DNA from: Candidatus Avimonas narfae
GTDB lineage: Bacteria > Bacillota > Clostridia > Oscillospirales > Acutalibacteraceae
Assembly (NCBI GenBank): GCA_904395335.1
Contig: CAJFNR010000067.1
Location: 1-64,000, forward strand
Direction: 5' to 3'
DNA length: 64,000 nt
Part shown: piece by piece, positions 1-64,000 of the stretch
Layout of the letters: each line of letters begins with the position of its first letter
How positions within the stretch are numbered: position 1 is the stretch's first letter
The notes under the pieces: model-generated
What the model was told of the DNA's origin: nothing
The model's database searches: none
What the model saw: the letters and a program-made list of their open reading frames with translations, nothing else
Made by a program: the position numbers and the translations under genes

Positions 1-141
1 GGCCCCGGGCACATTATACCACAAATGTGGAGGGAGAATTGGCGGTGCCGCGAAGCGGGAGGAGGTCGTTCCGACCGACAGCCAATTGGGACTCCCCTAC
101 ACAGTTTACCATCAAACATAAGCCCTGGGCACATTATACCA
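1..141 (-). repeat. TGGTATAAT-bounded intergenic repeat, copy 1
   Basis: Read on the minus strand, one unit runs from TGGTATAATGTGCCC (starting at 141) to the next TGGTATAATGTGCCC (starting at 21), a period of 120 bp, and a second unit continues past the left edge. The unit holds the hairpin GGTCG-GAA-CGACC and a core, CACCGCCAATTCTCCCTC, shared with the array at 26231. It lies downstream of rplS and encodes nothing recognisable. Confidence 0.8.
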
Positions 142-163
142 TACTCTTTCCCTGAAAGAAAGG

Positions 164-191
164 AAAAAAGGAACGTTTCCGTTCCTTTTTT
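164..191. terminator. Rho-independent terminator of rplS, bidirectional in form
   Basis: A 12-bp inverted repeat (AAAAAAGGAACG, 4-nt loop, CGTTCCTTTTTT) lies 33 bp after the rplS stop. The A and T tracts on both flanks would let it work on either strand. Confidence 0.85.
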
Positions 192-223
192 CAAGCCATA
201 TGGAATAACGGTATCCCGCCCGT

Positions 224-568
224 TCAGCGGATCTGCTCCTTAACCTTGGCGGATTTGCCCACGCGGTCACGCAGATAGTACAGCTTGCTGCGGCGCACTT
301 TACCGTAACGGACGACCTTAACATCGGCCACGTTGGGGGAATGCAGCGGGAATACACGCTCCACACCGACCCCGTAAGAAACACGGCGCACTGTAAAGGT
401 TTCCGTCACACCGCTGCCGCGGCGGGCGATTACCGTGCCCTCAAACGCCTGAATCCGTTCACGCTCACCCTCGCGAATCTTCACGTCAACACGAACAGTG
501 TCGCCCACGGAAAACTCCGGCGCGGTCTCTTTCATGCTGCCCTCAGCAATCTTTTTCAGCGCATCCAT
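224..568 (-). CDS. rplS: 50S ribosomal protein L19
   Basis: L19 is a large-subunit ribosomal protein located at the interface with the 30S subunit. The 114-residue product has the family's usual length and hallmarks: an [13 protein letters not shown] strand, a [12 protein letters not shown] loop, [21 protein letters not shown] in the middle and a basic tail with [11 protein letters not shown]. An AAGGAGGAG ribosome binding site precedes the ATG. The gene stands alone here, with its own promoter and structured leader upstream and a terminator downstream. Identification rests on direct recognition of the protein and is essentially certain. Confidence 0.98.
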
Positions 569-694
569 TGATCTGCTCCTCCTTAATACTCAGACATTCA
601 TGCCTCAAGGGCAGAGGACTGTCCGCTTTCATGTTCGGCCCACAGGCCGGCAATCCTCCCCAACAGGACAGTATTGTCCCGCGGATTCCAATAC
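569..694 (-). promoter_or_regulatory. Structured rplS mRNA leader, candidate L19 autoregulatory element
   Basis: Between the predicted start of transcription and the rplS start codon the minus-strand RNA can form stacked hairpins: GGACA/TGTCC (666-679), CGGCC/GGCCG (636-649) and an enclosing GAGGA/TCCTC pair (614-620 with 651-657). Bacillota rplS genes are known to carry an L19-binding leader. The folding seen here fits that role, but I could not compare it with the Rfam model. Confidence 0.45.
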
Positions 695-700
695 TGGAAT

Positions 701-729
701 ACTCTATCACAGGTTTCTCCAAAATGCAA
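701..729 (-). promoter_or_regulatory. Predicted sigma-A promoter of rplS
   Basis: On the minus strand TTGCAT (729-724) and TAGAGT (706-701) are separated by 17 bp. This places the start of transcription near 694, directly before the structured leader. Confidence 0.5.
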
Positions 730-947
730 GTCTTTTCTTTTTCTCCTCTTGAAGTTTGTTTCTCAACCGGTAATTTGCCTGTCCGATTTCTCAGCAATCT
801 CCTTGATCATAAGTGCCGCCGATAGGACTTAAAGCAGATTTCTGGCCTGCTTTTGGACGGGTTATCCAGAACCCAACCACAGTTGTCCGCTCATTCTCAA
901 CAGTATTCCCTTTCTGAGTTTTTTCTGCGCTTCCGGCAACTTTTTTC

Positions 948-976
948 TTGACAAGCGCGCCCCCTGGTGCTACCAT
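948..976 (+). promoter_or_regulatory. Predicted promoter of the feo operon
   Basis: TTGACA at 948-953 and TACCAT at 971-976 have a 17-bp spacer. A TGC directly before the -10 makes it an extended -10 promoter. The predicted start of transcription falls on the inverted repeat at 983-1000. Confidence 0.65.
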
Positions 977-982
977 GTCTTT

Positions 983-1000
983 GGTTAGAGATATCTAACC
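983..1000. promoter_or_regulatory. Candidate metal-repressor operator at the feo promoter
   Basis: GGTTAG-N6-CTAACC is a perfect 6-6-6 inverted repeat placed on the predicted transcription start of feoA. A closely matching site with the same 6-bp gap lies before feoB (1661-1678). Its position and motif suggest repression by an iron-sensing DtxR-like or Fur-like regulator; which family cannot be decided from sequence alone. Confidence 0.5.
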
Positions 1001-1056
1001 GTTCTTCCAATGCGAAAGTTAGTCTTTGCTTACCTGTAGAAAAGAGAGGGTGGAAC

Positions 1057-1269
1057 ATGATGCCGTTAACTTTGGCCGCTGTGGGAGAGGAAAATATCAT
1101 TCGTAAGGTCGGCGGAAATCCAGAGGTCCGTGCCCATCTGGAGAATCTGGGGTTTGTTTCCGGCGGAAACGTGACGGTGATCACCACCATGGGCGGCAAT
1201 CTCATCGTCAATGTGAAAGAATCCCGGGTGGCCATCAGCAAGGAAATGGCCAGCAAGATCATGATCTGA
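1057..1269 (+). CDS. feoA: FeoA family ferrous iron transport protein, first copy
   Basis: FeoA is a small cytosolic SH3-like protein that works with the FeoB ferrous iron permease. The 70-residue product has the family pattern: a short N-terminal helix, an HLENLGFVSGGNVTV turn and strand, and the closing ESRVAISKEMASKIMI. I start it at the ATG at 1057, which follows GAGAGGG by about 6 bases; reading further upstream gives unlikely protein. It is the first gene of a feoA-feoA-feoB-Cys-rich gene cluster under one predicted promoter. Confidence 0.9.
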   Translation: MMPLTLAAVGEENIIRKVGGNPEVRAHLENLGFVSGGNVTVITTMGGNLIVNVKESRVAISKEMASKIMI

Positions 1270-1335
1270 AAAACATGGATAGCTGGGAGATACGATTTTT
1301 CCCGTATATTAAAAAGGGATATCCCCTATTCCTGT

Positions 1336-1351
1336 CCCCTGGTGACAGGGG
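1336..1351 (+). other. Intercistronic hairpin between the two feoA genes
   Basis: CCCCTG-GTGA-CAGGGG forms a 6-bp stem capped by a GNRA-type tetraloop in the 152-base gap between the feoA copies. There is no T tract, so processing or stabilisation of the mRNA is more likely than termination. Confidence 0.4.
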
Positions 1352-1421
1352 TGTTGGCCCTTTTAGCACCGCCTGCGTATCGGCGCAAGACGGTCTATGA
1401 GATAGAGAAGGAGGACATAGC

Positions 1422-1643
1422 ATGAAAACACTCAAGCAGGTCAAGGTTGGCGACACCGTCACCGTGGTAAAGCTCCATGGTGAAGGCGCCGTCAAACGCC
1501 GCATCATGGATATGGGGCTGACCAAAGGCATCCCGGTTCATGTACGCAAGGTGGCCCCCTTGGGCGACCCGATCGAAGTGACAGTGAGAGGATACGAGCT
1601 GTCCATCCGCAAGGCGGATGCGGAAATGATCGAAGTGAGCTGA
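1422..1643 (+). CDS. feoA: FeoA family ferrous iron transport protein, second copy
   Basis: This 73-residue SH3-like FeoA protein is clearly distinct in sequence from the copy at 1057. It carries the family features VGDTVTVVKLHGEG, KRRIMDMGLTKG and RGYELSIRKADAEMIEV. An AGAAGGAGG ribosome binding site lies 7 bases before the ATG. It lies 59 bp upstream of feoB. Paired feoA genes ahead of feoB are common in Clostridia, and the two proteins may bind FeoB as different partners; that division of labour is an inference. Confidence 0.95.
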   Translation: MKTLKQVKVGDTVTVVKLHGEGAVKRRIMDMGLTKGIPVHVRKVAPLGDPIEVTVRGYELSIRKADAEMIEVS

Positions 1644-1660
1644 GCCGCTTGCGGCCCGTA

Positions 1661-1678
1661 GGTTAGTTTTGGCTAATT
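1661..1678. promoter_or_regulatory. Second candidate metal-repressor operator, upstream of feoB
   Basis: GGTTAG-N6-CTAATT repeats the half-sites and the exact spacing of the inverted repeat at 983-1000, in the feoA2-feoB gap. A weak -35/-10 pair (TTGCGG, GCTAAT) overlaps it, so feoB may have an internal regulated promoter. Confidence 0.4.
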
Positions 1679-1702
1679 GCATGAGGAAAGGAAGACCAGT
1701 CA

Positions 1703-4114
1703 ATGAGTATGAAAATCGCCTTGGCGGGCAACCCCAACAGCGGTAAAACAACGCTGTTCAACGCCCTAACCGGCTCCAACCAGTTTGTCGGAAACTGGCC
1801 GGGCGTCACGGTGGAAAAAAAGGAAGGAAAGCTGAAAAAGCAACATGATGTCACCATCATGGACCTTCCGGGCATTTATTCCCTCTCCCCTTATACACTG
1901 GAGGAAGTGGTGGCGCGGAATTATCTGATCAATGAGCGCCCCGACGCTATCCTGAACATCATCGACGGCACCAATCTGGAACGCAACCTGTATCTGACCA
2001 CCCAGCTAACCGAGCTGGGAATCCCAGTGGTAGTCGCGGTCAACATGATGGACGTGGTGCGCAAAAACGGTGACAAAATCAATATCGCTGAGCTGTCCCG
2101 GGAACTGGGCTGTAAGGTGCTGGAAATCTCCGCATTGAAGGGCACCGGCATCATGGAGGCGGTGGAAGCGGCCATTCAGGCTGCTCAGGGAACCAAGACC
2201 GTGCCGCAGCATAGCTTCAGCGGCGTGGTAGAGCATGCGCTGGCCCACATCGAAGAGGCCGCTGTACATAACCTTCCCACCGAACAGCAGCGCTGGTACG
2301 CTATCAAGATTTTTGAACGAGATGAAAAAGTACGGGAGCAGCTCCATTTGGACAAAGCCGTGTTGGATCACATCGAGGAGGATATCAAGGCTGCGGAGCA
2401 GGAAATGGATGACGACGCGGAAAGTATTATCACCAACGAGCGCTACGTTTACATCGCTTCCATCATCAAAGGGTGCTACAAAAAGAAAAACGCAGGCCAG
2501 CTGTCGGTATCGGACAAAATTGACCGGGTCGTCACCAACCGCTGGGCGGCACTGCCCATCTTTGCCGTGGTGATGTTCATCGTATACTTTGTGTCCGTGA
2601 CCACAGTGGGCACCTATGCTACCGACTGGGCCAACGACGGCCTGTTCGGCGAAGGCTACCACCTGCTTGGCATCGGCGACGCCGAATACGAGGAAGCCGC
2701 TGAGGCGTATGCGGAGCCGGGGGCCATTGTGGAAGCCTTTGAGGCCGCGGCGGAAGAGGCGGGGCTGGAACCCGACGCCGCGCAGGACCTGACAACCACC
2801 GCCTATCTCTATGATGATGAGGGCAATGTGGAGGCGGAAATTCCCGTTACCTTTGCCTCCTATGAGGAAGCGGCCGCCATTGAGGAGCCCGATCCCGCCT
2901 CTTACGGCGTGTGGGTACCCGGTATTCCCGTCCTCATTGAAAACGGGCTGGATGCGGTCAACTGTGCCGAATGGCTGAAAGGACTGGTCCTGGACGGCAT
3001 TGTCGGCGGTGTCGGTGCCGTGCTGGGCTTTGTTCCTCAGATGCTGGTGCTGTTCATCTTCCTGGCTTTTCTGGAAAGCTGTGGCTATATGGCGCGTGTG
3101 GCTTTTGTGATGGACCGAATTTTCCGCAAGTTCGGCCTGTCCGGCAAGTCCTTCATCCCCATGCTCATCGGCAGCGGCTGCGGCATCCCCGGCATCATGG
3201 CCTCCCGTACCATTGAAAACGAACGCGATCGCCGCATGACGGTCATGACCACCACCTTTATCCCCTGCGGCGCCAAGCTTCCCATCATTGCCCTGATTGC
3301 AGGAGCCCTATTCGGCGGCGCTTGGTGGGTGGCTCCCAGCGCCTACTTTGTGGGGATTGCCGCTATCATCCTCTCCGGTATCATGCTGAAAAAGACCAAG
3401 ATGTTTGCCGGTGATCCCGCTCCCTTCGTCATGGAGCTCCCGGCCTATCACCTGCCCACGGTGGGCAATGTGCTCCGTTCCATGTGGGAACGTGCCTGGT
3501 CCTTCATCAAAAAGGCCGGTACGGTCATCCTGCTGTCCTCCATTCTGCTCTGGTTCCTGCAAGGCTTCGGTGTGGAAAACGGACAGTTCGGTATGGTAGG
3601 CGATCTCAACAATTCGATCCTGGCGGTTATCGGCAACGGCATTGCCTGGATCTTTGCTCCCCTCGGATGGGGTGACTGGCAGGCAGCTGTCGCCACTGTT
3701 ACCGGCCTCATCGCCAAGGAAAACGTCGTGGGCACCTTCGGTGTGCTGTACGGAGGTTTCGAAGAAGTGGCGGAAAACGGCTGGCAGGTATGGGCGAATA
3801 TGCAGCAGCACTTCACCATGCTGTCCGGATATTCCTTCCTGGTATTCAACCTGCTGTGTGCTCCCTGCTTCGCCGCCATGGGCGCCATCAAGCGCGAAAT
3901 GAACAGCGCCAAGTGGACGCTGTTCGCCATCGGTTATCAGTGTGTGTTCGCCTATGTCGTCTCACTTATCATCTATCAGCTGGGTTCGCTGTTTACCGGT
4001 ACCGGCAACATCATCGGTTCCGTCGTGGCGTTCCTACTGCTGGCGTTCATCCTGTATATGCTCTTCCGTCCCTACAAAGAATCCAACACCCTGAAGACCA
4101 AAGTCAAGGTCTGA
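1703..4114 (+). CDS. feoB: Ferrous iron transport protein B (FeoB)
   Basis: FeoB is a cytoplasmic-membrane Fe(II) importer with an N-terminal G-protein domain. Visible are G1 GNPNSGKT (9-16), G3 DLPG (54-57) and G4 NMMD (114-117), then a helical linker region and the membrane core with the Gate-type segments GSGCGIPGIMASR and FIPCGAKLPIIALIAG. At 803 residues it is longer than a simple FeoB. The excess is an acidic Ala/Glu-rich stretch at about residues 325-405, between the first membrane helix (about 290-312) and the second (about 435-460), which should face outside. The start at 1703 follows AGGAAAGGAAG. It ends the feoA-feoA-feoB group, with the Cys-rich membrane protein behind it. Confidence 0.97.
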   Translation: MSMKIALAGNPNSGKTTLFNALTGSNQFVGNWPGVTVEKKEGKLKKQHDVTIMDLPGIYSLSPYTLEEVVARNYLINERPDAILNIIDGTNLERNLYLTTQLTELGIPVVVAVNMMDVVRKNGDKINIAELSRELGCKVLEISALKGTGIMEAVEAAIQAAQGTKTVPQHSFSGVVEHALAHIEEAAVHNLPTEQQRWYAIKIFERDEKVREQLHLDKAVLDHIEEDIKAAEQEMDDDAESIITNERYVYIASIIKGCYKKKNAGQLSVSDKIDRVVTNRWAALPIFAVVMFIVYFVSVTTVGTYATDWANDGLFGEGYHLLGIGDAEYEEAAEAYAEPGAIVEAFEAAAEEAGLEPDAAQDLTTTAYLYDDEGNVEAEIPVTFASYEEAAAIEEPDPASYGVWVPGIPVLIENGLDAVNCAEWLKGLVLDGIVGGVGAVLGFVPQMLVLFIFLAFLESCGYMARVAFVMDRIFRKFGLSGKSFIPMLIGSGCGIPGIMASRTIENERDRRMTVMTTTFIPCGAKLPIIALIAGALFGGAWWVAPSAYFVGIAAIILSGIMLKKTKMFAGDPAPFVMELPAYHLPTVGNVLRSMWERAWSFIKKAGTVILLSSILLWFLQGFGVENGQFGMVGDLNNSILAVIGNGIAWIFAPLGWGDWQAAVATVTGLIAKENVVGTFGVLYGGFEEVAENGWQVWANMQQHFTMLSGYSFLVFNLLCAPCFAAMGAIKREMNSAKWTLFAIGYQCVFAYVVSLIIYQLGSLFTGTGNIIGSVVAFLLLAFILYMLFRPYKESNTLKTKVKV

Positions 4115-4231
4115 CGATCCACAAGGAGCGCTGAAAGCCTGCGAATACGGCAGAAAGCACTCACCTACCTGCTGTATCCCGGCAGCATTCCCATATTATC
4201 ATCATTGCTTCCCAACAAGGAGGGACTTGTC

Positions 4232-4402
4232 ATGCTGAATTTCTTAGCCTCTTACGGAGGAACGATATTGATCGGACTCCTCGTGCTGACCGTGGTCGTC
4301 CTGATTGTCCTCGGGATGTTCCGCGGCAGAAAGAAAGACCACTCCTCCTGTGGCGGTAACTGCGGGCAATGTGCCTCCTGTGGCATATGCCATAAAAAAT
4401 AG
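4232..4402 (+). CDS. FeoB-associated Cys-rich membrane protein
   Basis: This 56-residue protein has one N-terminal membrane helix (about residues 8-29), a basic RGRKK stop-transfer and a cysteine-rich tail SCGGNCGQCASCGICHKK. That is the layout of the family found directly behind feoB in many anaerobes, which may act as an iron or Fe-S partner of FeoB; its biochemistry is not settled. I start it at the ATG at 4232 because AAGGAGGG lies 7 bases upstream. It shares the terminator at 4424 with the opposing operon. Confidence 0.85.
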   Translation: MLNFLASYGGTILIGLLVLTVVVLIVLGMFRGRKKDHSSCGGNCGQCASCGICHKK

Positions 4403-4423
4403 GGCACATGCCACCCCCTATAA

Positions 4424-4460
4424 AAAAGGACGGAGCAGGAAAATCCCTGCTCCGTCCTTT
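4424..4460. terminator. Bidirectional terminator between the feo operon and the LUD gene
   Basis: GGACGGAGCAGG and CCTGCTCCGTCC form a 12-bp stem with a 5-nt loop, flanked by A and T tracts on both sides. It can end the feo transcript (plus) and the glycan/xth/LUD transcript (minus). Confidence 0.9.
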
Positions 4461-4480
4461 TCACGCATAAAAACTACTAC

Positions 4481-5146
4481 TTAATACCCCAGTTCTCTGC
4501 CCACCAGAATGACCTTGATGCGTCCCTTTTCCCGCTGACGGGCACTGACCAGATAGTTGCAACAGATACGGGAATCCTCGTTGCACCCGGCGGTCATGCC
4601 GCCATTCAGCCCGGCACAGCTTCCCAGGGAAGCGCAGGGGGGCTTACAGCCGAGGCGCACCGCATTGGCGGGGGCGGCCATCCGCTTGACACGTTGGACA
4701 GCCTCGTCCAGATCCTTGACGATCTTGTTGTACCCGGCCACCACAATCACGGAAGCGGGACCATAGCAGATGGCTGCCACCCGGTTGCTGTTGCCGTCCA
4801 CATTGTATAGCTCGCCGTTTAGTGTAATGGCGTTGGCGGAGCAGAGATAGGCGTCGGCGGCAAAACTCTCGATAAAAATACGGCGGGTTTCCTCCGGGGT
4901 CAGTCCGGGGGCATACCGGTCCAGGAACCGGTATTTTCCGCTCTTCAGCAGGGACATGACCCCGGATTCCGCCAGGGTCATGGAGCCTCCCACCGCCACG
5001 GTGTCCCCCTCATGCAGCCACGAGGCCACCTGCTCTGGCACCGCCGACACGGAGGGCAGATAACAGGCTTCCATATTGTTCTTTTTGAGGTTCTCCACCA
5101 CGCGCCGGCAGGTGGCTTCTATCACTTGACGTTTGCTTACATCCAT
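4481..5146 (-). CDS. LUD-domain (LutC/DUF162-like) protein
   Basis: This 221-residue protein belongs to the LUD family that includes the LutB/LutC lactate-oxidation subunits. Visible features are the N-terminal helix pair, EGDTVAVGGSMTLAESGVM, the SANAITLNGELYNVDGNSNRVAA segment and YGPASVIVVAGYNKIV. A cysteine-rich C-terminal part (GCKPPCASLGSC, then CICC-like spacing in NEDSRICCNYLV) could hold a metal or Fe-S centre. lutA/lutB partners are absent, so a lactate role is doubtful. Start chosen at 5146, which follows a GGGGGAGT ribosome binding site; a longer upstream reading overlaps xth. It is the last gene of the minus-strand operon. Confidence 0.85.
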   Translation of the reverse strand: MDVSKRQVIEATCRRVVENLKKNNMEACYLPSVSAVPEQVASWLHEGDTVAVGGSMTLAESGVMSLLKSGKYRFLDRYAPGLTPEETRRIFIESFAADAYLCSANAITLNGELYNVDGNSNRVAAICYGPASVIVVAGYNKIVKDLDEAVQRVKRMAAPANAVRLGCKPPCASLGSCAGLNGGMTAGCNEDSRICCNYLVSARQREKGRIKVILVGRELGY

Positions 5147-5159
5147 TTTTGACTCCCCC

Positions 5160-5936
5160 TTAAACGTTCTCTTCGCCGGCGGGCAGGTCGATCTCCAAGG
5201 TGACGGGACAATGATCGGATCCCAGAATATCGGCGGAGATCCCCGCCTCCCGGATGAACGGCCGCAACCGGTCGGACACCAGGAAATAATCGATGCGCCA
5301 ACCCGCGTTCTTTTCCCGGGCGTGGAAGCGATAGGACCACCAGCTGTAGGCTCCCGTCCGATCGGGATACAACAGGCGGTAGGTGTCAGTGAAGCCCGCC
5401 TGTAGCAAGGCGGAAAACGCCCCCCGCTCCTCATCGGAAAATCCCGCGTTCCCCCGGTTGGGGCCGGGGTTTTTCAGATCGATCTCCTGATGGGCCACGT
5501 TCATATCACCGCAGGCGATCACAGGCTTGCGGGCATCCAGAGACAGCAGGTATTCCCGGAAAGCCTCCTCCCACCGCAGCCGGTAGTCCAGGCGCTTCAG
5601 CCCGTCCTGTGCGTTGGGGGTATACACCGTCACCAGATAAAAACCGGGGTATTCCAGCGTGATCACGCGCCCCTCATGGTTGTGCTCCTCCTCCGGCAAA
5701 CCGCAAACCGCGCTCACCGGTTCCAGACGGGTAAACACCGCCGTGCCGGAGTACCCCTTTTTTTCCGCCCAGTTCCAGTAATCCCGGTATCCGGGAAAAG
5801 CCAGGTCGATCTGCCCTTGCTGAAGCTTGGTTTCCTGCAAACAAAAAATATCCGCATCCAGCTTCTCAAAAATATCCGCAAATCCCTTGCCCACACAGGC
5901 ACGCAGCCCGTTGACGTTCCAGGATACCAGCTTCAT
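5160..5936 (-). CDS. xth: Exodeoxyribonuclease III / AP endonuclease
   Basis: The enzyme cuts DNA 5' to abasic sites and removes 3' blocking groups in base excision repair. The 258-residue product shows the whole exonuclease-endonuclease-phosphatase fold signature: SWNVNGLRA at the N-terminus, the metal-binding Glu in CLQETK (E35), [12 protein letters not shown] and the C-terminal GSDHCPV with the catalytic Asp-His. It has the usual length of the family. Its ATG overlaps the stop of the upstream glycosyltransferase by one base (TGATG), so it is probably translated by coupling. A DNA-repair gene in a glycan operon is probably passenger co-transcription. Confidence 0.97.
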
Positions 5937-7063
5937 CAGTTGTTTCCCCCGTTCCTTTCTTCCGCCAGCCGGCGGTACAGTTTTTCCGTCTCCTCCGTTC
6001 GGGTCCGCCGCTCAAAGCCCGCCGCCGCCACGTCCCCGCTTCTGTCCCTCCTCTGATTCCGGGGGGCCGACTCATACAGCCGCTGCGCCCAGCTTTCCGG
6101 GTCTCCCAAAGGCAGTCGGATCACCAAATCAGTCACCGCCGCCTCTTCCGTCACCGCCCGGGACACCAGGCAGGGCAGCCCTGCACACTGGGCCTCTATC
6201 AGTGTCAGCGGCAGCCCCTCGAACCGGGAAGGCATCAGCAGCGCATCCATCCCCTGCATCAGCCGATCCACGTCCTCCCGCAGCCCCAGGAAGCGCACCG
6301 CCTGTCCCAGACCGCGCCGGTCTGCCTCCCAGCGGATGGTTTCCTCCAGCTCGCCGGTTCCGGCAAACACCAGCAGCGTATCGGGATTCTGGCGCCGCAG
6401 CGCCTCCAGTACATTTAGGGCAAAGGCGTGGTTTTTGGGATAGGCAAAGCGTCCCACCATCCCAATCACCAGCTGGCCATCCCATTTTTCCGCCGCACGC
6501 ACCTCTCGCCGTGTGTCCGGCCGGTAGGCAAAGTGTCCGGTATCCACGGCATTGGGCCAAAAGATTGCCCTGCCGGATTCCCGGCCGAATATCCAGGCGG
6601 CTGCAGCATCGGAACAGGTGAGCAGCACATCGGCGCAACGCACCGCCCGGCGGCGGTTCAGCCGATGAAGCAAGCGGAAAATGCGCCGCTTCACCGGACG
6701 GACGATGTCCACCTCGGAGCTGTGGGCGTGGAGCACCACGCGCATTCCCCGGCGTTTGGCCGCTCGAAGCAGATAGGTGGTCAAAAAATACGACGCATTG
6801 AAATGCAGTATATCACAATCCGCCGCCTCCAGCAGGAGATCCGCCGCCCGGCGAAAACGCAGCGGATGAAACAAGGGAGACACCGGCAGCGACAGCACCC
6901 GGGCGTCTCCTCCTATCAGGCGGGCGCAGGCCCCTGTATCCTGTTCCCCGGTGATGTAGACGTTCTCAAATTCTTCAGCGGGAAGTTCCCGACAGGCATT
7001 CAGCACCGACCTGGTGACCCCATCGCCCGACAGGCCGATGCGCCACTGCAGCACGCGGATCAT
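5936..7063 (-). CDS. GT4 family glycosyltransferase
   Basis: A 375-residue GT-B glycosyltransferase of family 4. The N-terminal domain starts with [16 protein letters not shown] and has the [13 protein letters not shown] region; the C-terminal nucleotide-sugar domain has [14 protein letters not shown] and the EX7E-type motif around [16 protein letters not shown]. It probably transfers a hexose or HexNAc from a nucleotide sugar to a lipid-linked or wall glycan at the cytoplasmic face. It overlaps the cytidylyltransferase gene by 4 bases and xth by 1 base. The sugar cannot be predicted. Confidence 0.9.
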
Positions 7064-7461
7064 CGCCCGGCCCCTTCCTCCAGATCGCGGCGCACCTTAG
7101 TGGAGGATATCTCCGGAGTGCGGGGCAGATAGACCACCTGACAGTAGGGCTTGAGAAAGTCAAATTTTCCCTTCCAATCGTCCCCCATGACAAAGGTGTC
7201 CACGTGATATTCGCGGATATCCTGTTCTTTCTGCTCCCAGTTCTCCTCCGGGATCACCAGATCCACGTACCGGATAGCCTCCAGCAACTGTTTGCGCTTT
7301 TCATAGGGAAAATAGCAGGTTTTGTGCTTGCCGTCCTGGTTGAATTCGTCAGTGGAAAGCGCGACGATGAGATAGTCGCCCAGCTCCCGCGCCCGGCGCA
7401 GCAGATTGATGTGGCCGTAATGAAGCAAATCGAAGGTGCCATAGGTGATGACGCGTTTCAT
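7060..7461 (-). CDS. TagD-like cytidylyltransferase
   Basis: A 133-residue nucleotidyltransferase that forms a CDP-activated alditol or alcohol, most likely CDP-glycerol from CTP and glycerol-3-phosphate. It has the TagD-type motifs GTFDLLHYGH (the HxGH of the superfamily), ALSTDEFN, MGDDWKGKFDFL and the signature ISSTKVR. Its length equals that of TagD/GCT enzymes. It overlaps the next gene by 4 bases and follows licD by 32 bases. With LicD downstream of activation in the same operon, the CDP-product is probably the donor for decorating a surface glycan. A CDP-choline-type product is less likely given the TagD-like sequence, but cannot be excluded. Confidence 0.88.
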   Translation of the reverse strand: MKRVITYGTFDLLHYGHINLLRRARELGDYLIVALSTDEFNQDGKHKTCYFPYEKRKQLLEAIRYVDLVIPEENWEQKEQDIREYHVDTFVMGDDWKGKFDFLKPYCQVVYLPRTPEISSTKVRRDLEEGAGR

Positions 7462-7493
7462 AGTGGAATCCAGCCTTTCGGTGACGATTTTAC

Positions 7494-8321
7494 CTATTCT
7501 TTCAGGGAATCCGGCGGCGCCAGACGGATCTCCGCCGTCTCATGATGACTGATCCGCTTTTCCGGCGGCGGCAGCTGCCGGTAGTCGCCGTAAAGACAGG
7601 TCAGATACCCATCGTAGTCGGCGGGTACCGGGCACTCCAACCCGTCGAAGGGGAGCCGGACCCCCTCTCCGAACATTTCTGTGGGGACCGCTTCCTTCTC
7701 CGCCCAGGCCCCGTGCCAGTTGGCGATGCGGGGCGCTGCGCCGTACAGATATCGCTGCGCCAGGCGGTCAATCTTTTCATAAGCGGCATCCCCGCCAGCC
7801 AGCCGATCCCGCAGGGACAAATACCAGGAGGCGGGGTGGCTTTTCTTTCGGAAATAGTCCGTTTTCCGGTTGATGATCCCGAATTTCAGCACCTTCATCC
7901 GGCGCAGCATCCGGCGTACCTGCGACAGTTCAAAGGGCGCTCCGTCCAGCGGAAAGACGTCGATGAAGACTCCGTGGTGGATGGGCAAAGCCGCCGGGAT
8001 CTCCTCCCGGAACAGGCTGCGCCCGTCCCGGATCTTGGCAAAGCTGATCAGGCAGTCCGGTTCGGAATGCCAGTCCTGTACGAACAAATGGGGGGGCAGC
8101 TCGCCGGAAGCTTCCCGCAGAAAGCGGATATAATCGGGGCGGGGCATCCCCACATCGATGTCGTCGTCCCAGGGGATCATTCCCCCGTGACGGACCGCCC
8201 CCAAAGCGGAACCGCCCAGCAGAAAATACCGCCATCCCTTTTTCCGGCACAGGGCGTCAAACTCCCGCAGAATCTCCCGCTGGATGTCCTGCAGCCGGGA
8301 CAGGTCGAATTCCTCCGCCAT
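7494..8321 (-). CDS. LicD family phosphotransferase
   Basis: LicD proteins move a phospho-alcohol (phosphocholine, or phosphoglycerol/ribitol in relatives) from a CDP donor to a sugar. The 275-residue protein has the family core LLGGSALGAVRHGGMIPWDD followed by DIDVGMPR, with the Asp cluster for metal binding, then KIRDGRSLF, HHGVFIDVFPLDG and the C-terminal RKTDYF region. An AGGAGGAAAG site precedes the ATG. It lies next to the TagD-like cytidylyltransferase, which suggests that the two act in sequence. The acceptor and the group transferred are not determined by sequence. Confidence 0.9.
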   Translation of the reverse strand: MAEEFDLSRLQDIQREILREFDALCRKKGWRYFLLGGSALGAVRHGGMIPWDDDIDVGMPRPDYIRFLREASGELPPHLFVQDWHSEPDCLISFAKIRDGRSLFREEIPAALPIHHGVFIDVFPLDGAPFELSQVRRMLRRMKVLKFGIINRKTDYFRKKSHPASWYLSLRDRLAGGDAAYEKIDRLAQRYLYGAAPRIANWHGAWAEKEAVPTEMFGEGVRLPFDGLECPVPADYDGYLTCLYGDYRQLPPPEKRISHHETAEIRLAPPDSLKE

Positions 8322-8346
8322 ATCTTTCCTCCTGTAGCCTCCGCGT

Positions 8347-9552
8347 TTATGTCAGCGATTCGTAAAGGTCCACGTATTCCTCAAACCGGCGGAGACCATC
8401 GTATAGGTGCGCTGCCCGCTCCACACAGGCCCAGCGGCAATCTTCCTCCGCCAGCTCCAGGGCGGCGTTCAGCAACGCGTCCGTATCCCCCGGCCTTACC
8501 GCCCGGCCGGTGGCGTCGTCCAGGGCCTCCCCCACGCCGCCGGTATCAAAGGCCGCCACCGGCGTCCCACAGGCCAGGGCCTCCAGATCCACGCTGGGGA
8601 AATTGTCCTCCCGCGTGGGGTTGATAAACACATCCGCCGCGCTGTACCAGGCCGCCATTTCCTCCGCCCCAGCAATATGGGACAACCGCACCACTGAGGT
8701 GGGAAGGCCAGAGCCCTGATCCTTCCGCAGCCCGGCTACCGCCAGACGCACCCCGGTAGGAAGGCGGAACGCCAGCTCCTCCAAATGACGCAGTCCCTTG
8801 CGGGGTTCCCAGACATTGGCGGCGGCCAGCAGCAGCTTCTCCCCCTCCCCGATGCCGAAACGCCGGCGAAGGGCCGTCCCCTCCTCCGGCCGGGGACAGA
8901 ACAGCGTCCGGTCGACGCCGTTGGGAATCACGTGAAGCGGATAGTCCTTCAGAAACGACCGGCGAACCAGGCCCGCCAGCCAGCGGGACGGAGTCACCAA
9001 CGTCAGCCGGGGCACACCGGTAAAAATGGCGCGCTTGTCCACCCAGTTCTTGTGGGAGGCGTCCACCACCCAGCTGGCGGGATACCCCCCGCGCTGGGGG
9101 CAGTCATGACACCCGCTCTCCCACCGGGGACAGCCCTCATAATCAAAAAACGCGCAGTGTCCGGTGAAGGCCCAGCAGTCGTGCAGCGTCCATACCACAG
9201 GGATACCCGCCTGCTTCAGCCAGCGAAACAGCTCCCCGATATGCAGGTAATAGCCGTGAAGGTTGTGCAGCTGGATCAGATCGGGCCGGTCCGCTTCCAT
9301 CCGCCGCAACAGGCTGCGGGTGGTTCCGGCCGAACCGAAGCCGTGCCGGTCGGTCAGCCGGGTGCGCAGCACATGGGAATATACCGAGCGGGAGGAACCG
9401 ATGGCAACGCACCGGCTCCCGGCCGGAGCCTCTCCCCGGCCAAAGGCCAGGGTGCCCTGATGACCCCGGCGGCGCAGCGTCTGGTCAATGCCCGCAGCCA
9501 GGCGGCCTGTGCTTCCCGATCCGCCCACCACGTTGATCTGCCAGATGTTCAC
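8347..9552 (-). CDS. GT4 family glycosyltransferase (WcaC-like)
   Basis: A 401-residue GT-B enzyme. The N-terminus (MNIWQINVVGGSGSTGRLA) and the TLHDCWAFTGHCAFFDYEGC segment, followed by a Cys-rich CHDCPQ loop, are typical of colanic-acid/capsule type GT4 proteins. The C-terminal domain has VIPNGVDRTLF, LAAANVWEPRKGL and the acidic NFPSVDLEALACGTPV motif. The start is GTG at 9552, overlapping the upstream gene's stop by 4 bases (GTGA). It probably adds one sugar of a surface glycan repeat. Confidence 0.9.
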   Translation of the reverse strand: MNIWQINVVGGSGSTGRLAAGIDQTLRRRGHQGTLAFGRGEAPAGSRCVAIGSSRSVYSHVLRTRLTDRHGFGSAGTTRSLLRRMEADRPDLIQLHNLHGYYLHIGELFRWLKQAGIPVVWTLHDCWAFTGHCAFFDYEGCPRWESGCHDCPQRGGYPASWVVDASHKNWVDKRAIFTGVPRLTLVTPSRWLAGLVRRSFLKDYPLHVIPNGVDRTLFCPRPEEGTALRRRFGIGEGEKLLLAAANVWEPRKGLRHLEELAFRLPTGVRLAVAGLRKDQGSGLPTSVVRLSHIAGAEEMAAWYSAADVFINPTREDNFPSVDLEALACGTPVAAFDTGGVGEALDDATGRAVRPGDTDALLNAALELAEEDCRWACVERAAHLYDGLRRFEEYVDLYESLT

Positions 9553-10769
9553 CTCTTCCCCGTCCCTTCGTCCGCCTCCGTCAGTTGCCGGATCAGTTCA
9601 TCCAACCGCTCCATAAACTGCCGAAGGGTAAAATGCTCTTCAAAATACCGGCGGCCCTTCCGCCCTTTTTCCCGGTAGAGCTCTGGACAGGCGGCCATCT
9701 TTTCCAGGGCGGCCGCCAACCCCTGAGCATCCCCAGCGGGCACGCAGATGCCGCAGTCCGCCGCCGTCATTTCCAACGGCACGGCGCCATCCGCCGCCGC
9801 CGCCACCGGCTTGCCCGCCCCCAGATAGCCCTGAAACTTGGCGGGCAGGGTCTGCCCGATAAAGTCGCCACCCCGCAGGGTCAGCACCAGTATATCCGCC
9901 TGCCGGTAAAAATCCGGCATATCCTGCGCGGGACGGGCCCCGTAAAAGGTTACCCGGTTTTGCAGCCCCCATTCCTCCGACAGGCGGCGTAGACGGGGGA
10001 GCTCGCTGCCATCCCCCACAATCTGTAGGCGCAGGCGGCTGTCCTCCGGCAGCTGCGAGGCCGCCTCCAACAGGCAGTCCACGTTCTGCACCGCGCCGAT
10101 GTTTCCGGCAAACAGGCAATTGACCGTATCGTGATCCTCAAACCGGCAGCAAACGGAGGAAAACCAATCCTCCGCATGCTGGGGAAGGTAGGTCATGCGC
10201 TCGCGGGGCAGCCCCAACTCCCGTTCCAAGTATTCCACAAACGGCGCCGAGGTTACCGCCAGCCGGTCCGCTCCCCGGTAGATCCAGCGGCTCCACCCTT
10301 TCATCAGGCGGAATAGGAGGTGGTTCTCTCCGATTCCCCACGCCTTCAGGCTTTCCGGCCAGAGATCGCAGCAGTACAAAAGCAGCGGAGCACCGGTGCG
10401 CTTTTTATGCGACAGGGCGGGGAGCGCCTGCAGCACCGGCGAGGTCTGGTAAGACAGCACCAGATCCGCGCGGAACCGGCACATCCGGGCATACAGCATC
10501 CCGGAAACGGCGAAAGAGGCATAATTGAGCGCCCGGCAAAGCATCCCCCGCCGGCGGGATAAGGTAGGTACCCGAACAATCTCTACGCCGTTCCAGCTTT
10601 CCCGCCGGCGGCGAAAGAAACGGTACTCCCGCGGCACCTTGGAGGAAGCGTAATCAGGCAAACCGGTGAGCACCTTCACCCGGTGCCCCTGCTCGGCCAG
10701 GGCGGCCGCCACATCATTGATGCGGAAATTTTCCGGATAGAAATACTGAGATACCACCAAGATGTTCAT
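9549..10769 (-). CDS. GT4 family glycosyltransferase (WbuB/WcaI-like)
   Basis: A 406-residue glycosyltransferase and first gene of the operon. It opens with MNILVVSQYFYPENFRINDV, typical of WbuB/WcaI proteins that transfer GlcNAc-type or fucose-type sugars. The acceptor domain has the LLYCCDLWPESLKAWG segment; the donor domain has FAGNIGAVQNVDCLLEAA and a QTLPAKFQGYLGAGKPV region in the place of the usual EX7E motif. Its ribosome binding site is weak. A promoter (10808-10836) and a terminator-like stem (10886-10965) lie upstream. Confidence 0.9.
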   Translation of the reverse strand: MNILVVSQYFYPENFRINDVAAALAEQGHRVKVLTGLPDYASSKVPREYRFFRRRRESWNGVEIVRVPTLSRRRGMLCRALNYASFAVSGMLYARMCRFRADLVLSYQTSPVLQALPALSHKKRTGAPLLLYCCDLWPESLKAWGIGENHLLFRLMKGWSRWIYRGADRLAVTSAPFVEYLERELGLPRERMTYLPQHAEDWFSSVCCRFEDHDTVNCLFAGNIGAVQNVDCLLEAASQLPEDSRLRLQIVGDGSELPRLRRLSEEWGLQNRVTFYGARPAQDMPDFYRQADILVLTLRGGDFIGQTLPAKFQGYLGAGKPVAAAADGAVPLEMTAADCGICVPAGDAQGLAAALEKMAACPELYREKGRKGRRYFEEHFTLRQFMERLDELIRQLTEADEGTGKR

Positions 10770-10807
10770 TCCGTACCGCCCCGCTTTGCCGGATACTTAT
10801 CTTATGA

Positions 10808-10836
10808 AGCATACCATATCCGTGCACGGAATTCAA
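10808..10836 (-). promoter_or_regulatory. Predicted promoter of the glycan operon
   Basis: On the minus strand TTGAAT (10836-10831) and TATGCT (10813-10808) are 17 bp apart. The 5' leader would be about 30 bases long. Confidence 0.5.
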
Positions 10837-10885
10837 CCGATACCGCCCCGTTTTCCTCATGGGCGCCCCAACCCATTACACCACT

Positions 10886-10965
10886 CATAAAAAAGAAGGA
10901 TCGGGTCTCATCGGTTCATACTGCACTGCCGCACAGCAACCGGACAATAGGAAACCCCATCCTTC
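10886..10965 (-). terminator. Terminator-like long hairpin downstream of sigF
   Basis: On the minus strand GAAGGATGGGGTTTC pairs with GAGACCCGATCCTTC (one mismatch and one G-U pair), with about 41 bases in the loop, followed by TTTTTT. It probably ends the spoIIA transcript. The large loop could also hide an attenuator. The remaining bases of the 311-bp gap (10966-11080) show nothing else that I recognise. Confidence 0.6.
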
Positions 10966-11080
10966 ATGAATATATACCCCGGGGACGGAATCCGAACCGG
11001 CAATCGTTTAGATTGCACCGGCCGTTTCCCTAACTGCCGAAAGGAGGATCATGCGCACGGCAGACCGCCTGTTTTCCCGG

Positions 11081-11764
11081 TTACCCGGTCAGCTTCTCTC
11101 TCATCCGGGCCAGAATCGCCCGCTCCCTGCGGGAGACCTGCACCTGAGTCATGCCCAGAAGATCCGCTGTCGCCTGCTGAGTGCGGCTGTGGAGGTACCT
11201 CTGGACGATCAGGGCCCGATCCTGAGGCGGAAGTTCCCTGAGCACCTGGCGCAAAGCGATTCGATCCGTGATCCCTTCCTCCGGAGGGGCCACCGGCACA
11301 TCGATCTGATTCCCCTCCTCTTCCTCCCCCGAACGGGTGAGAGACAGCGGGGGAAGCGAAGCGCCCAGTGCCTCCGCCGCCTGCTCTGGTTCTACCCCCA
11401 GAAGATTGGCCAGCTCATGCACCGTGGGTTCCCGGCCCTGAGACGCGGCAAAGGCATCCCTTTCCCGGGAAGCGCGCAGCGACAGCTCCTTGAGGGAACG
11501 GCTCACCTTCACCGATCCCCCGTCGCGGAACAGCCGCCGTATCTCACCCAGAATCACCGGCACGGCATAGGTGGAGAAACGGAGTCCCCGCTCCTCTTCA
11601 AAGCCGTCCGCCGCCTTCACCAAGCCCATACAGCCGGCCTGGAACAGATCGTCATATTCCACGCCCCGTCCCAGAAAACGGCGGGCGCAGGCATGTACCA
11701 GGCCGATATTTTCACAGATGCGTTGGTCGCGGTCCTGCGGCAGGCTTTTTTCCGTTCCGCTCAC
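11081..11764 (-). CDS. sigF: RNA polymerase sigma-F factor (SpoIIAC)
   Basis: Sigma-F is the first forespore-specific sigma factor of sporulation. The 227-residue protein has sigma-70 region 2 (YDDLFQAGCMGLVKAADGF, then RFSTYAVPVILGEIRR), a short region 3 and region 4 (LPPQDRALIVQRYL, TQQATADLLGMTQVQVSRRE). Its start overlaps spoIIAB by 4 bases (ATGA), the typical coupled spoIIA arrangement. It is held inactive by SpoIIAB and released by unphosphorylated SpoIIAA, both encoded directly upstream. Confidence 0.97.
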   Translation of the reverse strand: MSGTEKSLPQDRDQRICENIGLVHACARRFLGRGVEYDDLFQAGCMGLVKAADGFEEERGLRFSTYAVPVILGEIRRLFRDGGSVKVSRSLKELSLRASRERDAFAASQGREPTVHELANLLGVEPEQAAEALGASLPPLSLTRSGEEEEGNQIDVPVAPPEEGITDRIALRQVLRELPPQDRALIVQRYLHSRTQQATADLLGMTQVQVSRRERAILARMREKLTG

Positions 11765-12246
11765 CTTTTTTTCGCCCGTCCCTTCGACTTGGCTTCCGGC
11801 GCTTTCTCCGTGTCGCCGCCGCGGCGCGCCACCAACTTTTCCATGGTGACACTGGTTCCCTTACCCGGCTTGGAGGTGACCTTCAGCCGGTCCGTAAAGC
11901 TTTCCATCACGGAAAAGCCCAGTCCGGACCGCTCCTCTCCCCCGGTGGTATAGAGCGGTTCCATTGCCAGCCCCACATCCTCGATTCCGCAGCCCTTATC
12001 TCGGATTTTGACGGTGACGCGGCCGGTTTCATACAGCCGTACGGTCAGCGTGATGTCGCCGATGCGATCCGGATAGGCGTGGACAATACAGTTGGTCACC
12101 GCCTCGGAAATCGCGGTGCGCAGATCGGCCAGCTCATCCACCGTGGGATCCAGCTGGGAAACAAAGGCGGCCACCGCCGCCCGGGCATACGCCTCATTGG
12201 CGGAACGGCTGGGGAATACCAGCTTCATTTCGTTAATCGCTTTCAT
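11761..12246 (-). CDS. spoIIAB: Anti-sigma-F factor / serine kinase SpoIIAB
   Basis: SpoIIAB is a GHKL kinase that binds sigma-F and phosphorylates SpoIIAA. The 161-residue product has the N-box ISEAVTNCIVHAYP, the G1 box DKGCGIED and the G2 box GLGFSVM. I begin it at the ATG at 12246 (MKAINEMKLVFPSRS), which matches the usual N-terminus; the reading frame stays open upstream but does not resemble the family. The C-terminal tail (EKAPEAKSKGRAKKR) is basic and somewhat longer than in Bacillus. Confidence 0.96.
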   Translation of the reverse strand: MKAINEMKLVFPSRSANEAYARAAVAAFVSQLDPTVDELADLRTAISEAVTNCIVHAYPDRIGDITLTVRLYETGRVTVKIRDKGCGIEDVGLAMEPLYTTGGEERSGLGFSVMESFTDRLKVTSKPGKGTSVTMEKLVARRGGDTEKAPEAKSKGRAKKR

Positions 12247-12290
12247 GTATGTAGTTCCATCCTTTCGGTTTGTGTTTTGAAAAAGAATGA

Positions 12291-12599
12291 TTATCCCTGA
12301 ATGATGTTCAGGCGGTCCATCCCGGCCAGGGCCAGCATTTTGCGCACCCGGTCGGAACAGCCGGTGACCGAGACCGTTCCCCCCAACAGATTCATCAGGC
12401 GGTATCGGCCCATAATCAAGCCCACGCCGGAGCTGTCCATAAAGGTGATGCCGCTGAAGTCCAGCCGGAGATGCTCCGGCTTCACCCGTTCCACCACAGC
12501 GTCCACCTGTTCTCTCATTTGTGCGGCGGTATGATGGTCCAGTTCTCCGCTGAGCCATGCCGTCACGGTATCCCCTGTTGTTTCGATGCGATATGCCAT
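12291..12599 (-). CDS. spoIIAA: Anti-anti-sigma factor SpoIIAA (STAS domain)
   Basis: SpoIIAA frees sigma-F from SpoIIAB when it is not phosphorylated. The 102-residue STAS protein holds the phosphorylation motif FMDSSGVGLIMGRY, with the target serine at about residue 56. The ATG at 12599 is preferred over one 21 bases upstream because GAGGA lies at a suitable distance. The gap to spoIIAB is 44 bases. Only about 50 bases separate the start from the folC terminator, so a sporulation promoter must lie in that short stretch or within folC; I could not identify a convincing sigma-H site. Confidence 0.95.
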   Translation of the reverse strand: MAYRIETTGDTVTAWLSGELDHHTAAQMREQVDAVVERVKPEHLRLDFSGITFMDSSGVGLIMGRYRLMNLLGGTVSVTGCSDRVRKMLALAGMDRLNIIQG

Positions 12600-12652
12600 A
12601 TCCGGATTCCTCATTTCCACAGGAAGCGCGCAATAACGGCGCGCCCCAAAAT

Positions 12653-12680
12653 AAAAAAACCTCTATCCATATGATAGAGG
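12653..12680 (-). terminator. Rho-independent terminator of folC
   Basis: On the minus strand CCTCTATC-ATATG-GATAGAGG is followed directly by TTTTTTT, between folC and spoIIAA. Confidence 0.85.
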
Positions 12681-12760
12681 CTTGTCCCTGCGCATCGGCG
12701 GGAATGCCGCCGTCGTATCGGGAATCTTTCCGTCGTCGTGAAGGGAAGGCTATCGAAATA

Positions 12761-14053
12761 CTAAACAGCGTTCCCTTTTTTGTCCCTTTGGGTCACAAGG
12801 AGAGGGCGCAGCTCCGCCCCTAGGTAAAAGGACCCGGCGACCACCACCGGCTTTTTTCCCGCTAGCCGGAACGCCAGCTCTAGAGCCAGGGCCGGATCCT
12901 CCGCCGCATAGGTCTCCCGGCATCCACCCCGCTCCAGTTGCCGCTTCAGTTCCTCCGCCGGCAGGGCGGGGCGGGGGCCGCGAGGCGTACAACAAACGGC
13001 ACGCCGGCACAGCGGCGCCAGCAACGCGGCACAGCGCGCCGTTTCCTTATCCGCCAACATACCGATGAGCAGCGTTATCCTCCCCTTTCCCCATAGGGAT
13101 TGCACCGTTTCCGCCAACGCCCCTACTCCGTGGGGATTGTGAGCTCCGTCCAGCAGAAGGGGAGGCTCCCTGCGGATCAACTCCTGCCGGCAGGGCATCC
13201 GGACGCTTGCCAGCCCCTGTTCGATATCCCGGGAGGATAGCCCTGGAAGGCACACCCGGGCAGCTTCCACTGCGGTGACGGCATTTTCCCGCTGCCGGTC
13301 CCCCAGCAGAGGCAGGGCAATGCGGCACCCGTCGTACACAAAGGTGCTTCCCTCCGGCCCTTCCTCCAGAAGCTCCGCCGTTTCCATCCGCGGAATCAGC
13401 AGCCTTACCCCTTCCGCCGCCGTGCGTTCCAACAGGGCGGCCAGCGCTTCCTCAGGCTGGGAAGGACAGGATACCGCCGTACAGGGATGCTTGATGATCG
13501 CACTTTTGTTGGCCGCGATCTCCTCCAGCGTTTCCCCCAGCCAGGCGGTATGGTCCAAGGCAACCGGCGTGATCACTGCCGCCCGAGGCGGAGGGATCAC
13601 ATTGGTGGCGTCGTCGCGTCCCCCCATACCGCATTCCAGTACGGTAAAATCGGTTTGCTCCTCGGCAAAATACAGCAGCGCCAGCGCCGTCACCAGCTCA
13701 AACTCGGACAAGGGGCCCGCCTCCCCCATTTCCGTCTGCCACCGCGAAAGCCTCTGCACCAGCCCGGCAAACCGTTCCTCTCCGATGGGCTGCCCGTCGA
13801 TAGTGATGGTATCCCGCAGGCCGGTCACCGCCGGAGAGGAATACAGTCCCACCCGTTTCCCCGCCGCCGTCAGTATCCCCGCGATCATCGCCGCAGTGGA
13901 TCCCTTGCCGTTGGTACCGGCCACATGAATATACGCCTGCCGGTCCAGTGTCTGCCCCGACAGCTTTAGCACCTTCTGCATCCGTTCCAGCCCGGGCTTG
14001 ATCTCCCCGGGACGGCATCCGGCCAGAAAGGCCCGCGCCTCTCTATAGGTCAT
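12761..14053 (-). CDS. folC: Folylpolyglutamate synthase / dihydrofolate synthase
   Basis: FolC adds glutamate residues to folates (and to dihydropteroate). The 430-residue Mur-ligase-type protein has the P-loop HVAGTNGKGSTAAMIAG, the FELVTALALLYFAEE region, ECGMGGRDDATNV, and ITPVALDHTAWLGETLEEIA with the catalytic loop. The C-terminal domain has LLDGAHNPHGVGAL. ATG at 14053 is chosen because GGGGAG lies 7 bases upstream; an earlier in-frame ATG lacks a site. It is transcribed away from the GHL10 gene. Confidence 0.95.
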   Translation of the reverse strand: MTYREARAFLAGCRPGEIKPGLERMQKVLKLSGQTLDRQAYIHVAGTNGKGSTAAMIAGILTAAGKRVGLYSSPAVTGLRDTITIDGQPIGEERFAGLVQRLSRWQTEMGEAGPLSEFELVTALALLYFAEEQTDFTVLECGMGGRDDATNVIPPPRAAVITPVALDHTAWLGETLEEIAANKSAIIKHPCTAVSCPSQPEEALAALLERTAAEGVRLLIPRMETAELLEEGPEGSTFVYDGCRIALPLLGDRQRENAVTAVEAARVCLPGLSSRDIEQGLASVRMPCRQELIRREPPLLLDGAHNPHGVGALAETVQSLWGKGRITLLIGMLADKETARCAALLAPLCRRAVCCTPRGPRPALPAEELKRQLERGGCRETYAAEDPALALELAFRLAGKKPVVVAGSFYLGAELRPLLVTQRDKKGNAV

Positions 14054-14135
14054 AGCGTTTCTCCCCTTTTCCAGCAATCCTTCCTATCCATCTTAAAAGA
14101 TCGGAGGCTCCTGTGCAAGTCCCCGGGCTTTTCTC

Positions 14136-14163
14136 TTTACATTTTTCTCTCCCGTGTTATGAT
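14136..14163 (+). promoter_or_regulatory. Predicted promoter of the GHL10 gene
   Basis: TTTACA at 14136-14141 and TATGAT at 14158-14163 with a 16-bp spacer, about 65 bp before the ATG. Confidence 0.45.
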
Positions 14164-14227
14164 TAAGAAAAACAGCCTGAGGATTCCCTAACGGAACCCC
14201 TTTTTGAGGAAGAAAGCGAGGCGTACA

Positions 14228-16258
14228 ATGGAAACAACGGTGATTCAAACGTTCCCTTACGATGCCCTGAGTCCCCACACCCGGGAGGATCATCCCGGCG
14301 GCTTTGATCAGCGAACCGGCCAGCCCATCCCCGGCTTCCGCGGGGAGGACCAGCTGCTGGTATACGACGAGTCCTACGGCCAGAAGTCCACCGGTACCAA
14401 CTATTGGGGCGTGGAACTGCTGGTGGACCGGGACGGCACCATTCTCCGCGCGGCGGGCGGGGACAGCCCTATCCCGGAGGGCGGGCTGGTTATCTCCGGA
14501 AACGGCCGCTGGTCCCGTCCCCTGACGGAAGTGGATCCCTTCGGCGTCCGGGTGACTCTGGACCGGGAGCACAAGGAGGTTCGGCTGGAAACCTCCCCCG
14601 CGCTGCTGCGCGCCGCCGCCGAAAAAGCGGTTTGCCGCCTGGAGAAAACAGTCCGGCAGGCGGAAGAAAAGCTGCTGGACATCGACTACACAGCCGTGCA
14701 GGCCCTTCTGGGGGACATCCGGGAAAAGTCCGCGGCCCTTGCCGGCTTTGGCGACGAAGATGTCGAGGCCCCCGCCCGGGAGGTGGGACGCTTGGCCGTC
14801 CGGGGACAGCTGATGTGCCTGCCCACCCTGCGGGTGGAAAAGCGGGCGGTCTGGTACCGGGCATCGGAGACCTGCGAAAAAGAGGTGGAGGAAACCGTCC
14901 GGTATGTCAAAAGCGCCGGTCTCACCGCCATTTATCTGGAGTCCTGGTACGAGGGCTTTACCATCTGGCCTTCCGCTATTCCCGGTGTCCGGATGCTTCC
15001 GGGGCTGAAAGGATTCGATGTGCTGGAGGCGTTTGTCCGCATCGGCCACCGCATGGGTATCGAAATCCACGCCTGGGTGGAAACCTTTATGGCCGGCATC
15101 ATTCCCCCGGGCAAGGACAACACTCCGGAAAATGTGGCCATCTATGCCCCCCTCATCGCTGACCATCCCCACTGGGCCCTGACTTCCCGGCAGGGCAGCC
15201 GTGCCTCCTACATTCCCTTTGACCGCATCCATATGTATTTTATGAATCCCATGGAGGAAGAGGCGCGGGACCTGGTCTCCCGCATCTACCAGGAGATGGT
15301 CTCCCGGTACGATCTGGACGGCGTGAATTTCGACTATGTCCGTTTCCCCCAGCCCAATCAACCCGGGGACGGTTCCCTGGACGATTTCGGTTTCTGCGAC
15401 AATATTGTGGCCGCTTACCGGGAACAATACGGCACCGATCCCTATGAAATCACGGAGCAGCATCCCCAGTGGCGCCAGTGGTGCCACTTCCGCGCCGAGC
15501 TCATCAACACCTTTGTCTACCGGACGGCGGACGAACTGCACACTCTGCGTCCGGGACTAAGTATTTCCGTGGCCATCTGGGCCAACTTCGAGGAAGCCGC
15601 TACGGTGAAATATCAGGAATCCATGGACTGGGTAACCAAGGGGTACATCGACGAGGTCTTTACCATGTCCTATTATATGGATTTGAGGCCGGTGCTGGAG
15701 GAAACCCATGAAACCCGCCGTCGTGCAGAGGATCAGGCCTTTTCCTCCACCGGTATCGCCGCTTTTATGGACGTTCCCCGGGATCTGTTTTTGGATATGC
15801 TGCTGCGCATCCGCGACGAGAACACCGCCGGTGCCGCCATTTTCGCCCTTGGCTCCTTTAGGGAAAAGAAGATGGAGGAATGGCTGCGGCCCGGGCTGTA
15901 CCGGGAGGATGCCGCCGCCTCACCTGATCGGGTCCCTCAGGCTGTTCCCGCCCTGCTGGAAGATATGCTGCGCCGGATCCGTACCCTATATGTCCCCAAA
16001 GCCGGCGGGACAGAAGACAATTACGGTGCCCCCTCCATCCAGCGGCTACTGAATCAGTTGACCGACAGCTCCTTTGATGACGCGGGCTGTGCCCGGCTGG
16101 AGGAGGAAGCACAAAGGCAGGAAAAGGCCGCGGAGTCCCTGCCGGTCTCTCTGGTGGCCCGGCAGCTGCTGAGCCGCGACTGGCAGCGGATCCGTTATCT
16201 TCTGCGCGTCTACCGCAACCGTCTGGCCGCTCTTTCCCGGGGCAACCGCCATGCCTGA
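14228..16258 (+). CDS. GHL10/DUF187-type glycoside hydrolase-like protein
   Basis: A 676-residue protein whose centre matches the family-10-like glycosyl hydrolases (YngK/GHL10 group, TIM barrel). Visible are IYLESWYEGFTIWPS, IEIHAWVETFMAG, HPHWAL, the DGVNFDYVRFP motif with the likely catalytic Asp region, SVAIWAN and EVFTMSYYMD. The N-terminal 230 residues are a separate domain with WGVELLVDRDG. No signal peptide or membrane helix is visible, although most relatives are exported. The natural substrate of this group is not firmly known. ATG at 14228 follows GAGG by 6 bases; a TTG 24 bases upstream is a weaker choice. Confidence 0.85.
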   Translation: METTVIQTFPYDALSPHTREDHPGGFDQRTGQPIPGFRGEDQLLVYDESYGQKSTGTNYWGVELLVDRDGTILRAAGGDSPIPEGGLVISGNGRWSRPLTEVDPFGVRVTLDREHKEVRLETSPALLRAAAEKAVCRLEKTVRQAEEKLLDIDYTAVQALLGDIREKSAALAGFGDEDVEAPAREVGRLAVRGQLMCLPTLRVEKRAVWYRASETCEKEVEETVRYVKSAGLTAIYLESWYEGFTIWPSAIPGVRMLPGLKGFDVLEAFVRIGHRMGIEIHAWVETFMAGIIPPGKDNTPENVAIYAPLIADHPHWALTSRQGSRASYIPFDRIHMYFMNPMEEEARDLVSRIYQEMVSRYDLDGVNFDYVRFPQPNQPGDGSLDDFGFCDNIVAAYREQYGTDPYEITEQHPQWRQWCHFRAELINTFVYRTADELHTLRPGLSISVAIWANFEEAATVKYQESMDWVTKGYIDEVFTMSYYMDLRPVLEETHETRRRAEDQAFSSTGIAAFMDVPRDLFLDMLLRIRDENTAGAAIFALGSFREKKMEEWLRPGLYREDAAASPDRVPQAVPALLEDMLRRIRTLYVPKAGGTEDNYGAPSIQRLLNQLTDSSFDDAGCARLEEEAQRQEKAAESLPVSLVARQLLSRDWQRIRYLLRVYRNRLAALSRGNRHA

Positions 16259-16390
16259 TCCTCTCTGTCACGGTACGTCCTTATTCGGCGGCTTTCCTCT
16301 CTTTCGCCCTGAAACTGTTTCCATCTTGCCGCGTTTTGTTTCCAATAAGTCCCATTCCTCCTCCCAGCGAAAAAACCGGCTCCCCATCAC

Positions 16391-16419
16391 TTGATTTACA
16401 AACGGCCTTCCCCTATCAT
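16391..16419 (+). promoter_or_regulatory. Predicted promoter of the AraC-type regulator
   Basis: TTGATT at 16391-16396 and TATCAT at 16414-16419 with a 17-bp spacer. Confidence 0.5.
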
Positions 16420-16474
16420 AGAGAAAGATATTCTCTTTTCCTATACAGAAGGATTCGTCAGGGGAGGAACTTTT

Positions 16475-17428
16475 ATGCTGGGTCAAACCATGGATCGGCG
16501 GAACGCCGCCCGCACCATCCGGGCTTCCGCCGCACATCTTCAGGATTATACGTTGCCGGAGGACAATATTTTCACGCTGTTTCTTTTGCGTTCCGGTTCC
16601 GCCGTCTGCCAGATTCATGGGGAGATCTGTTTCATCAAAGGGCCGGCCGCCATCTGTATCAATGAGCGAAAGGAATTTTCGGTGGAATGGCAGCAGTGTT
16701 CGGATCTCTACGCTATCTATTTTGATCCGTCTTTCATCAACATCAATATGACCGTCACCGCTTTGCGCAACAAACTAACGCCTGATCTGCAGGATACCTT
16801 TGGTTTTTTCCATCTCTCCCCTTTCCTGTTGGAAGACAAAGATAAACTGTATATCCGGCTGAGCGATGATACGGCCGAATGCCTGACCCGGTATTTTTCC
16901 TCTTTCAAGCATGAATTGGAGGAACAGCCGGACTGGTACTGGTCCTGCCGGGCGCGCTCCTATTTCATGGATATTATCGGCGTGCTGGAGCGTATCTATC
17001 ACAATTACTATATCGCCGCTCCCTTAACAGACGAGTGTCAAAGCCAGACCATTCCCACAGAATTGCAGAACATTTTGCTGCATATCAACAACCATCTGGA
17101 ATCCGATTTGAAGCTGGATGACATCTGCCAGAAATTTCTTTTGGGACGCAATACGGTAGAGCGTCTGTTCCGGTCTTATCTGAACGATTCCTTCTATGGA
17201 TACATCAAAAACCAACGTCTGGACCGTGTCCGGTACTATCTGCGCTTTACCGAACTGCGCGCCAAGGAAATCTGCCACCGGGTCGGGTTTTCCTCCTCGC
17301 AGAATCTGTGCAAATTTTTCAAGTCCATGACCGGCATGTCGCCCAATCAATACCGCGACAGCGAAGCCGCCAAACGGAAAGCCTTTTTAAACGTTACGCA
17401 AAATCAAAAAAAGGAGTCGTCATTATGA
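16475..17428 (+). CDS. AraC family transcriptional regulator
   Basis: A 317-residue regulator. The N-terminal part (cupin-like, with FLLRSGSAVCQIHGEICFIKG) probably binds a ligand. The C-terminal part has the two AraC helix-turn-helix units: LKLDDICQKFLLGRNTVERL and AKEICHRVGFSSSQNLCKFF, ending in the family motif GMSPNQYR. GGGGAGG lies 7 bases before the ATG at 16475. The gene lies 216 bp after the GHL10 gene and may control it. The stop overlaps the start of the small membrane gene behind it. Confidence 0.92.
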   Translation: MLGQTMDRRNAARTIRASAAHLQDYTLPEDNIFTLFLLRSGSAVCQIHGEICFIKGPAAICINERKEFSVEWQQCSDLYAIYFDPSFININMTVTALRNKLTPDLQDTFGFFHLSPFLLEDKDKLYIRLSDDTAECLTRYFSSFKHELEEQPDWYWSCRARSYFMDIIGVLERIYHNYYIAAPLTDECQSQTIPTELQNILLHINNHLESDLKLDDICQKFLLGRNTVERLFRSYLNDSFYGYIKNQRLDRVRYYLRFTELRAKEICHRVGFSSSQNLCKFFKSMTGMSPNQYRDSEAAKRKAFLNVTQNQKKESSL

Positions 17429-17550
17429 GAGAATATCGCCGGCCCAGCCGCGGTCTGTCCGTGGCGTCGTTCATTCTGGGAATCGTCACCATTCTCTGTG
17501 GAATGGCCGCCACAGTGCTGGGCGCTATCGGCATCGGCCGCAGCCGCTGA
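17425..17550 (+). CDS. 41-residue single-span membrane protein
   Basis: A short gene that size cut-offs usually miss. The ATG overlaps the stop of the AraC gene by 4 bases (ATGA), and AAGGAG lies 8 bases upstream. The product has a basic N-terminus (MREYRRPSRG) and one membrane helix, ASFILGIVTILCGMAATVLGAIG, split here as residues 14-25 and 26-36, then a short basic tail. A terminator follows 40 bases later. Function unknown; regulation together with the AraC protein is likely. Confidence 0.75.
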   Translation: MREYRRPSRGLSVASFILGIVTILCGMAATVLGAIGIGRSR

Positions 17551-17590
17551 CCCAAACATATGCCCCCCAGTATAGCCGGGGGCGAATGTC

Positions 17591-17629
17591 AAAACAGGGA
17601 GATGGTTTTTCAAACCATCTCCCTGTTTT
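17591..17629. terminator. Strong terminator, bidirectional in form
   Basis: An 18-bp perfect stem (AAAACAGGGAGATGGTTT and its complement) with a 3-base loop, starting with A and ending with T tracts. Confidence 0.9.
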
Positions 17630-17639
17630 GCGGATGCCC

Positions 17640-17900
17640 TGCTCGGTGTTGCAGGACAGCATGAATCAACGCATTTTTATTACAATTACTATCTGAATAG
17701 AGCCTTACAACCACCGGGCCAAGCTGCCGCGTTGATACACTTTTGAAGCAATTTTTCGGTAAGGCCAAATTTTTAGGACCACATAACGTTCCCTCCCGTT
17801 TGGCGTTGTGTGGGTAACTACATGCTTATACGAGGTTTTCGTTAAGTCGTTCCTTTTTCCACGGTTGCTCTTCGTATGATAACCTATCTACCTGCCCCTT
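17640..17900 (+). ncRNA. Candidate structured non-coding RNA
   Basis: No gene is visible in 17630-17993, but several stems can form: CCACATAACG with CGTTGTGTGG (around 17782-17817), ATCAACGC with GCGTTGAT, TGCCG with CGGTA, and ATACGA with TCGTAT. Two of these use G-U pairs that exist only in the plus-strand RNA. The sequence is less G+C rich than its surroundings. I could not match it to 6S RNA, RNase P, tmRNA or SRP RNA. The ends are estimates. Confidence 0.3.
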
Positions 17901-17993
17901 GAAGGAAAGGCTTTTCAGTGCGCTCCTTCATCCATAACATACAATATATGATAATCGGCCCCGTATTGTAGGCAATGGCTGACTTTTCATCTT

Positions 17994-19229
17994 CTACGGT
18001 GTTACTTCCGCTATGCGGCGGCGCAGGAACAGCCCGGAGGCCACCGGTTCCGCACAAGGAAGCCACACCGTCATTTGCGCATGATTAGCGGTTTCCAGTT
18101 CCTCTCCGTTCTCCGACCACAGAGAGGATACCGGCAGGGACAGCGGCTTCTTTCCCGGCACCAAGATCTCCAAAACATCCCCGCGGAAAAAACGGTTCCT
18201 CTGAGAAACCCGTAGGCGGCCGTCCCGCCATTCCTCCGACACCGCCGCCACCTCGTAAGGGCGCACGTAGCCTCCGGCCCGGACATTCTGCCCCGGAATA
18301 CCGAAATAAAAACCGGTTCCATAGGGGCGGTGGCTGACCTTTTCCGTCTCCTCCCTCACCCATTCCGGAGGGTGATATTCCGGAGAACAGCCGGAGGCGG
18401 CGTAGCCGTCCACCGCCATGCGGTAGGCGTTAACCGTTCCCGCCACATAGAATGCCGCCTTGGCCCGCCCTTCGATCTTCAGCGAAGTCACCCCTGCCTG
18501 CGCCAGCGCCGCCACATGCTCGATCATACACAGGTCGTTGGCATCCAGAATATAACTGCCGTCCTGCGTCTCCTCCACTGGAAAATACCGCCCCGGCCGC
18601 TTTTCCTCGGTCAGATGATAGCGCCACCGGCAGGGCTGGGCGCAGTCTCCCCGGTTGGCGTCCCGGCCGGTGAGGACATGGGACAACAGACACCGGCCGG
18701 AAACCGACAGACATTGGGAACCGTGGACAAAGCATTCCAGCTCCGGCCCGTCGGGATTTTTCTCCCGGATCCGGGCGATATCCCCCAGAGACAGCTCCCG
18801 AGAAAGCACCACGCGGGCGGCCCCCAGCTCCCCCAGGCGCCGGACGGCGGCACTGTTGACCGCCCCCAGCTGAACGGAAACATGCAGGTCGCACCGCGGC
18901 GCATACCGCTGTGCCAGCGCCATCACCCCCAGGTCGGCCACAATCAGAGCGTCCGCCCCCGCCGCCTGGACCAATTGAAGGAATTCGGGCAGTCGCTCCA
19001 GCTCCCCCTCATGGGGAAGCGTATTGCAGGTCACGTAGAGCTTCGCTCCCGCCTGGTGAGCCGTATCGGCAGCTTCCTTCAACCCCTGGGCGTCAAAGTT
19101 AGCCGCCGATGCCCGCATACCGAACTGCTTTCCGCCAACATACACGGCATCCGCCCCGTACCGCAGGGCCGCCGCCAGGCATTCCCGGTCCCCGGCAGGG
19201 GCCAGTATCTCCGGAATTCGCCGGTTCAT
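17994..19229 (-). CDS. U32 family peptidase-like protein (TrhP/RlhA group)
   Basis: A 411-residue TIM-barrel protein with the full U32 signature ECFVHGSQCLSVSGRCLLS (165-183) and cysteines (173, 180 and the CAQPC pair) expected to hold an Fe-S cluster. Family members act in tRNA or rRNA hydroxylation rather than proteolysis; the Bacillus TrhP proteins modify U34 of tRNA. Its position behind mltG resembles the yrrL-yrrN/O order of Bacillus, which supports that role. Start at 19229, 6 bases after GGGAGG. Confidence 0.88.
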   Translation of the reverse strand: MNRRIPEILAPAGDRECLAAALRYGADAVYVGGKQFGMRASAANFDAQGLKEAADTAHQAGAKLYVTCNTLPHEGELERLPEFLQLVQAAGADALIVADLGVMALAQRYAPRCDLHVSVQLGAVNSAAVRRLGELGAARVVLSRELSLGDIARIREKNPDGPELECFVHGSQCLSVSGRCLLSHVLTGRDANRGDCAQPCRWRYHLTEEKRPGRYFPVEETQDGSYILDANDLCMIEHVAALAQAGVTSLKIEGRAKAAFYVAGTVNAYRMAVDGYAASGCSPEYHPPEWVREETEKVSHRPYGTGFYFGIPGQNVRAGGYVRPYEVAAVSEEWRDGRLRVSQRNRFFRGDVLEILVPGKKPLSLPVSSLWSENGEELETANHAQMTVWLPCAEPVASGLFLRRRIAEVTP

Positions 19230-19244
19230 GGTCATCCTCCCATC

Positions 19245-19277
19245 CAAAAGCGGGGCGGAGAAGTTCTCCACCCCGCT
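19245..19277 (-). terminator. Intercistronic hairpin between mltG and the U32 gene
   Basis: On the minus strand AGCGGGGTGGAGAA pairs with TTCTCCGCCCCGCT (one G-U pair), followed by TTTT. It may be a leaky terminator that lowers expression of the U32 gene. Confidence 0.55.
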
Positions 19278-19294
19278 GAAATTTTGTGCCGGAA

Positions 19295-20821
19295 TCAATA
19301 GATATTGTACCTCTGCCGGTTGCGGTCGTGCTCCTCCTGCGTGCGGGCGTAGAGCGTGATGGGTTCACCGCTCACCGTCGCGTGGGCGAAGTAGAAGCAG
19401 CCCGTAATATCCTCACCGTCCACCTCGCTGGCCGGCTCCACTGCCGCTTCAATGGCTGCCAGGCCGGGGTTACAGATGGGTCCCACCGGGAGCCCCTGCC
19501 GCACATAGGTATAATAGGCCTCCTGTTGCGGCGTCACGGTATCCGGCTGAGGAACGATATTGTTGATGTAGTTCCAGGTGGAGTCGCATTCCAACCGGGG
19601 GAAGCGGTCAGGATTATCCAGACGGTTCCACAGCACACGGGAAATTCCCGCCATATCGTCATCTCCCGACGCTTCCGCCTGGATCAGAGAGGCTAAGGTG
19701 ATAATCTGATCCAGGGTGACTCCCCGCTCCTGCATACAGGAGTGCATCTTGCTCCATAGCTGCTTGTATTCGTCGGGGCGGTTGGTGGTTTCAATGCTGA
19801 TCTTGCTTTCAAAGTTATCCAGGAATTTGGTGATCACGGATTTGGCCGAGCTGCCGGTATAGAATTCATAGGTATCCGGGAACAGATACCCCTCCATACG
19901 GTACAGACGGTTCTCCGACTCATCCGCGCCGTTTTCCGGTATCCCCTCCAGGAAATCGTAGTCGAATTCATCCTCCCTCATGGAGGTATAAAAATCGCTG
20001 GCCGCGCATACGCCATTTTCCTCCAGGGTCTTGGCGATATCCTCCACCGTATACCCTTCCGGAATCGTCACGCTGACCACTTCCCGGGCCTGCCCACTCT
20101 GAAGCTGGGCGATAATACCGTTGTATCCCATATCGGCAGACAGGGTAACGGGGTTGTCCTCCCCATGGGGCTTATATGTCCCGTCCTTGCCCATGACCTT
20201 GGAATACAGGGCAAAAATAAAGGGGTGATCGATAATGCCCTTTTCTTTGAGCTCCTGGGCGATTTCCTGGGTGGTGGCCCCTTCGGGAATCACGATGTCG
20301 ATTTTTTGCTCCGATTTATTGAAGCCCAGCATGTCGATGGCGCCGACGATGAGGAAACAGGCCAGGCCGATGGAAACCCCCAGCACCAGCACCCCGTAAA
20401 TGACACTGGTCAGCACTTTCCAATTGACCTTGGAGCCTTCTTTTTTCTTTTGCCCCTTCGTCTTTTCCGCCGTTTTTTCATCTCCTGCCGGTGTGGCTTT
20501 TCCGGTATCCCTCGGCTCCTCTTTCCCGGCTGGGGAAGGGGCCTTTTCCCCCTCCGCCCAGGCGTAATCTCCCGCTGGCGGCACCGGGCGGCTCTTCGGC
20601 TCTGAGGAATCCGGCATCACAGCCGAGGCGGGATCCGCCCCCGTCTGTCCGTCGGGCTCCTCCAGATCCAGATTCAGCTTGAAATTGTCCACCTTGGAGC
20701 GGCGCTCCTCCTGGATCTTCTCCAACATTTGATCCGCGTTCTCCTCGGAAGAGGGGGCGGAAGGCTGTTTGTTTTTCAGTTCGTTCAGGATCTTATCGAC
20801 GTCCTCCGACAAGGAAATCAC
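19295..20821 (-). CDS. mltG: Endolytic murein transglycosylase MltG
   Basis: MltG cleaves nascent glycan strands and sets their length. The 508-residue protein has a long, charged cytoplasmic tail (residues 1-133), one membrane helix (about 135-160), a LysM-like part (IVIPEGATTQEIAQELKEKG, VSVTIPEGYTVEDIA) and the YceG catalytic domain with the Glu in LASLIQAEA, plus RVLWNRL and NPGLAAIEAA. The tail is unusually long and contains a KVDNFKLNLDLEEPD stretch. It overlaps the 5-FCL gene by 4 bases. Confidence 0.95.
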   Translation of the reverse strand: MISLSEDVDKILNELKNKQPSAPSSEENADQMLEKIQEERRSKVDNFKLNLDLEEPDGQTGADPASAVMPDSSEPKSRPVPPAGDYAWAEGEKAPSPAGKEEPRDTGKATPAGDEKTAEKTKGQKKKEGSKVNWKVLTSVIYGVLVLGVSIGLACFLIVGAIDMLGFNKSEQKIDIVIPEGATTQEIAQELKEKGIIDHPFIFALYSKVMGKDGTYKPHGEDNPVTLSADMGYNGIIAQLQSGQAREVVSVTIPEGYTVEDIAKTLEENGVCAASDFYTSMREDEFDYDFLEGIPENGADESENRLYRMEGYLFPDTYEFYTGSSAKSVITKFLDNFESKISIETTNRPDEYKQLWSKMHSCMQERGVTLDQIITLASLIQAEASGDDDMAGISRVLWNRLDNPDRFPRLECDSTWNYINNIVPQPDTVTPQQEAYYTYVRQGLPVGPICNPGLAAIEAAVEPASEVDGEDITGCFYFAHATVSGEPITLYARTQEEHDRNRQRYNIY

Positions 20822-21459
20822 GCTCCCGTACCTTTTCTTTTGTCGTCCTTATGCTCTTCTGCGCGCTTTTTTTCATCGCCAGTCCGGCGCAGAAAGCGCT
20901 CCGTTACAATGAGCTCCACCGGCCGGTCAAAACGGCCATGAGGCAGCCGGGGCCGCACGCAGCTGCTGTAGCACAGCCCCACCATCCGTCCACGGAAACC
21001 GGCTAGATACCGATCATAATACCCCTTGCCGTATCCGAGACGATATCCTCTCCAATCATAACACAAAGCAGGCACCAGACACAAGCCATCGGCGCCCCGG
21101 GGCAGTAAAAATTTTGGATCAGGCCGGGGCTCCAGCACCCCGAAAGCCCCCGGCTCTAGGTCATTCAGGCTGAGAATACGATAAAATTCCATATCCCTGG
21201 TACCGGGCACGCAGCGCGGCACCGCCACCCGCTTGCCGTCCGCCAGAGCCTGGCGGATGATTTCCCGGGTGTCCACTTCGATATCGGTGGAAACATAGGT
21301 CAGCAGCGTCTGGCAGCGCCGGTACTGCCAGAGTGAGCGCACCCGCATAGCAATAGCGTGGTCCGCCCGTTGCTTGTCCTGCGGCGGCATGGCCCGACGC
21401 AGCGCCTTATACCGCTCCCTCATGCCGGCTTTCAGCGGCCGGATATCCCCTATCGGCAT
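20818..21459 (-). CDS. 5-formyltetrahydrofolate cyclo-ligase
   Basis: The enzyme converts 5-formyl-THF to 5,10-methenyl-THF using ATP. The 213-residue protein has the family signature GYGKGYYDRYL, the N-terminal basic helix (KAGMRERYKALRRAM) and VPRCVPGTRDMEF. The last 20 residues are a charged extension. GGGAG lies 8 bases before the ATG at 21459. It overlaps the DJ-1 gene's end by 10 bases and mltG by 4, indicating a tight operon. Confidence 0.95.
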   Translation of the reverse strand: MPIGDIRPLKAGMRERYKALRRAMPPQDKQRADHAIAMRVRSLWQYRRCQTLLTYVSTDIEVDTREIIRQALADGKRVAVPRCVPGTRDMEFYRILSLNDLEPGAFGVLEPRPDPKFLLPRGADGLCLVPALCYDWRGYRLGYGKGYYDRYLAGFRGRMVGLCYSSCVRPRLPHGRFDRPVELIVTERFLRRTGDEKKRAEEHKDDKRKGTGA

Positions 21460-21995
21460 TGGAGCGACTCCCGCAGCTTCCGCGCCTCCTCCGGAGAGAC
21501 CAGTTCCGCCACGATGGCCAGAGCAAAATCCACGGCCACGCCGGCCCCCTTCGCCGTAATCAGCCGTCCATCTGTCACCACCGGCTCCTCGCTCAACTGT
21601 GCTCCTTCCAGCTCCCCTTCAAAGCCCGGGAAGCAGATGGCCCGGCACCCTCTAAGCAAACCCTTGTGGCCCAGAATGGACGGCGCGGCACAGATGGCAC
21701 AGAGGTAAGCGCCGCTTTTTTCCGCTTTCTCCAGACAGCGCTGAACCACAGCGGACTGTTCCAGATGGCGGGTCCCCGGCATTCCGCCAGGCAGCACCAA
21801 GGCCTGCAGCGACACTCCCTCTGCTTCGCTCTCCCGGATATCCGCAGCCACCTCGATTCCATGGGCTCCTTTTACCCGGAGATCGGGGGTACCCACAGCG
21901 ACCGTCATCGTCTCCAACCCGGCCCGGCGCAGCACATCCACCGTGGCCAATGCCTCGATCTCCTCAAAGCCGGGGGCCAAAAACACCTGAATCAT
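21450..21995 (-). CDS. DJ-1/PfpI family protein
   Basis: A 181-residue protein of the DJ-1/ThiJ class: FLAPGFEEIEALATVDVLRRAG at its start (conserved Glu after the first strand), LVLPGGMPG, and the nucleophile elbow AICAAPSIL. DJ-1 proteins act as glyoxalase/deglycase-type or chaperone-like enzymes; the exact role here is unknown. The ATG at 21995 gives the normal family length and leaves 22 bases after the GNAT gene; alternatives up to 22025 add residues not seen in relatives. Confidence 0.9.
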   Translation of the reverse strand: MIQVFLAPGFEEIEALATVDVLRRAGLETMTVAVGTPDLRVKGAHGIEVAADIRESEAEGVSLQALVLPGGMPGTRHLEQSAVVQRCLEKAEKSGAYLCAICAAPSILGHKGLLRGCRAICFPGFEGELEGAQLSEEPVVTDGRLITAKGAGVAVDFALAIVAELVSPEEARKLRESLQCR

Positions 21996-22017
21996 GGAGT
22001 TGCACATCCTTTTCCTG

Positions 22018-22872
22018 TCAGTCAAAGGCCAGCCCCAGGTAAGGGGCTGCTCCCTGTATGTTCCATGCCCGGGCCCGCTCCGTCAGCGGGCAGAGCATGC
22101 CAAAATCCTCCGCCTTTTCCACGCCCTGCGGCACCGGGCTCCGAAGCCGCAGGGCTTCTCCCGCGGCATCCGAAAAAAGCCGGAGCTGCTCTTCCCTCTC
22201 TGCCGGATGGCACAGGAATTCCCGCACCAGCAGCGGGAAACCGCTGTCCCCGGGCTCACAAAGAGCAACGCCCTTACTGGACAGCCACACGCCGCCCCCG
22301 TTTTTCACCGCCGCGTCCACCGCATAGGCCAGCAGGTGGGGGGGCCATTCCACCCACCATTCCCGGTGGGACAGATACCGGTTCCGGCAGAGGGCATATT
22401 CCCCAGCGTCCGTCGAAAAGAAAAGCCCGCTTCCCCTCTTTTTTCCCTCTTTCACCTCTATGACGGTCCGAAAAAAGGGACGGTAGCCGAACCGGGCATA
22501 ATAGGCGGCCAGTCCCTGCTCCGCCGGCAGGAGGCAGGAGGCCTCCACCCCGCGCTCCCTTCCCACCCGGAAGGTTTCGCACAGCACCCGGGCGAAAAGG
22601 CCGCGCCCCCGTCTGTCCGGCCGGGTAGCCGCCGCGTAAAGGTAATGAAGCGCAGCCGGTCCCTCCGGCGTATGCAGCACGGCCGGAAGCAGAAAAGCCA
22701 TGGAAACCGGGCGGCCCTCCTGACGGAAGACCACGCAGTTAAGGGGCTGAAAGACTCGCTGGAAAAAGAACGCGACGCCCTCCTCGGTATCCTCAGGAAA
22801 GGAAAGCCGCCACAGTTTTTTCAGCTCCGGCGCCTCTTGAGCGTCGGCCAGTCCCACACCCTCCCGGTTCAT
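22018..22872 (-). CDS. GNAT family N-acetyltransferase (Eis-like)
   Basis: A 284-residue protein with an N-terminal GNAT domain. The acetyl-CoA loop is seen in YLYAAATRPDRRGRGLFARVL, followed by GLAAYYARFGYRPFF. The extra C-terminal region of about 130 residues resembles the sterol-carrier-like second half of Eis-type acetyltransferases. The substrate is unknown. It lies 21 bases after the DUF2156 gene in the long minus-strand operon. Confidence 0.8.
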   Translation of the reverse strand: MNREGVGLADAQEAPELKKLWRLSFPEDTEEGVAFFFQRVFQPLNCVVFRQEGRPVSMAFLLPAVLHTPEGPAALHYLYAAATRPDRRGRGLFARVLCETFRVGRERGVEASCLLPAEQGLAAYYARFGYRPFFRTVIEVKEGKKRGSGLFFSTDAGEYALCRNRYLSHREWWVEWPPHLLAYAVDAAVKNGGGVWLSSKGVALCEPGDSGFPLLVREFLCHPAEREEQLRLFSDAAGEALRLRSPVPQGVEKAEDFGMLCPLTERARAWNIQGAAPYLGLAFD

Positions 22873-22893
22873 GCGCCACTCCTCCCGTTTTCC

Positions 22894-23796
22894 TCATTTT
22901 TCACGGCAGACGTATTTCTCCAGCAGTATCGCGGGATGATAGGACTGCTTAGCCCTCCGGAGGCCGTCCAGCCCCAGATCGTTTTCCCGGTTGATATAAC
23001 GGTAATCCCTCAGTTCCCGGGACACAAACTCCCGGTTGATGACAGTATACGCTGTCCCATAATCCGGCAGGGCCTTCTCCACATGGACGTCAAAGCTCTC
23101 CCGGTTAATGGGGGAACCAAACGTAAAGGCAATCGCCTTACCATCCACACGGATCAGCCCGCCGACAATTCCCAGCTCGCGCCGAAGCCCCAGAGCTTCC
23201 CGGATGGCACACCGCTCGGATTTCAGCCCTCGGTCTTCACAGTTGCCTTTTTGGCGGCACCATTCCCGGGACAGCTCGATGACATCCTCCGTGTTCCCAT
23301 CGTCCAGCGGTTCATAGGTCCAGGCATATGCCCGGCTGAACGCCGCGATATGGTTGCGCTTGGAGTGATACTTTTTCCCCGGCAGCTCCGCCAGATCCCC
23401 GCTATTGTACAAATAATCGAAGTCCCCTGGAGACGGTTCGATGCTCAGCTTTCCCGGATACCACTGTTCTATCTGCGCCGCCAGTGCGGCATCCGCGCCA
23501 TACAGCACAAAAGGCCGGCCTTCTCCCCGAGCGTGATTCCACAGCCGTTCAATCCCTTCCCGCATATCGCCGCCCACAGGGGGCAGATACGATTCACCGG
23601 AACAGATATACAGCACGCCGTCCTGAAGGGCAATGCGGTTGTGATAAAACTTGCGCCACATGAATAGGGTGGTAAACGAATATTCGCAGCCGTTACCTCC
23701 GCTCCGCTCCAGAAGGGGCGCCGCCCACTGGCGATCCTCCTGCTTCAGCTCACGGAATTCCAGCGTAGTTTGTGATGTCGTCAGCAAGCAATCCAA
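22894..23796 (-). CDS. DUF2156 domain protein
   Basis: A 300-residue protein of the DUF2156 family, whose fold is two GNAT-like halves as in the lysyl-transferase domain of MprF. Visible are NGCEYSFTTLFMWRKFY, KKYHSKRNHIAAFSRAY (a basic motif shared by the family), AFTFGSPINRESFDVHVEKA and the ending YHPAILLEKYVC. No membrane helices are present, unlike MprF. A transferase using aminoacyl-tRNA or acyl-CoA is an inference. Start GC-rich region is well placed, 13 bases after the kinase gene. Confidence 0.85.
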   Translation of the reverse strand: MDCLLTTSQTTLEFRELKQEDRQWAAPLLERSGGNGCEYSFTTLFMWRKFYHNRIALQDGVLYICSGESYLPPVGGDMREGIERLWNHARGEGRPFVLYGADAALAAQIEQWYPGKLSIEPSPGDFDYLYNSGDLAELPGKKYHSKRNHIAAFSRAYAWTYEPLDDGNTEDVIELSREWCRQKGNCEDRGLKSERCAIREALGLRRELGIVGGLIRVDGKAIAFTFGSPINRESFDVHVEKALPDYGTAYTVINREFVSRELRDYRYINRENDLGLDGLRRAKQSYHPAILLEKYVCREK

Positions 23797-23809
23797 GTCC
23801 TTTCCCTAT

Positions 23810-24475
23810 CTACTTGTTTTCTTCCGGAAGCAGCGCGATCAGCTTCTCCGTGATTGTCTGCACAGGCAGCGGCTCCCCGTTTTCCGCACAGGGGACCACC
23901 TGCCAGCCATCCACTCCGGCGGCAAACAGGGCCGCCTCCCGGCACCGGGAAAGATACGCCACATCCTGCTCGTGGATGTCTCTGCGGGAAGCGTCTCCGC
24001 CATACCGCTGGCTCAGCAGGCGCTGGGACACCTCCACGGGCATATCCAGAAAAACCACCGTATCCGGCCGGGGCAAGCCCAGCCGGCCGTATTCGTATTC
24101 CCGAAGCCAGTTGAGATAGCTCTCCCATTCCTGCCGCGGCAGCTTGGACATCTGATGAATGGCGTTGGAGGTGGTGTACCGCGCCGCCAGAATCAGCGTC
24201 CCGGCTTCATAAGCCGTCTGCCAAAACTGGCGGTAGCTGGCATACCGGTCCACGGCGTAAAAGGAAGAAGCGGCATAGGCGTTGACCTCTGCCGGGTCCG
24301 ATCCGAAGGCCCCGCTCAGATACAGCTTTACCAGCGCCGAGGAGGGCTGGTCATAATCGGGGAAGCTGATCTTCTGATAGCTTGTCCCGCGGCTGTCCAG
24401 ATACTCGCTCAGGCGTTCAAACTGTGTGGATTTTCCGCTTCCGTCCAGGCCATCGATGACCATCAGTCGTCCCAT
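23810..24475 (-). CDS. Thymidylate kinase family protein
   Basis: A 221-residue P-loop kinase. It has FIDGLDGSGKST-like Walker A (VIDGLDGSGKST, residues 6-17), a DRYASYR motif matching the DR[YH] of dTMP kinases, AARYTTSNAIHQMSK and the FLDMPVEVSQRL lid region. It probably phosphorylates dTMP. Because it directly follows thyX, the two would supply dTTP in sequence. It is more divergent than a standard Tmk, so a second, main tmk could exist elsewhere in the genome. Confidence 0.85.
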   Translation of the reverse strand: MGRLMVIDGLDGSGKSTQFERLSEYLDSRGTSYQKISFPDYDQPSSALVKLYLSGAFGSDPAEVNAYAASSFYAVDRYASYRQFWQTAYEAGTLILAARYTTSNAIHQMSKLPRQEWESYLNWLREYEYGRLGLPRPDTVVFLDMPVEVSQRLLSQRYGGDASRRDIHEQDVAYLSRCREAALFAAGVDGWQVVPCAENGEPLPVQTITEKLIALLPEENK

Positions 24476-24487
24476 GTATACATCCTC

Positions 24488-25252
24488 TCAATCCTGTACA
24501 GAATAGCGGGCACGCATCTCCGCCGCCCGTCCGCAGGACATTTTTCCCTCGGGGCAGGGCCCCGCCACACAGCCCGGGCCGGCGGTACGGAACAGATGGG
24601 GCGCCGCCTCCTGGCACAAATGCAACATTTTTTCCGCCAACTCCCGAATCTCCCATTGGGCGCGGTTGCAACAGCGCAGCCGGAAGAAATTCCGCAGACT
24701 GCGGGCATTCATGGTCACCACCATTTTTGTCGTGCAGGCGTTGGGCAGCACAAACCGGGCATCCTCGATGGCCTTTTTCTCCGCCGCGCGCTCCGCCGCT
24801 TTTTGGCTCATGCCGGACTGCAAAAACGCTTCCACATACTTTTCCGCCAGCACCGCTTTCAGCCGCTCATAGTGGCGCTGATCCTCTTCCATCGCCCGGA
24901 GGTATTCCTCTTTGGCTTCAGGAATGGCCTCAATTTCCGGCGGTAGCACAAACTCAAAGTGATCCTCCGCCACATACCGCTGGCTCTGCACACTGAAGGA
25001 GGCCAGACGGTGGCGCGTGATCTGCGCCAGCAACGAACGGGATACCCCTTCGATACCAAACGTAAAACTGGCATGCTCGATAGGGCTCTCGTGGCCGATC
25101 TCCGCCAGCATATCCACAAATGACGCCGTTTTTTCCTCCGTCATGCCGTCCATCAGCTCATCAATAGTGGACGGCGAATAACACAGCCGCGCCGCAGCGG
25201 CCACGGTCTGTTCCGGCTGAGGCGTAAAGGCTAACAGCTGTACATTTAACAT
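24488..25252 (-). CDS. thyX: FAD-dependent thymidylate synthase
   Basis: ThyX makes dTMP from dUMP using FAD and methylene-THF. The 254-residue protein carries the ThyX motif RHRLASFSVQSQRY and the conserved HESPIEHASFTFGIEGVSRS, with the LRNFFRLRCCNRAQWEIRELA region near the C-terminus. A Cys-rich end (CVAGPCPEGKMSC) is typical of clostridial members. It is the first gene of the minus-strand operon. Presence of ThyX fits an anaerobe without thyA. Confidence 0.96.
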   Translation of the reverse strand: MLNVQLLAFTPQPEQTVAAAARLCYSPSTIDELMDGMTEEKTASFVDMLAEIGHESPIEHASFTFGIEGVSRSLLAQITRHRLASFSVQSQRYVAEDHFEFVLPPEIEAIPEAKEEYLRAMEEDQRHYERLKAVLAEKYVEAFLQSGMSQKAAERAAEKKAIEDARFVLPNACTTKMVVTMNARSLRNFFRLRCCNRAQWEIRELAEKMLHLCQEAAPHLFRTAGPGCVAGPCPEGKMSCGRAAEMRARYSVQD

Positions 25253-25291
25253 CCGGGCATGCCCCCTGTTATTCCTTGATGGTTGCCTTTG

Positions 25292-25320
25292 AGTATAGCA
25301 GAAAAAGGGGCGGGAATCAA
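25292..25320 (-). promoter_or_regulatory. Predicted promoter of the thyX operon
   Basis: On the minus strand TTGATT (25320-25315) and TATACT (25297-25292) have a 17-bp spacer, about 40 bp before the thyX ATG. Confidence 0.6.
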
Positions 25321-25483
25321 CCTTTCCCGCCCGTCATCCGTAGAGCCTTTTCTCTCCTCCACGCGAAATGCTCGTGTGTTCAATATATGTACCTTCTTCC
25401 TTTTCCGGGTTCTAAAAAAGCGCCTCCCTCAGGAAGCTACCGGCCGGTTTCTCCGCTTCCGCGAGATAGGCTCCCGCTGCCCG

Positions 25484-26032
25484 TCAACCGACGGTCACCT
25501 GATCCCGTATGGCTTCCAGGCGCTTCTCTCCTATGCCTTTCACCTCCGTCAGTTCTTCAACGCTGTCAAATCCTCCGTTTTGCTCCCGGTATTCAATAAT
25601 GCGGGAGGCTAGGACTTCGCCGATCCCGTTCAGCTGCATCAGTTGTTCCTGGGAGGCTGTATTGATGTCGATGGGGAATTCCACAGCGGTTTCCACCGTC
25701 GTCGCGGCGATCTCGGGTTCCTCGCCGGTAACCTCTGCCGTTGTTGTGGACGTTGGCGAAGTCTCAGATGAAGGAGCTTCCCGAGAGGTCGTATCTGTCA
25801 CCAGCTCGGCAGTGCTGTCCTCCGAACCACTGGAGACAGAAGCTTCGGAAGCCGCTGTCTGCGGTTCCTCCGCGGCAGTGGTCAGTAGGAAGGTTTCAGA
25901 TGCCGTCGGCTCCGGATACACTACGGAGGGTGGCTGATAATCCGGTGAGGTTAAAGCGACCGTAACCAGGACGGCAGCCATCAGCAGTGCCGCCAGGGAC
26001 CACAAAACCGTTTCCTTGGCCTTTTCCGACAC
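25484..26032 (-). CDS. ComEA-like helix-hairpin-helix protein
   Basis: A 182-residue protein with an N-terminal membrane anchor (about residues 8-28), a long Thr/Ser/Glu-rich linker (about 35-118) and a C-terminal double helix-hairpin-helix DNA-binding domain ([20 protein letters not shown], then [19 protein letters not shown]). ComEA is the surface DNA receptor of competence; the linker here would span the wall. No comEB/comEC neighbours are present, so the competence role is an inference. Start is GTG, after GGAGGGG. Confidence 0.88.
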
Positions 26033-26230
26033 GACGTCCCCTCCTTTTCCCTTTTGTTTCCATTGTACGGCGGGCGGTTTCGGAGAGGCAAGCGGTGTAT
26101 TTTCCTCATTTGTCAGTTATATCCAAATTCACAGGCGCCCGGTATTACAACTCCGGTTTACGTCGTCCGACGAAAGGGCTATAGGCTTTCTTTTGTGTGT
26201 CCAAGGCACTTTTCCCATGGGATATCTTTG

Positions 26231-26461
26231 TGGTATACTGGCCCAGGGCCTCTATGCTTGATAGCAAACAATGTTGGATGTCCCTGGGCCTAGAGAAATT
26301 GTCTGTCGGCCGGAACGGCCTCCTCCCGCTTTGCAGCACCGCCAATTCTCCCTCTACGCCTATGGTATAATAAAGGTCGGGAGAAATGCGAGAGCATTTC
26401 TCGGGAACGCCGCCGATAGACGTTAGATCAAAACCGCATGGGGCGGCGTTCATGGTATAAT
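26231..26461 (+). repeat. TGGTATAAT-bounded intergenic repeat, copy 2
   Basis: Unit A runs from TGGTATACT (26231) to TGGTATAAT (26363), and unit B from there to TGGTATAAT (26453), with lengths 132 and 90. Unit A has the hairpin GGCCG-GAA-CGGCC and the CCCAGGG/CCCTGGG inverted repeat. Unit B has GAGAAATGC-N4-GCATTTCTC and the arms AACGCCGCC/GGCGGCGTT. The array is oriented toward the response regulator gene. Confidence 0.85.
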
Positions 26462-26811
26462 GAATTATGGATAGAGATGCAACTTCAAAAGCCTTTCCCT
26501 AGAGGTATGCTTCCCCCTTATGGGGAAGAGGACCGCCGTCAGCTGGTAGCTGAGGTGGGAAGTTACGATCATACAGCCATTGAGATTGAGAAACAGCTTT
26601 TTACACCTTATCAATCTCGCCGAGCGCTGAATCCGCTCCGCTCACCACCTGCCCGAAAGACAGGGACAGGTACAAAATTACGATTCGATGACTGTTGGGA
26701 TAGGAAGGCTCCGGCGCCTACCCCAGAAAGCATTTCCCCATTTTTCGCAGATATCTGCATACCTATTCCCTGCTGAGAAAAGGCCGGGTATGTCAAGGAG
26801 GAAATTCGCTC
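26462..26811 (+). other. Leader region of the response regulator, no gene seen
   Basis: This 350-base stretch continues the non-coding region from the ComEA gene. It contains the hairpin CTTCCCC-CTTAT-GGGGAAG (around 26509-26527) but no convincing coding sequence. AAGGAGG just before 26812 is the ribosome binding site of the response regulator. No clear promoter could be placed. Confidence 0.5.
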
Positions 26812-27495
26812 ATGAGCCCTATTCGTTTATTGCTGGTGGAGGACGATGAAGCCATTGCGGCCGGTCTGGAATATTCGCTGGAACAGGAAGGCTTTTCCGT
26901 CACCCGCCAGGCCCGTGTGGATGACGCCCTGTCCGTTTTACACAGCGAAAGCTTTGATCTGGCGCTGCTGGATCTGTCCCTGCCGGACGGCAGCGGATAC
27001 GATATCTGCCACTATATCAAAAAGGAACGGGATATGCCGGTGGTATTCTTGACCGCCAGGGATGACGAAGGAAACGTGGTCATGGGGCTGGACATGGGAG
27101 CCGACGATTACATTGTCAAGCCGTTCCGGCTGCGGGAGCTGATCTCCCGACTGAGAACCGTTTTGAGGCGTGCCCGCCGGGACAGCCCGGAAAATGGCCT
27201 GCATCGATATGGGGACGTATGCGTGGATACCCATCAGGGAAAGGTTTTCAAGGGCGGACGGGACGTGTTCCTGACCGCTTTGGAATACCGGCTGCTGCTG
27301 ATCCTGATTCAGCATGAGGGACAGGTGCTAACCCGCAGTCAGTTGCTGGAGCGTATCTGGGACATATCCGGGGATTTTGTCAACGACAATACCCTGACGG
27401 TATATATCAAACGTCTGCGGGAAAAAATTGAGGACGATCCCCGGGAGCCCGTTATTGTTCAGACAGTGCGGGGACAGGGCTACCGTATCGGCTAA
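26812..27495 (+). CDS. OmpR/PhoB family response regulator
   Basis: A 227-residue two-component regulator. The receiver domain has the acidic pair EDDE, the phosphorylation site Asp54 in ALLDLSLPDG, the Thr in FLTARDD and the Lys in IVKPF. The winged-helix domain ends in VNDNTLTVYIKRLREKIE and VRGQGYRIG. It is paired with the kinase 24 bases downstream and, by position, probably drives the ABC transporter behind the kinase through the GTCACC boxes at 28617-28657. Confidence 0.97.
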   Translation: MSPIRLLLVEDDEAIAAGLEYSLEQEGFSVTRQARVDDALSVLHSESFDLALLDLSLPDGSGYDICHYIKKERDMPVVFLTARDDEGNVVMGLDMGADDYIVKPFRLRELISRLRTVLRRARRDSPENGLHRYGDVCVDTHQGKVFKGGRDVFLTALEYRLLLILIQHEGQVLTRSQLLERIWDISGDFVNDNTLTVYIKRLREKIEDDPREPVIVQTVRGQGYRIG

Positions 27496-27519
27496 GCCTC
27501 TGGGAATAGGGGGAAATGT

Positions 27520-28530
27520 ATGTTCCGTTTCTTTCGCAACCGGGAAATCCGCCGGCTGACAATCGGTTTGCTGCTGCTGACGATGACTGCCGCCGGCGTT
27601 GCCGGCCTGTGTCTGGACTGGGACGCGGGAGCAGCTGCCGGCCTAACCGGCTTTCTGCTTTCCACGGCGGCGCTGCTATTCACCTACCGTCGATACCGGC
27701 GGATCGATCAACTTTCCGCTTATCTGCACCGCCTGTCCTCCGGAGAACGGCGCCTGGACATCCGGGACAATGAGGAGGGCGAACTGAGCATCCTGAAAAA
27801 CGAAATTTACAAGGTAACGGTGCTGCTGGCGGAATACAACGACCAGCTGCAAAAGGAAAAGGGCCGGCTGGCCGATTCCCTGTCGGATATCTCCCATCAG
27901 CTGAAAACCCCGCTGACCTCCATGACCGTCATGGCGGATCTGCTCAGTAAAAGCGATCTGCCTGCTGAAAAACGGCGGGAATTCACCGGACGGCTGCGTT
28001 CCCAGCTGGAACGGCTGCAATGGTTGGTGGCCTCGTTGCTTAAGATCGCACGGCTGGATGCCGGTGTGGTCGTATTCAAATCGGACGTTTTTTCCGTACA
28101 GAAGTTGGTGGAAAGCGCTGCCGCCCCTCTGCTAATCCCTTTGGAGCTCAAAGGGCTGACTCTGGAAACCGATGGACCAGACATCACGATGGAGGGCGAT
28201 GAGGGTTGGCTGCGGGAGGCGCTGGTGAATCTGATGAAAAACGCCATGGAACACACCCCTTCCGGAGGAATGCTCCGAATCTTCTGGACAGGTAACCCCC
28301 TCTATACAGAAATTGCTGTAGAGGACAGCGGCGAAGGGATTCCCCCGGAGGACCTGCCTCATATTTTCACCCGGTTTTACCGAGGAAAGAACGCAGGTTC
28401 CGATAGCGTGGGAATCGGACTGGCTATGGCCCGGGAAATCGTGGAACGCCAGAACGGACGCATAACGGCTCAAAGCCGCCTCGGCAAAGGAACCTGTTTC
28501 CGGATCCGCTTATACAAGACGGTGGTTTAG
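27520..28530 (+). CDS. Sensor histidine kinase
   Basis: A 336-residue kinase with two close N-terminal membrane helices (about 13-31 and 36-55) and almost no outside loop. A HAMP-like segment follows, then the phosphoacceptor His126 in SDISHQLKTPLTSM, and the ATPase boxes N (REALVNLMKNAMEHT), G1 (VEDSGEGIPP) and G2 (SVGIGLAMAREI). The lack of an outside sensor domain is the feature of intramembrane-sensing kinases that rely on a partner ABC transporter, which follows directly. The likely signal is a cell-wall antibiotic or peptide; this is inferred from layout. Confidence 0.95.
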   Translation: MFRFFRNREIRRLTIGLLLLTMTAAGVAGLCLDWDAGAAAGLTGFLLSTAALLFTYRRYRRIDQLSAYLHRLSSGERRLDIRDNEEGELSILKNEIYKVTVLLAEYNDQLQKEKGRLADSLSDISHQLKTPLTSMTVMADLLSKSDLPAEKRREFTGRLRSQLERLQWLVASLLKIARLDAGVVVFKSDVFSVQKLVESAAAPLLIPLELKGLTLETDGPDITMEGDEGWLREALVNLMKNAMEHTPSGGMLRIFWTGNPLYTEIAVEDSGEGIPPEDLPHIFTRFYRGKNAGSDSVGIGLAMAREIVERQNGRITAQSRLGKGTCFRIRLYKTVV

Positions 28531-28600
28531 ACCCAGGGCCTCCAGCCACGAGGGTAACCCCTGGCCTGGGGTCGTCCCTCCGGGCTGATCCCACGGCTAT
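28531..28600 (+). repeat. Partial copy of the TGGTATAAT-bounded repeat
   Basis: Directly after the kinase stop codon the sequence CCCAGGGCCTC, then CCCCTGG-CCTGGGG, CGTCCCTCCGGGCTG, follows the unit A order seen at 59068-59168. Both TGGTATAAT ends are missing, so it is a remnant. Confidence 0.6.
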
Positions 28601-28611
28601 TGCGATTTCCA

Positions 28612-28672
28612 CTTTTGGTGACGGTTTTGTCACCAAAAGGGTCACCGGTCCGTCACCTGACCGCAGTATAGT
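28612..28672 (+). promoter_or_regulatory. ABC transporter promoter with GTCACC boxes
   Basis: CTTTTGGTGAC-N6-GTCACCAAAAG forms an inverted repeat (28612-28639). GTCACC then recurs at 28641 and 28652, giving three direct copies starting at 28629, 28641 and 28652 (steps of 12 and 11, one helix turn). A -10 box TATAGT lies at 28667-28672 without a good -35, as in promoters activated by OmpR-type regulators. The natural candidate is the response regulator encoded at 26812. Confidence 0.6.
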
Positions 28673-28700
28673 GAGGACTGATCCATCGAAGGAGGAGCTT

Positions 28701-29384
28701 ATGGAAATTTTACGTGTGGAGCATCTGTCCAAAAGCTATGGCAAAGGCAATACGGAGGTACGGGCCTTGGACGACGTATCCTTTTCCGTCCAAAAAGGGG
28801 ATTTTGTCGCCATTGTCGGCCCCTCCGGGTCCGGAAAATCCACCCTGCTGCATCTTCTGGGCGGCGTGGACCGCCCGACATCGGGGCGTGTTTTGATCGA
28901 CGGCACCGATATCTACCAGCTGAACCCCACGCAGCTGGCGATTTTCCGCCGCCGGCAAATCGGCCTGATCTACCAGTTTTACAATCTGATCCCGGTTCTA
29001 AACGTGGAGGAAAACATCACCCTTCCCTTGCTTTTGGACGGGAGAAAAGTCGACCGACAGTATCTGGACGGACTGCTGCATACGCTGAATCTGGAAAACC
29101 GGCGGGGCCACCTGCCCAATCAGCTCTCCGGCGGCCAGCAGCAGCGGGTATCCATCGGACGGGCACTGATCAACCACCCCGCCCTGGTGCTGGCAGACGA
29201 GCCCACCGGCAATCTGGACAGCCAGAATAGCGCGGAAATCATCGGACTGCTCCGGGAGTACAACCGTCAGCACCATCAAACCCTCATCGTCATCACCCAC
29301 GACGAGCGCATCGCCCTTCAGGCGGACCGCATCATCAGCGTGGAAGACGGTCGTTTTTCCCGGGACGAGGTGGTGTCCCGATGA
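28701..29384 (+). CDS. ABC transporter ATP-binding protein (BceA/MacB type)
   Basis: A 227-residue ATPase with Walker [10 protein letters not shown], the signature LSGGQQQR, Walker [13 protein letters not shown] and the switch His in VITHDERIA. It belongs to the MacB/LolD/BceA group that pairs with FtsX-like permeases. I start it at the ATG at 28701, which follows AAGGAGGAG. It overlaps the permease gene by 4 bases. Together with the kinase and regulator it forms a typical sensing-and-efflux module for peptide antibiotics. Confidence 0.95.
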
Positions 29385-31996
29385 ACGTGCTCAACCGTCT
29401 GACCTTAAGGTATCTACGGCTCAACCGCACCCGCACGCTGGTAACGGTCATAGGCGTCATTCTTTCCGCCGCCATGTTCAGCGCTGTGACCACCTTTGCC
29501 GTCAGTCTACAGCAGGGGTTGATCCGCAGCAGCATCGCCCTCTACGGCGACTGGGAAGGATCGCTGGACAACATTCCCTATACCACCGCCGAAAAGGCCG
29601 CTCAGGATGAAGAGATCGCCTCCTCCTATCTAATCCGCCATGAGGGATACGCCCTGCTGGAGGGATGCCAAAACGCGGATAAACCGTATCTGGCTGTGGA
29701 GGCACTGGACAGCACCGCCCTAACCTCACTTCCCATCCACCTGACCGAAGGGCGGCTTCCGGAATCGGAGGACGAAATCGTCATTTCCCAGCACATCTCC
29801 GAAAACGGTGGAGTCTATTTTCATGTGGGCGATACCTTGACCCTGCAGGTGGGACGCCGCCTGACCGAGGACGGCTACACCTTCTGGCAAAATACCCCCT
29901 ATGATCCCGACGCACTGGAACAACTGGACGGTACACAGACCCGTACCTATACGGTGGTGGGAGTTATGGAACGTCCGTCCTTTGAGCCCTACAGCGCCCC
30001 CGGCTACACCGTGGTCACCCGTTTGCCGGACGGTTCCGCTTCCGGGGACGACACCGTATCCCTGTATCTCCATCTGGAGCATCCCCGCCGCATCTTCACG
30101 TCCCTGCCCCAGCTGGCGGAAACGTACGGCTGTTCCGACAGTTCCGTATCGTATAACAAAAACGTATTGCGTATGCAGGGCATCGGTAGCGATAACTTCA
30201 TGAACACTTACCTTAGCTTGGCCGCGATCCTCATCGCCCTCATCGTTATCGGATCGGTTTCGCTGATCTATAACGCCTTTGCTATATCCGTCAGCGAACG
30301 CTCCCGCCAGTTCGGCATGCTCTCCGGCGTAGGCGCCACCTCCCGTCAAATTCGCCGGACCGTCTTTTTCGAGGCTTTCGTGGTGGGCGCCTTGGGCATT
30401 CCGCTGGGAATCGGAGCCGGAATTGGCGGCATTGGCATCACCCTGTACTGCCTACGGGACAGCCTGAGCCATACGGGACTGCTGAATCAAGGGGAAAGCC
30501 TGGAGCTGGCCGTCTCCTTCCCCTCCGTGCTCCTTGCCGCCCTCCTCTGTCTGATCACCATCCTGCTGTCCGCCTGGATCCCGGCCCGAAGGGCGGGAAG
30601 GCAGTCCTCCATCGATGCCATCCGCCAGACCGATGACGTGCATATCCGCCCGCGGCAGGTGAAAACCTCCCCGATCAGCCGACGCCTCTTCGGCTTCGAA
30701 GGGGAGCTGGCGCTGAAAAACTTCCGGCGGAACCGCCGGCGGTACCGCACCACCGTTTTGTCCCTGGCGGTCAGCATCATCCTGTTCCTCTCTGCCTCCT
30801 CCTTTACACTGTATCTGACCAAAAGCACTCAGGTTGCCATTGAGGAGACCCCCTTCGATCTGCTGGTGGGGGTAGCGGACGAGGAAACAGCCGACCGCCT
30901 TCTCCCCCAGCTTTCCGCGCTCCCCGGTGTCAACTGGGCCACCTATTCCCGCGCTGAATCGTTTTCTTGTGAGGTACCCGCCTCCTATGTGGAGGAATAT
31001 CTAACAGAAGAACAGGAATCGGACGACGGCACCCGTTATTGCTATCTACCTGTTGACGAAAAAGGAAATGTCAACCTGTACGATGTCACACTGTACGCTG
31101 TTGACGACGGAGAGATGGTCCGCTATCTGACGGAGCTGGGGCTGGATCCGGATCAGTATACCGACCCCGAGCATCCCCGCGCCGTGGTTCTGGATCACCA
31201 GAGGTATCAGCAGGACGGCCGTTACGTAGACGCCCACGTCTTCCGCACAAAACCGAATCAGCTCACCCTGGTCAGCAACGCTTACCACGAGGAGGATTCC
31301 CCTCCTGCCTCCCTTGTTCTCTATACCCCCTATTACGCGGACACCGCCCCCCGGGGGATGAATCCCTCCACCTTGGGTATTTCCGGTATCCAGGTGGTCG
31401 TGAGCCGTTCCGTTTTCCAGTCGCTGTGGACGGGTACCAACAGCAGCGGTTCCCTGTCAGTTTACATCAGTTCCTCCACCCCGGAGGATACAGGAACAGC
31501 CATTGAGGATCTGATGGCTAGGCAGCGGGAGACGAATTACTCCGTCTACAACGTCGCGGAACAAGAACAGACACAAAAGAGCCTGATACTGGTCATCAAC
31601 GTCTTTTCCTACGGCTTCATCACCCTGATCTCCCTAATTACGGTGGCCAATGTCTTCAACACCATCTCCACCAACATCCACCTGCGCCGCAGGGAATTCG
31701 CCATGTTGCAGTCGGTGGGGATGACCTCCGGCGCCTTCCGGAAAATGATGAATTTCGAGTGCCTGTTTTACGGATTCAAGGCACTGCTTTACGGCCTTCC
31801 CCTCTCCGCCTGCACCACAGTTTTGATCTATTGGGCTGTGAGTAACGGCGTTTCTATGGATTTTATCGTGCCCTGGTCCAGCGTGCTGTTCTGCGTGGCC
31901 TGCGTCTTCCTCATCGTCTTTGTCTCCATGCTCTATTCCATGACGAAAATCCGCCGGGAAAACCTGGTGGATGTGCTCAAGTCAGAAATCAACTAG
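29381..31996 (+). CDS. FtsX-like ABC transporter permease
   Basis: An 871-residue membrane protein with a membrane helix near residues 17-40, a large outside domain (about 45-270), three helices of a first FtsX domain (about 275-410), a hinge with a further helix (about 460-485), a second large outside domain (about 490-740) and a second FtsX domain (about 745-865). This duplicated layout is that of lipid/peptide-handling permeases (MacB-like mechanotransmission) rather than a classic BceB with ten helices and one outside loop. The substrate is unknown. It ends the module; a strong terminator follows. Confidence 0.92.
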   Translation: MNVLNRLTLRYLRLNRTRTLVTVIGVILSAAMFSAVTTFAVSLQQGLIRSSIALYGDWEGSLDNIPYTTAEKAAQDEEIASSYLIRHEGYALLEGCQNADKPYLAVEALDSTALTSLPIHLTEGRLPESEDEIVISQHISENGGVYFHVGDTLTLQVGRRLTEDGYTFWQNTPYDPDALEQLDGTQTRTYTVVGVMERPSFEPYSAPGYTVVTRLPDGSASGDDTVSLYLHLEHPRRIFTSLPQLAETYGCSDSSVSYNKNVLRMQGIGSDNFMNTYLSLAAILIALIVIGSVSLIYNAFAISVSERSRQFGMLSGVGATSRQIRRTVFFEAFVVGALGIPLGIGAGIGGIGITLYCLRDSLSHTGLLNQGESLELAVSFPSVLLAALLCLITILLSAWIPARRAGRQSSIDAIRQTDDVHIRPRQVKTSPISRRLFGFEGELALKNFRRNRRRYRTTVLSLAVSIILFLSASSFTLYLTKSTQVAIEETPFDLLVGVADEETADRLLPQLSALPGVNWATYSRAESFSCEVPASYVEEYLTEEQESDDGTRYCYLPVDEKGNVNLYDVTLYAVDDGEMVRYLTELGLDPDQYTDPEHPRAVVLDHQRYQQDGRYVDAHVFRTKPNQLTLVSNAYHEEDSPPASLVLYTPYYADTAPRGMNPSTLGISGIQVVVSRSVFQSLWTGTNSSGSLSVYISSSTPEDTGTAIEDLMARQRETNYSVYNVAEQEQTQKSLILVINVFSYGFITLISLITVANVFNTISTNIHLRRREFAMLQSVGMTSGAFRKMMNFECLFYGFKALLYGLPLSACTTVLIYWAVSNGVSMDFIVPWSSVLFCVACVFLIVFVSMLYSMTKIRRENLVDVLKSEIN

Positions 31997-32044
31997 GTCC
32001 GGGTATCCCCACAATCCGCAGACCCGCTTCCCCCTGTCCCTCTT

Positions 32045-32096
32045 GTCCTCTCTTTGTTTTTCCGGTGCATGCCCGAAGACAAAGAGAGGACTTTTG
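32045..32096 (+). terminator. Terminator of the two-component/ABC module
   Basis: GTCCTCTCTTTGT and ACAAAGAGAGGAC form a perfect 13-bp stem followed by TTTT, about 50 bp after the permease stop. Confidence 0.85.
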
Positions 32097-32123
32097 ACCA
32101 TTTTGCCCTTTTTTATAAAGGCA

Positions 32124-32159
32124 GCCGGCCCTACAGGGGGCATTCCCTGTAGGGCCGGC
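32124..32159. repeat. 15-bp perfect inverted repeat
   Basis: GCCGGCCCTACAGGG-N6-CCCTGTAGGGCCGGC, located 18 bp beyond the stop of the small minus-strand gene at 32177. It could end that transcript on the minus strand, but lacks a clean T tract. Confidence 0.6.
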
Positions 32160-32176
32160 CTGGAATAGGAGAAGCA

Positions 32177-32302
32177 CTACTTCCTGTGGGACGCGGCCGT
32201 GTCCGCGTTGCCCGCCGCACGGAAAACCGTACCGAAAAGCAAACCGATGGTGGCCGCACCGCTTAGCAACAGCAGCAGCAGCCAAATGGGAATGGTCACC
32301 AC
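32177..32302 (-). CDS. 41-residue hydrophobic peptide
   Basis: A short gene with a GTG start at 32302 and a strong AAAGGAGGAG site 5 bases upstream. The product begins MVTIPIWLLLLLLSGAATIG, continues with a hydrophobic LLFGTVF and ends in a polar, basic tail (residues 28-41). One membrane helix is expected (about 5-27). No homologue is recalled. It is convergent with the ABC operon and is followed by the inverted repeat at 32124. Confidence 0.65.
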   Translation of the reverse strand: MVTIPIWLLLLLLSGAATIGLLFGTVFRAAGNADTAASHRK

Positions 32303-32413
32303 AGGAACTCCTCCTTTGCGTTTTGCTCTCTTACCTCAGTCTATGAGGCTTCTCGTTTTTTGTTCCCGTTGGTTTCCCCCTTATTTTGGCCAAAGCCGGA
32401 GGCAATATCCGCC

Positions 32414-32644
32414 CTAACGCGTAAGAAAATATTGCCTCCCCTGTTCCGCATCGGCAAAGGTGGGAGTATCACCCCAAATATAGCGCGCTGCCTCTTCCCA
32501 CTGCGCCGCCGAATAGCTGTCGGCGGAAAGGTGGCGAACCGCCTGAACCACTTTAACGCGTTTATTCTGCAAATGGAGATCGGATAAGTACTGACAACCG
32601 GTCTGTGCCGCCAGATCATCCAACAATTCCCTTTTCTTTTCCAC
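32414..32644 (-). CDS. Small conserved-type protein of unknown function
   Basis: A 76-residue soluble, helical protein (RELLDDLAAQTGCQYLSDL, then WEEAARYIWGDTPTFADAEQ). It resembles short uncharacterised proteins of gut Clostridia in style, but I cannot name a family. The start is a GTG at 32644, with AGAGGA about 14 bases upstream, which is a weak arrangement. It lies 84 bases after the 58-residue gene on the same strand and may share its promoter. Confidence 0.55.
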   Translation of the reverse strand: MEKKRELLDDLAAQTGCQYLSDLHLQNKRVKVVQAVRHLSADSYSAAQWEEAARYIWGDTPTFADAEQGRQYFLTR

Positions 32645-32727
32645 TGGCTAGCACATCCTCTCTTTCACTTAAAGATAGGTTTCCGTTTTTCTCAACAATC
32701 ATACATCGGCATATCCATTCCGCCGGA

Positions 32728-32904
32728 TCAGATGCTGTCTTTTCTGTCAGGGGATCCATCCTCTTGGGAGGTAAGCATCACCGACTGCGCAAAATCCAGA
32801 GAGCGCAAAATGTTTAGGGCGCTTTCCTGTCCTTTGTCACTGAGAGACAGAAACAGCGTATTGAGTTCAGCAACTTTTTGGGCTTGTTCCTTTGGCTGTG
32901 TCAC
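32728..32904 (-). CDS. 58-residue protein related to the C-terminus of the divergent XRE regulator
   Basis: The start is GTG at 32904, 8 bases after GAGAGGGG, and a predicted promoter lies at 32941-32969. The helical product contains FLSLSDKGQESALNILRSL and a following DFAQ. This matches the XRE protein's FQSLRPEFQDFALQQIRQL and AELQ without a gap at F, S, L, Q, A, L, R, L and Q (9 of 23 positions). No DNA-binding domain is present. It may be a partner or antagonist of the regulator; that is an inference. Confidence 0.65.
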   Translation of the reverse strand: MTQPKEQAQKVAELNTLFLSLSDKGQESALNILRSLDFAQSVMLTSQEDGSPDRKDSI

Positions 32905-32927
32905 AAACTCGTCCCCTCTCTCTATAT

Positions 32928-33023
32928 GTGTTATAAACTCAATATAACACGAAACTAACCATCTGTCAACACAATTAACAAATAAAACCTGTGTTGACAG
33001 CATGTGTTTTCCTATTGTATGAT
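32928..33023. promoter_or_regulatory. Symmetric divergent promoter with two inverted repeats
   Basis: Plus strand: TTGACA (32994-32999), 18 bp, TATGAT (33018-33023), for the XRE gene. Minus strand: TTGACA (32969-32964), 17 bp, TATATT (32946-32941), for the 58-residue gene. Both -35 boxes lie in the arms of CTGTCAACACA-N16-TGTGTTGACAG (32963-33000). A second palindrome GTGTTATA-N7-TATAACAC (32928-32950) covers the minus-strand -10. These are good operator candidates for the XRE protein. Confidence 0.75.
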
Positions 33024-33055
33024 ACAGGTATGCCAGAAAGAAGGAGGTGCCGCGT

Positions 33056-33400
33056 TTGGACAACCGAATCCGCATGGTACGAGAAGCGCTGGAGCTTTCC
33101 CAGCGGGAATTTGGCGAACGGCTGGGTGTCAGCCGTGACGTGATCAGCAATTTGGAATACGGACGCGTCCAACCCAAAGAACTGGTGATCAAACACATCT
33201 GCGATCTGTACGGCGTCAATGAACAATGGATAAAGGACGGGAACGGTCCTATGTTCTCTTCTCCTCCGCGAAACAACAAAAAGCTGGAGGAAGCTGTGAG
33301 CATTTTTCAATCCCTTCGGCCCGAATTTCAAGATTTTGCCCTGCAGCAGATCCGTCAGCTGGCTGAGCTTCAGAAAAAAACAGAAGGGCTAGATTTATAA
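33056..33400 (+). CDS. XRE family transcriptional regulator
   Basis: A 114-residue repressor-type protein with an N-terminal lambda-Cro/CI-like helix-turn-helix (LSQREFGERLGVSRDVISNL), a segment LYGVNEQWIKDGNGPMF typical of phage-type XRE proteins, and a C-terminal helical part (about residues 75-110). The start is TTG at 33056, 6 bases after AAGGAGGTG; a GTG inside that site is not a credible start. It is divergent from the 58-residue gene over a symmetric promoter, so it is probably autoregulated. Confidence 0.88.
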   Translation: MDNRIRMVREALELSQREFGERLGVSRDVISNLEYGRVQPKELVIKHICDLYGVNEQWIKDGNGPMFSSPPRNNKKLEEAVSIFQSLRPEFQDFALQQIRQLAELQKKTEGLDL

Positions 33401-34011
33401 AGTGTACACTCTCTTTGCTGATCTTATATTCACAAGGCACTATTGCGGCTTCCTCAAAGCGGCTGGAATGGATGCCTTTTCATTGGATCGTTATTTGCCG
33501 CTTACTTTTCCCGTTGCTTGAGATGAAAGCTTTCTTATGTTGCATTCCCTCGGTTTATCAGGGGATGATTCACTAATAAATCCCCCCAGAAAAGCCGGGG
33601 GGATTTCCTATTCGGGCAAATCCCTGCGAAGTCACTTTTGCTTATATGTAAATATATTCTCTAGTTTATCCCAACTCTGCGATTTGCTCCGGCGTGAGAT
33701 GAAATCACTTTCTTATTTCACGCAGCCAGCCGACCAATCCATCAGCGTACCTTGCGGGCAATTTTTCCAGGTATACGTACGAACGCTCGGTTTGGAGGGA
33801 GCCAACGGCTTTGATGGGGTACTGCCGCTTGTCTGGCTTTTTTCGCCGTCTGCCGGTTTGCTGTTTTCGTCATGATCTGTATCAACTGATGATCTGCTTC
33901 ATAATCGAACCTGTTCGTAAAAAAGATCCACAACCAAAATAAAAAGCGATCGGCAACTCATTACGAATCGCCGAACGCCGTTTTGGTCGGAGCGGAATTA
34001 TAGGACTTGAG
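33401..34011. other. Gene-poor region before tRNA-Pro, possible decayed sequence
   Basis: No intact gene is visible. A hairpin (AAATCCCCCC and GGGGGGATTT, 33578-33606) and two similar segments sharing GAGATGAAA and CTTTCTTAT (around 33521 and 33695) are present. Minus-strand reading fragments look coding in style, for example LTPEQIAELG ending near 33664 and PSKPLAPSKPSVRTYTWK around 33770-33830, but they are short and interrupted. A degraded gene or element is possible. Confidence 0.4.
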
Positions 34012-34048
34012 GAAAATAAAAATGGGAGGTCCTATAAAGACACTCCCA
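34012..34048 (-). terminator. Terminator of tRNA-Pro
   Basis: On the minus strand TGGGAG and CTCCCA form a short stem followed by TTTTTATTTT, directly after the tRNA 3' end. Confidence 0.7.
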
Positions 34049-34049
34049 C

Positions 34050-34126
34050 TGGTCCGAGTGACAGGAGTCGAACCTGCGGCCTCTTGAACCCCATTCAAGC
34101 GCGCTACCAATCTGCGCTACACCCGG
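34050..34126 (-). tRNA. tRNA-Pro (anticodon GGG)
   Basis: The 77-base minus-strand sequence folds as a cloverleaf. The acceptor stem CCGGGTG/CACTCGG includes one G-U pair; the D arm contains AGCGCAGATTGGTAGCGC; the anticodon loop ATGGGGT between CTTGA and TCAAG gives GGG; the T arm contains GGTTCGACTCC. The discriminator is A and the CCA end is encoded. It reads CCC codons. Confidence 0.96.
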
Positions 34127-34158
34127 AAATACACGCCCTCATCGGCGCTGCGAGAGGC

Positions 34159-34187
34159 ATTATAGCACAGTTACGAAGCAAAATCAA
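34159..34187 (-). promoter_or_regulatory. Promoter of tRNA-Pro
   Basis: TTGATT (34187-34182) and TATAAT (34164-34159) with a 17-bp spacer on the minus strand, about 30 bp before the tRNA. Confidence 0.75.
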
Positions 34188-34491
34188 GAGTTAATTTCGG
34201 CGCAGGATGACAATCCTGTAGGAGTCCAACACGTATCAGATAATGGAATAAATAAGCGGATGAATATGTCGAAAGGCACGGCATACCGATGGAATGAGCC
34301 AGGCTGGCAGAAAGTACCACAAAAACCAGTTGTCCATATACTTCTGAACGGCAAAAGATGGAATCTGCGCTCCACCGGTCCCGGGTCCTCACCGGCATAC
34401 AGAGACAAAATTGAAGGGGGGGCGGGGCATGATTTATTCCCAAGACATAGAAAATCTCGACTCATTTTCCGCCATACCAGAAAGAAAGCTA
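34188..34491. other. Intergenic stretch between the tRNA and degV promoters
   Basis: About 300 bases with no credible gene on either strand. The only clear structure is the hairpin CAGGAT-GACA-ATCCTG at about 34205-34220. Confidence 0.5.
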
Positions 34492-34520
34492 TTGAATTTT
34501 GTCGATATTCTGTATATAGT
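34492..34520 (+). promoter_or_regulatory. Predicted promoter of degV
   Basis: TTGAAT (34492-34497) and TATAGT (34515-34520) with a 17-bp spacer, 64 bp before the ATG. Confidence 0.65.
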
Positions 34521-34584
34521 ATTGTGTATGACTTCAGAGCCGGGTATTTCTGCGTATCCGGGCATTTTCGGAAGGAGAAAGATC

Positions 34585-35457
34585 ATGAAAGTAGCCGTGG
34601 TAACCGACAGCAACAGCGGAATCACACAGGATAAAGCCAAGGACCTGAATGTCTTTGTCATTCCCATGCCGTTTATGATTGACGGAAAAACGTATGAAGA
34701 AGATATCAATCTCACCCAGGAGGAATTTTACGACCGGCTTCGCACGGGCGCGGACATCTCCACTTCCCAGCCGTCCCCGGAAACCGTCACCGGGATGTGG
34801 AATAGGCTGCTTGAGGAATACGATGAAATCGTCCACATTCCTATGTCCAGCGGCCTCAGCGGTTCCTGCCAAACTGCCATCATGCTGGCGGACGACTACG
34901 ACGGCAAGGTTCAGGTAGTGAACAATCAGCGTATCTCGGTAACCCAGAAACAGTCGGCCATGGATGCCGTCGCCATGGCGGCAGCCGGGATGGATGCCCT
35001 CCAGATACGGGAAGCTTTGGAAGCAGTCAAAAAGGAATCCAGCATCTACATCACCGTGGACACTCTGAAATATCTCAAACAGGGCGGACGGATTACCCCG
35101 GCGGTAGCCGCGGTGGGCACCCTGCTGCGCATCAAGCCGGTACTGCAGATTCAGGGCGAAAAACTGGATGCCTTTTCCAAGGCCAGGAACATGAAACAGG
35201 CGAAATCCATCATGATCACCGCCATAGCACGGGATCTGGAAACCCGCTTTCACGATCCGGAGGCGGAAAACACCTGGCTGGAGGTAGCACACACCTGCAA
35301 CCACGAGGCGGCCCAGGAATTGGCGGATGAGCTGCGGGCACTGTATCCCAAAACCCGCCCCATCCAAATGGATCCCCTTTCCCTCAGCGTCGCCTGCCAT
35401 ATCGGCGAGGGCGCGCTGGCTGTTGCCTGCAGCAAATGCCTGCCGGTCAACGCCTAA
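34585..35457 (+). CDS. DegV family fatty-acid-binding protein
   Basis: DegV/FakB-type proteins bind a fatty acid and present it to the kinase FakA for phosphorylation. The 290-residue product has the family marks VTDSNSGIT at the N-terminus, STSQPSPETV (lipid head-group site), PMSSGLSGSCQTA and a C-terminal HIGEGALAVA. I start it at the ATG at 34585, 5 bases after GAAGGAG; the open frame upstream to 34411 does not look coding. It is a single gene with its own promoter and terminator. Confidence 0.95.
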   Translation: MKVAVVTDSNSGITQDKAKDLNVFVIPMPFMIDGKTYEEDINLTQEEFYDRLRTGADISTSQPSPETVTGMWNRLLEEYDEIVHIPMSSGLSGSCQTAIMLADDYDGKVQVVNNQRISVTQKQSAMDAVAMAAAGMDALQIREALEAVKKESSIYITVDTLKYLKQGGRITPAVAAVGTLLRIKPVLQIQGEKLDAFSKARNMKQAKSIMITAIARDLETRFHDPEAENTWLEVAHTCNHEAAQELADELRALYPKTRPIQMDPLSLSVACHIGEGALAVACSKCLPVNA

Positions 35458-35537
35458 CCTTATCGAGGGAGTTACTATAAGGCGCCGTCCCGATTTTACA
35501 CAGAAAAGAACGGCGCATTTGAACATTATCGGATCTA

Positions 35538-35579
35538 GGAAACGGTATAGCCGACGGCTATACCGTTTCCTGTTTTTTT
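35538..35579 (+). terminator. Terminator of degV
   Basis: GGAAACGGTATAGCC and GGCTATACCGTTTCC form a 15-bp stem with a 3-base loop, followed by TGTTTTTTT. Confidence 0.93.
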
Positions 35580-35623
35580 AAGGTTGCTTCGCAGGCATTA
35601 TTCCCCGCCGAAAGCATGGGAAA

Positions 35624-36373
35624 TCACCGGCTGTACTCCCTGTCCGTCTGACTTGCCCGGCGCACAGCGTTGTCCTGAAAGCGGAAAATCGCCGGATGAT
35701 GGCGGGACTGCGTATATTCAAACATCACACCGTCGCTGTTAAATGTCTGATTGCTCACCACGGCAAGGCAATCGTATTCCCCCAGATCGATCCATTTCCT
35801 GTCCAGGGGCGTTGCCTTTTCCACCGTGATGGTGCGTTTGCTGGTGACGATGGACACGTGCAGCTCCGCCTCCAGATAGTGGTAAACGGACCCCTCAGCC
35901 AGCTGGGGAGTCAACCCAGGAAGACAGTCCCGGCGAAAATAGTTGTGGTTCAGAATCCGGACAATCCCGTCGATCTCGTGCAGCCGCTGGATATAAAACA
36001 GCGCGGTTCCCGGAGCAAAACCCGTGCGCTGCGCCAGCTCATCGTCGGCGGTGCATTCGGAAAACAGAATCACCCGTGTGGCGCTGGACTGCCGGGTGCG
36101 GCGCGTCGACTCCACAAACGATTCAATAGTCCCCATGGTATAGGCGGAAGGCTCCAGGGGATGAAAAATATTGTACACGCCCCGCCCCTGGCGCGTCTGG
36201 ACATAGCCGTCCCGTACCAGCCCAGCTATGGCCCGCCTTACCGTATTGCGGGAACACTCAAACTCCTCGATAAGCGTGTTTTCGGAGGGCAGCAGATATC
36301 CTACCGGATATTCACCGGATTCAATCCTTTTTTTCAGCACATAATAGATCTGCGTATATTTATTTTGCGGCAC
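35624..36373 (-). CDS. treR: GntR family repressor of trehalose genes (TreR)
   Basis: A 249-residue regulator with an N-terminal winged helix (KKRIESGEYPVGYLLPSENT, CSRNTVRRAIAGL, GYVQTRQGRGVYN) and a C-terminal UTRA effector domain that would bind trehalose-6-phosphate. The start is GTG at 36373, 4 bases after AAAGGGGAT. It is divergent from treP, with the palindromes CTTGTGCAAACAAG and CTTGTTTAAACAAG near the two promoters, which fits repression of treP-treC and of itself. Confidence 0.93.
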   Translation of the reverse strand: MPQNKYTQIYYVLKKRIESGEYPVGYLLPSENTLIEEFECSRNTVRRAIAGLVRDGYVQTRQGRGVYNIFHPLEPSAYTMGTIESFVESTRRTRQSSATRVILFSECTADDELAQRTGFAPGTALFYIQRLHEIDGIVRILNHNYFRRDCLPGLTPQLAEGSVYHYLEAELHVSIVTSKRTITVEKATPLDRKWIDLGEYDCLAVVSNQTFNSDGVMFEYTQSRHHPAIFRFQDNAVRRASQTDREYSR

Positions 36374-36386
36374 GGTGATCCCCTTT

Positions 36387-36400
36387 CTTGTGCAAACAAG
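36387..36400. promoter_or_regulatory. TreR operator candidate 1, downstream of the treR promoter
   Basis: CTTGTGCAAACAAG differs from the perfect palindrome at 36509-36522 by two central bases. It sits between the treR promoter and its GTG start, as an autoregulatory roadblock would. Confidence 0.65.
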
Positions 36401-36415
36401 TCAGCCGTTTCCTTT

Positions 36416-36445
36416 ACTGTAGCACGGCCTTCCCTGCCCAGTCAA
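36416..36445 (-). promoter_or_regulatory. Predicted promoter of treR
   Basis: On the minus strand TTGACT (36445-36440) and TACAGT (36421-36416) with an 18-bp spacer. Confidence 0.55.
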
Positions 36446-36504
36446 CCCGTGTTCCCTGGTGAAACTGCCCAAAAGAAAAAGATGAGCTTTAGGAACTTGA
36501 TATA

Positions 36505-36534
36505 TTGACTTGTTTAAACAAGATAGCGTATGCT
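36505..36534 (+). promoter_or_regulatory. treP promoter with TreR operator candidate 2
   Basis: TTGACT (36505-36510) and TATGCT (36529-36534) with an 18-bp spacer. The perfect palindrome CTTGTTTAAACAAG (36509-36522) overlaps the -35 and the spacer, so a bound repressor would exclude RNA polymerase. Confidence 0.75.
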
Positions 36535-36594
36535 AAAACCAGAACCTGACACTGGAAGCACTCCCAACCAAAACACGACAAGGAGGAATGCCCC

Positions 36595-38580
36595 ATGGCG
36601 AAATATCAGGCGGATGTCCAGGCGCTGCTCGAGCATATCGGCGGCAAGGAGAATATCCAGGCCGTCTCCCACTGCATGACGAGAATGCGGTTTGTGCTGC
36701 TGGATGATGCCAAGGCGGACAAAGCGGAAATCGAAAAAATCCCCTCCGTAAAAGGGACGTTTACCCAGGCAGGGCAATTCCAGGTGATCATCGGCAACGA
36801 TGTAGCGTCCTTTTATAACGAATTCACCAGCCATACCGGCATCGAAGGCGTGAGCAAGGACCAGGTGAAGGCGGCCGCCAAAACCAACCAATCGGTTTTA
36901 CAGCGGGCGATGGGCGTGTTGGGCGAAATTTTTGCACCTCTCATCCCGGCCCTGATCTGCGGCGGTTTAATCCTGGGTTTCCGCAACATTATCGGTGAGA
37001 TCAACTTCTTTTCCAATGGAACTCAAAGCCTGGCGGACATATCGCAATTCTGGGCGGGGACCTACAACTTCCTGTGGCTGATTGGCGAAGCGGTATTCCA
37101 CCTTCTGCCGGTGGGCATCGTGTGGTCCATCACACGGAAAATGGGCACGACACAGATCCTGGGCATCGTGCTGGGCCTCACATTGGTCTCTCCCCAGCTG
37201 CTCAACGGCTTCAGCGTGGCCACAACGGCGGCGGCGGATATCCCGGTGTGGGATTTCGGCTTTGCACAGGTACAGATGATCGGCTATCAAGGGCAGGTCA
37301 TCGCCGCCATGCTCTCGGGATTTGTGCTGGTCTTTTTAGAAAAGTTCTTTAAAAAGCACTGTCCGGAAGTTATCAGCATGATTGTGGTTCCTTTCTGCTC
37401 CCTAGTTCCGGCGGTTATCATTGCCCATACTGTGGTAGGCCCCATTGGCTGGAAAATCGGCGACGCCATCGCCTCGGTGGTGTATGCCGGCTTGACCTCC
37501 GATGTCAAATGGCTGTTTGCCGCCGTATTTGGGCTCCTGTACGCGCCGGTGGTGATGACCGGCCTGCATCATATGACCAATGCCATCGATACCCAGCTGG
37601 TCAACACGTATCAAGGAACCATTCTCTGGCCCATGATCGCCCTGTCCAATATTGCCCAGGGCTCCGCTGTGCTGGCTATGAGCATCCTGCAGAAACGGAA
37701 CCGCCGTGCCCAACAGGTCAACGTATCCGCCTGTATCTCCTGTTATCTGGGCGTTACGGAGCCTGCTCTGTTCGGCGTCAATATGAAATACGGCTTCCCT
37801 CTGGTATGCGGCATGATCGGGTCGGCCTGCGCGGCCGTTATTTCGGTGGGAACCGGGGTGGAAGCCTTCTCCATCGGGGTTGGGGGCCTGCCCGGCATCC
37901 TGTCCATCAAGCCGGAATACTGGATCAGCTTCGCCATCGCCATGGCGGTGGCGATCGCTGTTCCCTTCTTGCTGACCATGCTGATCGGCAGCCGCAAGCT
38001 CACCCAGGAAGACCGCGGCATGGCAGAACAGTCCGAAATTCCGAGTACGGCGGCCGCCTCCTCTTCCGATCCCGCATCAGGATCCCTCATCCCACCGGCC
38101 GCAGACGAGGAAAAAGGATCTGCAAAGGCCGGCGAGCTTCTCTCTCCCCTTTCCGGTCGGATTCTGCCCCTGTCCGAAATCCCGGACGAGGTCTTTTCAC
38201 AGGGCATCCTGGGCGAAGGCGTAGGGATTGATCCCAGCAGCAACGTGGTCCTGGCTCCGGCGGACGCTACCGTCTCCACTGTCATGGAGGACAGCCGCCA
38301 CGCCTGCGGCCTTCAGCTGGAAAACGGAATGGGTCTGCTGATTCACGTGGGAATCGACACGGTATCCATGGCGGGCGATGGGTTCGAACTTCACGTAAAG
38401 GAGGGCGATACCGTCCGTCGGGGAGACCGACTGATCACCTTTGACCCGGCCAAAATCCGGGCAGCCGGCCATCCCACCATCACCGCTTTTTTGGTAAGCG
38501 AACCAGGCGACGCCAGGCTGGAATTTGTCACCGGCATCGAAGCGGAAGCGGGAAAAACGCCTGTCATACGATACGAATGA
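36595..38580 (+). CDS. treP: PTS trehalose transporter, EIIBCA
   Basis: This permease imports trehalose and phosphorylates it to trehalose-6-phosphate. The 661-residue chain has the EIIB domain with Cys27 in SHCMTRMRF, an EIIC domain of about ten membrane helices (about 105-470), a Ser/Ala-rich linker (about 475-510) and a C-terminal EIIA of the glucose type with the phospho-His in LLIHVGIDTVSM. Many TreP proteins lack the EIIA and borrow one from the glucose system; here it is fused, so the transporter needs only HPr. An AAGGAGG site precedes the start. It is followed by treC, 9 bases on. Confidence 0.95.
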   Translation: MAKYQADVQALLEHIGGKENIQAVSHCMTRMRFVLLDDAKADKAEIEKIPSVKGTFTQAGQFQVIIGNDVASFYNEFTSHTGIEGVSKDQVKAAAKTNQSVLQRAMGVLGEIFAPLIPALICGGLILGFRNIIGEINFFSNGTQSLADISQFWAGTYNFLWLIGEAVFHLLPVGIVWSITRKMGTTQILGIVLGLTLVSPQLLNGFSVATTAAADIPVWDFGFAQVQMIGYQGQVIAAMLSGFVLVFLEKFFKKHCPEVISMIVVPFCSLVPAVIIAHTVVGPIGWKIGDAIASVVYAGLTSDVKWLFAAVFGLLYAPVVMTGLHHMTNAIDTQLVNTYQGTILWPMIALSNIAQGSAVLAMSILQKRNRRAQQVNVSACISCYLGVTEPALFGVNMKYGFPLVCGMIGSACAAVISVGTGVEAFSIGVGGLPGILSIKPEYWISFAIAMAVAIAVPFLLTMLIGSRKLTQEDRGMAEQSEIPSTAAASSSDPASGSLIPPAADEEKGSAKAGELLSPLSGRILPLSEIPDEVFSQGILGEGVGIDPSSNVVLAPADATVSTVMEDSRHACGLQLENGMGLLIHVGIDTVSMAGDGFELHVKEGDTVRRGDRLITFDPAKIRAAGHPTITAFLVSEPGDARLEFVTGIEAEAGKTPVIRYE

Positions 38581-38589
38581 GGGATGGGA

Positions 38590-40242
38590 ATGTCGGATTT
38601 TCACAATAAAACCGTTTATCAAATCTATCCCAAGTCGTTTCTGGACACCGACGGGGACGGCTGGGGTGACCTTCGCGGCGTCCTTCAAAAACTCGATTAT
38701 CTGCAGGAGCTCGGTGTGGACTATCTCTGGCTGACCCCTTTTTTCGTCTCCCCTCAGAACGACAACGGGTACGACGTGTCAGACTATCGCCGGATCGATC
38801 CCCGCTACGGCACCATGGAGGATTTTGACCGGCTGCTGCGGGAAGCCAAGGCCAGGGGAATCGAGCTGATGCTGGATATGGTGTTCAACCACACCTCCAC
38901 CGCTCATCCCTGGTTTCAAAGGGCACTGGAAGGCGATCCCCTCTATCAGTCCTATTATTTTTTCCGCCCTGGAAAGGAAAACGGTGCGGCCCCCACCAAC
39001 TGGGAAAGCAAATTCGGTGGAAGCGCCTGGGAATATGTGCCGAAGCTCAACCAATATTACCTTCACCTGTTTGACCGCACCCAGGCTGATCTCAACTGGG
39101 ACAATCCGGAAGTGCGCCGGGAAATGCGGGACATCGTGCGCTTCTGGATGGAAAAGGGCGTCAAGGGCTTCCGCTTCGATGTGGTCAACCTCATAAGCAA
39201 AGGGGCCTTTAACGACGACGATCAGGGCGACGGCCGCCGCTTTTATACCGATGGGCCCCGTGTTCACAACTATCTGCAGGAACTGAATCGGGAGACCTTC
39301 GGCCGGGACGCCGATATCCTTACCGTCGGCGAAATGTCCTCCACCTCCATGGAAAATTGCTTCCGATACGCAGGCGAGGATAGCCACGAGCTGTCCATGG
39401 TTTTTTCCTTTCACCATCTGAAGGTAGATTTCATGGGGAACGAAAAATGGGTGCTGGTTCCCGCGGATTTCGGGCGCCTGAAAAAGCTGCTTTTCTCCTG
39501 GCAGGAGGGAATGGCCGCCCACCGGGCCTGGAACGCCGTCTTCTGGTGCAATCACGACCAGCCTCGGGTGGTATCCCGTTTTGGCAGTGAAGAGGAATAC
39601 TGGAAGGAATCGGCCAAAATGTTGGCCTCCGCCATCCACTGCCTGCGCGGAACCCCCTATATCTATCAGGGGGAAGAGCTGGGAATGACCAATGCCGGTT
39701 TCACCCGGCTGGAGCAATACCGGGATGTGGAAAGCCTGAATCATTTCCAGATTCTGCGGGATAAAGGGATGAGCGAGGAAAGTGCCTATCAGATCCTGAA
39801 AGTTCATTCCCGGGACAACAGCCGCACCCCGATGCAGTGGGAGGACGCCCCCCACGCGGGGTTCACGTCCGGAAGCCCCTGGATCGGTGTCAATCCCAAT
39901 TACCGCCGGATCAATGCGGCCCGCCAGACGGCGGAGCCTGATTCGATCTTCCGGCATTATCAGGCGCTGATACGCCTCCGGAAGCAATACGCTGTACTGG
40001 CCGAAGGGGATTTTTCCCCTCTCACCCCCCAGCATCCGTCCGTATTGGCCTATTGCCGGCACTGGAAGGACGAGACCTTGATCTGTGTGAACAATTTCTA
40101 TCGCAGGCCTTGCTCCTGGACTAGCCCGGTTTCTCTGGAAGGATTTGAAGTGCTGCTTTCCAATTATCCGGATATCAAGCCGCAAGACCACCTATCCTTG
40201 CGCCCCTACGAATCCGTTATCCTGCTGCACCGCAGCCAATAG
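38590..40242 (+). CDS. treC: Alpha,alpha-phosphotrehalase
   Basis: TreC splits trehalose-6-phosphate into glucose and glucose-6-phosphate. The 550-residue GH13 enzyme has LDMVFNHTS, the nucleophile Asp197 in GFRFDVVN, the acid/base Glu248 in TVGEMS, and NHDQPR for the third acid. The KVHSRDNSRTPMQW segment is typical of the TreC/oligo-1,6-glucosidase branch. The ATG at 38590 follows GAGGG by 6 bases; one 6 bases earlier lies too close to it. Context with treP and treR makes the substrate call firm. Confidence 0.95.
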   Translation: MSDFHNKTVYQIYPKSFLDTDGDGWGDLRGVLQKLDYLQELGVDYLWLTPFFVSPQNDNGYDVSDYRRIDPRYGTMEDFDRLLREAKARGIELMLDMVFNHTSTAHPWFQRALEGDPLYQSYYFFRPGKENGAAPTNWESKFGGSAWEYVPKLNQYYLHLFDRTQADLNWDNPEVRREMRDIVRFWMEKGVKGFRFDVVNLISKGAFNDDDQGDGRRFYTDGPRVHNYLQELNRETFGRDADILTVGEMSSTSMENCFRYAGEDSHELSMVFSFHHLKVDFMGNEKWVLVPADFGRLKKLLFSWQEGMAAHRAWNAVFWCNHDQPRVVSRFGSEEEYWKESAKMLASAIHCLRGTPYIYQGEELGMTNAGFTRLEQYRDVESLNHFQILRDKGMSEESAYQILKVHSRDNSRTPMQWEDAPHAGFTSGSPWIGVNPNYRRINAARQTAEPDSIFRHYQALIRLRKQYAVLAEGDFSPLTPQHPSVLAYCRHWKDETLICVNNFYRRPCSWTSPVSLEGFEVLLSNYPDIKPQDHLSLRPYESVILLHRSQ

Positions 40243-40256
40243 CTTTATGACACATC

Positions 40257-40504
40257 ATGAAACAGTTTTCCTACACCATTACAGACCCTGTTGGGATTCA
40301 CGCGCTCCCTGCCGGACTACTGGCGAAAGCGGCCAAGGAGTTTTCCAGCGTCATTCGCATTCAAAGGGGGAGAAATCCGCCGAAGCCACCAGACTGATGG
40401 GCCTGGGGATCAAATGCGGGGACACCGTGTCCGTTTCGGCAGCGGGACCGGACGAGGAGGTGGCTGCGGCCTCCATGGAACAGTTTTTCCGGGAACATCT
40501 GTAA
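40257..40504 (+). pseudogene. Frameshifted HPr-like phosphocarrier gene
   Basis: The first 46 codons encode an HPr N-terminus (TITDPVGIHALPAGLLAKAA), then a premature TGA at 40395. The rest of HPr (GEKSAEATRLMGLGIKCGDT to the end FREHL, stop at 40502) continues in another frame, as if one base were lost in the AAAGGGGG run at 40363-40370. Joined, the protein would have the normal 82 or so residues. The active-site His is kept but the next conserved Arg is Leu (HALP instead of HARP). No clear ribosome binding site is seen. It is either decayed, a sequencing error or an unusual expressed form. Confidence 0.75.
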
Positions 40505-40540
40505 TCCGTTTTTCCACGGATCCGTCCCTTTCTGCAGGCA

Positions 40541-40580
40541 AACGGCGGATACTCTTTTGATGAGTATCCGCCGTTAAAAA
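40541..40580 (+). terminator. Terminator of the tre operon
   Basis: AACGGCGGATACTC and GAGTATCCGCCGTT form a 14-bp stem with a 7-base loop; the T tract on the plus strand is weak, while the minus strand has an A-rich flank. Confidence 0.7.
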
Positions 40581-40664
40581 TCGGTACGCGGCGCTATGCC
40601 TTATTAAAACACCATGCAGCCTGTCCGTATTTTAACCCATGACACCCATTCTTATTCTTACGCT

Positions 40665-40703
40665 AAAATGAGCCGAGGAAAGAGGTCTTTCCTCGGCTCA
40701 TTT
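40665..40703 (-). terminator. Terminator of pheST
   Basis: AAATGAGCCGAGGAAAG and CTTTCCTCGGCTCATTT form a 17-bp stem with a 4-base loop, ending in TTTTAG on the minus strand, 26 bp after pheT. Confidence 0.85.
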
Positions 40704-40728
40704 GCCTCTGCTGCCGGACAGCTCTCCC

Positions 40729-43101
40729 TTATCGTTTGAGCAGGAAGCCCTGTTGTTCGAAGCGGTCCACCATACGGTCCACTACCGGCTGTACCTCCTC
40801 GCGGGCCAGCGTCTTTTCCTGTGAAGAGAACTCCAGGCGCAGGGTAACGCTGTCTCGCCCGTCCTCTTCGGAATACACATCCGTTAGGCGGTGGGATTTC
40901 AGCAATTCACTGTCCTCCTGCCGCAGCAGCTTCTCCAGATCGGCATAAGGAACGCCCCGCTCCACTTGGAAGGTCAAATCCACGTCGATGCCGGGATACC
41001 GGGAGGGATCCACATAGCGCGGCTCCGCCGCCGGGCACCGGGAAAATGCTTCCATATCCCATTCCGCACACAGGAGGGCGGCCTTTTTGTCAATGCGGTT
41101 CTTCACATTGGGATGAACCACGCTCATGAAACCGATGTCCTCCCCATTAAGGCGAATTACCGCCGTGTTGCGGGGATGCTGCCAGCTGTGGGCCGGCTGC
41201 TCAGTTCGTACAAATTCCAGCGGCCGATCCTTGATAACCGAGGCCAACGTACACAGCCGCTTCTTCATCTCGAAGAACAGCTCCTTCTCGCCCACTACGC
41301 GGCTGTAGAGCACCAGCCCCAGCTTTTTATGTTCATCGCAGGTGCCGTCAGTGCGGCGTCCCTCGATGACGCGGGCGATCTCAAAAATACCGTAATGGTC
41401 GGAAAAGCTCTTATTCTCCGCCGCCATGACCAGCAGGGTGGGAATCAGGGAATTGCGCAGCACCTTGTGGTCCGGGGACATGGTGTTGGCCAGCTGGACA
41501 TTATCCTCCACCGGTATGCCGATCTCCTTGAATTTGGCGGCGTCGCACCACAGATAGGAATGAACCTCGTGCATGGCGAACTTGTCCGCCAGCAGATCCT
41601 TCGTCTTTGTGTCCGCCACCCGGCCGGCCGTGGCCAACACCGGGCGCAGGGGGCTTTTGGTTGTCTTGATCTCAAAATTATCGTAGCCGTAAATCCGGGT
41701 GATCTCTTCGATGATATCCGCCTTGATGGTCACATCCTTGGTCCGCCTCCAGGAGGGAACCTCCACCGTAAACCGGTCCCCATCCCGCTGTACGCCGAAC
41801 CCCAGGGCCGTCAGAGTATGCTCGATCTCATCACCGGAAATGGCGATGCCGGTATACCGGTCCACAAAGGCCTGATCGAAAGCCAGGGTCACCTCGTTAA
41901 AGCCACGAACCTTCACGTCACTCAGGCGAGAGACCACCCGGGCGCCCGCATCGATATCCTCCAGCAGTTTGACATACCGCCGGATGGCGTCGGGAGTCAT
42001 CTCCGGGTCGAGGATTTTTTCATACCGGATGCTGGCATCGGTACGCAACCCCAGCCGAGTGGAGGTCTTTCGGACCGACACGCCGTCGAAGTTGGCGGAT
42101 TCCAGCAACAGAGAGGTGGTATCGTCCATGGTCATGGAGCCTTCGCCGCCCATAACGCCCGCGATGGCCACCGGCTCGCCGCCGCTGCAAATCATCAGGG
42201 TGTTCTCGTCAATCTCCCGATCCACACCGTCCAGGGTGCGGAAAGTGAAGCTCTTCGGGAACCGGCGCACCTCCACTTTGCTGACCCGCCGGGCATCGAA
42301 GGCGTGCATGGGCTGTCCCATCTCCAGCATCAGGTAGTTTGTCAGGTCGGTCAGCAGGTTGATGCCCCGGCTGCCGCAGTAAAACAGGCGGATACGCATA
42401 TTCACTGGGCTGTGCTTCACCGTGACGTTGTCCACCCGCAGACCGGTGTAGCGGTAGGCCAGCTCCTTATCCTCGATGTCGATGGACACGGCAGGAAGGG
42501 CGTCCCACCGGCTGCTGTCCGCCGTGTCCATGGGCCGGAGGGGGCGACCCGCCAGAGCGGCAAATTCCCGGGCAATACCGTAATGGCCCCACAGGTCCGG
42601 CCGGTTGGTCAGGGACTTGTTGTCCACCTCGAACACAGTGTCCTCGATAGCATACAGCTTCTTGATATCGGTGCCGGGGACGGTATCCTCGGGCAGCTCC
42701 ATCAGTCCCGAATGATCGGCGCTGATGCCCAGCTCCGATTCGGAGCAGCACATCCCTTCCGAGGGATAGCCCGCTACCGTCGCTTTCCCAATTTCGCCGG
42801 CGCATACACGGCCACCCGCGCAAGCAAAGGGGACGAGCATTCCCTCCCGGACGTTTGGCGCGCCGCAGACACAGTCCACCACGCCGCTGCCCGTATCCAC
42901 TTTGAGCAGATGCAGCTTTTTGGAATTCGGATGCTTATCCACTGACAGAATTTTGCCGGCCACTACTTTTTCGATGTCGCGGCCCTTGTGGAACACCTCC
43001 TCCACCTCGGCGGTGGAAAGGGTGAAATGCTGAATCAGCTGGTCCAGGTCGAGTCCGCTGAGATCGACAAAATCCTGGATCCAGTTCATGGAAATCAACA
43101 T
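40729..43101 (-). CDS. pheT: Phenylalanyl-tRNA synthetase beta subunit
   Basis: The beta subunit of the alpha2-beta2 enzyme; it binds tRNA and edits mischarged Tyr-tRNA(Phe). The 790-residue chain has the N-terminal EMAP/tRNA-binding domain (VVAGKILSVDKHPNSKKLHL), B3/B4 editing domains (NLLTDLTNYLMLEMGQPMHAF, VAIAGVMGGEGSM), B5 (RIYGYDNFE) and the C-terminal ferredoxin-like anticodon domain (YPGIDVDLTFQVERGVPYADL). Length is normal. It lies 21 bases behind pheS. Confidence 0.98.
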   Translation of the reverse strand: MLISMNWIQDFVDLSGLDLDQLIQHFTLSTAEVEEVFHKGRDIEKVVAGKILSVDKHPNSKKLHLLKVDTGSGVVDCVCGAPNVREGMLVPFACAGGRVCAGEIGKATVAGYPSEGMCCSESELGISADHSGLMELPEDTVPGTDIKKLYAIEDTVFEVDNKSLTNRPDLWGHYGIAREFAALAGRPLRPMDTADSSRWDALPAVSIDIEDKELAYRYTGLRVDNVTVKHSPVNMRIRLFYCGSRGINLLTDLTNYLMLEMGQPMHAFDARRVSKVEVRRFPKSFTFRTLDGVDREIDENTLMICSGGEPVAIAGVMGGEGSMTMDDTTSLLLESANFDGVSVRKTSTRLGLRTDASIRYEKILDPEMTPDAIRRYVKLLEDIDAGARVVSRLSDVKVRGFNEVTLAFDQAFVDRYTGIAISGDEIEHTLTALGFGVQRDGDRFTVEVPSWRRTKDVTIKADIIEEITRIYGYDNFEIKTTKSPLRPVLATAGRVADTKTKDLLADKFAMHEVHSYLWCDAAKFKEIGIPVEDNVQLANTMSPDHKVLRNSLIPTLLVMAAENKSFSDHYGIFEIARVIEGRRTDGTCDEHKKLGLVLYSRVVGEKELFFEMKKRLCTLASVIKDRPLEFVRTEQPAHSWQHPRNTAVIRLNGEDIGFMSVVHPNVKNRIDKKAALLCAEWDMEAFSRCPAAEPRYVDPSRYPGIDVDLTFQVERGVPYADLEKLLRQEDSELLKSHRLTDVYSEEDGRDSVTLRLEFSSQEKTLAREEVQPVVDRMVDRFEQQGFLLKR

Positions 43102-43122
43102 GGTTTTTCCTCCTCCCCTGGG

Positions 43123-44163
43123 TCAGCGCGCTGTGAACTGCGACAGCGCCTTGAGGTTGCCGCTGTTGAGCGTGCGGATATCCTTGATGCCGTATTTCAT
43201 CATCGCCAGCCGGGTCAGTCCCAGGCCAAAGGCAAAGCCGGTGTATTTCTCCGGGTCGATCCCGCCAGCCGTCAGCACATTGGGATGGATCATGCCGCAA
43301 GGACACAGCTCCAGCCAGCCGGACTGCTTGCAGGTGGGGCACCCGTCTCCACCGCAGATCAGGCAGCTGATATCCAGCTCAAAGCCCGGCTCCACGAAGG
43401 GGAAAAAGCCCGGACGCAGCCGCACCTTAACCTCCCGATGGAACACCTCGGACAGCATGGTTTTCATGAAATAGATGAGATTAGAGATGGAAATATCCGT
43501 ATCGATCATGATGCCTTCCATCTGAAAGAAGGTGTTTTCATGGCTGGCATCTGTAGCCTCGTTGCGGAAGCAGCGGCCGGGAAAAATCGCCCGCAGCGGC
43601 GCGCCGTATTTGCGCATGATAGCGTTCTGCGCCGCAGAGGTGTGGGACTTGAGCAGCTGGCCGTTGTCCAGATAATAGGTATCCTGCATATCCCGGGCGG
43701 GATGATGCTTCGGGATATTCAGCGATTCAAAATTCTTGTATTCGTCCACCACCTCGAGGTAGTCCTCGATGGTAAAGCCCATGCTGGCAAAGATCTCCTC
43801 CACCTCGCGCTGCACCAGGGTAATGGGGTGCAGGGAACCCTGCTCCGCCTCCGCCGGGCGAGTAAAATCGTAAGCCTCCGCCTCGTTTACCAGACGCTCT
43901 TCCTCAGCCTGGCGGCATTTTTCCGCCCCGGCCGCCAGTTTCTCCTCCACCTCGGCGCGCAGGGTGTTGATGAGCTGCCCCGCTTCCTTTTTCTGCGAGG
44001 GTTCCACGTTTTTCAGCTCCTTGAACAGCTCGGTAACCCGGCCCTTTTTGCCGAGATAGGCCACCTTCAGCTGTTCGTAATCCGCCGAAGAGGCGGCGTT
44101 GGCCAGATCCCGGTCAAAATCCTGCCGGATGCTCTCCAATGTCCTCTCCACTCTTCTCCTCAT
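43123..44163 (-). CDS. pheS: Phenylalanyl-tRNA synthetase alpha subunit
   Basis: The catalytic class II subunit. The protein has an N-terminal coiled coil, AYLGKKGRVTELF, motif 2 in GRCFRNEATDASHENTFFQ, the Phe-pocket GFELDISCLICGG and motif 3 GFAFGLGLTRLAMMKYGI. A CXXC pair (CLICGGDGCPTC) is typical of clostridial PheS. The start is uncertain: ATG at 44163 (346 residues) has no well-spaced site, TTG at 44172 or 44190 and GTG at 44151 are possible. No T-box leader was found upstream. Confidence 0.95.
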   Translation of the reverse strand: MRRRVERTLESIRQDFDRDLANAASSADYEQLKVAYLGKKGRVTELFKELKNVEPSQKKEAGQLINTLRAEVEEKLAAGAEKCRQAEEERLVNEAEAYDFTRPAEAEQGSLHPITLVQREVEEIFASMGFTIEDYLEVVDEYKNFESLNIPKHHPARDMQDTYYLDNGQLLKSHTSAAQNAIMRKYGAPLRAIFPGRCFRNEATDASHENTFFQMEGIMIDTDISISNLIYFMKTMLSEVFHREVKVRLRPGFFPFVEPGFELDISCLICGGDGCPTCKQSGWLELCPCGMIHPNVLTAGGIDPEKYTGFAFGLGLTRLAMMKYGIKDIRTLNSGNLKALSQFTAR

Positions 44164-44332
44164 CCTTTCCAAACAGCCTCTCTTTTTCAAAAAAGCAGAT
44201 CAAGGCTTTGGTTTTCTTTTTAAAATAAATAAAATATATATCCAATATCCACGCTCGGGGGGCCGTCCCAAAGAGAGATGGCACTAAGCTGAGACCGGCA
44301 GTGACGACTCATGAGGTGAATAAAGGGGCTTT

Positions 44333-44552
44333 CCCATACCAGCAGTAATTTTATCGTAGCTTTCCATCTCATCCGTCCCACTTTGTGGGACACGCTGCTT
44401 TTCGGCAGCGTTCCCGAGAAATGCTACCGCATTTCTCCCGACCTTTATTGTACCATAAGCGTAGAGGGAACCGGCCCGCAGGGACGGCTTCAGGCACAGG
44501 AGCTCCCCTATCGTTTGCCATCAGGCATAGAGATCCGGGGTCCATTATACCG
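44333..44552 (-). repeat. TGGTATAAT-bounded intergenic repeat, copy 4
   Basis: On the minus strand CGGTATAAT (44552) opens unit A, TGGTACAAT (44455) opens unit B, and TGGTATGGG (44341) closes it. Unit B has GAGAAATGC-GGTA-GCATTTCTC and ACGCTGC-CGAAA-AGCAGCGT, then an extra GTCCCAC/GTGGGAC hairpin. It lies between pheS and proS and points toward pheS. Confidence 0.8.
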
Positions 44553-44654
44553 CGTTAGAGCCAATCCTGCAAGAAGCAACCGAAATCCTTCTCCGCTTTT
44601 TTCTGAAAAAGCAGGGAAATCCGGCATTTTTCCCTTCTCATACGCCAAAAACAG

Positions 44655-44683
44655 TTGACGGACTTTTGAAAGAAAGCTATAGT
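44655..44683 (+). promoter_or_regulatory. Predicted promoter of proS
   Basis: TTGACG (44655-44660) and TATAGT (44678-44683) with a 17-bp spacer. A small hairpin GAGGGC-ACG-GCCCTC lies in the leader before the ribosome binding site. Confidence 0.65.
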
Positions 44684-44736
44684 TAATATCATATGGAATT
44701 TTGAGGGCACGGCCCTCAGCCGAGGAGGAACCCATT

Positions 44737-46434
44737 ATGTTACTGAGCCAGTTGCTGGGCGAGCGGTATAAGGAAAAGCCTTCCGACGCCACCCTTGCCA
44801 GCTATATCTATCTGCTGCGCGGCGGTTACATCCGCCAGGTGGCCAACGGCATCTTCTCCCTGCTGCCGCCAGCCAAGCGGGCCAGCCAGAAGATCGAGAA
44901 AATCATCCGGGAGGAAATGGACCGCGTTGGCGGACAGGAGGTGCTGTTTCCCGTGGTGCTCCCCGCCGATCTGTGGCAGGAATCCGGCCGTTTTGAATCG
45001 GTGGGAAGCGAACTGCTCCGCTTCAAAGACCGGTTCGGCCGGGACATGCTGCTGGGCATGACCCACGAGGAAGCCGCCGTGCATCTGGCCCGCAGCGAGG
45101 CCAAATCCTATCTGAAATATCCCTTCATGATCTATCAGATCCAGACCAAGTTCCGGGACGAGCCCCGTCCCCGCGCCGGCCTGATCCGGGTACGGGAATT
45201 CACCATGAAGGACGCCTACTCCTTCCATACCTCTCAGGAAGACCTGCTGCGCTATTACGATATTGTCCACGACGCCTACGTCCGCATTTTTGAACGGGTG
45301 GGAATGAAAAACGTCATTTCCATTAAGTCGGACTCCGGCATGATGGGCGGACAGACCGCCCACGAATTCATGTACCTGTCCGACGGCGGCGAGGACTCCA
45401 TCGTGCTGTGCGATCACTGCGGCTATAAAGCCAATATGGAGGTGGCTGCCTGTACCCTGCCCCCGGTGGGCGGGGCGGAGCAGCCCATCGAGGAGGTCCA
45501 CACCCCCGGCGCCGACACCATCGAGGCTCTCTGCGAGGTGCTGGGCGTACGTCCGGAACAGACCATGAAGGCCACGGTTTTCACCCGGGAGGACAACGGC
45601 CAACCGCTGCTGATCTTCATCCGCGGCGATCTCCAGGTCAACGAAGCCAAGGTGAAGAAACTCCTCGGCACCGATATCTATCCGCTCACCGATTACGAAA
45701 ACGTGGACCTGTGCTTTGGCTATCTGGGAGCGTACCAGCTGAAGGCGGACGGCGTACAGGTGTTGTTCGACCAGTCCCTGAAGGGGGAAACCAATCTGGC
45801 CTGCGGCGCCAACCGCCCCGACTATCATTTGAAGGGAATCAGTGTTCCCCGGGATCTGCCCGACGCCCAGTTCTATGACCTGGCCAAGGTCAATGAGGGG
45901 GCGCTGTGCCCCGAATGCGGCCGGCCGTTGCGCATTAGCCGCGGTATCGAGGTGGGCAATATTTTCCAGCTGGGCACCAAATACACCAAGAGCATGAACA
46001 TGACCTATACCGACGAAAACGGCAAGCTACAAACCCCCATCATGGGCTGTTACGGCATCGGCGTAGGCCGTCTGCTGGCGTGCATCATCGAGGACAATCA
46101 CGACGACTACGGCCCCATTTGGCCCAAGTCCGTGGCCCCCTGGTCGGTGCATATCTGTGCGCTGAACAACTCCGTGGAAGAGATCCGCACCACCGCCCGG
46201 GAGCTGTACGACCGTCTGAGCCCGAAATACGACACCCTGCTGGACGACCGCGACGCAGCCCCCGGCGTACAGTTTGCCGACGCGGACCTGCTGGGAGCGC
46301 CGGTGCGGGTAATCGTCAGCAAGCGCAACCTGGCAAACGGCGAGGTGGAAATCGTTACCCGGGACAAGTCCGTCCAGAAAAAGGTCAAAGTGGCCGAAGC
46401 CGAGGCCGCCGTGGCGGAACTGTTGGCCGAATAG
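44737..46434 (+). CDS. proS: Prolyl-tRNA synthetase, bacterial type with editing domain
   Basis: The enzyme charges tRNA-Pro. The 565-residue protein has the class II motifs: motif 1 around KIEKIIREEMDRVGGQEVLF, motif 2 TKFRDEPRPRAGLIRVREF with MKDAYSF, and motif 3 GCYGIGVGRLLACI. Between motifs 2 and 3 lies the INS editing domain (about 220-390) that clears Ala-tRNA(Pro). The C-terminal anticodon domain follows (VHICALNNSVEEI). The ATG at 44737 follows GAGGAGG by 8 bases. Confidence 0.98.
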   Translation: MLLSQLLGERYKEKPSDATLASYIYLLRGGYIRQVANGIFSLLPPAKRASQKIEKIIREEMDRVGGQEVLFPVVLPADLWQESGRFESVGSELLRFKDRFGRDMLLGMTHEEAAVHLARSEAKSYLKYPFMIYQIQTKFRDEPRPRAGLIRVREFTMKDAYSFHTSQEDLLRYYDIVHDAYVRIFERVGMKNVISIKSDSGMMGGQTAHEFMYLSDGGEDSIVLCDHCGYKANMEVAACTLPPVGGAEQPIEEVHTPGADTIEALCEVLGVRPEQTMKATVFTREDNGQPLLIFIRGDLQVNEAKVKKLLGTDIYPLTDYENVDLCFGYLGAYQLKADGVQVLFDQSLKGETNLACGANRPDYHLKGISVPRDLPDAQFYDLAKVNEGALCPECGRPLRISRGIEVGNIFQLGTKYTKSMNMTYTDENGKLQTPIMGCYGIGVGRLLACIIEDNHDDYGPIWPKSVAPWSVHICALNNSVEEIRTTARELYDRLSPKYDTLLDDRDAAPGVQFADADLLGAPVRVIVSKRNLANGEVEIVTRDKSVQKKVKVAEAEAAVAELLAE

Positions 46435-46450
46435 TCCTTTCTTTGCAGTA

Positions 46451-46498
46451 AAAGATCCGCCCTATAAAGCGTTTGCTTTATAGGGCGGATCTTTGAAT
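46451..46498 (+). terminator. Terminator of proS
   Basis: AAAGATCCGCCCTATAAAGC and its complement form a 20-bp perfect stem with a 4-base loop (GTTT). Confidence 0.9.
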
Positions 46499-46617
46499 TT
46501 TTCTTTAAAATAAGACAGCTGTTTACTGAGTTTTCGCCACCTCATCAGTCTCACCCGCGCACTTTATGCGCAGGGTTCGACAGCTTTACAAGAAGCATTG
46601 GAGCGTGATTGCCACAC

Positions 46618-46657
46618 AAAGAGCGGTGAATTTCTATGTGAATGTCCACCGCTCTTT
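46618..46657 (-). terminator. Likely terminator of the SpoIVFA/B-like pair
   Basis: AAAGAGCGGTG and CACCGCTCTTT form an 11-bp stem with an 18-base loop, 18 bp after the minus-strand stop. Confidence 0.6.
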
Positions 46658-46674
46658 CTCGATTCCGTTCATCA

Positions 46675-47274
46675 TCATCTAAGCCAGCGGCATTGCTTAA
46701 ATAGCACCAGCAGACAGAGGTACAGGCTGAGCACCAGCAGGGAGAAATTGTACCCGCTTTGGATCAGAATCCAGAAGCCCGCCGCCGCCAGGGGAAACAA
46801 GGTCAACAGCGACGCGGCAAAGGTAACCCGTTCCGCCTTCTCCTCCCCCTTTTTCCAGGCCAGGGCCGCATACAGGATCTGACCACCGTCCAGCGGCTCT
46901 ACCGGCAGCAGACTGGTCAGGCCCAGTGTCAAATGAACGGATACCACCGTCATTCCTCCGCCTAGAAGCGCCAAAACGGCGGCGCAGGCAAGGTTCACCG
47001 CCGGTCCGGCGAAAGACACCAGCATTTCCTTCCCATAGCTCAGACGATTCTGCGGCGGCTGTTCCACCCGCACGCCGAAAATCCCCATAATCACCGCCGC
47101 CGGCCGGCTCCCCAGTACAAACAGCATCAGGAAATGCCCGGCCTCGTGCAGCAGCGAGGCCGCCACACACCAGGCGGCGATGCCGGTCCGATCTATGGTG
47201 AGCATGACCACCACCACCGCCGGAAACAATGGGCTGAGGCGAAACTCGATTCCGCCGGCACGGACTTTAAGCAT
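46675..47274 (-). CDS. M50 family intramembrane metalloprotease, SpoIVFB-like
   Basis: SpoIVFB-type proteases cleave pro-sigma-K in the mother cell. The 199-residue membrane protein has the zinc motif HEAGH (43-47) and the second motif EPLDGGQIL that supplies the third zinc ligand, plus about five or six membrane helices. The ATG at 47274 overlaps the end of the LytM gene by 8 bases (ATGCTTAA), giving coupled translation. Pairing with a LytM-domain membrane protein and closeness to spoIVA support a sporulation role. Confidence 0.85.
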   Translation of the reverse strand: MLKVRAGGIEFRLSPLFPAVVVVMLTIDRTGIAAWCVAASLLHEAGHFLMLFVLGSRPAAVIMGIFGVRVEQPPQNRLSYGKEMLVSFAGPAVNLACAAVLALLGGGMTVVSVHLTLGLTSLLPVEPLDGGQILYAALAWKKGEEKAERVTFAASLLTLFPLAAAGFWILIQSGYNFSLLVLSLYLCLLVLFKQCRWLR

Positions 47275-48139
47275 ACCACTCCAGCGGTACCACATCCGCA
47301 GGATCGTAGGCCACGCCGTCAAGCCGCACCTCGATATGCAGATGGTTGCCGGTGGAATCCCCCGTAGTTCCTACCCGGGCCACTGTTTCCCCCGCCCGGA
47401 TCACAGCGTCCTTGGCCGCCAAAATCTGTGAACAGTGGGCGTACAGCACCTCCAGGCCGTTGCCGTGGCTGATAACAATATAATTGCCGTAGCTGTCGTT
47501 CGCCCCTGTCTCTGTCACCACGCCAAAAAAGAGAGAGGAAATGGAGCTGCCCGCTTCGGCAGCGATGTCCAGTCCCTGGTGAAAGCTCTCCCCTCCCTGA
47601 GTGGGATTCTCCCGGTATCCAAAATAAGAGGTCACGGTCCCGTTCTCCAGAGGACGGGCCGGGGCGGCGTTGACCTTCAGCGGGGCGAAGGTGGCCCCCT
47701 CTGGAGCATAAAAAGCCTTTTTCTCCGTCACGTCCAGATCCTGGCCACCCATGGCAGCGGTGGTGACGGCAGTGGAATCATCGCCATCCGTTTCTCCGGA
47801 AGGCGGTTCCGTACCGGTATCCTCAGGCTCCGTCTCCGAAGGGGCGGTCGTCTCCCCGGCAGGCGCCGTGGTGGTGGGATCGGTTTCTTCTCCCTTCCCT
47901 GTGTTTTGGTCCACCAGGGCGGACAGAGTGGCCATCAGGGAATTACTCATCAGGGATTCGCTGAAGCTTTGACGCAGCTGCTGAAACGCCTCTCCCCCTG
48001 CAAAGCGCATCACCAGGGCGATGAGGATGATCACCACACAGGATAGGGACTGTACCGCGATCAGCGGAAGGCCGGAGCGGGAATCCCTGCGTTTTTCCCG
48101 CTGCCGCGGCGTTGAGCGAGGAAATCTCTCGTCCGGCAT
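47267..48139 (-). CDS. LytM/M23 domain membrane protein, SpoIVFA-like
   Basis: A 290-residue protein with a basic N-terminus, one membrane helix (about 26-45), a Thr/Glu/Pro-rich linker (about 80-130) and a C-terminal M23 domain (about 160-290). In Bacillus SpoIVFA, a LytM-type protein holds SpoIVFB inactive; the same gene order is seen here. Unlike that degenerate domain, the metal ligands look complete (FHQGLD with His187 and Asp191, NHLHIEV), so real peptidase activity is possible. The start at 48139 has only a moderately spaced AAAGGA. Confidence 0.78.
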   Translation of the reverse strand: MPDERFPRSTPRQREKRRDSRSGLPLIAVQSLSCVVIILIALVMRFAGGEAFQQLRQSFSESLMSNSLMATLSALVDQNTGKGEETDPTTTAPAGETTAPSETEPEDTGTEPPSGETDGDDSTAVTTAAMGGQDLDVTEKKAFYAPEGATFAPLKVNAAPARPLENGTVTSYFGYRENPTQGGESFHQGLDIAAEAGSSISSLFFGVVTETGANDSYGNYIVISHGNGLEVLYAHCSQILAAKDAVIRAGETVARVGTTGDSTGNHLHIEVRLDGVAYDPADVVPLEWYA

Positions 48140-48243
48140 TTTCGCATCGTTCCTTTCTTTCAGAATGCCTGTACACCGGCCGGGGACAGCAGGAGGGAGG
48201 ATTGCCCCCGGAAGGACCTCCCTCCCCACCGTTTACCCGTTTA

Positions 48244-49722
48244 TTAAACAATGATGCAGATCAGGCCGCTGCATCCCTCGTTGATGATGCGCTCCACCGT
48301 TTCCTTGAGCTTGATCCGGGCGTCGGTGGGCATACGGTACAGCTTGTTGTGCAGACCTTCGTTGACCAGACCGTAGAGGGAGGTGCCGAAGATATTCGAC
48401 TCCCAGATTTTGCTGGGATCCTCCTCGAATTCCCGCAGCAGATAGCTGACCAGCTCTTCCGACTGCTTTTCGCTTCCCACGATGGGCGATACCTCGGTGG
48501 TGATGTCCGCTTTCATCATGTGGATGGAGGGGGCTGCCGCCCGCAGACGAATGCCGTACCGGCCGCTCTGCTTGATGATCTCCGGCTCCTCCAGGGTCAT
48601 TTCCTCCAGCTCCGGCATGACGATGCCGTAGCCTGTGGCCTCCGTTTCCTCCAGAGCCCGGGCCACCTTGTCGTACTTTTTCTTGATGGCGGCCAGCTCC
48701 ACCATACAGCTCATCAGATCCGCTTCGCCGCCGATCTGCAGGCCGGTCGTCTCCCCCAGCACCTGATAGAACAGCCCATGCTTGATGCTCACCGTCAGGG
48801 TGGCGCTGCCGTTGCCCAGCTCGGCGGCGGTCATGCGGGCGCTTTCCACATACTCGCAGGTTTGGATGCTCCCCGTCATGGAGGACACCTGGCTGATCTT
48901 TTTCACCGGCCGGGCGGAATCCCGGATGCTGTCGAAAACCGTCCGCCGGATGGGGTGGTTAGACGACAGGCTGGTCAACCATTTGGGCAGCTCCACGCTG
49001 ATTTCCCGCACCGGGAACTCGAACAATATCTTCTCTAGGATGCGGCGGATCTCCTCCTCCGTCATCTCCAGGCAGTTGACCGGACACACCGGCACACCGT
49101 ATTTGGCTTCCAGATCCGCGCTCATCCTCAGCGCCGCAGCCGAAGTGGGTTCCACGGTATTGAGCAGCACGATAAAAGGCTTATTGATCTCCTGCAGCTC
49201 GCCGATGACCCGCTCCTCCGCCTCCTCGTATTCTTCCCGCGGGATCTCGCTGATACTCCCGTCGGTGGTGATGACCAGGCCAATAGTGGAGTGCTCGGTG
49301 ATGACTTTGCGGGTGCCGATCTCCGCCGCCATGTTGAAGGGGATCTCCTCGTCGTACCAGGGGGTTTTGACCATGCGGGGCTGGTCGTTCTCGATATATC
49401 CCAAAGAGGACGGCACGATGTAACCCACACAGTCGATGAGGCGAACGTTCATGTTGGCCGTACCGTCGATGCTGATGGTCACCGCCTGCTCTGGGATAAA
49501 CTTGGGTTCCGTGGTCATAATGGTGCGGCCTGCCGCCGACTGGGGCAGCTCATCCGTGGCCCGGTCCCGCTTGTAGGTACTGTCAATGTGCGGAATCACC
49601 AGCGTATCCATGAACCGCTTGATAAAAGTGGATTTGCCGGTGCGCACCGGCCCCACCACACCGATATAGATGTCGCCGCCCGTCCGGGCCGCGATGGTGT
49701 CGTAGATGTTTTGTCCCTCCAT
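48244..49722 (-). CDS. spoIVA: Stage IV sporulation protein A
   Basis: SpoIVA is the ATPase that polymerises on the forespore surface as the base of the coat. The 492-residue product matches the family throughout: MEGQNIYDTIAARTGGDIYIG, Walker A GPVRTGKS, RLIDCVGYIVPS, TTDGSISEIPREEY and the C-terminal IINEGCSGLICIIV. Length is the usual 492. It is followed 104 bases later by the LytM gene and preceded by the DUF3794 gene, all on the minus strand. Confidence 0.98.
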   Translation of the reverse strand: MEGQNIYDTIAARTGGDIYIGVVGPVRTGKSTFIKRFMDTLVIPHIDSTYKRDRATDELPQSAAGRTIMTTEPKFIPEQAVTISIDGTANMNVRLIDCVGYIVPSSLGYIENDQPRMVKTPWYDEEIPFNMAAEIGTRKVITEHSTIGLVITTDGSISEIPREEYEEAEERVIGELQEINKPFIVLLNTVEPTSAAALRMSADLEAKYGVPVCPVNCLEMTEEEIRRILEKILFEFPVREISVELPKWLTSLSSNHPIRRTVFDSIRDSARPVKKISQVSSMTGSIQTCEYVESARMTAAELGNGSATLTVSIKHGLFYQVLGETTGLQIGGEADLMSCMVELAAIKKKYDKVARALEETEATGYGIVMPELEEMTLEEPEIIKQSGRYGIRLRAAAPSIHMMKADITTEVSPIVGSEKQSEELVSYLLREFEEDPSKIWESNIFGTSLYGLVNEGLHNKLYRMPTDARIKLKETVERIINEGCSGLICIIV

Positions 49723-49740
49723 GTTCTTCCTCTCCTCCCG

Positions 49741-51327
49741 TCAGCACAGTGGTACCAGCAGCATGGTGTCGTCTTTCAGCACATCGGCGGTCAGGCCGTT
49801 TTCTTCCATCACCGACTCCATGGAGGTATGGCAGCTTTTGGCGATCTCCCACAAGGATTCCCCGCCGCGGGCGTAATAGATTTTCAGCGCCGCGTCGGTC
49901 GTCGGGAAGGCGCCGTTTTCGTCCTCCTCCAGGGAACACACCGCCTGACAGCTTTCGGACATCATACAGCGGCGGGATACTGCCAGCTCCACCTTGATCT
50001 CCATCTGATTGGCGCCCATCATGTTGGCGTCCGCCCCGATGACGGTCAGACGGGTGGGCATCCGGTCGCAGTGCTCGTCGAATTCCAGGCTGAAATCGCC
50101 GGTGCGCTCGTAATACGCGATGATTCCCGAGGAATCCCGGGCCAGCATGGCGATGAGCAGCCGTCCATCCACCACTGCCTTGCCGTTTTCACACCGCTCC
50201 GCCACAGCGGCGGCTTCACACCACAGATCCACCACTTCGCTGACACCGTCCGGTGGCAGGTCCAGAGTCTGTTTGACCACGCAGGTGCTGCGGGTGATGT
50301 CCAGTAGGTGCTCCGCCTGCAGCGGACGGGCATCCATATGCAGCGGACACCGGATCGAATAGGCATCGGTGACCACCTCGGAGGTCCCGGTGCGGTAGCA
50401 TTGTATCCGGGCACACAGCTTGACGTTGACCGACAGCAGCCGGCTTTCCCCGGTCTGGTTGACACTGATATGCACATCGCTCATCAGCGTCTCCAGCTCC
50501 ACATCGCAGATCCATTCGTCGTTGAGACCGTCCACGTCCACGATCTGGCTGAAGGGAATCTCGTGCCGCGCCACCTGGGAGGCGCCCGTTTCCGGATTGC
50601 TGATGTACAGGTTTTTCAGCCGCAGCTCGCCTTTGACAATGGCCTTGTTGGTCATCAGCTTGCAGTCCTCCAGCACCGGCACCGCCTCGCACCGGACCAG
50701 CATCTCCGCCTCCGGCATCCCCTGGCCCAGCTCCAGCACCTCGCTGACCGTGAACTGCTTTTCACTGAAGGCCACCGGCACCGTATAGGACACCGGACGG
50801 GTCCGGGTGTACAGTCCCTCTCCCCGCACCGCCGTGACCACTTCACTGCCGCCCTCCGCCGTCACCTGCAGGCGGACGCTGAACGCGCCGTGAACATCCA
50901 GGCTCCGCGGACTGGTGGCGCGGCAGTTGACATAATCCGTTTTGGCCGTCAGGCTGATGCAGGGGTTCTCCACGCTGCTCTTGAGTATAAAGGTGCTGGT
51001 AAACGGCTTATTGAATTCGCAGCTGCGCACGCATTTGCGCTCCTCGTCCAGATAGAGGACGCGGAGGAACGCCACACCGTCCGCGCTCACCCGGTCCCCG
51101 CTGAGCTGCTTGTTTTGAATCACCGGCTCCAGCGTACATTTGAGCATCGCCGCGATATCGGGACAATAGTCGGGCAGCACAAAATCGCTGTCCACCGGCC
51201 GTTCGTCGCAATCGTCAAACACGGTATCGCACACCGCGATGGCCTTGGTGACGACCTGCGCGCCGCTTCGGGCGCTGCCCTGGGCCATGCCCAGGACCGA
51301 TTCTTGGTTATTCCCCTGAAAGTCCAT
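49741..51327 (-). CDS. DUF3794 (SPOCS) and LysM domain protein
   Basis: A 528-residue soluble protein with two or more SPOCS/DUF3794 units (for example DSDFVLPDYCPDIAAMLKC near residue 45 and repeated beta-rich parts) and a C-terminal LysM motif (YYARGGESLWEIAKSCHTS). In Clostridia such proteins sit beside spoIVA and play the part of SpoVID/SipL, which links SpoIVA to the spore surface and is required for coat attachment. The neighbouring spoIVA fits this exactly. AAAGGAGAGGTG precedes the ATG at 51327. Confidence 0.9.
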   Translation of the reverse strand: MDFQGNNQESVLGMAQGSARSGAQVVTKAIAVCDTVFDDCDERPVDSDFVLPDYCPDIAAMLKCTLEPVIQNKQLSGDRVSADGVAFLRVLYLDEERKCVRSCEFNKPFTSTFILKSSVENPCISLTAKTDYVNCRATSPRSLDVHGAFSVRLQVTAEGGSEVVTAVRGEGLYTRTRPVSYTVPVAFSEKQFTVSEVLELGQGMPEAEMLVRCEAVPVLEDCKLMTNKAIVKGELRLKNLYISNPETGASQVARHEIPFSQIVDVDGLNDEWICDVELETLMSDVHISVNQTGESRLLSVNVKLCARIQCYRTGTSEVVTDAYSIRCPLHMDARPLQAEHLLDITRSTCVVKQTLDLPPDGVSEVVDLWCEAAAVAERCENGKAVVDGRLLIAMLARDSSGIIAYYERTGDFSLEFDEHCDRMPTRLTVIGADANMMGANQMEIKVELAVSRRCMMSESCQAVCSLEEDENGAFPTTDAALKIYYARGGESLWEIAKSCHTSMESVMEENGLTADVLKDDTMLLVPLC

Positions 51328-51502
51328 GAAGGCACCTCTCCTTTGCGCTTTATCTAGCACCAATATATTCGACCTGTCCAACGGGTATGCCTGCGCGGAG
51401 GCGAAATTTCCCCGTCGAGGGCAAAAGGCCGGCGTTCGATGCCCTCATCGCATTGTATTCTGGAAAAAGGCGCCAAAGAACCCATTCCTTCCCATACTCA
51501 TA

Positions 51503-51566
51503 AAATCGATCCTATAAAAATACCGGGATGAGTGGTCTCATCCCGGTATTTTTATAGGATCGATTT
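51503..51566. terminator. 30-bp perfect hairpin, terminator of the mreB-like gene
   Basis: Two perfectly complementary 30-base arms (51503-51532 and 51537-51566) enclose a 4-base loop. The core TACCGGGATGAG/CTCATCCCGGTA is followed by TTTTTAT on both strands, and the pairing goes on through the T tract to ATCGATTT. It ends the minus-strand transcript from 51592. Confidence 0.85.
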
Positions 51567-51591
51567 GTAACAAAACCTATTTTTCTTATGC

Positions 51592-52632
51592 CTACACATC
51601 CATATCCGACAGGCGATAGCTGAACTGATTGATATCGTATACACCGGTGGACATGATCTTTACATAGCGGGAGGCTTTAGCCGTCCCCAGGGCCACGCAG
51701 TCCTCTGGCTGCTCCGCCACCCGGCAGGCTACGCCCGCCTTCTGCGCGATGCGGCTGTCCAGGCCCTTCAGCCTGGCCAATCCGCCGGTGAGCAGGATGC
51801 CGGTGTCGTACACATCCCCCACCAGCTCAGGAGGGGTGTTTTCCAGCACTCTCTGCAGGGAGGAGATAATCTCGTCCAGCGGCTCCTCCATGGCCTCATA
51901 GACCTCCCGGGCGGAGATTTCCCGCGTGCGGGGAAGCCCCTTTACCGCATCCCGTCCTTTGACAGGCATGGTTTCCTCCCCTGTCTGATCCGGGTCGGCG
52001 GTTCCAATGGCGATCTTCATCTGCTCCGCAGTCTGACGGCCGATAATCAAGCCATAACGATTGTGGACATAGCGGACGATGGCCTCGTCCAGGTCGTCGC
52101 CGCCCTTCCGAAGCGATACGGAGGAGGCCATTCCCTTGAGGGTCAGTACCGCCGCATCGGTGGTTCCCCCGCCGATATCAGCCACCATGCAGCCGCGGGG
52201 AGCCGCCACGTCCACTCCCGCCCCGATGGCGGCAGCCACCGATTCCTCGATCAGCACCGCCCGCCGAGCGCCGGAGGCCATGGCCGCCTCCACGGCGGAG
52301 CGCCGCTCCACCTCGGTAATGGAGGCAGGGACACTGACGGCCACCTTGGGCTTGAGCACTTTATACGCGCACACCTGCCGCACAAAGCTGCGCAGCATCC
52401 GCTCCGCGTACTGATAATCGGAAATAACGCCTTTGGCCAGAGGGCGGATCACACGGATGGAATCCGGCGAGCGCCCCAGCATTTCATAGGCCTCCCGGCC
52501 GCAGGCAATGGTTTTGTCAGAATCCCGGTCCACCGCGATCACGGAGGGCTGCCGCAGCACAACGCCCCTACCCGATACCGCGATCACTACCTGAGACGTG
52601 CCCAGATCGATTCCCAGATTCATGCCAGGCAT
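51592..52632 (-). CDS. MreB/Mbl family rod-shape actin
   Basis: MreB-type actins guide wall synthesis along the cell. The 346-residue protein has the phosphate-1 loop GIDLGTSQVVIAV, ADIGGGTTDAAVLTLKG, an adenosine motif LLTGGLARLKGLD and VIEESVAAAIGAG-like LIEESVAAAIGAGV. It opens with MPGMNLGIDLG after AAAGGGGGA. No mreC/mreD follow, so this is a stand-alone paralogue (Mbl or MreBH kind), possibly used in sporulation given the neighbours. Confidence 0.92.
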   Translation of the reverse strand: MPGMNLGIDLGTSQVVIAVSGRGVVLRQPSVIAVDRDSDKTIACGREAYEMLGRSPDSIRVIRPLAKGVISDYQYAERMLRSFVRQVCAYKVLKPKVAVSVPASITEVERRSAVEAAMASGARRAVLIEESVAAAIGAGVDVAAPRGCMVADIGGGTTDAAVLTLKGMASSVSLRKGGDDLDEAIVRYVHNRYGLIIGRQTAEQMKIAIGTADPDQTGEETMPVKGRDAVKGLPRTREISAREVYEAMEEPLDEIISSLQRVLENTPPELVGDVYDTGILLTGGLARLKGLDSRIAQKAGVACRVAEQPEDCVALGTAKASRYVKIMSTGVYDINQFSYRLSDMDV

Positions 52633-52684
52633 GGACGTCCCCCTTTCTGTGCGCACGTGGTCGCTTTCTGTCGATTATACGGCA

Positions 52685-53389
52685 TCAGCCGCCGTTTGAC
52701 AAGCGGGCGGCGGCAGCCGTTACGGCATAGACTTCCTCCGCCCCGTAGATTTTCAGCATTTTGGCGCATTCGTCCAAAGTAGCCCCGGTAGTGGAAACAT
52801 CATCCACCAACAGAAGCACCTGTCCTTCGGGCACAAAGCCAGGTGCACAGTCAAACACCCCCAGCACATTTCCGCTGCGCTGGGAGGCGGGAAGCGACCG
52901 TTGAGGTGGATTCTCCGCCACCTTGACCAAACCTTCCGCCACCGGTACAGCCAGCCCCTTCCCTAAAGCGGAAGCCAGCCGTTCGCTCTGGTTATAGCCC
53001 CGTTCCCGGCGGGTACTGTCCGAAATGGGAACCGGCACCAAGGCGTCAAAAGCGATTCCCTCATATTCCCGGCGCACAGTTTCTGCCATGGCCTGAGCAA
53101 AGCCTTCTGCGGCGTAGACCTTGCCGTACAGCTTAAGCCGGAGAATCCCCCGCTTAGCCGGGCCCTCGTAGTAAAAGGGTGACACGCAGCGGCGATAGGC
53201 CCGGCGGCGTTGTCCACAGCGGCAGCTGCCTTTCTCCCTGCCGCACAGGGGACACACCGGGCCTGCGATACGGGGAAGCTCCTCCCGACAGCGGGAGCAG
53301 GCCGTTTGTCCCGTCTCCACCGGATGCCCACAAAAGGCACATCGGCGCGGAAACAGCCAGTCCAACAGCCGGTCAAGCCTTCCCGCCAT
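52685..53389 (-). CDS. comFC: ComF family phosphoribosyltransferase-like protein
   Basis: A 234-residue protein with an N-terminal zinc-finger region (CAFCGHPVETGQTACSRC and CPLCGREKGSCRCG) and a C-terminal PRT domain (VPVPISDSTRRERGYNQSERLA, then LLVDDVSTTGATLDEC). ComFC is needed for DNA uptake and processing in competence. AAGGAAGGGG precedes the ATG. It is 18 bases behind recD2 on the same strand; comFA is absent here. Confidence 0.92.
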   Translation of the reverse strand: MAGRLDRLLDWLFPRRCAFCGHPVETGQTACSRCREELPRIAGPVCPLCGREKGSCRCGQRRRAYRRCVSPFYYEGPAKRGILRLKLYGKVYAAEGFAQAMAETVRREYEGIAFDALVPVPISDSTRRERGYNQSERLASALGKGLAVPVAEGLVKVAENPPQRSLPASQRSGNVLGVFDCAPGFVPEGQVLLLVDDVSTTGATLDECAKMLKIYGAEEVYAVTAAAARLSNGG

Positions 53390-53407
53390 GTCTGTGTCCC
53401 CTTCCTT

Positions 53408-55648
53408 TTACAGATCCACTGCCACAGTTTCCCGCATCATGTGGCACAAGCCGGTATACCGCAGGGTTTTCCGGTTGTTGTCCACCATATCCGCCAGCGT
53501 CTGGCGGCTTCCCACGATGATCAACAGGGATTTGGCCCGGGTGACAGCAGTGTACAGCAGATTGCGGTAACACAGCTGACGCTGCGTGCGGTACAGCGGC
53601 AGGATCACAGCGTCGAACTCGCTCCCCTGGCTCTTGTGCACTGTCGCGGCATAGGCCAGCTCCAGATCCTGGGCCTCCTGCTTGGTATAGAGAGCGGTGC
53701 GGTCCTCAAACCGCACGCTGAGGGTCCCCTCCCGGGGATCGATCTCCTCCAGAATGCCGATATCTCCATTGAACACCCCGGACCCGGTCTCTCCGTCGTC
53801 CCGGGTCCACACGATGTCGTAATTGTTTCGCACGTGCATCACCTTGTCCCCCACCCGGAACAGGATACCTTCCACCGTAATTTCCCGCTTGCCTTCCTGA
53901 GCCGGGTTGAGGCAAGCCTGTAAACGGCGGTTGAAATCCCCGGTGCCCAGAAACCCTTTACGTCCCGGGCAGAGCACCTGGATACCGTCGAATACGGTAT
54001 AACCATACCGGGCAGGCAGCCGGCGGTCGCATAGCTCCTGCACTGTCTGCGCCACTTCCTCCTCCGTCCCTTTGGCCATGAAGAAAAAATCCCCATCCTT
54101 ATACCCGATTTCCGGCATGGTTCCCTCCACGATACGGTGGGCATTGAGGATAATATGGCTCTCCTGCGCCTGGCGGAACACCTCGGTGAGCTCCACCTTA
54201 GGCAGCACACCGCTGTCCATTAAATCGTGCAGCACGCTGCCCGGTCCCACGGAGGGCAGCTGGTCGCTGTCCCCCACCATGATGAGCCGGCAGCCGCTTT
54301 TCAGCGCCCGCAGCAGGCTCTCAAACAGCAGCGTATCCACCATGGACAGCTCGTCCACCACCACCGCATCCGCATCCAGCGGATTGCGCTCGTTGCGGTC
54401 GAACACCGGCGTGTCGTCGTCATCCCACTGCACTTCCAGCAAGCGGTGCAGTGTTTTGGCTTCGCATCCCGTCAGCTCGGCGATGCGCTTGGCCGCCCGG
54501 CCGGTGGGGGCGGCAATGGCCACCGTCTCTCCCATTCCCTCCAGTAGGCGGATAATGGCCCGCAGGGTGGTGGTTTTTCCGGTGCCGGGGCCGCCGGTGA
54601 GGATCAGCACGCCCTTTTCAATGGCCTCCCGGATGGCTTGGCGCTGCCGCGCCTCGTAATGGAGGCCGCCGGACCGCTCAACGGCGTCGATCTGCTCCTC
54701 CAGCCGCCGCTCCGGAAGCGGAGGAAAGCCGGTCATCAGCCGCAGCCGCGCCGCGATAAACTGCTCCGCCCGGTACAGCCGCTCCAGATAGACAAAACGC
54801 CGGCCGTTCCATTGAGCCTCTTTCAGCGGCGAGGCGGCCCCCGTCAGCATCTGCTCCAGCACTTCGCCGGCCAACGCGGTGTCTATCCCCAGCATATCCG
54901 CCGCCGCGGGGACCAGCTTATCCGCTGGCAGGCAGGTATGACCGTTGCCCAGATTGTGCCGCAGTACATAGAGAAGCCCCGCCTCCACCCGCCGCGGATC
55001 GTCAGACGGCCGGTCCATGCCCATACAGATGCGGTCTGCCCGCTCAAAGCCGATATACAATCCGCTGGAACAGAGGACATAGGGATTCTCCCGAATCATC
55101 CCCACCGTTGCTGTCCCCCATTTTTTCCAGCACCGTAACGCCTCCGACGGCGTCAGTCCGTATTGGGAAAAGGTCAGCATCACTTCCCGCAGCCCAAACT
55201 GCCCGGCGAACTCCTCCCCCATTTTCAGCGCCTTTTTTAGGGATATCCCGGGGATCTCCGCCAGGCGGCGGGGTTCCCGCTCCAGGATCTGCAGCGCCTC
55301 GTCACCGAATTTCTTGAGGATGCGGGCAGCGGTGGACGGGCCGATCCCTTTAATGGCGCCGGAGGACAGATACCGCAGGATAGCGTCCGATCCGGTAGGA
55401 AGCTGCTGCTGGCAATGCTCCGCCCGGAACTGGGGGCCGAAGCTGGGATGCTCCACCCATTTCCCGGCCAGGGTGACCTGTTCCCCCGGATTGACCGGCG
55501 GCAACACCCCCACCACCTTGTGGTATTCGCCGGCGGACTCCACCTCCATGACGGTCCAGCCGTTGTCCTCATTGCGGAAAACCACCCGTTCCACCGTTCC
55601 CTGGAGCTGCACCCCCTGCTGCTCCTGTCTGTTTTCGGCATCCTGCAT
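53408..55648 (-). CDS. recD2: RecD2-type ATP-dependent DNA helicase
   Basis: A 746-residue 5'-3' superfamily 1 helicase. The N-terminal OB-like part (VERVVFRNEDNGWTVMEV) and helix-hairpin-helix repeats (GIGPSTAARILKKFG, EIPGISLKKA) are the RecD2 hallmark. The motor has Walker A TGGPGTGKTT, VVDELSMVD, GDSDQLPSVGPG, TVHKSQGSEFD and LLYTAVTRAK. RecD2 works in replication-linked repair without RecBC. The ribosome binding site is weak. Confidence 0.96.
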   Translation of the reverse strand: MQDAENRQEQQGVQLQGTVERVVFRNEDNGWTVMEVESAGEYHKVVGVLPPVNPGEQVTLAGKWVEHPSFGPQFRAEHCQQQLPTGSDAILRYLSSGAIKGIGPSTAARILKKFGDEALQILEREPRRLAEIPGISLKKALKMGEEFAGQFGLREVMLTFSQYGLTPSEALRCWKKWGTATVGMIRENPYVLCSSGLYIGFERADRICMGMDRPSDDPRRVEAGLLYVLRHNLGNGHTCLPADKLVPAAADMLGIDTALAGEVLEQMLTGAASPLKEAQWNGRRFVYLERLYRAEQFIAARLRLMTGFPPLPERRLEEQIDAVERSGGLHYEARQRQAIREAIEKGVLILTGGPGTGKTTTLRAIIRLLEGMGETVAIAAPTGRAAKRIAELTGCEAKTLHRLLEVQWDDDDTPVFDRNERNPLDADAVVVDELSMVDTLLFESLLRALKSGCRLIMVGDSDQLPSVGPGSVLHDLMDSGVLPKVELTEVFRQAQESHIILNAHRIVEGTMPEIGYKDGDFFFMAKGTEEEVAQTVQELCDRRLPARYGYTVFDGIQVLCPGRKGFLGTGDFNRRLQACLNPAQEGKREITVEGILFRVGDKVMHVRNNYDIVWTRDDGETGSGVFNGDIGILEEIDPREGTLSVRFEDRTALYTKQEAQDLELAYAATVHKSQGSEFDAVILPLYRTQRQLCYRNLLYTAVTRAKSLLIIVGSRQTLADMVDNNRKTLRYTGLCHMMRETVAVDL

Positions 55649-55730
55649 TGCGCCGCCACCGGCCTTTCCGATCGGCTTCCTTAGAAAGCCGATCCTATGT
55701 TCTATTCTTCAGTATAACGCAAACCCCCAG

Positions 55731-56078
55731 TTAATGCAAATTCTCCCGGCAGGCCAGATTCAGTTCGGCCGGCCGGCACAGCCCCACTCTGTCGGTCTCC
55801 TCACAGAGCTTTTCTGCAAGCTGTCTGGTTTCCCGGTCCAGCCCCATATCCAACAGCCAGATACGCCGGACCTTTCGTTTTTCCGTCCAGCGGCACTCCA
55901 CCGCCGCCGACCGAACCACATATTCGATATCGCTGCGATGTCCGCTGACCGGGATCACCCAGATTCCCGCTTCACCCGATTGAGGTGCCAGCCACCTTGT
56001 CACTACGCCGCGTATCAGCTCCACACAGCCGTACAGTGCCAGAAGCAATACGGCAATCAGCAAAATTGTCTCGCCCAT
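55731..56078 (-). CDS. Small membrane-anchored protein of unknown function
   Basis: A 115-residue protein with one N-terminal membrane helix (about 4-25) and a soluble remainder with VIPVSGHRSDIEYVVRSAA and RRIWLLDMGLDRETRQLAEKL. The latter resembles a short alpha/beta domain of the kind seen in small glycosyltransferase-like proteins, but no family is certain. AAGGAGAGG precedes the ATG. It lies 82 bases upstream of recD2 and may share its transcript. Confidence 0.75.
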   Translation of the reverse strand: MGETILLIAVLLLALYGCVELIRGVVTRWLAPQSGEAGIWVIPVSGHRSDIEYVVRSAAVECRWTEKRKVRRIWLLDMGLDRETRQLAEKLCEETDRVGLCRPAELNLACRENLH

Positions 56079-56639
56079 GCCGATCCTCTCCTTCCGTCAG
56101 CCGGTACGAAAAACGCATCCCGCCTCGCACCCACCCGGCGTTTTCCGTTCCCTGATTCATTGTATGCCACGACATCAAAAGAGTGAAAAAGGGACCGGGT
56201 ATAAAAGGAAAAACTATCGAAACCGTTTTCCGCTGCAGAAAGTATCTCCTCAACATCAAATAGGACGCGGAATCTCCGTGGCAACACTGTAGCGATAGGA
56301 ATTCCCCGTATTTTCAATCCGTGCACTGCTCGGACCAGCGTGCTATCTCCGGCCCTCCCCCTTCACAATATGATCATGTATCGCGATGATTCCCCCTATG
56401 CCTCAGGCAGCGCATCATCTTAAAAGGGGGGCCAAAGCAAGCCCTTCACCTAGATGGCGTGAAAAAGCGCTTCATTCATCAGCATCATAGTGTTCCGGCC
56501 GCGATCCTCCCTTTGTATACTGTTGTGCATCAGCTAACCGCTTTTCCCTTCCAGAGTCACAGAGCATAAATGTCCCGAGCGTAGGATATCACACTCCTTT
56601 TACTGCCATTTTGGCTGACGATTTCTTACCCAGCTGCAG
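56079..56639. other. Intergenic region upstream of the small membrane gene
   Basis: About 560 bases with no convincing gene on either strand. Scattered short palindromes are present, but no clear promoter, repeat or RNA fold stands out. Confidence 0.5.
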
Positions 56640-56679
56640 TGGAAAAAAATATAAAAAGGCAGCCGCTTAAACGGCTGCC
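56640..56679 (-). terminator. Terminator of the cotJ operon
   Basis: On the minus strand GGCAGCCG-TTTAAG-CGGCTGCC is followed by TTTTTATATTTTTTT. It lies about 100 bases after the cotJC stop. Confidence 0.88.
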
Positions 56680-56781
56680 CCGGATCGCGATACGATAGTA
56701 AATCGCTCTGTTTGAGAGGACTCAACCCATATTTCGCCCTTTTGAGACCTTCTCCAACCACTATCATGGTTGAAATTTCTT

Positions 56782-57408
56782 TTATGACGGACAAGAGGTG
56801 CCCTTTCCACACACTTTATCAAAGCTGGGATTGCATGCATAGAAATTTTTGCTGTTCAATCGGTCGGTCGTTAAGCGCAGCCCCTCGCCAAAGCGTTGAT
56901 AATGGACAATCTCCCGTTGCCGCAAAAATTTAAGAGGTTCACGGATGTCGGGGTCGTCAATCAAACGCAATAGGTTATCGTAGGTAGTCCGCGCTTTTTG
57001 TTCCGCCGCCATATTTTCATGCAAATCGGCTAACAGATCGCCTTTTGACTGAAAGTAATTGGCGCTCCATGGGGCCCCGGATGCCGCTACCGGATATATT
57101 CCAGCAGTATGATCGACAAAGTAGGTGTCAAATCCGCTTCGGAGAATTTCCTCTTCACTCATATCCCGTGTCAGTTGGTGTACCATGGCTGCAATCATTT
57201 CAAAATGTGCCAATTCCTCTGTTCCTATATCGGTCAATAATCCCTTCAAATCGCTATAGGGCATAGAATATCTCTGACTTAAATACCGAAGGGAAGCTGT
57301 CATTTCGCCATCCGGCCCACCGTACTGACTGATTATGATTTTTGCAAATTTGGGATTGGGGTTTTTAATATTGATAGGATACTGCAATTTTTTCTGGTAT
57401 TGCCACAT
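56782..57408 (-). CDS. cotJC: Manganese catalase-type spore coat protein CotJC
   Basis: CotJC is a ferritin-like dimanganese catalase found in spore coats. The 208-residue protein has the metal ligands in DIGTEELAHFEMIA, HENMAAEQKARTTY and REIVHYQRFGEGL, and the start MWQYQKKLQYPINIKNPNP typical of CotJC. It lies 3 bases after cotJB. It probably protects the spore against peroxide. Confidence 0.95.
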   Translation of the reverse strand: MWQYQKKLQYPINIKNPNPKFAKIIISQYGGPDGEMTASLRYLSQRYSMPYSDLKGLLTDIGTEELAHFEMIAAMVHQLTRDMSEEEILRSGFDTYFVDHTAGIYPVAASGAPWSANYFQSKGDLLADLHENMAAEQKARTTYDNLLRLIDDPDIREPLKFLRQREIVHYQRFGEGLRLTTDRLNSKNFYACNPSFDKVCGKGTSCPS

Positions 57409-57411
57409 GAG

Positions 57412-57672
57412 TCAGTCCTCCCTCCTGTAGTCCCATGGCCAAGGGTTATCCACCCACGACCAGCGATTCCCTTTGACATCGTCGCTGGTCAGCACGTAAG
57501 GACCGAATTTTGCCTCGTATTCCTGCACCAGCTGTGCCCGTTTCTCTTGAACCTGCTGACGGGTTTTAAGCGCCCGCATATCATCCGAATGCGTGTCCAG
57601 ATACAGTCCCAGTTCCAGGATGGTAAAATCATACGAATAGATCCGGCGGAGCATCTGTCTTTTTTCGTTCAT
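57412..57672 (-). CDS. cotJB: Spore coat protein CotJB
   Basis: An 86-residue helical protein that matches CotJB (RRIYSYDFTILELGLYLDTH, then FGPYVLTSDDV and WSWVDNPWPWDYR). The ATG at 57672 follows AAGGGG and overlaps the cotJA stop by 4 bases. CotJB is expected to be incorporated in the coat together with CotJA and CotJC. Confidence 0.93.
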   Translation of the reverse strand: MNEKRQMLRRIYSYDFTILELGLYLDTHSDDMRALKTRQQVQEKRAQLVQEYEAKFGPYVLTSDDVKGNRWSWVDNPWPWDYRRED

Positions 57673-57875
57673 TTCACACACCCCTTCGGCATCCACGGTT
57701 TATCCAAATCAGGAAAAACCGTTCCGCGTACAAATCCGTCCTCCGGTTCGTACATGGTCTTCAGCTGCTGCATAGGCACATACGCCATTCCAACCACCGG
57801 CATGGTATCCATGTCGGACATGCCGTCATCCGAACAAGAGGAATCGCCGACATTGTAAAACAGGTTGTTATCCAT
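57669..57875 (-). CDS. cotJA: Spore coat-associated protein CotJA
   Basis: A 68-residue protein, first gene of the operon, with the conserved MAYVPMQQLKTMYEPEDGFVR-type core (here VGMAYVPMQQLKTMY) and the LDKPWMPKGC end. AAAGGAG lies 7 bases before the ATG. Upstream on the minus strand, CATATT and CATAAT lie close to sigma-E style boxes, but the spacing of 10 is short. Confidence 0.9.
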   Translation of the reverse strand: MDNNLFYNVGDSSCSDDGMSDMDTMPVVGMAYVPMQQLKTMYEPEDGFVRGTVFPDLDKPWMPKGCVK

Positions 57876-58098
57876 TGACTGATCTCCTTTGTTTAAAGTA
57901 GAGGCAGTACCTCTCTGACTAGATTATGCTCCGGTAGGAATATGGGTTCAGAAAACTTAGGAATACATAAAGGCAGCTATGTCTGTTTATACAAATTTTT
58001 CGTCTATTTAGACATGGGCTTTTTTATTAGAAGCAGGATAATAGAGACGCGGGAAAGCTGTATAAGCCAAACCGGAATAAGAGAAGGGACTGACCAAA

Positions 58099-58824
58099 AT
58101 GAACGTAAGAATATACAAGGATGCCAAGGCAATCGGCACTGCGGCGGCGGCCCTGTTTGCCGCTCAGGTTATTGATAAGCCCAACAGCGTGTTGGGCCTC
58201 GCTACCGGCTCCTCCCCTATTCCTACCTATCAGAAAATGGCAGAGATGTATCGTGAGGGAGCGGTTGATTTCTCCGGCGTTACCACATTTAATTTGGACG
58301 AATATGTGGGCTTGGATCATGATCATGACCAGAGCTATTATTACTTTATGATGGAGAACCTCTTTAAACATATCAATGTGCCGCACGACCGCATTCATGT
58401 CCTGTCCGGTACTGCTGCCAATGTGGAAGATGAATGCCGCCATTATGAAGAGATGATTGAGGCTGCGGGTGGTATAGATCTTCAGATTCTTGGCATCGGC
58501 CGCAACGGACATATTGCATTCAACGAACCCGCTGATGCATTTGCCCCCACCACGCACATCGTTGAGTTGACGGAGAGCACGATTGAGGCCAACAAGCGCT
58601 TCTTCGCCAGCGCTGATGATGTGCCACGCCGCGCTCTTACGATGGGTATCGGTTCGATCATGAAAGCTCGTTCCATCGTAATCATTGCCACCGGAAGCGA
58701 TAAGGCGGAAGCCATCAAAGAGATGGTTAACGGTCCGATTTCACCCTCTTGTCCGGCATCCATCCTGCAGGTTCATCCTGACACAGTAGTAATGGTGGAC
58801 GAAGCAGCGGGAGCCCTTCTGTAA
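58099..58824 (+). CDS. nagB: Glucosamine-6-phosphate deaminase
   Basis: NagB turns glucosamine-6-phosphate into fructose-6-phosphate and ammonia. The 241-residue protein has LGLATGSSPIPTY (phosphate loop), TFNLDEYVGL with the catalytic Asp, GIGRNGHIAFNEPA, and ALTMGIGSIMKA. Length is normal. No nagA or PTS gene is adjacent, so it is expressed alone. The ribosome binding site (GAAGGGA) is weak. Confidence 0.97.
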   Translation: MNVRIYKDAKAIGTAAAALFAAQVIDKPNSVLGLATGSSPIPTYQKMAEMYREGAVDFSGVTTFNLDEYVGLDHDHDQSYYYFMMENLFKHINVPHDRIHVLSGTAANVEDECRHYEEMIEAAGGIDLQILGIGRNGHIAFNEPADAFAPTTHIVELTESTIEANKRFFASADDVPRRALTMGIGSIMKARSIVIIATGSDKAEAIKEMVNGPISPSCPASILQVHPDTVVMVDEAAGALL

Positions 58825-58841
58825 ATCCTATACCAAAAAGC

Positions 58842-58878
58842 ATAAGGCGGGTACCCCCCAGGTATCCGCCTTATTTCA
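58842..58878 (+). terminator. Terminator of nagB
   Basis: ATAAGGCGGGTACC and GGTATCCGCCTTAT form a 14-bp stem (one G-U pair on the plus strand) with a 5-base loop, ending TTATTT. Confidence 0.85.
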
Positions 58879-58939
58879 TATGCCAAATCTTAAGTTTTTA
58901 CAAATTTCTCGGCACAGAGCTTTTTTTCATTGCTTTTAC

Positions 58940-59252
58940 TGGTATAATGTGCCCATGGCCACTATGTGATGGACAAGCCTTGTGGGATGCCCCTGGGGCC
59001 TGGAGAAATCGGCTGTCGGTAGGCCCCCCGCCCCTGCATGGCACTACCTTGTCTCCCTCTACGCCTATGGTATTAATGTGCCCAGCGTCTCTACGTCTGA
59101 TGGCAAACAATGCGGGAATCCCCTGGGCCTGGGACCGTCCCTTTGGGCTGGTTCCCTCCTACCATTTTGGTATAAAATGCGTCAGCATTTCTCGGGTATG
59201 CTGACGTTAAACATAGACTAAGAGCCGCATGGGGCAGCGTTCATGGTATACT
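58940..59252 (+). repeat. TGGTATAAT-bounded intergenic repeat, copy 3 (three units)
   Basis: Boundaries TGGTATAAT (58940), TGGTATTAAT (59068), TGGTATAAA (59168) and TGGTATACT (59244) define units of 128, 100 and 76 bp: A, A, B. The second A matches the copy at 44455-44552, and the B ends in CGCATGGGGCAGCGTTCATGG like copy 2. The array points toward the LCP gene. Confidence 0.85.
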
Positions 59253-59294
59253 GGTAACGGTTACAAATCGAAGTTTTTCTTTTTGGAATCTTTT

Positions 59295-59323
59295 TTGACA
59301 TTTCTCGTCCCTGGGTTTATAAT
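59295..59323 (+). promoter_or_regulatory. Promoter of the LCP gene
   Basis: TTGACA (59295-59300) and TATAAT (59318-59323) with a 17-bp spacer: a full consensus sigma-A promoter, just after the repeat array. Confidence 0.88.
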
Positions 59324-59424
59324 GGGAAAGCTTTTTGTGTCGTAAGGAAAATACTCTATAGTTTTTTCGGTAGACTATTTATAAAAACATAGATTTTAAA
59401 ACAGGAAAGGATCGGGTTCGCAGC

Positions 59425-60558
59425 ATGAGCGGAAAACACACCAAAGGAAAAAACGACAATAAGGTTGTCGTGTCCCCCGAGGATACGGCAACACCTCATT
59501 CCAAACGAAAAAAGAAAAAGAAACTGACCAAAGGACAGATTATCAAACGGGTAATGATCGGCGTCATTGTCTGCCTCTTTTTGGTGGCCGGCGGTATCTT
59601 TACCTATATCGCCTATCTGCTCAACAGTATGGATGTCGTAGATATACCGAAAGACGATACTCAAATCAACATCAGTGACCAGTATCAGGATAAAAAATAT
59701 GATGGTATCCGCAACATCGCCGTATTTGGTGTGGATCGACGCGGCGGCAATGCCAATACCCGTTCCGACGTCATTATAATTTTAACCCTGGACAACCAGC
59801 ATAAAAAAATCAAGGCTACCTCCCTATTGCGGGACAGTTATGTATCCGTGGAAGGATACGGAAAGACAAAATTAACACACGCCTATGCCTATGGCGGTCC
59901 GGAGTTGGCCATCAAGACCATCAATTCCAATTTCAATATGAATATACGGGATTTCGTCACTGTGGATTTTGACTCTATGGCCAAAATCGTCGACGCGGTA
60001 GGCGGTGTGGATATCGAAGTGACGCAAGGCGAACTGGAAAGCCTAAACAAATGCATCGACGAATATGCCGATGCTTACGATATTGAAGAGCGAACCTACG
60101 TCACCTCCGCTGGTATGCAACATCTCAACGGCATGCAGGCATGCGGATATGCCCGTGTGCGGTATGACCATAACAACGGAGATGACCGGCGCCGCACGGA
60201 TCGGCAGCGTCGTGTTATGGAGGAAGTCTTCAACAAGGCGTTGACTATGGATCCCGCCGGATATCTTTCGCTGGCGCAGACATTGCTCCCCCTAGTGGAA
60301 ACCTCTTTCTCCGCCGGAGATCTGATCGACCTGGTTGGTGAAGCCACCGATATTCTCACCAACGACGGAGCGGAATTTGAACAGGCGCGTTTCCCCATGG
60401 ATGTCGATGCTTCTTTCCCGAGGATTGACGGAATGGAAGTGGTAGATTTTGATCATGAAGTAACCAACGAAAAGCTGTACAACTTCATTTTCGAAGACAT
60501 CGATCCTTCCGCTACCACCACCGGCAACACTTCCACCACCTCAAAAAACAACAACTAA
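59425..60558 (+). CDS. LytR-CpsA-Psr (LCP) family wall-polymer ligase
   Basis: LCP enzymes attach teichoic-acid-like or capsular polymers to peptidoglycan. The 377-residue protein has a basic cytoplasmic N-terminus, one membrane helix (about 43-67) and the LCP domain with FGVDRRGG, TRSDVIIILTLD, TSLLRDSYV, HAYAYGGPELAIKTI, and YARVRYDHNNGDDRRRTDRQ, which holds the pyrophosphate-binding Arg residues. The Thr/Asn tail is low in complexity. It may attach the glycan made by the operon at 5936-10769, but they are far apart and this is an inference. Confidence 0.95.
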   Translation: MSGKHTKGKNDNKVVVSPEDTATPHSKRKKKKKLTKGQIIKRVMIGVIVCLFLVAGGIFTYIAYLLNSMDVVDIPKDDTQINISDQYQDKKYDGIRNIAVFGVDRRGGNANTRSDVIIILTLDNQHKKIKATSLLRDSYVSVEGYGKTKLTHAYAYGGPELAIKTINSNFNMNIRDFVTVDFDSMAKIVDAVGGVDIEVTQGELESLNKCIDEYADAYDIEERTYVTSAGMQHLNGMQACGYARVRYDHNNGDDRRRTDRQRRVMEEVFNKALTMDPAGYLSLAQTLLPLVETSFSAGDLIDLVGEATDILTNDGAEFEQARFPMDVDASFPRIDGMEVVDFDHEVTNEKLYNFIFEDIDPSATTTGNTSTTSKNNN

Positions 60559-60561
60559 AGC

Positions 60562-60598
60562 AACGCCCCTATCAGCGGCCACCGCTGATAGGGGCGTT
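60562..60598. terminator. Terminator of the LCP gene
   Basis: AACGCCCCTATCAGCGG and CCGCTGATAGGGGCGTT form a 17-bp stem with a 3-base loop. It lies between the convergent LCP gene and activase gene and can serve both. Confidence 0.85.
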
Positions 60599-60619
60599 TG
60601 ACTATCCTCTTTGCTGATC

Positions 60620-61507
60620 TCATGAAGCCTCCGGCCTCGTTTTCAACCGGTCGAATAATTCCCTCGCCCATTGGACGGTTTGAGGCGAAGTGGCTGCCGT
60701 TGGGGGAATTTCGTACACACTTCCCACCTCCCGGTATTTCGCTTCCGCCATCAGATGACAGGGCAAAAAATCCACTCCGCTTATAAAGGAAAATCGATTG
60801 TACAAATCCGCTATACCGGCAATATGCGCTTCCTCCGTATTGATCCCGGATACCAGCAGACAGCGAAGCCTCACGGTCGCCCCGTTGCGTCCCGCTGCTT
60901 CCAGATTGTTCAGGATACGCTCCTGGCACGCACCAGTATACCGGTACAGACGGTTCGAATCAGTATCCTTTATATCCCATAAAAACAGGTCCACATAGCG
61001 GCACAGCTCCGGAAGCAGGCTTCCGTCAAACACCCCGCAGGTTTCTACTGCCGTGTGAAGACCCGACCGCTTCGCTTCCCGCAGCAACTCAAGCGCTTGC
61101 TCCCCGTGGAGCAGCGGCTCGCCTCCGGACAGGGTAATCCCTCCCCTTCGGCCATAAAATGCACGATCCTTTTCAGCTTCCGCCACAATCTCCTGTGGGG
61201 TCATCTCTTTGGCCGACAAACGCAGTGCCTTTGTGGGACACACGGCGGCACAGGCGCCACAATCCGTACACGTCCCCCGGTTCCACCGGCGTTCAGGCCG
61301 TATGATCTGGGATTTTGTCGGACAGACGGCGGCACATCCCCCGCAAGAGATACAGTGTTCCCGTGAAAACAAAAGCGCCGGATGCAGCGACTGGGTTTCC
61401 GGATTGTGGCACCAGAGACAGTGGAGCGGGCAGCCCTGAAGGAATATCGTGGTGCGCACCCCCGGCCCGTCGTGCATACAGAAACGCTGAATGTTGGTGA
61501 CTAGCAT
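60620..61507 (-). CDS. Glycyl radical enzyme activating protein (radical SAM)
   Basis: The activase uses S-adenosylmethionine to put a radical on a Gly of its partner enzyme. The 295-residue protein has the CxxxCxxC motif GCPLHCLWCHNPE (Cys26, 30, 33), two ferredoxin-like cluster motifs (CISCGGCAAVCP at 52-63 and CTDCGACAAVCP at 80-91), and GGITLSGGEPLLH. The two extra clusters place it among activases of non-PFL glycyl radical enzymes. Its ATG overlaps the stop of the partner gene by 7 bases (ATGCTAG). Confidence 0.95.
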   Translation of the reverse strand: MLVTNIQRFCMHDGPGVRTTIFLQGCPLHCLWCHNPETQSLHPALLFSREHCISCGGCAAVCPTKSQIIRPERRWNRGTCTDCGACAAVCPTKALRLSAKEMTPQEIVAEAEKDRAFYGRRGGITLSGGEPLLHGEQALELLREAKRSGLHTAVETCGVFDGSLLPELCRYVDLFLWDIKDTDSNRLYRYTGACQERILNNLEAAGRNGATVRLRCLLVSGINTEEAHIAGIADLYNRFSFISGVDFLPCHLMAEAKYREVGSVYEIPPTAATSPQTVQWARELFDRLKTRPEAS

Positions 61508-63627
61508 GACGGGGAATCCCTTTCAATGATCATATTCTGCCATTCCCGGCTCAGCGTGACAAACCGCGCATTCCACCCGGACACCCGCACCGAAAGCGTG
61601 GCATACTCTTCCGGATGCTCCTGTGCCTGGCGCAGTGTCTGGCCGTCCACCACGTCCAGCTGCATGAAAAAGCCGCCCAACTGGACAAAGCCGCGGATCA
61701 GGCTCATCAAGGCATCCAGGCCCTCCTCTCCCCGCACCATGGAAGGGGTCAGCGGGATATCCAACGCCGCGCCGCTGGCCTGCCGGCTTAGATCCGCCTT
61801 GCAGTAAGAGCGTATCACCGCTGTTGCGCCTTCCTTATCGGTTCCCGGCGTAGGAGAACAGTTCCCGGATAGGATCGCCCCCTGTTTTTTCCCAAAAGCA
61901 GTGGCCATGCGGATGGGAATCCACTCCACCTGCCGCCCGAAGGTGCTGACGCCGGGGATAAACTGATGCCGGATATCCACGGTCCTCTTTTGGCAGAAAT
62001 CCGCAAATGTGTCCAGAAGGTCGGCGGCAATGGCGTCCACCTCGTCGTTGTCGTTGCCCCACCAGCGGTACCGGCTCCAGATGGTCTGACGGAGTGACTC
62101 CGCCCCCTCCCAGTTGCGTTCCAGAATCCCCATGAGCTCATCAAACTCCACCAGATGGTCCTCAAAAACCGCCTTGCGGATGGCGTACAGACTATTAACC
62201 GCATCCGGAAGTCCGCCGATATGGGGAGAGAGTATCCGGTAATCCGCTCCGCCGTTCAGATAGGAAAGGCCCCTCTCCACACACCCCTCCTCAAACAGCG
62301 AAACCACCGTACAGTGCTGCCACAGCGAGGCACAGTCCACCGACGGCGCCTCTTTTCCCCAGTCTCCGCAGCATTCCTGATAAATGGCGTCCACCTGTCC
62401 CTCCAGGTCACACAAATATTGCGCGTAAAGCGCCTCATAGCTGTCGAAATGCGCCCGGCCCCCCTGGAGCGTTTTCTTTTGCAGCAGCGTCAGGGCATCA
62501 AAGGGCACATAGGAAAAACAGGTATGGCCGGGGATCTGCACCTCCCAGCAGCCGTCGTTGGCAAATCCCCGTGCAGTCTCCAGGGAATATCCCGTACGCA
62601 CCAGAGAACGAAGAATCAACGGCTCATTATACACCGCCACAATTCCCCCGCCGTGGCGGATCACCTCGGCGACACGGCGGAGCAACTGCTCGGGCGAATG
62701 CTCGTTGATGCGCACCGTTACGGGGAAATCGCTGATTCCCAGTTCTTCCAAGATATCCAGCACCAGATAGGTCACCTCATTGGTCACCTCCCGGCCCTGA
62801 GCGTCCACCCCAGCAAGGACGATATTCTGGTAATGCTGGGCATCTCCACTGCCGTTGTCAAACGCGGCGACACCGGTGATCCATTCACAGCCCTTGATAA
62901 AGAAATGCGCCAGAATCTCCCGCGCCTCCTCTAAGGTCAGCACTCCATCCCGCAGGTCCTTTTCCAGATAGCTGCCCAGCAGCTGATCGATCCGGCCGAT
63001 TCCCGGCCAAATACCACACAACCGCAGAAAAGCAAAGGAAAACCACAGACTTTGGACCGCCTCATAAAAATGACGGGGCGGCTGCCAGGGGACCCGTTGC
63101 AGATTCCGGTAGTTGTCCGATGCCGGGTCCAACGCCTCCAAATAGCGGCGGTGCCATACAGCAAAGGAGTCAATGGTGTTTTGAAGGCTGCGGTAAAAAG
63201 CACTCTTATGCGGATCGGTGTTGCGGGCGGAAGCGTCCTGGACCTCCTGTTCCATTCCCTGTATCCCCATGCGCAGCACCTTCTCAAAGTTTGCCGTCAG
63301 GTGGGACACCCCGGAAAACAGGATTTCACCGTGATACACAGCCGGGACGGCGTGCTTCAAAGCATCGCCCAAAGTGGCGGCGCCGCTGATCCGCTCCCCG
63401 TCGCAGATGCGGACCGGGGCCTCCTCCGCAATACGGCGGATGGCCGCATCATACAGCTCCAGCCGGTTCATCTCCCCGATTCCTGCCACCTCATCCATAC
63501 AGACGTGGGGGGTTCTCAGGGTGTCCTGTCCGTATCGATGATGCAGCGAATCGTAGGCAAAGCGCCGCGTATCCTCACTCAGCCGTACAGGACGGCCGGG
63601 ACCATAAGCCGTAGGAAAAACGATCAT
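61501..63627 (-). CDS. Glycyl radical enzyme of unknown substrate
   Basis: A 708-residue enzyme of the pyruvate formate-lyase fold. The glycyl radical motif VRVSGWNARFVTL places the radical Gly at about residue 684. The thiyl-radical Cys is in ARGFANDGCWEVQIPG (about Cys360), with Glu two residues on. This CxE pattern is that of dehydratase/lyase/decarboxylase members and not the CC of true PFL. ATG at 63627 follows AAAGGAGAG. It is shorter than typical members (about 780-850). An activase is coupled behind it. The substrate cannot be assigned. Confidence 0.9.
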   Translation of the reverse strand: MIVFPTAYGPGRPVRLSEDTRRFAYDSLHHRYGQDTLRTPHVCMDEVAGIGEMNRLELYDAAIRRIAEEAPVRICDGERISGAATLGDALKHAVPAVYHGEILFSGVSHLTANFEKVLRMGIQGMEQEVQDASARNTDPHKSAFYRSLQNTIDSFAVWHRRYLEALDPASDNYRNLQRVPWQPPRHFYEAVQSLWFSFAFLRLCGIWPGIGRIDQLLGSYLEKDLRDGVLTLEEAREILAHFFIKGCEWITGVAAFDNGSGDAQHYQNIVLAGVDAQGREVTNEVTYLVLDILEELGISDFPVTVRINEHSPEQLLRRVAEVIRHGGGIVAVYNEPLILRSLVRTGYSLETARGFANDGCWEVQIPGHTCFSYVPFDALTLLQKKTLQGGRAHFDSYEALYAQYLCDLEGQVDAIYQECCGDWGKEAPSVDCASLWQHCTVVSLFEEGCVERGLSYLNGGADYRILSPHIGGLPDAVNSLYAIRKAVFEDHLVEFDELMGILERNWEGAESLRQTIWSRYRWWGNDNDEVDAIAADLLDTFADFCQKRTVDIRHQFIPGVSTFGRQVEWIPIRMATAFGKKQGAILSGNCSPTPGTDKEGATAVIRSYCKADLSRQASGAALDIPLTPSMVRGEEGLDALMSLIRGFVQLGGFFMQLDVVDGQTLRQAQEHPEEYATLSVRVSGWNARFVTLSREWQNMIIERDSPSC

Positions 63628-63666
63628 GCGTTTTCTCTCCTTTCGGGGCAAAATCTCCTTTTGCTC

Positions 63667-63724
63667 AGTATACTGCGGTCCGGCAGCACAGGCCATTGAC
63701 AATTCTCGCTGATTTTTATAAAAT
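63667..63724. promoter_or_regulatory. Divergent promoter region of the glycyl radical enzyme and the AraC-like gene
   Basis: Plus strand: TTGACA (63696-63701), 17 bp, TAAAAT (63719-63724), toward the AraC-like gene. Minus strand: TATACT (63672-63667) is a good -10 with a poor -35, as in activator-dependent promoters. Confidence 0.55.
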
Positions 63725-63754
63725 ACTATTATCCTAGTGAAAGGGACCGGCGAT

Positions 63755-64000
63755 ATGACAGTAGAAATCCGCAATTTGAGAAAAGGATCCCTACACAATT
63801 CTATGTGCAACCGGCTGCGCCACATCAAAATGCTCCCCTGCCTGTCTATCGTGCAGGCGCTGGAGGGGGCTTATGAGGTTCGGCTGGACAACGGAAGCCT
63901 TCAGTGGGTGGAGGCGGGCGCCGCTTTTATCGCCCCACGCTATGTCCGGCAGGATATCACTCATTATGTCAGTGAAAGCAGCGGCTACATGAGCGCGCGT
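63755..64000 (+). CDS. AraC-like regulator, N-terminal fragment cut by the window edge
   Basis: The open frame starts at ATG 63755 and is still open at the window end (82 codons). It begins MTVEIRNLRKGSLHNSMCNR and reads like a cupin-type ligand-binding domain of an AraC regulator (a short EVRLDNGSLQWVEAGAAFIAP strand pair, as in metal-free cupins). The helix-turn-helix part would lie outside the window. It is divergent from the glycyl radical enzyme and is a good candidate for its activator. Confidence 0.55.
   Translation, partial: MTVEIRNLRKGSLHNSMCNRLRHIKMLPCLSIVQALEGAYEVRLDNGSLQWVEAGAAFIAPRYVRQDITHYVSESSGYMSAR

Follow-up and report, generated by a model that had tools for sequence, protein, structure and literature searches.

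The window, by which we mean the whole stretch of 64,000 nucleotides analysed, contains arrays of folded repeats that sit before three genes: a response regulator gene, pheS, and a LytR-type gene. The parts of these arrays, together with a unit at the contig end, are as follows.

26231–26239, + strand: first delimiter TGGTATACT (extended −10), start of the array
26240–26362, + strand: unit A in its long form, with an A5 stem-hairpin module and an AL branched-hairpin module (predicted fold)
26308–26320, + strand: AL hairpin GGCCG-GAA-CGGCC, whose middle pair is TA or CG among copies
26363–26461, + strand: unit B, whole
26363–26371, + strand: delimiter TGGTATAAT at the start of unit B
26381–26402, + strand: unit B hairpin 1, 9 bp with the 4-nt loop GAGA; arms GAGAAATGC (26381–26389) and GCATTTCTC (26394–26402)
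26405–26451, + strand: unit B stem 2, 10 bp with a 27-nt loop; arms GAACGCCGCC (26405–26414) and GGCGGCGTTC (26442–26451)
26453–26461, + strand: 3′ delimiter TGGTATAAT of unit B, interpreted as the element's own new −10
26489–26565, + strand: type C repeat after the array (separate palindromic family)
26812–27495, + strand: OmpR-type response regulator gene, downstream of the array and co-directional with it
13–141, − strand: unit A (A5-AL) at the contig end, with GGTCG-GAA-CGACC at 64–76
44380–44551, − strand: array A5-AS plus a truncated chimeric B, upstream of pheS (43123–44190, −)
58940–59252, + strand: array A5-AL-A5-AS-B with a damaged B, upstream of the LytR-type gene (59425–60558, +)

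At the contig end, bases 1–21 are the start of another A unit. A first-pass annotation of this DNA had placed unit B at 26363–26461 and its stem 2 at 26405–26451, and these positions and the arms given for them are correct. Both forms that it reported for the unit A hairpin are also present, GGTCG-GAA-CGACC at 64–76 (−) and GGCCG-GAA-CGGCC at 26308–26320 (+). Two further statements held in part. The arms described as having changed together in a copy at 44333–44455 do pair, but this copy is a truncated B unit that is without most of the stem-2 loop and is fused to a type C-like repeat. The stem of hairpin 1 was described as keeping both arms while its loop varies between GAGA and GGTA; both loops exist, the latter in the 44-kb copy, but in the copy at 59155–59252 the 5′ arm of hairpin 1 is truncated and stem 2 is broken in part. 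The latter copy is damaged, so pairing is not kept in every copy. These examples are real, but alone they are weak evidence.

The host is a gut-type bacterium and, to judge from its SpoIVA relatives, one of the Oscillospiraceae-type Clostridia. In its genome, unit B is matched at least 44 times. Copy counts refer to the loci fetched around matches, 246 kb in total, which contain 53 copies of B, 103 of A5, 49 of AL, 48 of AS, and 16 of C in many arrangements. In each of the 89 arrays all units have the same orientation, and no reversed unit was found. The units are about 90–140 nt long and are stacked strictly head to tail, with TGGTATAAT, an extended −10 promoter element, at the joints. The arrays are composites of recurring sub-modules whose order and number vary, in the manner of BOX-type repeats. 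The ends of unit B are direct, not inverted; specifically, it starts TGGTATAATAAAGG and finishes GCGTTCATGGTATAAT. Where an array consists of a single unit, its left −10 usually differs from its right −10, and inspection by eye revealed no further duplication. Unit B is predicted to fold into two hairpins and unit A into a stem and a branched hairpin. Compared with shuffled sequences, unit B folds well (z = −4.2; −5.2 and −3.8 for the units of two same-genus genomes, G002 and G001, described below), whereas unit A folds barely better (z = −1.4). Intrinsic terminators were ruled out from reading the units, whose hairpins have no following U-run. No unit matched Rfam 15 above the gathering score, and the sole match in the window is a tRNA.

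The type C repeat is imperfectly palindromic (CTTCCCC...GGATGAGGTGG) and is often found directly 3′ of arrays, but also by itself (examples are window 26489–26565, L030, L036, L037, L041, and L058); it looks like a separate repeat family. Contigs of genome G000 that end within units include C9, C13, C14, C15, C16, C38, and C39, and further C55, C60, C61, C65, C68, and C72. With so many contigs ending inside units, the assembly was probably broken at the repeats, and more copies are likely to exist than were counted.

The head-to-tail arrays with a common delimiter, as well as chimeric units (for example 44380–44457, and B/C hybrids), would fit spread without any transposition, through recombination between shared −10 boxes and tandem duplication. 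However, 9 bp of identity is little for homologous recombination to act on, and such spread must also explain how new sites were reached at dozens of separate loci whose flanks are unrelated. We consider spread of this kind quite unlikely.

The first-pass annotation had further claimed that the arms of the hairpins change together. Within the genome this was evaluated on helices fixed beforehand, with our own script in the manner of R-scape, whose null places as many changes as were observed on the tree of the copies themselves. Against this tree-based null, AL pair T19–A27 (TA 18, CG 15) gives p = 0.001, A5 pair T27–A34 gives p = 0.0015, and B stem-2 pair T47–A81 (TA 32, CG 6, CA 3) gives p = 0.011. 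When all pre-specified helices are pooled, the observed signal is reached by 0 of 2000 simulations. An unguided all-against-all pair test on the single-genome alignments, however, gave no significant pair (best E = 0.95), because there is too little divergence, and an RNAalifold consensus of these alignments carried no information. Thus, the covariation signal from the single genome is modest.

Paired changes may also arise without selection on pairing. Template switching is a known behaviour of quasi-palindromes, and during replication it could copy changes from one arm to the other. Such coupling would act on any repeat of this kind whether transcribed or not, and would fit the composition of the single-step changes, among which those to G-U and those to A-C number 76 and 67 events, respectively (p = 0.50); as a test for RNA, this asymmetry gave no signal. 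On the other hand, many copies carry single-sided changes that have been left uncorrected, and the geometry and flanking layout are kept between species (see below), which arm copying alone need not preserve. Mutational coupling is therefore a quite unlikely source of the paired changes.

Unit-B DNA is absent from 59 relatives, two congeners included, and the exact unit-B motif has no match in the GTDB genome collection searched. The copies are 82–100% identical to the query and yet absent from these 59 relatives, indicating a recent spread. A phage origin was dropped, as an exact search of viral contigs with two motifs returned no match. A repeat search in stretches of the two same-genus genomes, covering about 39% of G002 and about 12% of G001, revealed high-copy units that have different letters and the layout of unit B. 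The geometry common to all three genomes is a 9-bp hairpin, a short linker, and a 10-bp stem. Specifically, the G002 unit reads GAAGAATnn/nnATTCTTC, then CACCGGTTCC...GGAACCGGTG, then TATGGTATAAT, and the G001 unit reads GAAAATGCC/GGCATTTTC, then GACCACGGCC...GGCCGTGGTT. The B profile of the own genome matches the G001 units with a best E of 1.5e-5, so the G001 units are relatives.

In an alignment of 13 copies from the own genome with 6 from G001, 97.5% of cells are paired, and both sides have changed in 7 of the 19 pairs. The covariation score is 0.379, compared with 0.131 after shuffling, and is reached by 0 of 500 shuffles; when the arms are slid by one to three columns, it is at most 0.086. 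In the pair flagged by the first-pass annotation, UA, CG, GC, and AU are all present. For the three species together, 94.7% of cells are paired against 63.7 ± 5.0% in the null (0 of 2000), a figure that includes 16 G002 units hand-picked in register from profile hits and a scan, which favours pairing somewhat. The arms in this comparison were matched by position because MAFFT mis-set hairpin 1 by one base. A covariance model built from the own and G001 copies alone recovers the G002 units without hand-picking, with E from about 1e-8 to 6e-4. The between-species covariation signal is decisive. Since the sister units have different letters and a common fold, the fold itself is preserved. The earlier claims that the arms change together and that pairing is maintained, not just sequence, are thus borne out, the latter strongly so once the sister species are included; covariation among many copies is significant in the guided, pooled, and cross-species tests, but not in the unguided one.

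A search of 250 family genomes with the model gave hits in 11 genomes from 7 genera, strong mainly within the genus, and some of the hits outside the genus are doubtful. By eye, the hit at L293 lies inside a coding gene, ribosomal protein methyltransferase-like, and was rejected as a false positive. In G157, a two-hairpin unit is found within a larger near-identical repeat at six places (L294, L301, L305–L308), and the larger repeat has inverted flanks CGAACCC / GGGTTCG. In G192 (L300, L311), the unit lies between inverted repeats like CAGGTCGCTTCCA / TGGAAGCGACCTG. In G273 (L292), the hit lies between 21-nt direct repeats GTCAGATGACATTTTTTTAAT, perhaps a duplication that arose on insertion.

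The arrays are placed in the sense direction, after a native promoter and before the gene that it serves; genes were called with a simple codon-usage caller. Of the 63 callable arrays, 58 are followed by a co-directional gene, with a median gap of 194 nt, whereas only 34 of the 63 are preceded by one (Fisher p = 2e-6). The first delimiter is preceded at 16–18 nt by a TTGACA-like −35 with 3.11 of 6 matches, compared with 2.31 of 6 at control spacings (Wilcoxon p = 2e-5); internal delimiters are without a −35 (1.57 matches). At 5 of about 13 comparable sites in sister species, the left-most delimiter aligns with the orthologue's own TATAMT −10 (L063/L122, L034/L144, L083/L158, L009/L149, and L082/L140), and the hexamer TATACT is identical in four of the five. 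The remaining eight or so comparable sites are too diverged, different, or rearranged for clean alignment. On the evidence of these alignments, the left-most −10 is the host's own at the five orthologous sites. Survivorship could also have enriched harmless positions.

Sense orientation between a promoter and a start codon would be expected if the repeats were domesticated 5′-leader elements with hairpins in the RNA that make the transcript more stable or control the gene that follows. The position of unit B hairpin 1, which begins about 9 nt past the −10 and thus near the expected transcript start, agrees with this, as does the folding of unit B and its sister units beyond their shuffles. However, the A5 stem begins 2 nt past the −10 and so before the point where the transcript is expected to start, unit A is only slightly above its shuffles, G-U intermediates are not above A-C, and the repeat families are species-specific. 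Moreover, the sense bias is weaker for the G002 copies (8 same versus 4 opposite) and absent for the G001 copies (4 same versus 3 opposite), although the G001 fold covaries. A leader-RNA function is thus a rather unlikely reason for the fold. Because the bias is weak in G002 and absent in G001, nesting at the −10 does not extend to the family as a whole. Because there is no G-U excess and the G001 stems covary without leader bias, the pairing constraint seems to belong to the element and not to a leader-RNA function.

We favour the reading, with a probability of about 0.5, that the units are mobile repeats, non-autonomous and constrained in structure, which have inserted directly 3′ of −10 boxes of the host. 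The left −10 would belong to the host and the right −10 to the element, which would insert immediately 3′ of a −10-like site and bring in a new TGGTATAAT with its own 3′ end. Through this new TGGTATAAT, the downstream gene would still have a −10 and a fresh landing site would arise, leading to head-to-tail growth. Insertion 3′ of a −10 by an element with a −10-like 3′ end would account for the constant orientation and the head-to-tail arrays, and also for the survival of host genes and the lack of a visible target duplication. The hairpins would be conserved through a mobility protein for which the folded single strand is the recognition signal; −10-like sites would serve as the left and right joining sites, following the logic of IS200/IS605-type elements. 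Once inserted, the units are probably transcribed as leader RNA; we infer that pairing serves single-strand mobility rather than the leader RNA. A fold preserved across species is as expected of a small mobile element using promoters as landing sites.

No mobilising gene for the units was identified in the genome. The one intact Y1 transposase gene (161 aa; L171:1453–1938, −; C49:4271–4627) is of a typical IS200-like kind and has its own end hairpins, and its flanks bear hairpins other than those of the units and no unit. Y1 transposase remnants are found at C4:141881 and C4:156487. The genome's Y1 transposase was rejected as the mobiliser, as its ends differ from the unit ends and no units are nearby. 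A doubtful extension of the mobile-repeat reading is that single-strand elements use the host −10, possibly opened by RNA polymerase, as both landing site and right end, which would give sense-only integration, a new −10 for the gene, and nested arrays without silencing.

Small folded repeats are common in bacteria, and the purpose of the fold and the choice of site are mostly unknown. Here the fold is evident from covariation between species, and the choice of site is precise, namely the −10 box of working promoters. If the mobile-repeat model is true, the element would be a parasite whose far end gives a promoter element back to the host and so spares it, and transcript leaders would have been rewired at dozens of genes of one species, pheS and the response regulator gene included.

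The BOX repeats of Streptococcus pneumoniae (boxA-boxB-boxC) are intergenic composites built from modules that vary in number; stem-loops are predicted for them, their mobility is uncertain, and they are found more often than expected between convergent genes (PMC3049150). The present arrays likewise have modularity, stem-loops, and a variable number of modules; however, nearly all of them precede a gene that runs in the same direction, their first delimiter is a native −10, and an extended −10 joins their units. In Neisseria, Correia elements (CREE/NEMIS) are small folding repeats that carry promoter sequences and are often upstream of genes, one of them being described directly downstream of the mtrCDE promoter (PMC10969869, PMC2649163), and they have an inverted repeat (PMC2649163). 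Promoter carriage, folding, and position upstream of genes are shared with the present units, which differ in their direct ends, single direction, and head-to-tail stacking. The present units also differ from classical MITEs, derived from DDE transposases, in being without terminal inverted repeats.

REP/RAYT and IS200/IS605 elements have conserved hairpins, a fixed strand orientation, no obvious target duplication, and a short left target. The present units resemble IS200/IS605 in their conserved hairpins, in being co-oriented in arrays, and in having, as left target, a first −10 that is ancestral at five sites, but a Y1 transposase with matching ends was not found in the genome. REP sequences are palindromes of 20–40 bp with a GTAG or CGTC tag (PMC3733652); REP/BIME with TnpA-REP (RAYT) and the IS200/IS605-type single-strand elements are treated in PMC8266576 and PMC5934647. 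In contrast to REP/RAYT, the present units are about 90–140 nt long, their joint is a −10 box, and no unit is near the Y1 genes. In the open-access literature, the nearest published kinds are BOX, Correia, and REP, from which the arrays differ in site choice, orientation rule, and the −10 joint. On these differences, together with the Rfam result, we regard the arrays as a new variant of small interspersed folded repeats.

Follow-up and report, generated by a model that had tools for sequence, protein, structure and literature searches.

In the analyzed window, a 64,000-nucleotide stretch of the Candidatus Avimonas narfae genome, we find two divergent genes that are likely to form a self-antagonizing switch, in which an XRE repressor would be antagonized by a divergently encoded copy of its own hairpin. 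The regulator gene (33056-33400, + strand) starts with TTG behind the Shine-Dalgarno sequence AAGGAGGTG and encodes a 114 amino acid XRE (Cro/CI-type) protein, in which matches to HTH_31, HTH_3 and HTH_19 exceed the curated cut-offs and indicate that a Cro/C1-type HTH domain is present. The second gene (32728-32904, - strand) starts with GTG and encodes a 58 amino acid protein, the putative free hairpin. An earlier sequence-only reading of this DNA had placed the two open reading frames at these positions and both were found there; their divergent starts are separated by 151 bp and the whole module is ~670 bp long. A longer ORF of 191 amino acids (32728-33303, - strand) was considered as the true small gene and rejected, because conservation begins at the MTQ of the 58 amino acid frame. 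The small protein gave no match in Pfam or PHROGs and no significant match in NCBIfam and therefore has no recognizable DNA-binding domain, in agreement with the sequence-only reading.

The proposal of a switch started from 9 identities over 23 ungapped positions between the XRE C-terminus and the small protein. This count is exact, and the match is only modestly unusual: when the small protein is shuffled, the best 23-residue window reaches 9 identities in 0.9% of trials (p = 0.009), and pairwise BLASTP of the two proteins gives no alignment. When family profiles are compared, residues 6-43 of the small protein align with residues 72-109 of the XRE protein over 38 ungapped columns (probability 78; E = 1.8e-5, which counts for one single comparison), and an HMM of the small proteins matches the XRE C-termini at L018, L022 and L021 with E values from 1.5e-4 to 2.2e-3. 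Five positions that are invariant in both families coincide, with an offset of 66 throughout (E13/E79, F18/F84, L21/L87, L30/L96 and L36/L102). The AlphaFold2 models, which rest on shallow alignments, show helices at residues 3-20 and 23-48 of the small protein (pLDDT 96-97 across residues 11-40) and at residues 75-86 and 89-110 of the XRE protein, within the C-terminal hairpin (residues 72-110; 33269-33385, + strand) that carries the profile match. The helix break is in register in the two models, since 20/23 in the small protein and 86/89 in the XRE protein are the same aligned position. From the profiles and models, the small protein is predicted to be the XRE hairpin alone, minus the DNA-binding head. 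A Foldseek search with the 58 amino acid model returned nothing meaningful.

This arrangement has a close precedent which the sequence-only reading left unnamed, the SinR-SinI pair of Bacillus subtilis, where an XRE repressor with a C-terminal two-helix hook is accompanied by a ~57 amino acid protein that is mainly the same hook (PMC3163267). SinR residues 74-111 and SinI residues 3-39 assemble as a mixed four-helix bundle of core residues conserved in both, SinR DNA binding is lost upon formation of this bundle, and sinI is under Spo0A control (PMC3163267). As in SinR-SinI, core residues are common to the repressor and the small protein in our families, and the same architecture of a free helical hairpin that matches the repressor's C-terminal hairpin is present. 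A Foldseek search with the XRE model lists the SinR/SinI structure 1b0n at rank 21 (E = 0.04). The SinI family model PF08671 matches neither the small protein nor the XRE C-terminus at E values up to 10, nor any of 9 family members, and hhalign of the small family against SinI gives nothing. The positive controls, SinI and SinR sequences confirmed by their PF08671 matches, gave E values of 2.5e-13 for SinI and 1.6e-12 for SinR at residues 74-100. Since PF08671 matches both SinI and SinR and neither protein of our locus, we describe the locus as having a SinI-like architecture with no detectable SinI family member; the likeness is architectural, with no detectable sequence relation. The gene order differs as well, since the two genes here are divergent and share operators, whereas sinI and sinR are encoded on one strand, with sinI upstream.

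The sequence-only reading had made its proposal depend mainly on whether the two genes stay paired in relatives, and the pairing held: the small gene is found nearby in 18 of 19 XRE relatives, 16 times intact and divergent, once degenerate (L026, where the small gene has an internal stop and the XRE gene is broken) and once downstream of the XRE gene in a tail-to-tail orientation (L025). The relatives were gathered with the XRE protein as the only query and the small gene was not used, therefore the pairing test is free of this bias. The count covers L012-L023, L025, L026, L045-L047, L074 and L075, with the window left out and repeats counted once; the sole relative lacking the small gene is L022, whose XRE is identical to that of L044. 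Because close kin are included (L012/L013 and L045/L046) and a single genome contributes both L018 and L021, fewer than 19 of these cases are independent. Clostridia, Paenibacillus and Lysinibacillus harbor XRE relatives at 61-75% identity, and viral contigs and a Bacillota sample supplied further ones. The genes that flank the pair differ at almost every locus, and thus the conserved unit is the pair together with the DNA between its genes. The distribution is patchy for both families: among sampled genomes, 3 of 391 from the window's class and 3 of 201 from a Paenibacillus family yielded the small family, and 5 of 398 from the phylum yielded the XRE family. Plasmids gave no match to a Paenibacillus small protein used as query, and for a scan of viral sequences the alignment of the small proteins offered no sufficiently conserved stretch.

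In the small gene, most changes are at the third codon position (positions 1, 2 and 3: 3, 0 and 10 between L012 and L013; 7, 5 and 21 between L015 and L021), and this sequence pattern indicates that the gene is under purifying selection. The distances of the small proteins and of the XRE proteins correlate (r = 0.75-0.79), a value not reached in any of 5000 permutations. One explanation of the likeness between the two proteins is that it arose by chance, or that the small gene is a functionless duplicate left over from the XRE C-terminus. The pairwise likeness is indeed weak, with no BLASTP alignment and a shuffle p of 0.009, yet the conservation across classes, the purifying selection and the profile match at E = 1.8e-5 speak against this explanation, which we regard as highly improbable. 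Chance resemblance was rejected on the profile match and the shuffle test, and a functionless remnant on the third-position codon pattern.

The DNA between the genes is itself conserved. In an alignment of 12 intergenic sequences from Clostridia and Bacilli, 35 columns are invariant, and 17 intergenic regions contain 78 GTGTT/AACAC half-sites where 6.5 are expected from shuffles. An operator-like palindrome, GTGTTNNNAACAC, recurs in these regions at near-constant spacing, and four sites keep roughly constant offsets from the small gene start across loci (O1 ~24, O2 ~56, O3 ~87 and O4 ~107 bp); O1 and O2 are of the palindrome type, whilst O3 and O4 are half-sites. In the window, O1 (GTGTTATAAACTC, 32928-32940) adjoins the -10 element of the small gene and is included in the inverted repeat GTGTTATA/TATAACAC (32928-32950). 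O2 (32960-32972) overlaps the -35 element of the small gene; in relatives it is a full or nearly full palindrome, GTGTTGTCAACAC, located 32 bp from O1, and in the window the left half is missing and only the right half, AACAC, is kept. O3 (TGTGTTGACAG, 32990-33000, + strand) lies over the -35 element of the XRE gene and forms an 11-bp perfect inverted repeat with 32963-32973, and TGTGTTGAC is invariant in the 12 aligned regions. O4 is poorly conserved and has decayed in the window. The two predicted promoters, TTGACA-17-TATATT for the small gene (32941-32969, - strand) and TTGACA-18-TATGAT for the XRE gene (32994-33023, + strand), each match the consensus at 11 of 12 positions and stand back-to-back, with O1 and O2 on the small-gene promoter and O3 on the XRE -35. 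At L022 and L044 an O1-type site (GTGTTATATACAC) is kept and an apparently unrelated ORF of 158 amino acids occupies the place of the small gene. Divergent back-to-back promoters with shared operators are also the layout of the lambda-type cI/cro switch; unlike in that switch, the opposing protein here lacks a recognizable DNA-binding domain, and its action would be through contact with another protein.

The most likely mechanism is that the XRE protein oligomerizes via its C-terminal helical hairpin, binds the GTGTTNNNAACAC operators in the shared region and represses the small gene strongly and its own gene probably more weakly, as would be expected from the full palindromes on the one promoter and the half-sites on the other. 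Small protein in excess would then pair with the XRE hairpin and remove functional XRE oligomers from the DNA, and their loss would relieve repression at both promoters, a double-negative feedback that is possibly bistable. We infer the binding of the XRE protein to these sites, the mixed oligomers, the direction of the effect and the bistability. The sequence-only reading regarded the small protein as a free copy of the regulator's oligomerization segment; this fits the hairpin likeness, the core residues, the purifying selection and the operator region, and the interpretation as a whole is partly supported. The hairpin likeness alone leaves the direction of the effect unfixed, and further points against the mechanism are the incomplete O2 of the window, the poor conservation of O4, the missing operator enrichment in 12 genomes, and the two relatives that depart from the divergent pairing (L022/L044 and L025). 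By analogy with SinR-SinI, the small protein probably removes the XRE protein from DNA-binding oligomers. Another option is that it serves as a co-repressor or redirecting partner, so that mixed oligomers bind DNA more tightly or recognize different sites. Such a role rests on the same hairpin and pairing evidence, and small phage co-repressors are known, such as P1 Lxc and the dual-role TP901-1 MOR (PMC11323111). Yet the small protein has no recognizable DNA-binding domain and SinI, the closest architecture of known mechanism, is an antagonist (PMC3163267), and we consider a co-repressor unlikely.

Antagonism of the XRE neighbor can also be compared with phage systems. The fold search returns 9sf2 and 9iaq, PDB entries which, according to their titles, hold AimX and the arbitrium phage repressor, again a small antirepressor on an XRE-type repressor. 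When PDB sequences were searched with the profile of the small family, AimX chains were absent from the matches up to E = 10, and no arbitrium genes were noticed among the neighboring ORFs on reading by eye. In phage TF-smORF modules, too, a smORF antirepressor is transcribed divergently from the gene of an XRE-type regulator (PMC10432266); there, however, the TF activates the smORF, which inactivates a separate cI (PMC10432266), whereas here the small protein resembles its neighbor. These modules raise the hypothesis that the XRE protein controls the small gene and that the small protein targets another repressor or protein. The published antirepressors directed against another repressor (PMC10432266), together with the relatives in viral contigs or near recombinase-like ORFs, would favor such a target, but in the predicted oligomerization segment the small protein is similar to the XRE protein encoded next to it, the loci are mostly in unrelated chromosomal settings and no separate repressor partner was identified, which makes this hypothesis quite unlikely in our view. 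The recombinase-like ORFs, recognized by eye, are of the tyrosine type at L012 (2204-3364) and L013 (2237-3364) and of the serine type at L023 (1895-3427) and L047 (3779-5338), and suggest that the pair sometimes moves on integrative elements.

In the window, the pair is surrounded by ABC permease, DegV, GntR and PTS genes, and in two genomes of the same genus these neighbors are only 51-53% identical or are missing. The small gene is followed on its strand by an ORF of 76 amino acids (32414-32644, - strand), homologues of which are present in 5 of 60 genomes of the family, its own genome included; at other loci this ORF showed no linkage to the pair. A tRNA-Pro gene (ggg; 34050-34126, - strand) is located ~650 bp past the XRE gene, separated from it by a stretch that encodes little, and could be the mark of an old integration site. 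A search for further operators in 12 genomes showed no enrichment (30 sites, against 36 for a reversed control pattern), therefore no output beyond the pair is visible, and neither target genes nor an inducer were found. The only exact TGTGTTNNNAACACA palindrome in the organism's own genome is at L078 1501-1515 (G000:C4:70200-70214), ~50 bp upstream of an ORF of 148 amino acids, which has a hydrophobic N-terminus and a similar ORF adjoining it. As a regulon site this palindrome was rejected, being indistinguishable from chance.

Other XRE subfamilies in the same loci also carry divergent small ORFs behind ribosome-binding sites. In several cases (L025 3020-3685, L048, L053, L103, L065, L117 and L006) such an ORF resembles the C-terminus of its own XRE neighbor. 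With partners chosen by rule in 21 clusters, the XRE C-terminus resembles its cognate small partner more than others (p = 0.0015), compared with p = 0.23 for the HTH part as a control. In only three of the 21 clusters is the top match the cognate partner, and thus a minority of subfamilies accounts for the effect, which is a lead, not a result. An earlier test on hand-picked pairs (p = 0.00035) was biased and was for this reason set aside and replaced by the rule-based one. Judging from these sequence comparisons, other XRE subfamilies may show similar cognate mimicry. We hold only tentatively the broader idea that divergent mimicry of a repressor's own oligomerization hairpin is a recurrent principle of Firmicutes XRE regulators, cognate-specific in several subfamilies, with SinR-SinI as one example and this locus as a second, conserved one.

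The locus would thus represent a second, sequence-distinct lineage of SinI-like self-antagonizing switch, common to Clostridia and Bacilli, and at ~670 bp the module is compact enough for a test in a laboratory strain. Should the signal of cognate mimicry across other XRE subfamilies hold, many unannotated ORFs of 40-70 residues opposite XRE repressors would gain a predicted function and a partner, and the ORFs explained in this way would lie in prophages and integrative elements.

Follow-up and report, generated by a model that had tools for sequence, protein, structure and literature searches.

The window analyzed here (57.3% G+C) comprises 64,000 nucleotides of contig C67 from the 2.45 Mb draft genome of Candidatus Avimonas narfae, which is distributed over 79 contigs. 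Five intergenic places in the window hold copies of a modular repeat whose units begin and end with the 9-mer TGGTATAAT or a close variant of it; the coordinates of all units are collected in Table 1. Element 1 is located at the very start of the contig, where bases 1-12 open another A head that is cut off by the contig start. In element 2 the 9-mer at 26363-26371 is common to the A and B units and the right 9-mer of the B unit occupies 26453-26461. Element 3 starts at the very end of a gene for a histidine kinase (27520-28530, NCBIfam) within a row of regulator, kinase and transporter genes. Positions 44447-44455 of element 4 (44333-44552) are common to its truncated B unit and its A unit and, as judged by eye, the truncated B unit continues into a piece of another repeat family. 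Element 5 (58940-59252) has the module order A-long, A-short, B and the separate promoter-like site behind it precedes a gene of the LCP family (59425-60558, NCBIfam). A tRNA gene at 34053-34126 (minus strand) is the sole Rfam match in the window.

Table 1. Repeat units and associated features in the window (R1 and R2, covariance models of units B and A)
Feature	Position	Strand	Basis
Element 1, one A-long unit	13-141	-	R2 match; exact 9-mers
Element 1, left 9-mer	133-141	-	exact 9-mer
Element 1, right 9-mer	13-21	-	exact 9-mer
Element 2, A-long unit	26231-26371	+	R2 match; 9-mers 26231-26239, 26363-26371
Element 2, B unit	26363-26461	+	R1 match, 120.4 bits
Start of C-type module behind element 2	26462-26535	+	~70 nt likeness to right flanks of other elements
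Element 3, degenerate A unit	28520-28608	+	R2 match, E 8.3e-4
Element 4, A-short unit	44447-44552	-	R2 match
Element 4, truncated B unit	44380-44455	-	R1 match, 59.3 bits
Element 5, A-long unit	58940-59076	+	R2 match
Element 5, A-short unit	59068-59176	+	R2 match
Element 5, B unit without first part	59168-59252	+	R1 match, 69.6 bits
Promoter-like site behind element 5 (TTGACA, 17 nt, TATAAT)	59295-59323	+	sequence reading

Copies throughout the draft genome were sought with two covariance models, R1 for unit B (built from 23 B units) and R2 for unit A (built from 12 A-short units and detecting A-long units as well), with some of the window copies included in the training sets. At E <= 0.01 there are 183 unit matches, 58 to B and 125 to A, that merge into 112 elements, and blastn with 58940-59252 against the same genome returns 59 matches. 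Neighbouring units overlap by exactly the 9-mer in 64 of 71 cases genome-wide and none of the 112 elements contains units of mixed orientation. Within the window TGGTATAAT is found 14 times when at most one mismatch is allowed (6.29 expected), a count reached in none of 100 shuffles; a chance origin of the repeats was rejected on the basis of the 9-mer shuffles, the genome-wide blastn and covariance matches and reversed-pattern controls. No fewer than 43 of the 158 contig ends are within 100 bp of an element, from which we conclude that the assembly breaks at the repeats and that the true copy number is probably higher.

These data bear out the central proposal of an earlier note on this DNA, made from the letters of the window, that the repeats form a modular intergenic family, present many times in the genome, whose units join at the 9-mer; the five places that it listed are all among the R1 and R2 matches. 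Its description of the copies needed repair at the ends of 1-141 and 44333-44552 and had missed a third module, C. Likewise, the two kinds of unit that it had distinguished stand as A and B, with A now divided into A-long and A-short and with C added, while the orders A, A-B and A-A-B that it gave are joined by BA and BB. Over 109 elements the neighbour pairs are AB (33), AA (18), BA (14) and BB (5).

Units of type A-long, A-short and B measure ~142, ~107 and 99 bp, respectively. The B fold consists of a 9-bp and a 10-bp hairpin, A-short of two hairpins and A-long of a hairpin and a branched tail; relative to shuffled sequences the folding energy of the B consensus has a z-score of -3.49, that of the A-short consensus only -1.66. 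An alignment of B from 7 B-like copies of two related genomes (G001 and G002) and 5 copies of the A. narfae genome, which was fitted to the model and hence leans towards the structure, has 98.2% of its cells paired, with 10 of 19 pairs changed on both sides and a covariation of 0.507, as compared with 0.179 for shuffles and at most 0.079 for slid controls. The two-hairpin fold of unit B is backed by strong covariation across three species.

Module C, ~210-260 bp long as measured by eye, has the same 9-mer at its bounds and is present in several element flanks. A second repeat, with TTCCCCTTGAGGGGAAG and GGATGAGGTGG palindromes, lies beside elements in the flanks of loci L008, L011, L014, L020, L027 and L030 and also at ~44333-44380 and 26462-26535 of the window; in several places it is bounded by the 9-mer (module C). 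Long palindromes were noted by eye in module C and in the unit of another genome, G171. Chimeric units exist as well, for example a 78-bp A head with a B-like end. Of five B-like copies that we read in G001, L095 and L097 are oriented like their 9-mers, whereas L100 and, with less certainty, L091 and L101 point the opposite way, so that module and 9-mer are not firmly tied to one another. The A-long tail motif CTGTCGG...CTCCTGC, which recurs between different stems in L100 and L091 and at the site in G002 that corresponds to element 33, has the look of a folded core that has been conserved. Some A copies (C12:18199, C46:38265, C48:14 and C75:7178) begin right at the stop codon of a gene and have CGGCCCAGG in place of GTGCCCAGG; these copies are possibly terminators.

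TGGTATAAT corresponds to an extended -10 promoter box. The consensus of 72 left edges is TGRTATAMT, preceded by TTA or TTG, and a report on Eubacterium callanderi (PMC13340025) gives TTGACA and TATAAT as promoter motifs. After removal of 19 edges that resemble another module from 64 usable ones, 45 left flanks are available, the loose filter having also discarded elements 33 and 76, both of which have good promoters. Of the 45 flanks 16 have, at 16-18 bp, a hexamer that matches TTGACA in at least 4 of 6 positions, as opposed to 5.5 in shuffles (P 0.0005), with a spacer of 17 in 10 and of 18 in 5. Control spacer windows contain 10, 9, 2, 4, 1, 3, 7 and 12 such hexamers per 45 flanks, and since several of these are raised (9-12 of 45) the -35 spacing in the A. 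narfae genome is, taken by itself, moderate evidence. Among the elements of the window only element 2 has a hexamer that reaches the threshold at 16-18 bp; elements 1, 4 and 5 score 2, 3 and 2.

The position of the elements relative to genes was established from gene calls based on codon usage, trained on the 31 long reading frames of the window, for the 99 of 109 elements that contain no gene. The right neighbour is co-directional with the element in 68 of 78 called cases and the left neighbour in 47 of 76, and tandem gene pairs around elements are of the ++ type in 31 cases versus a single -- case. Flipping an element would interchange ++ and --, so the orientation is strongly biased. The contrast is weaker when start codons and a ribosome site are the sole criterion (right 49/66, left 37/66). 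In raw counts, 7 of the 56 elements with both neighbours called lie between convergent genes and 48 have a co-directional gene to the right.

Empty orthologous sites in relatives, which the earlier note had named as a form of support, could be sought in G002, a member of the same genus (97% complete; median identity 58% over the best matches of 28 flank reading frames in its first 0.68 Mb). In the 1.454 Mb compared, the neighbours on both sides are present in order for 14 of the 109 elements; two of these have gaps that are too long, leaving 12 that were run. By program, 4 of the 12 sites have a -10-like box (at least 5 of 6) no more than 3 nt from where the left flank would put it, against 0.72 expected (Poisson tail about 0.006, from summed per-site chances). 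They are those of elements 33 (C26:29803), 38 (C34:84614), 69 (C53:57850) and 83 (C63:59993); the flank alignments for elements 69 and 83 are weak, with shuffle P values of 0.26 and 0.065. Inspection by eye shows that a -35-like hexamer at 17-18 nt is kept in G002 for elements 38 and 83, and adds, by eye only, element 76 (C60:10626) with TTGACG, 18 nt and TATACT in both species. At the site of element 33 a different hairpin unit stands behind the same promoter in G002. Seven of the 12 sites (elements 18, 32, 42, 58, 82, 93 and 107) have no -10 box at the predicted place, by eye included: element 58 has no usable place, the box is further off for elements 32 and 42, and for elements 93 (element 3 of the window) and 107 the left 9-mer coincides with the conserved end of a host gene. 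The expectation of empty sites is thus borne out in part, at the four sites found by program and the one found by eye. The boxes in G002 and the gene ends together indicate that at several sites the left 9-mer belongs to the host, often as a promoter and sometimes only as a loosely similar sequence. A base-exact comparison of empty sites needs a pair of strains; that with G002 is between different species of one genus.

The modules themselves have a narrow distribution. R1, run against 60 genomes including that of A. narfae, yields 20 matches in G001, 3 in G002 and a single weak one in each of G015 and G041, with none in the other 55, and R2 gives 6 weak matches in G001 and none in five further relatives. 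One B pattern and one A-head pattern each have 0 matches in viral contigs, and one B pattern in a collection of named genomes, from which A. narfae is absent, hits 11 stretches, of which five were inspected and none is this element. In a vent bacterium (Bacteroidetes MAG HyVt-532; L204, L206 and L210) there is an interspersed repeat with GGCGTTCCCGAGAAATC arms that has a 19-base word in common with unit B.

The junction, in contrast to the modules, recurs in other genera with unrelated inner sequence. The pattern TGGTATAMT, 75-105 nt, TGGTATAMT occurs in 15 of the 150 family genomes and 23 of the 196 class genomes searched, versus 1 and 3 genomes for the reversed pattern; some single matches (L222, L223 and L226, by eye) lie inside genes and hence are not units. 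Multi-copy families are found in G148 (36 pattern matches, 84 by blastn), G171 (14), G274 (18), G247 (9), G226 (5), G201 (9), G279 (4) and G203, G235 and G353 (3, 2 and 5). All 8 loci fetched from G274 read, by eye, as host DNA, units, last 9-mer, leader and gene, with 7 of the 8 scored by script as having 29-58 nt from the last 9-mer to the start codon, and near-identical units are present at unrelated genes. A sense start codon within 150 nt is seen to the right in 13 and to the left in 3 of 20 fetched loci from five families; for the arrays of G148 the numbers within 250 nt are 33 and 9 of 42. A pool of 30 left edges from 13 genomes, which leaves out G148 (where the left flank is a repeated module), L348, which lacks a flank, and loci that we considered coding, has a -35-like hexamer at 16-18 nt in 18 cases versus 4.3 expected (0 of 4000 shuffles), 14 of the 18 at spacer 17, with other spacer windows containing at most 8. 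For single units the folding z-scores are -5.3 to -7.1 in G274, G226, G279 and G203, -3.2 in G201 and -4.3 for B of G002, while the G148 unit folds no better than shuffles (z -0.46); hairpins are therefore common, yet not shown in every family. At L220 and L230 of G171 there is a palindromic version of the unit in which TGGTATAAT alternates with its complement. The extended -10 nature of the 9-mer, the -35 spacing, the sense position upstream of genes and the junction in other genera had all been missed in the earlier reading.

No mobilising enzyme emerged from a protein search that covered PF01797 (Y1 transposases). The earlier note had suggested a test for a REP-associated tyrosine transposase. 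The intact Y1 gene of A. narfae looks like an ordinary IS200 whose ends, by eye, are unlike those of the units, and four genomes with units (G002, G247, G203 and G353; 79-97% complete) have no Y1_Tnp match; on these grounds such a link is unsupported and a Y1 transposase was rejected as the mover. When the unit consensuses of seven genomes were compared with nine Y1 loci only matches of 24-29 nt were obtained, to a nested GTAG-type hairpin. The weak Y1 matches found in G274 and G279 lie, on our reading, in frames about as long as a RAYT gene; those of G274 (L354 and L359) carry GTAG-type hairpins with a GGCGATTC core, and the loop of the G279 unit (L349 and L350) encloses a similar hairpin, so that one repeat is nested in another.

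It is useful to place the elements among known systems. Rfam gives no match at the gathering score in 20 loci, and a permissive search of 11 loci returns one sub-threshold match, which is outside the element. REP/BIME sequences, which are associated with RAYT, are small hairpin repeats spread over a genome that have a GTAG-type foot; the A. narfae units are similarly small, hairpin-bearing and dispersed but have no such foot, and no dedicated RAYT was found in the Y1 search. Small elements derived from IS200/IS605 have hairpins near their ends, lie in one orientation behind a short target and may act through single-stranded DNA. Hairpins near both ends and a single orientation behind a short target are features of our units too, and action on single-stranded DNA is a possible further one, whereas the IS200 of the same genome has other ends and four unit-bearing genomes are without Y1. 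Putative mobile promoters are said to be repeated short sequences before different genes that may be promoters. Compared by description only, they are nearest in position, being likewise repeats before different genes, and they differ in that the A. narfae units are joined at the -10 box itself, behind a host -35/-10. If a mobile promoter is defined as a repeat that lies before different genes and carries a promoter, the position of the units and their predicted boxes would fit. PMC8049555 cites Matus-Garcia 2012 and van Passel 2014 on this subject. In looks the nearest known system is the BOX element of Streptococcus pneumoniae, described in PMC3049150 as modular and intergenic, with more than 100 elements made of several hundred modules, with hairpins, and judged to be parasitic. 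The likeness lies in modularity, intergenic location, hairpin folds and more than 100 elements per genome. In the same account a BOX element always ends in boxA on one side and boxC on the other, carries terminal inverted repeats, is flanked by target duplications and is found more often than expected where two genes converge, whereas in the A. narfae elements either A or B can be the first or the last module, all modules meet at one common 9-mer and the elements lie mostly upstream of genes in the sense direction. The open-licence part of the literature that was searched contains no description of repeats joined at, or inserting into, -10 boxes.

We think it probable that the elements are non-autonomous and mobile and that they usually land at the extended -10 box of a promoter. 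A unit with its hairpins and its own terminal TGGTATAAT would insert directly 3' of a -10-like sequence in one orientation, leaving the old -35/-10 in front of it, and the box at its right end, placed before the gene, may serve as a new -10. The left 9-mer would then in general be host DNA and the right copy would be the one that drives the gene. The right-end 9-mer would in turn be a further landing site, so that units can stack head-to-tail with common 9-mers; insertion of this kind would account for the shared 9-mers, the single orientation and the freedom in the order of modules. The -10 region lies in the single-stranded bubble of an open promoter, which makes an enzyme that joins single-stranded DNA and is supplied in trans an attractive idea.

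Several other readings compete with promoter-targeted insertion. Were the units dispersed regulatory leaders, that is, selected RNA elements of 5' leaders with the 9-mers as promoters of units and gene, one would expect the sense position upstream of genes and the conservation of the B structure by covariation across three species. We nevertheless regard this as unlikely, because near-identical units precede unrelated genes, module order varies freely, orthologous genes in G002 are without the unit at several sites and some copies are at gene ends. Dispersal of whole units through recombination or gene conversion at the 9-mer, without any transposition enzyme, seems less likely still: 9 bp is short for spread to more than 100 places and the near-identical G274 units at unrelated genes look recent, even though the 9-mer is, by eye, the common part of A, B and C and chimeric units such as the 78-bp A head with a B-like end could arise in this way. 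Finally, direct 9-bp repeats on both sides of small, non-coding, hairpin-rich units are what an ordinary MITE moved by a DDE transposase would produce, with the 9-mers as its target duplication. However, the left 9-mer of an element matches its right 9-mer no more closely than in shuffled pairings (266/351 versus 264.2, P 0.345, 39 elements), in a test of low power because the 9-mer varies little, and in the alignments of A and B the ends are direct copies with no terminal inverted repeat. A plain 9-bp target duplication is therefore unsupported, and we consider a MITE of this type very improbable.

That the same layout is found with unrelated repeats elsewhere in the class suggests an unrecognised kind of promoter-targeting mobile DNA. 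In a wider and more tentative form of our preferred reading, to which we give somewhat less than even chances, small mobile units that are unrelated in sequence between genera would attach at the opened -10 region of sigma-A promoters throughout the class, each leaving a -10 on both sides and so building arrays of promoter, hairpin and promoter. If this is true then promoters would be preferred places of insertion for a group of small repeats, and the leaders of genes would be remodelled step by step as hairpin units bringing possible new start sites are added. Bacteria that have received little study would thereby have a natural source of variation in gene expression. It would also explain why draft assemblies break at the elements, as at the contig ends counted above, and the link between open promoter complexes and DNA insertion would become testable.
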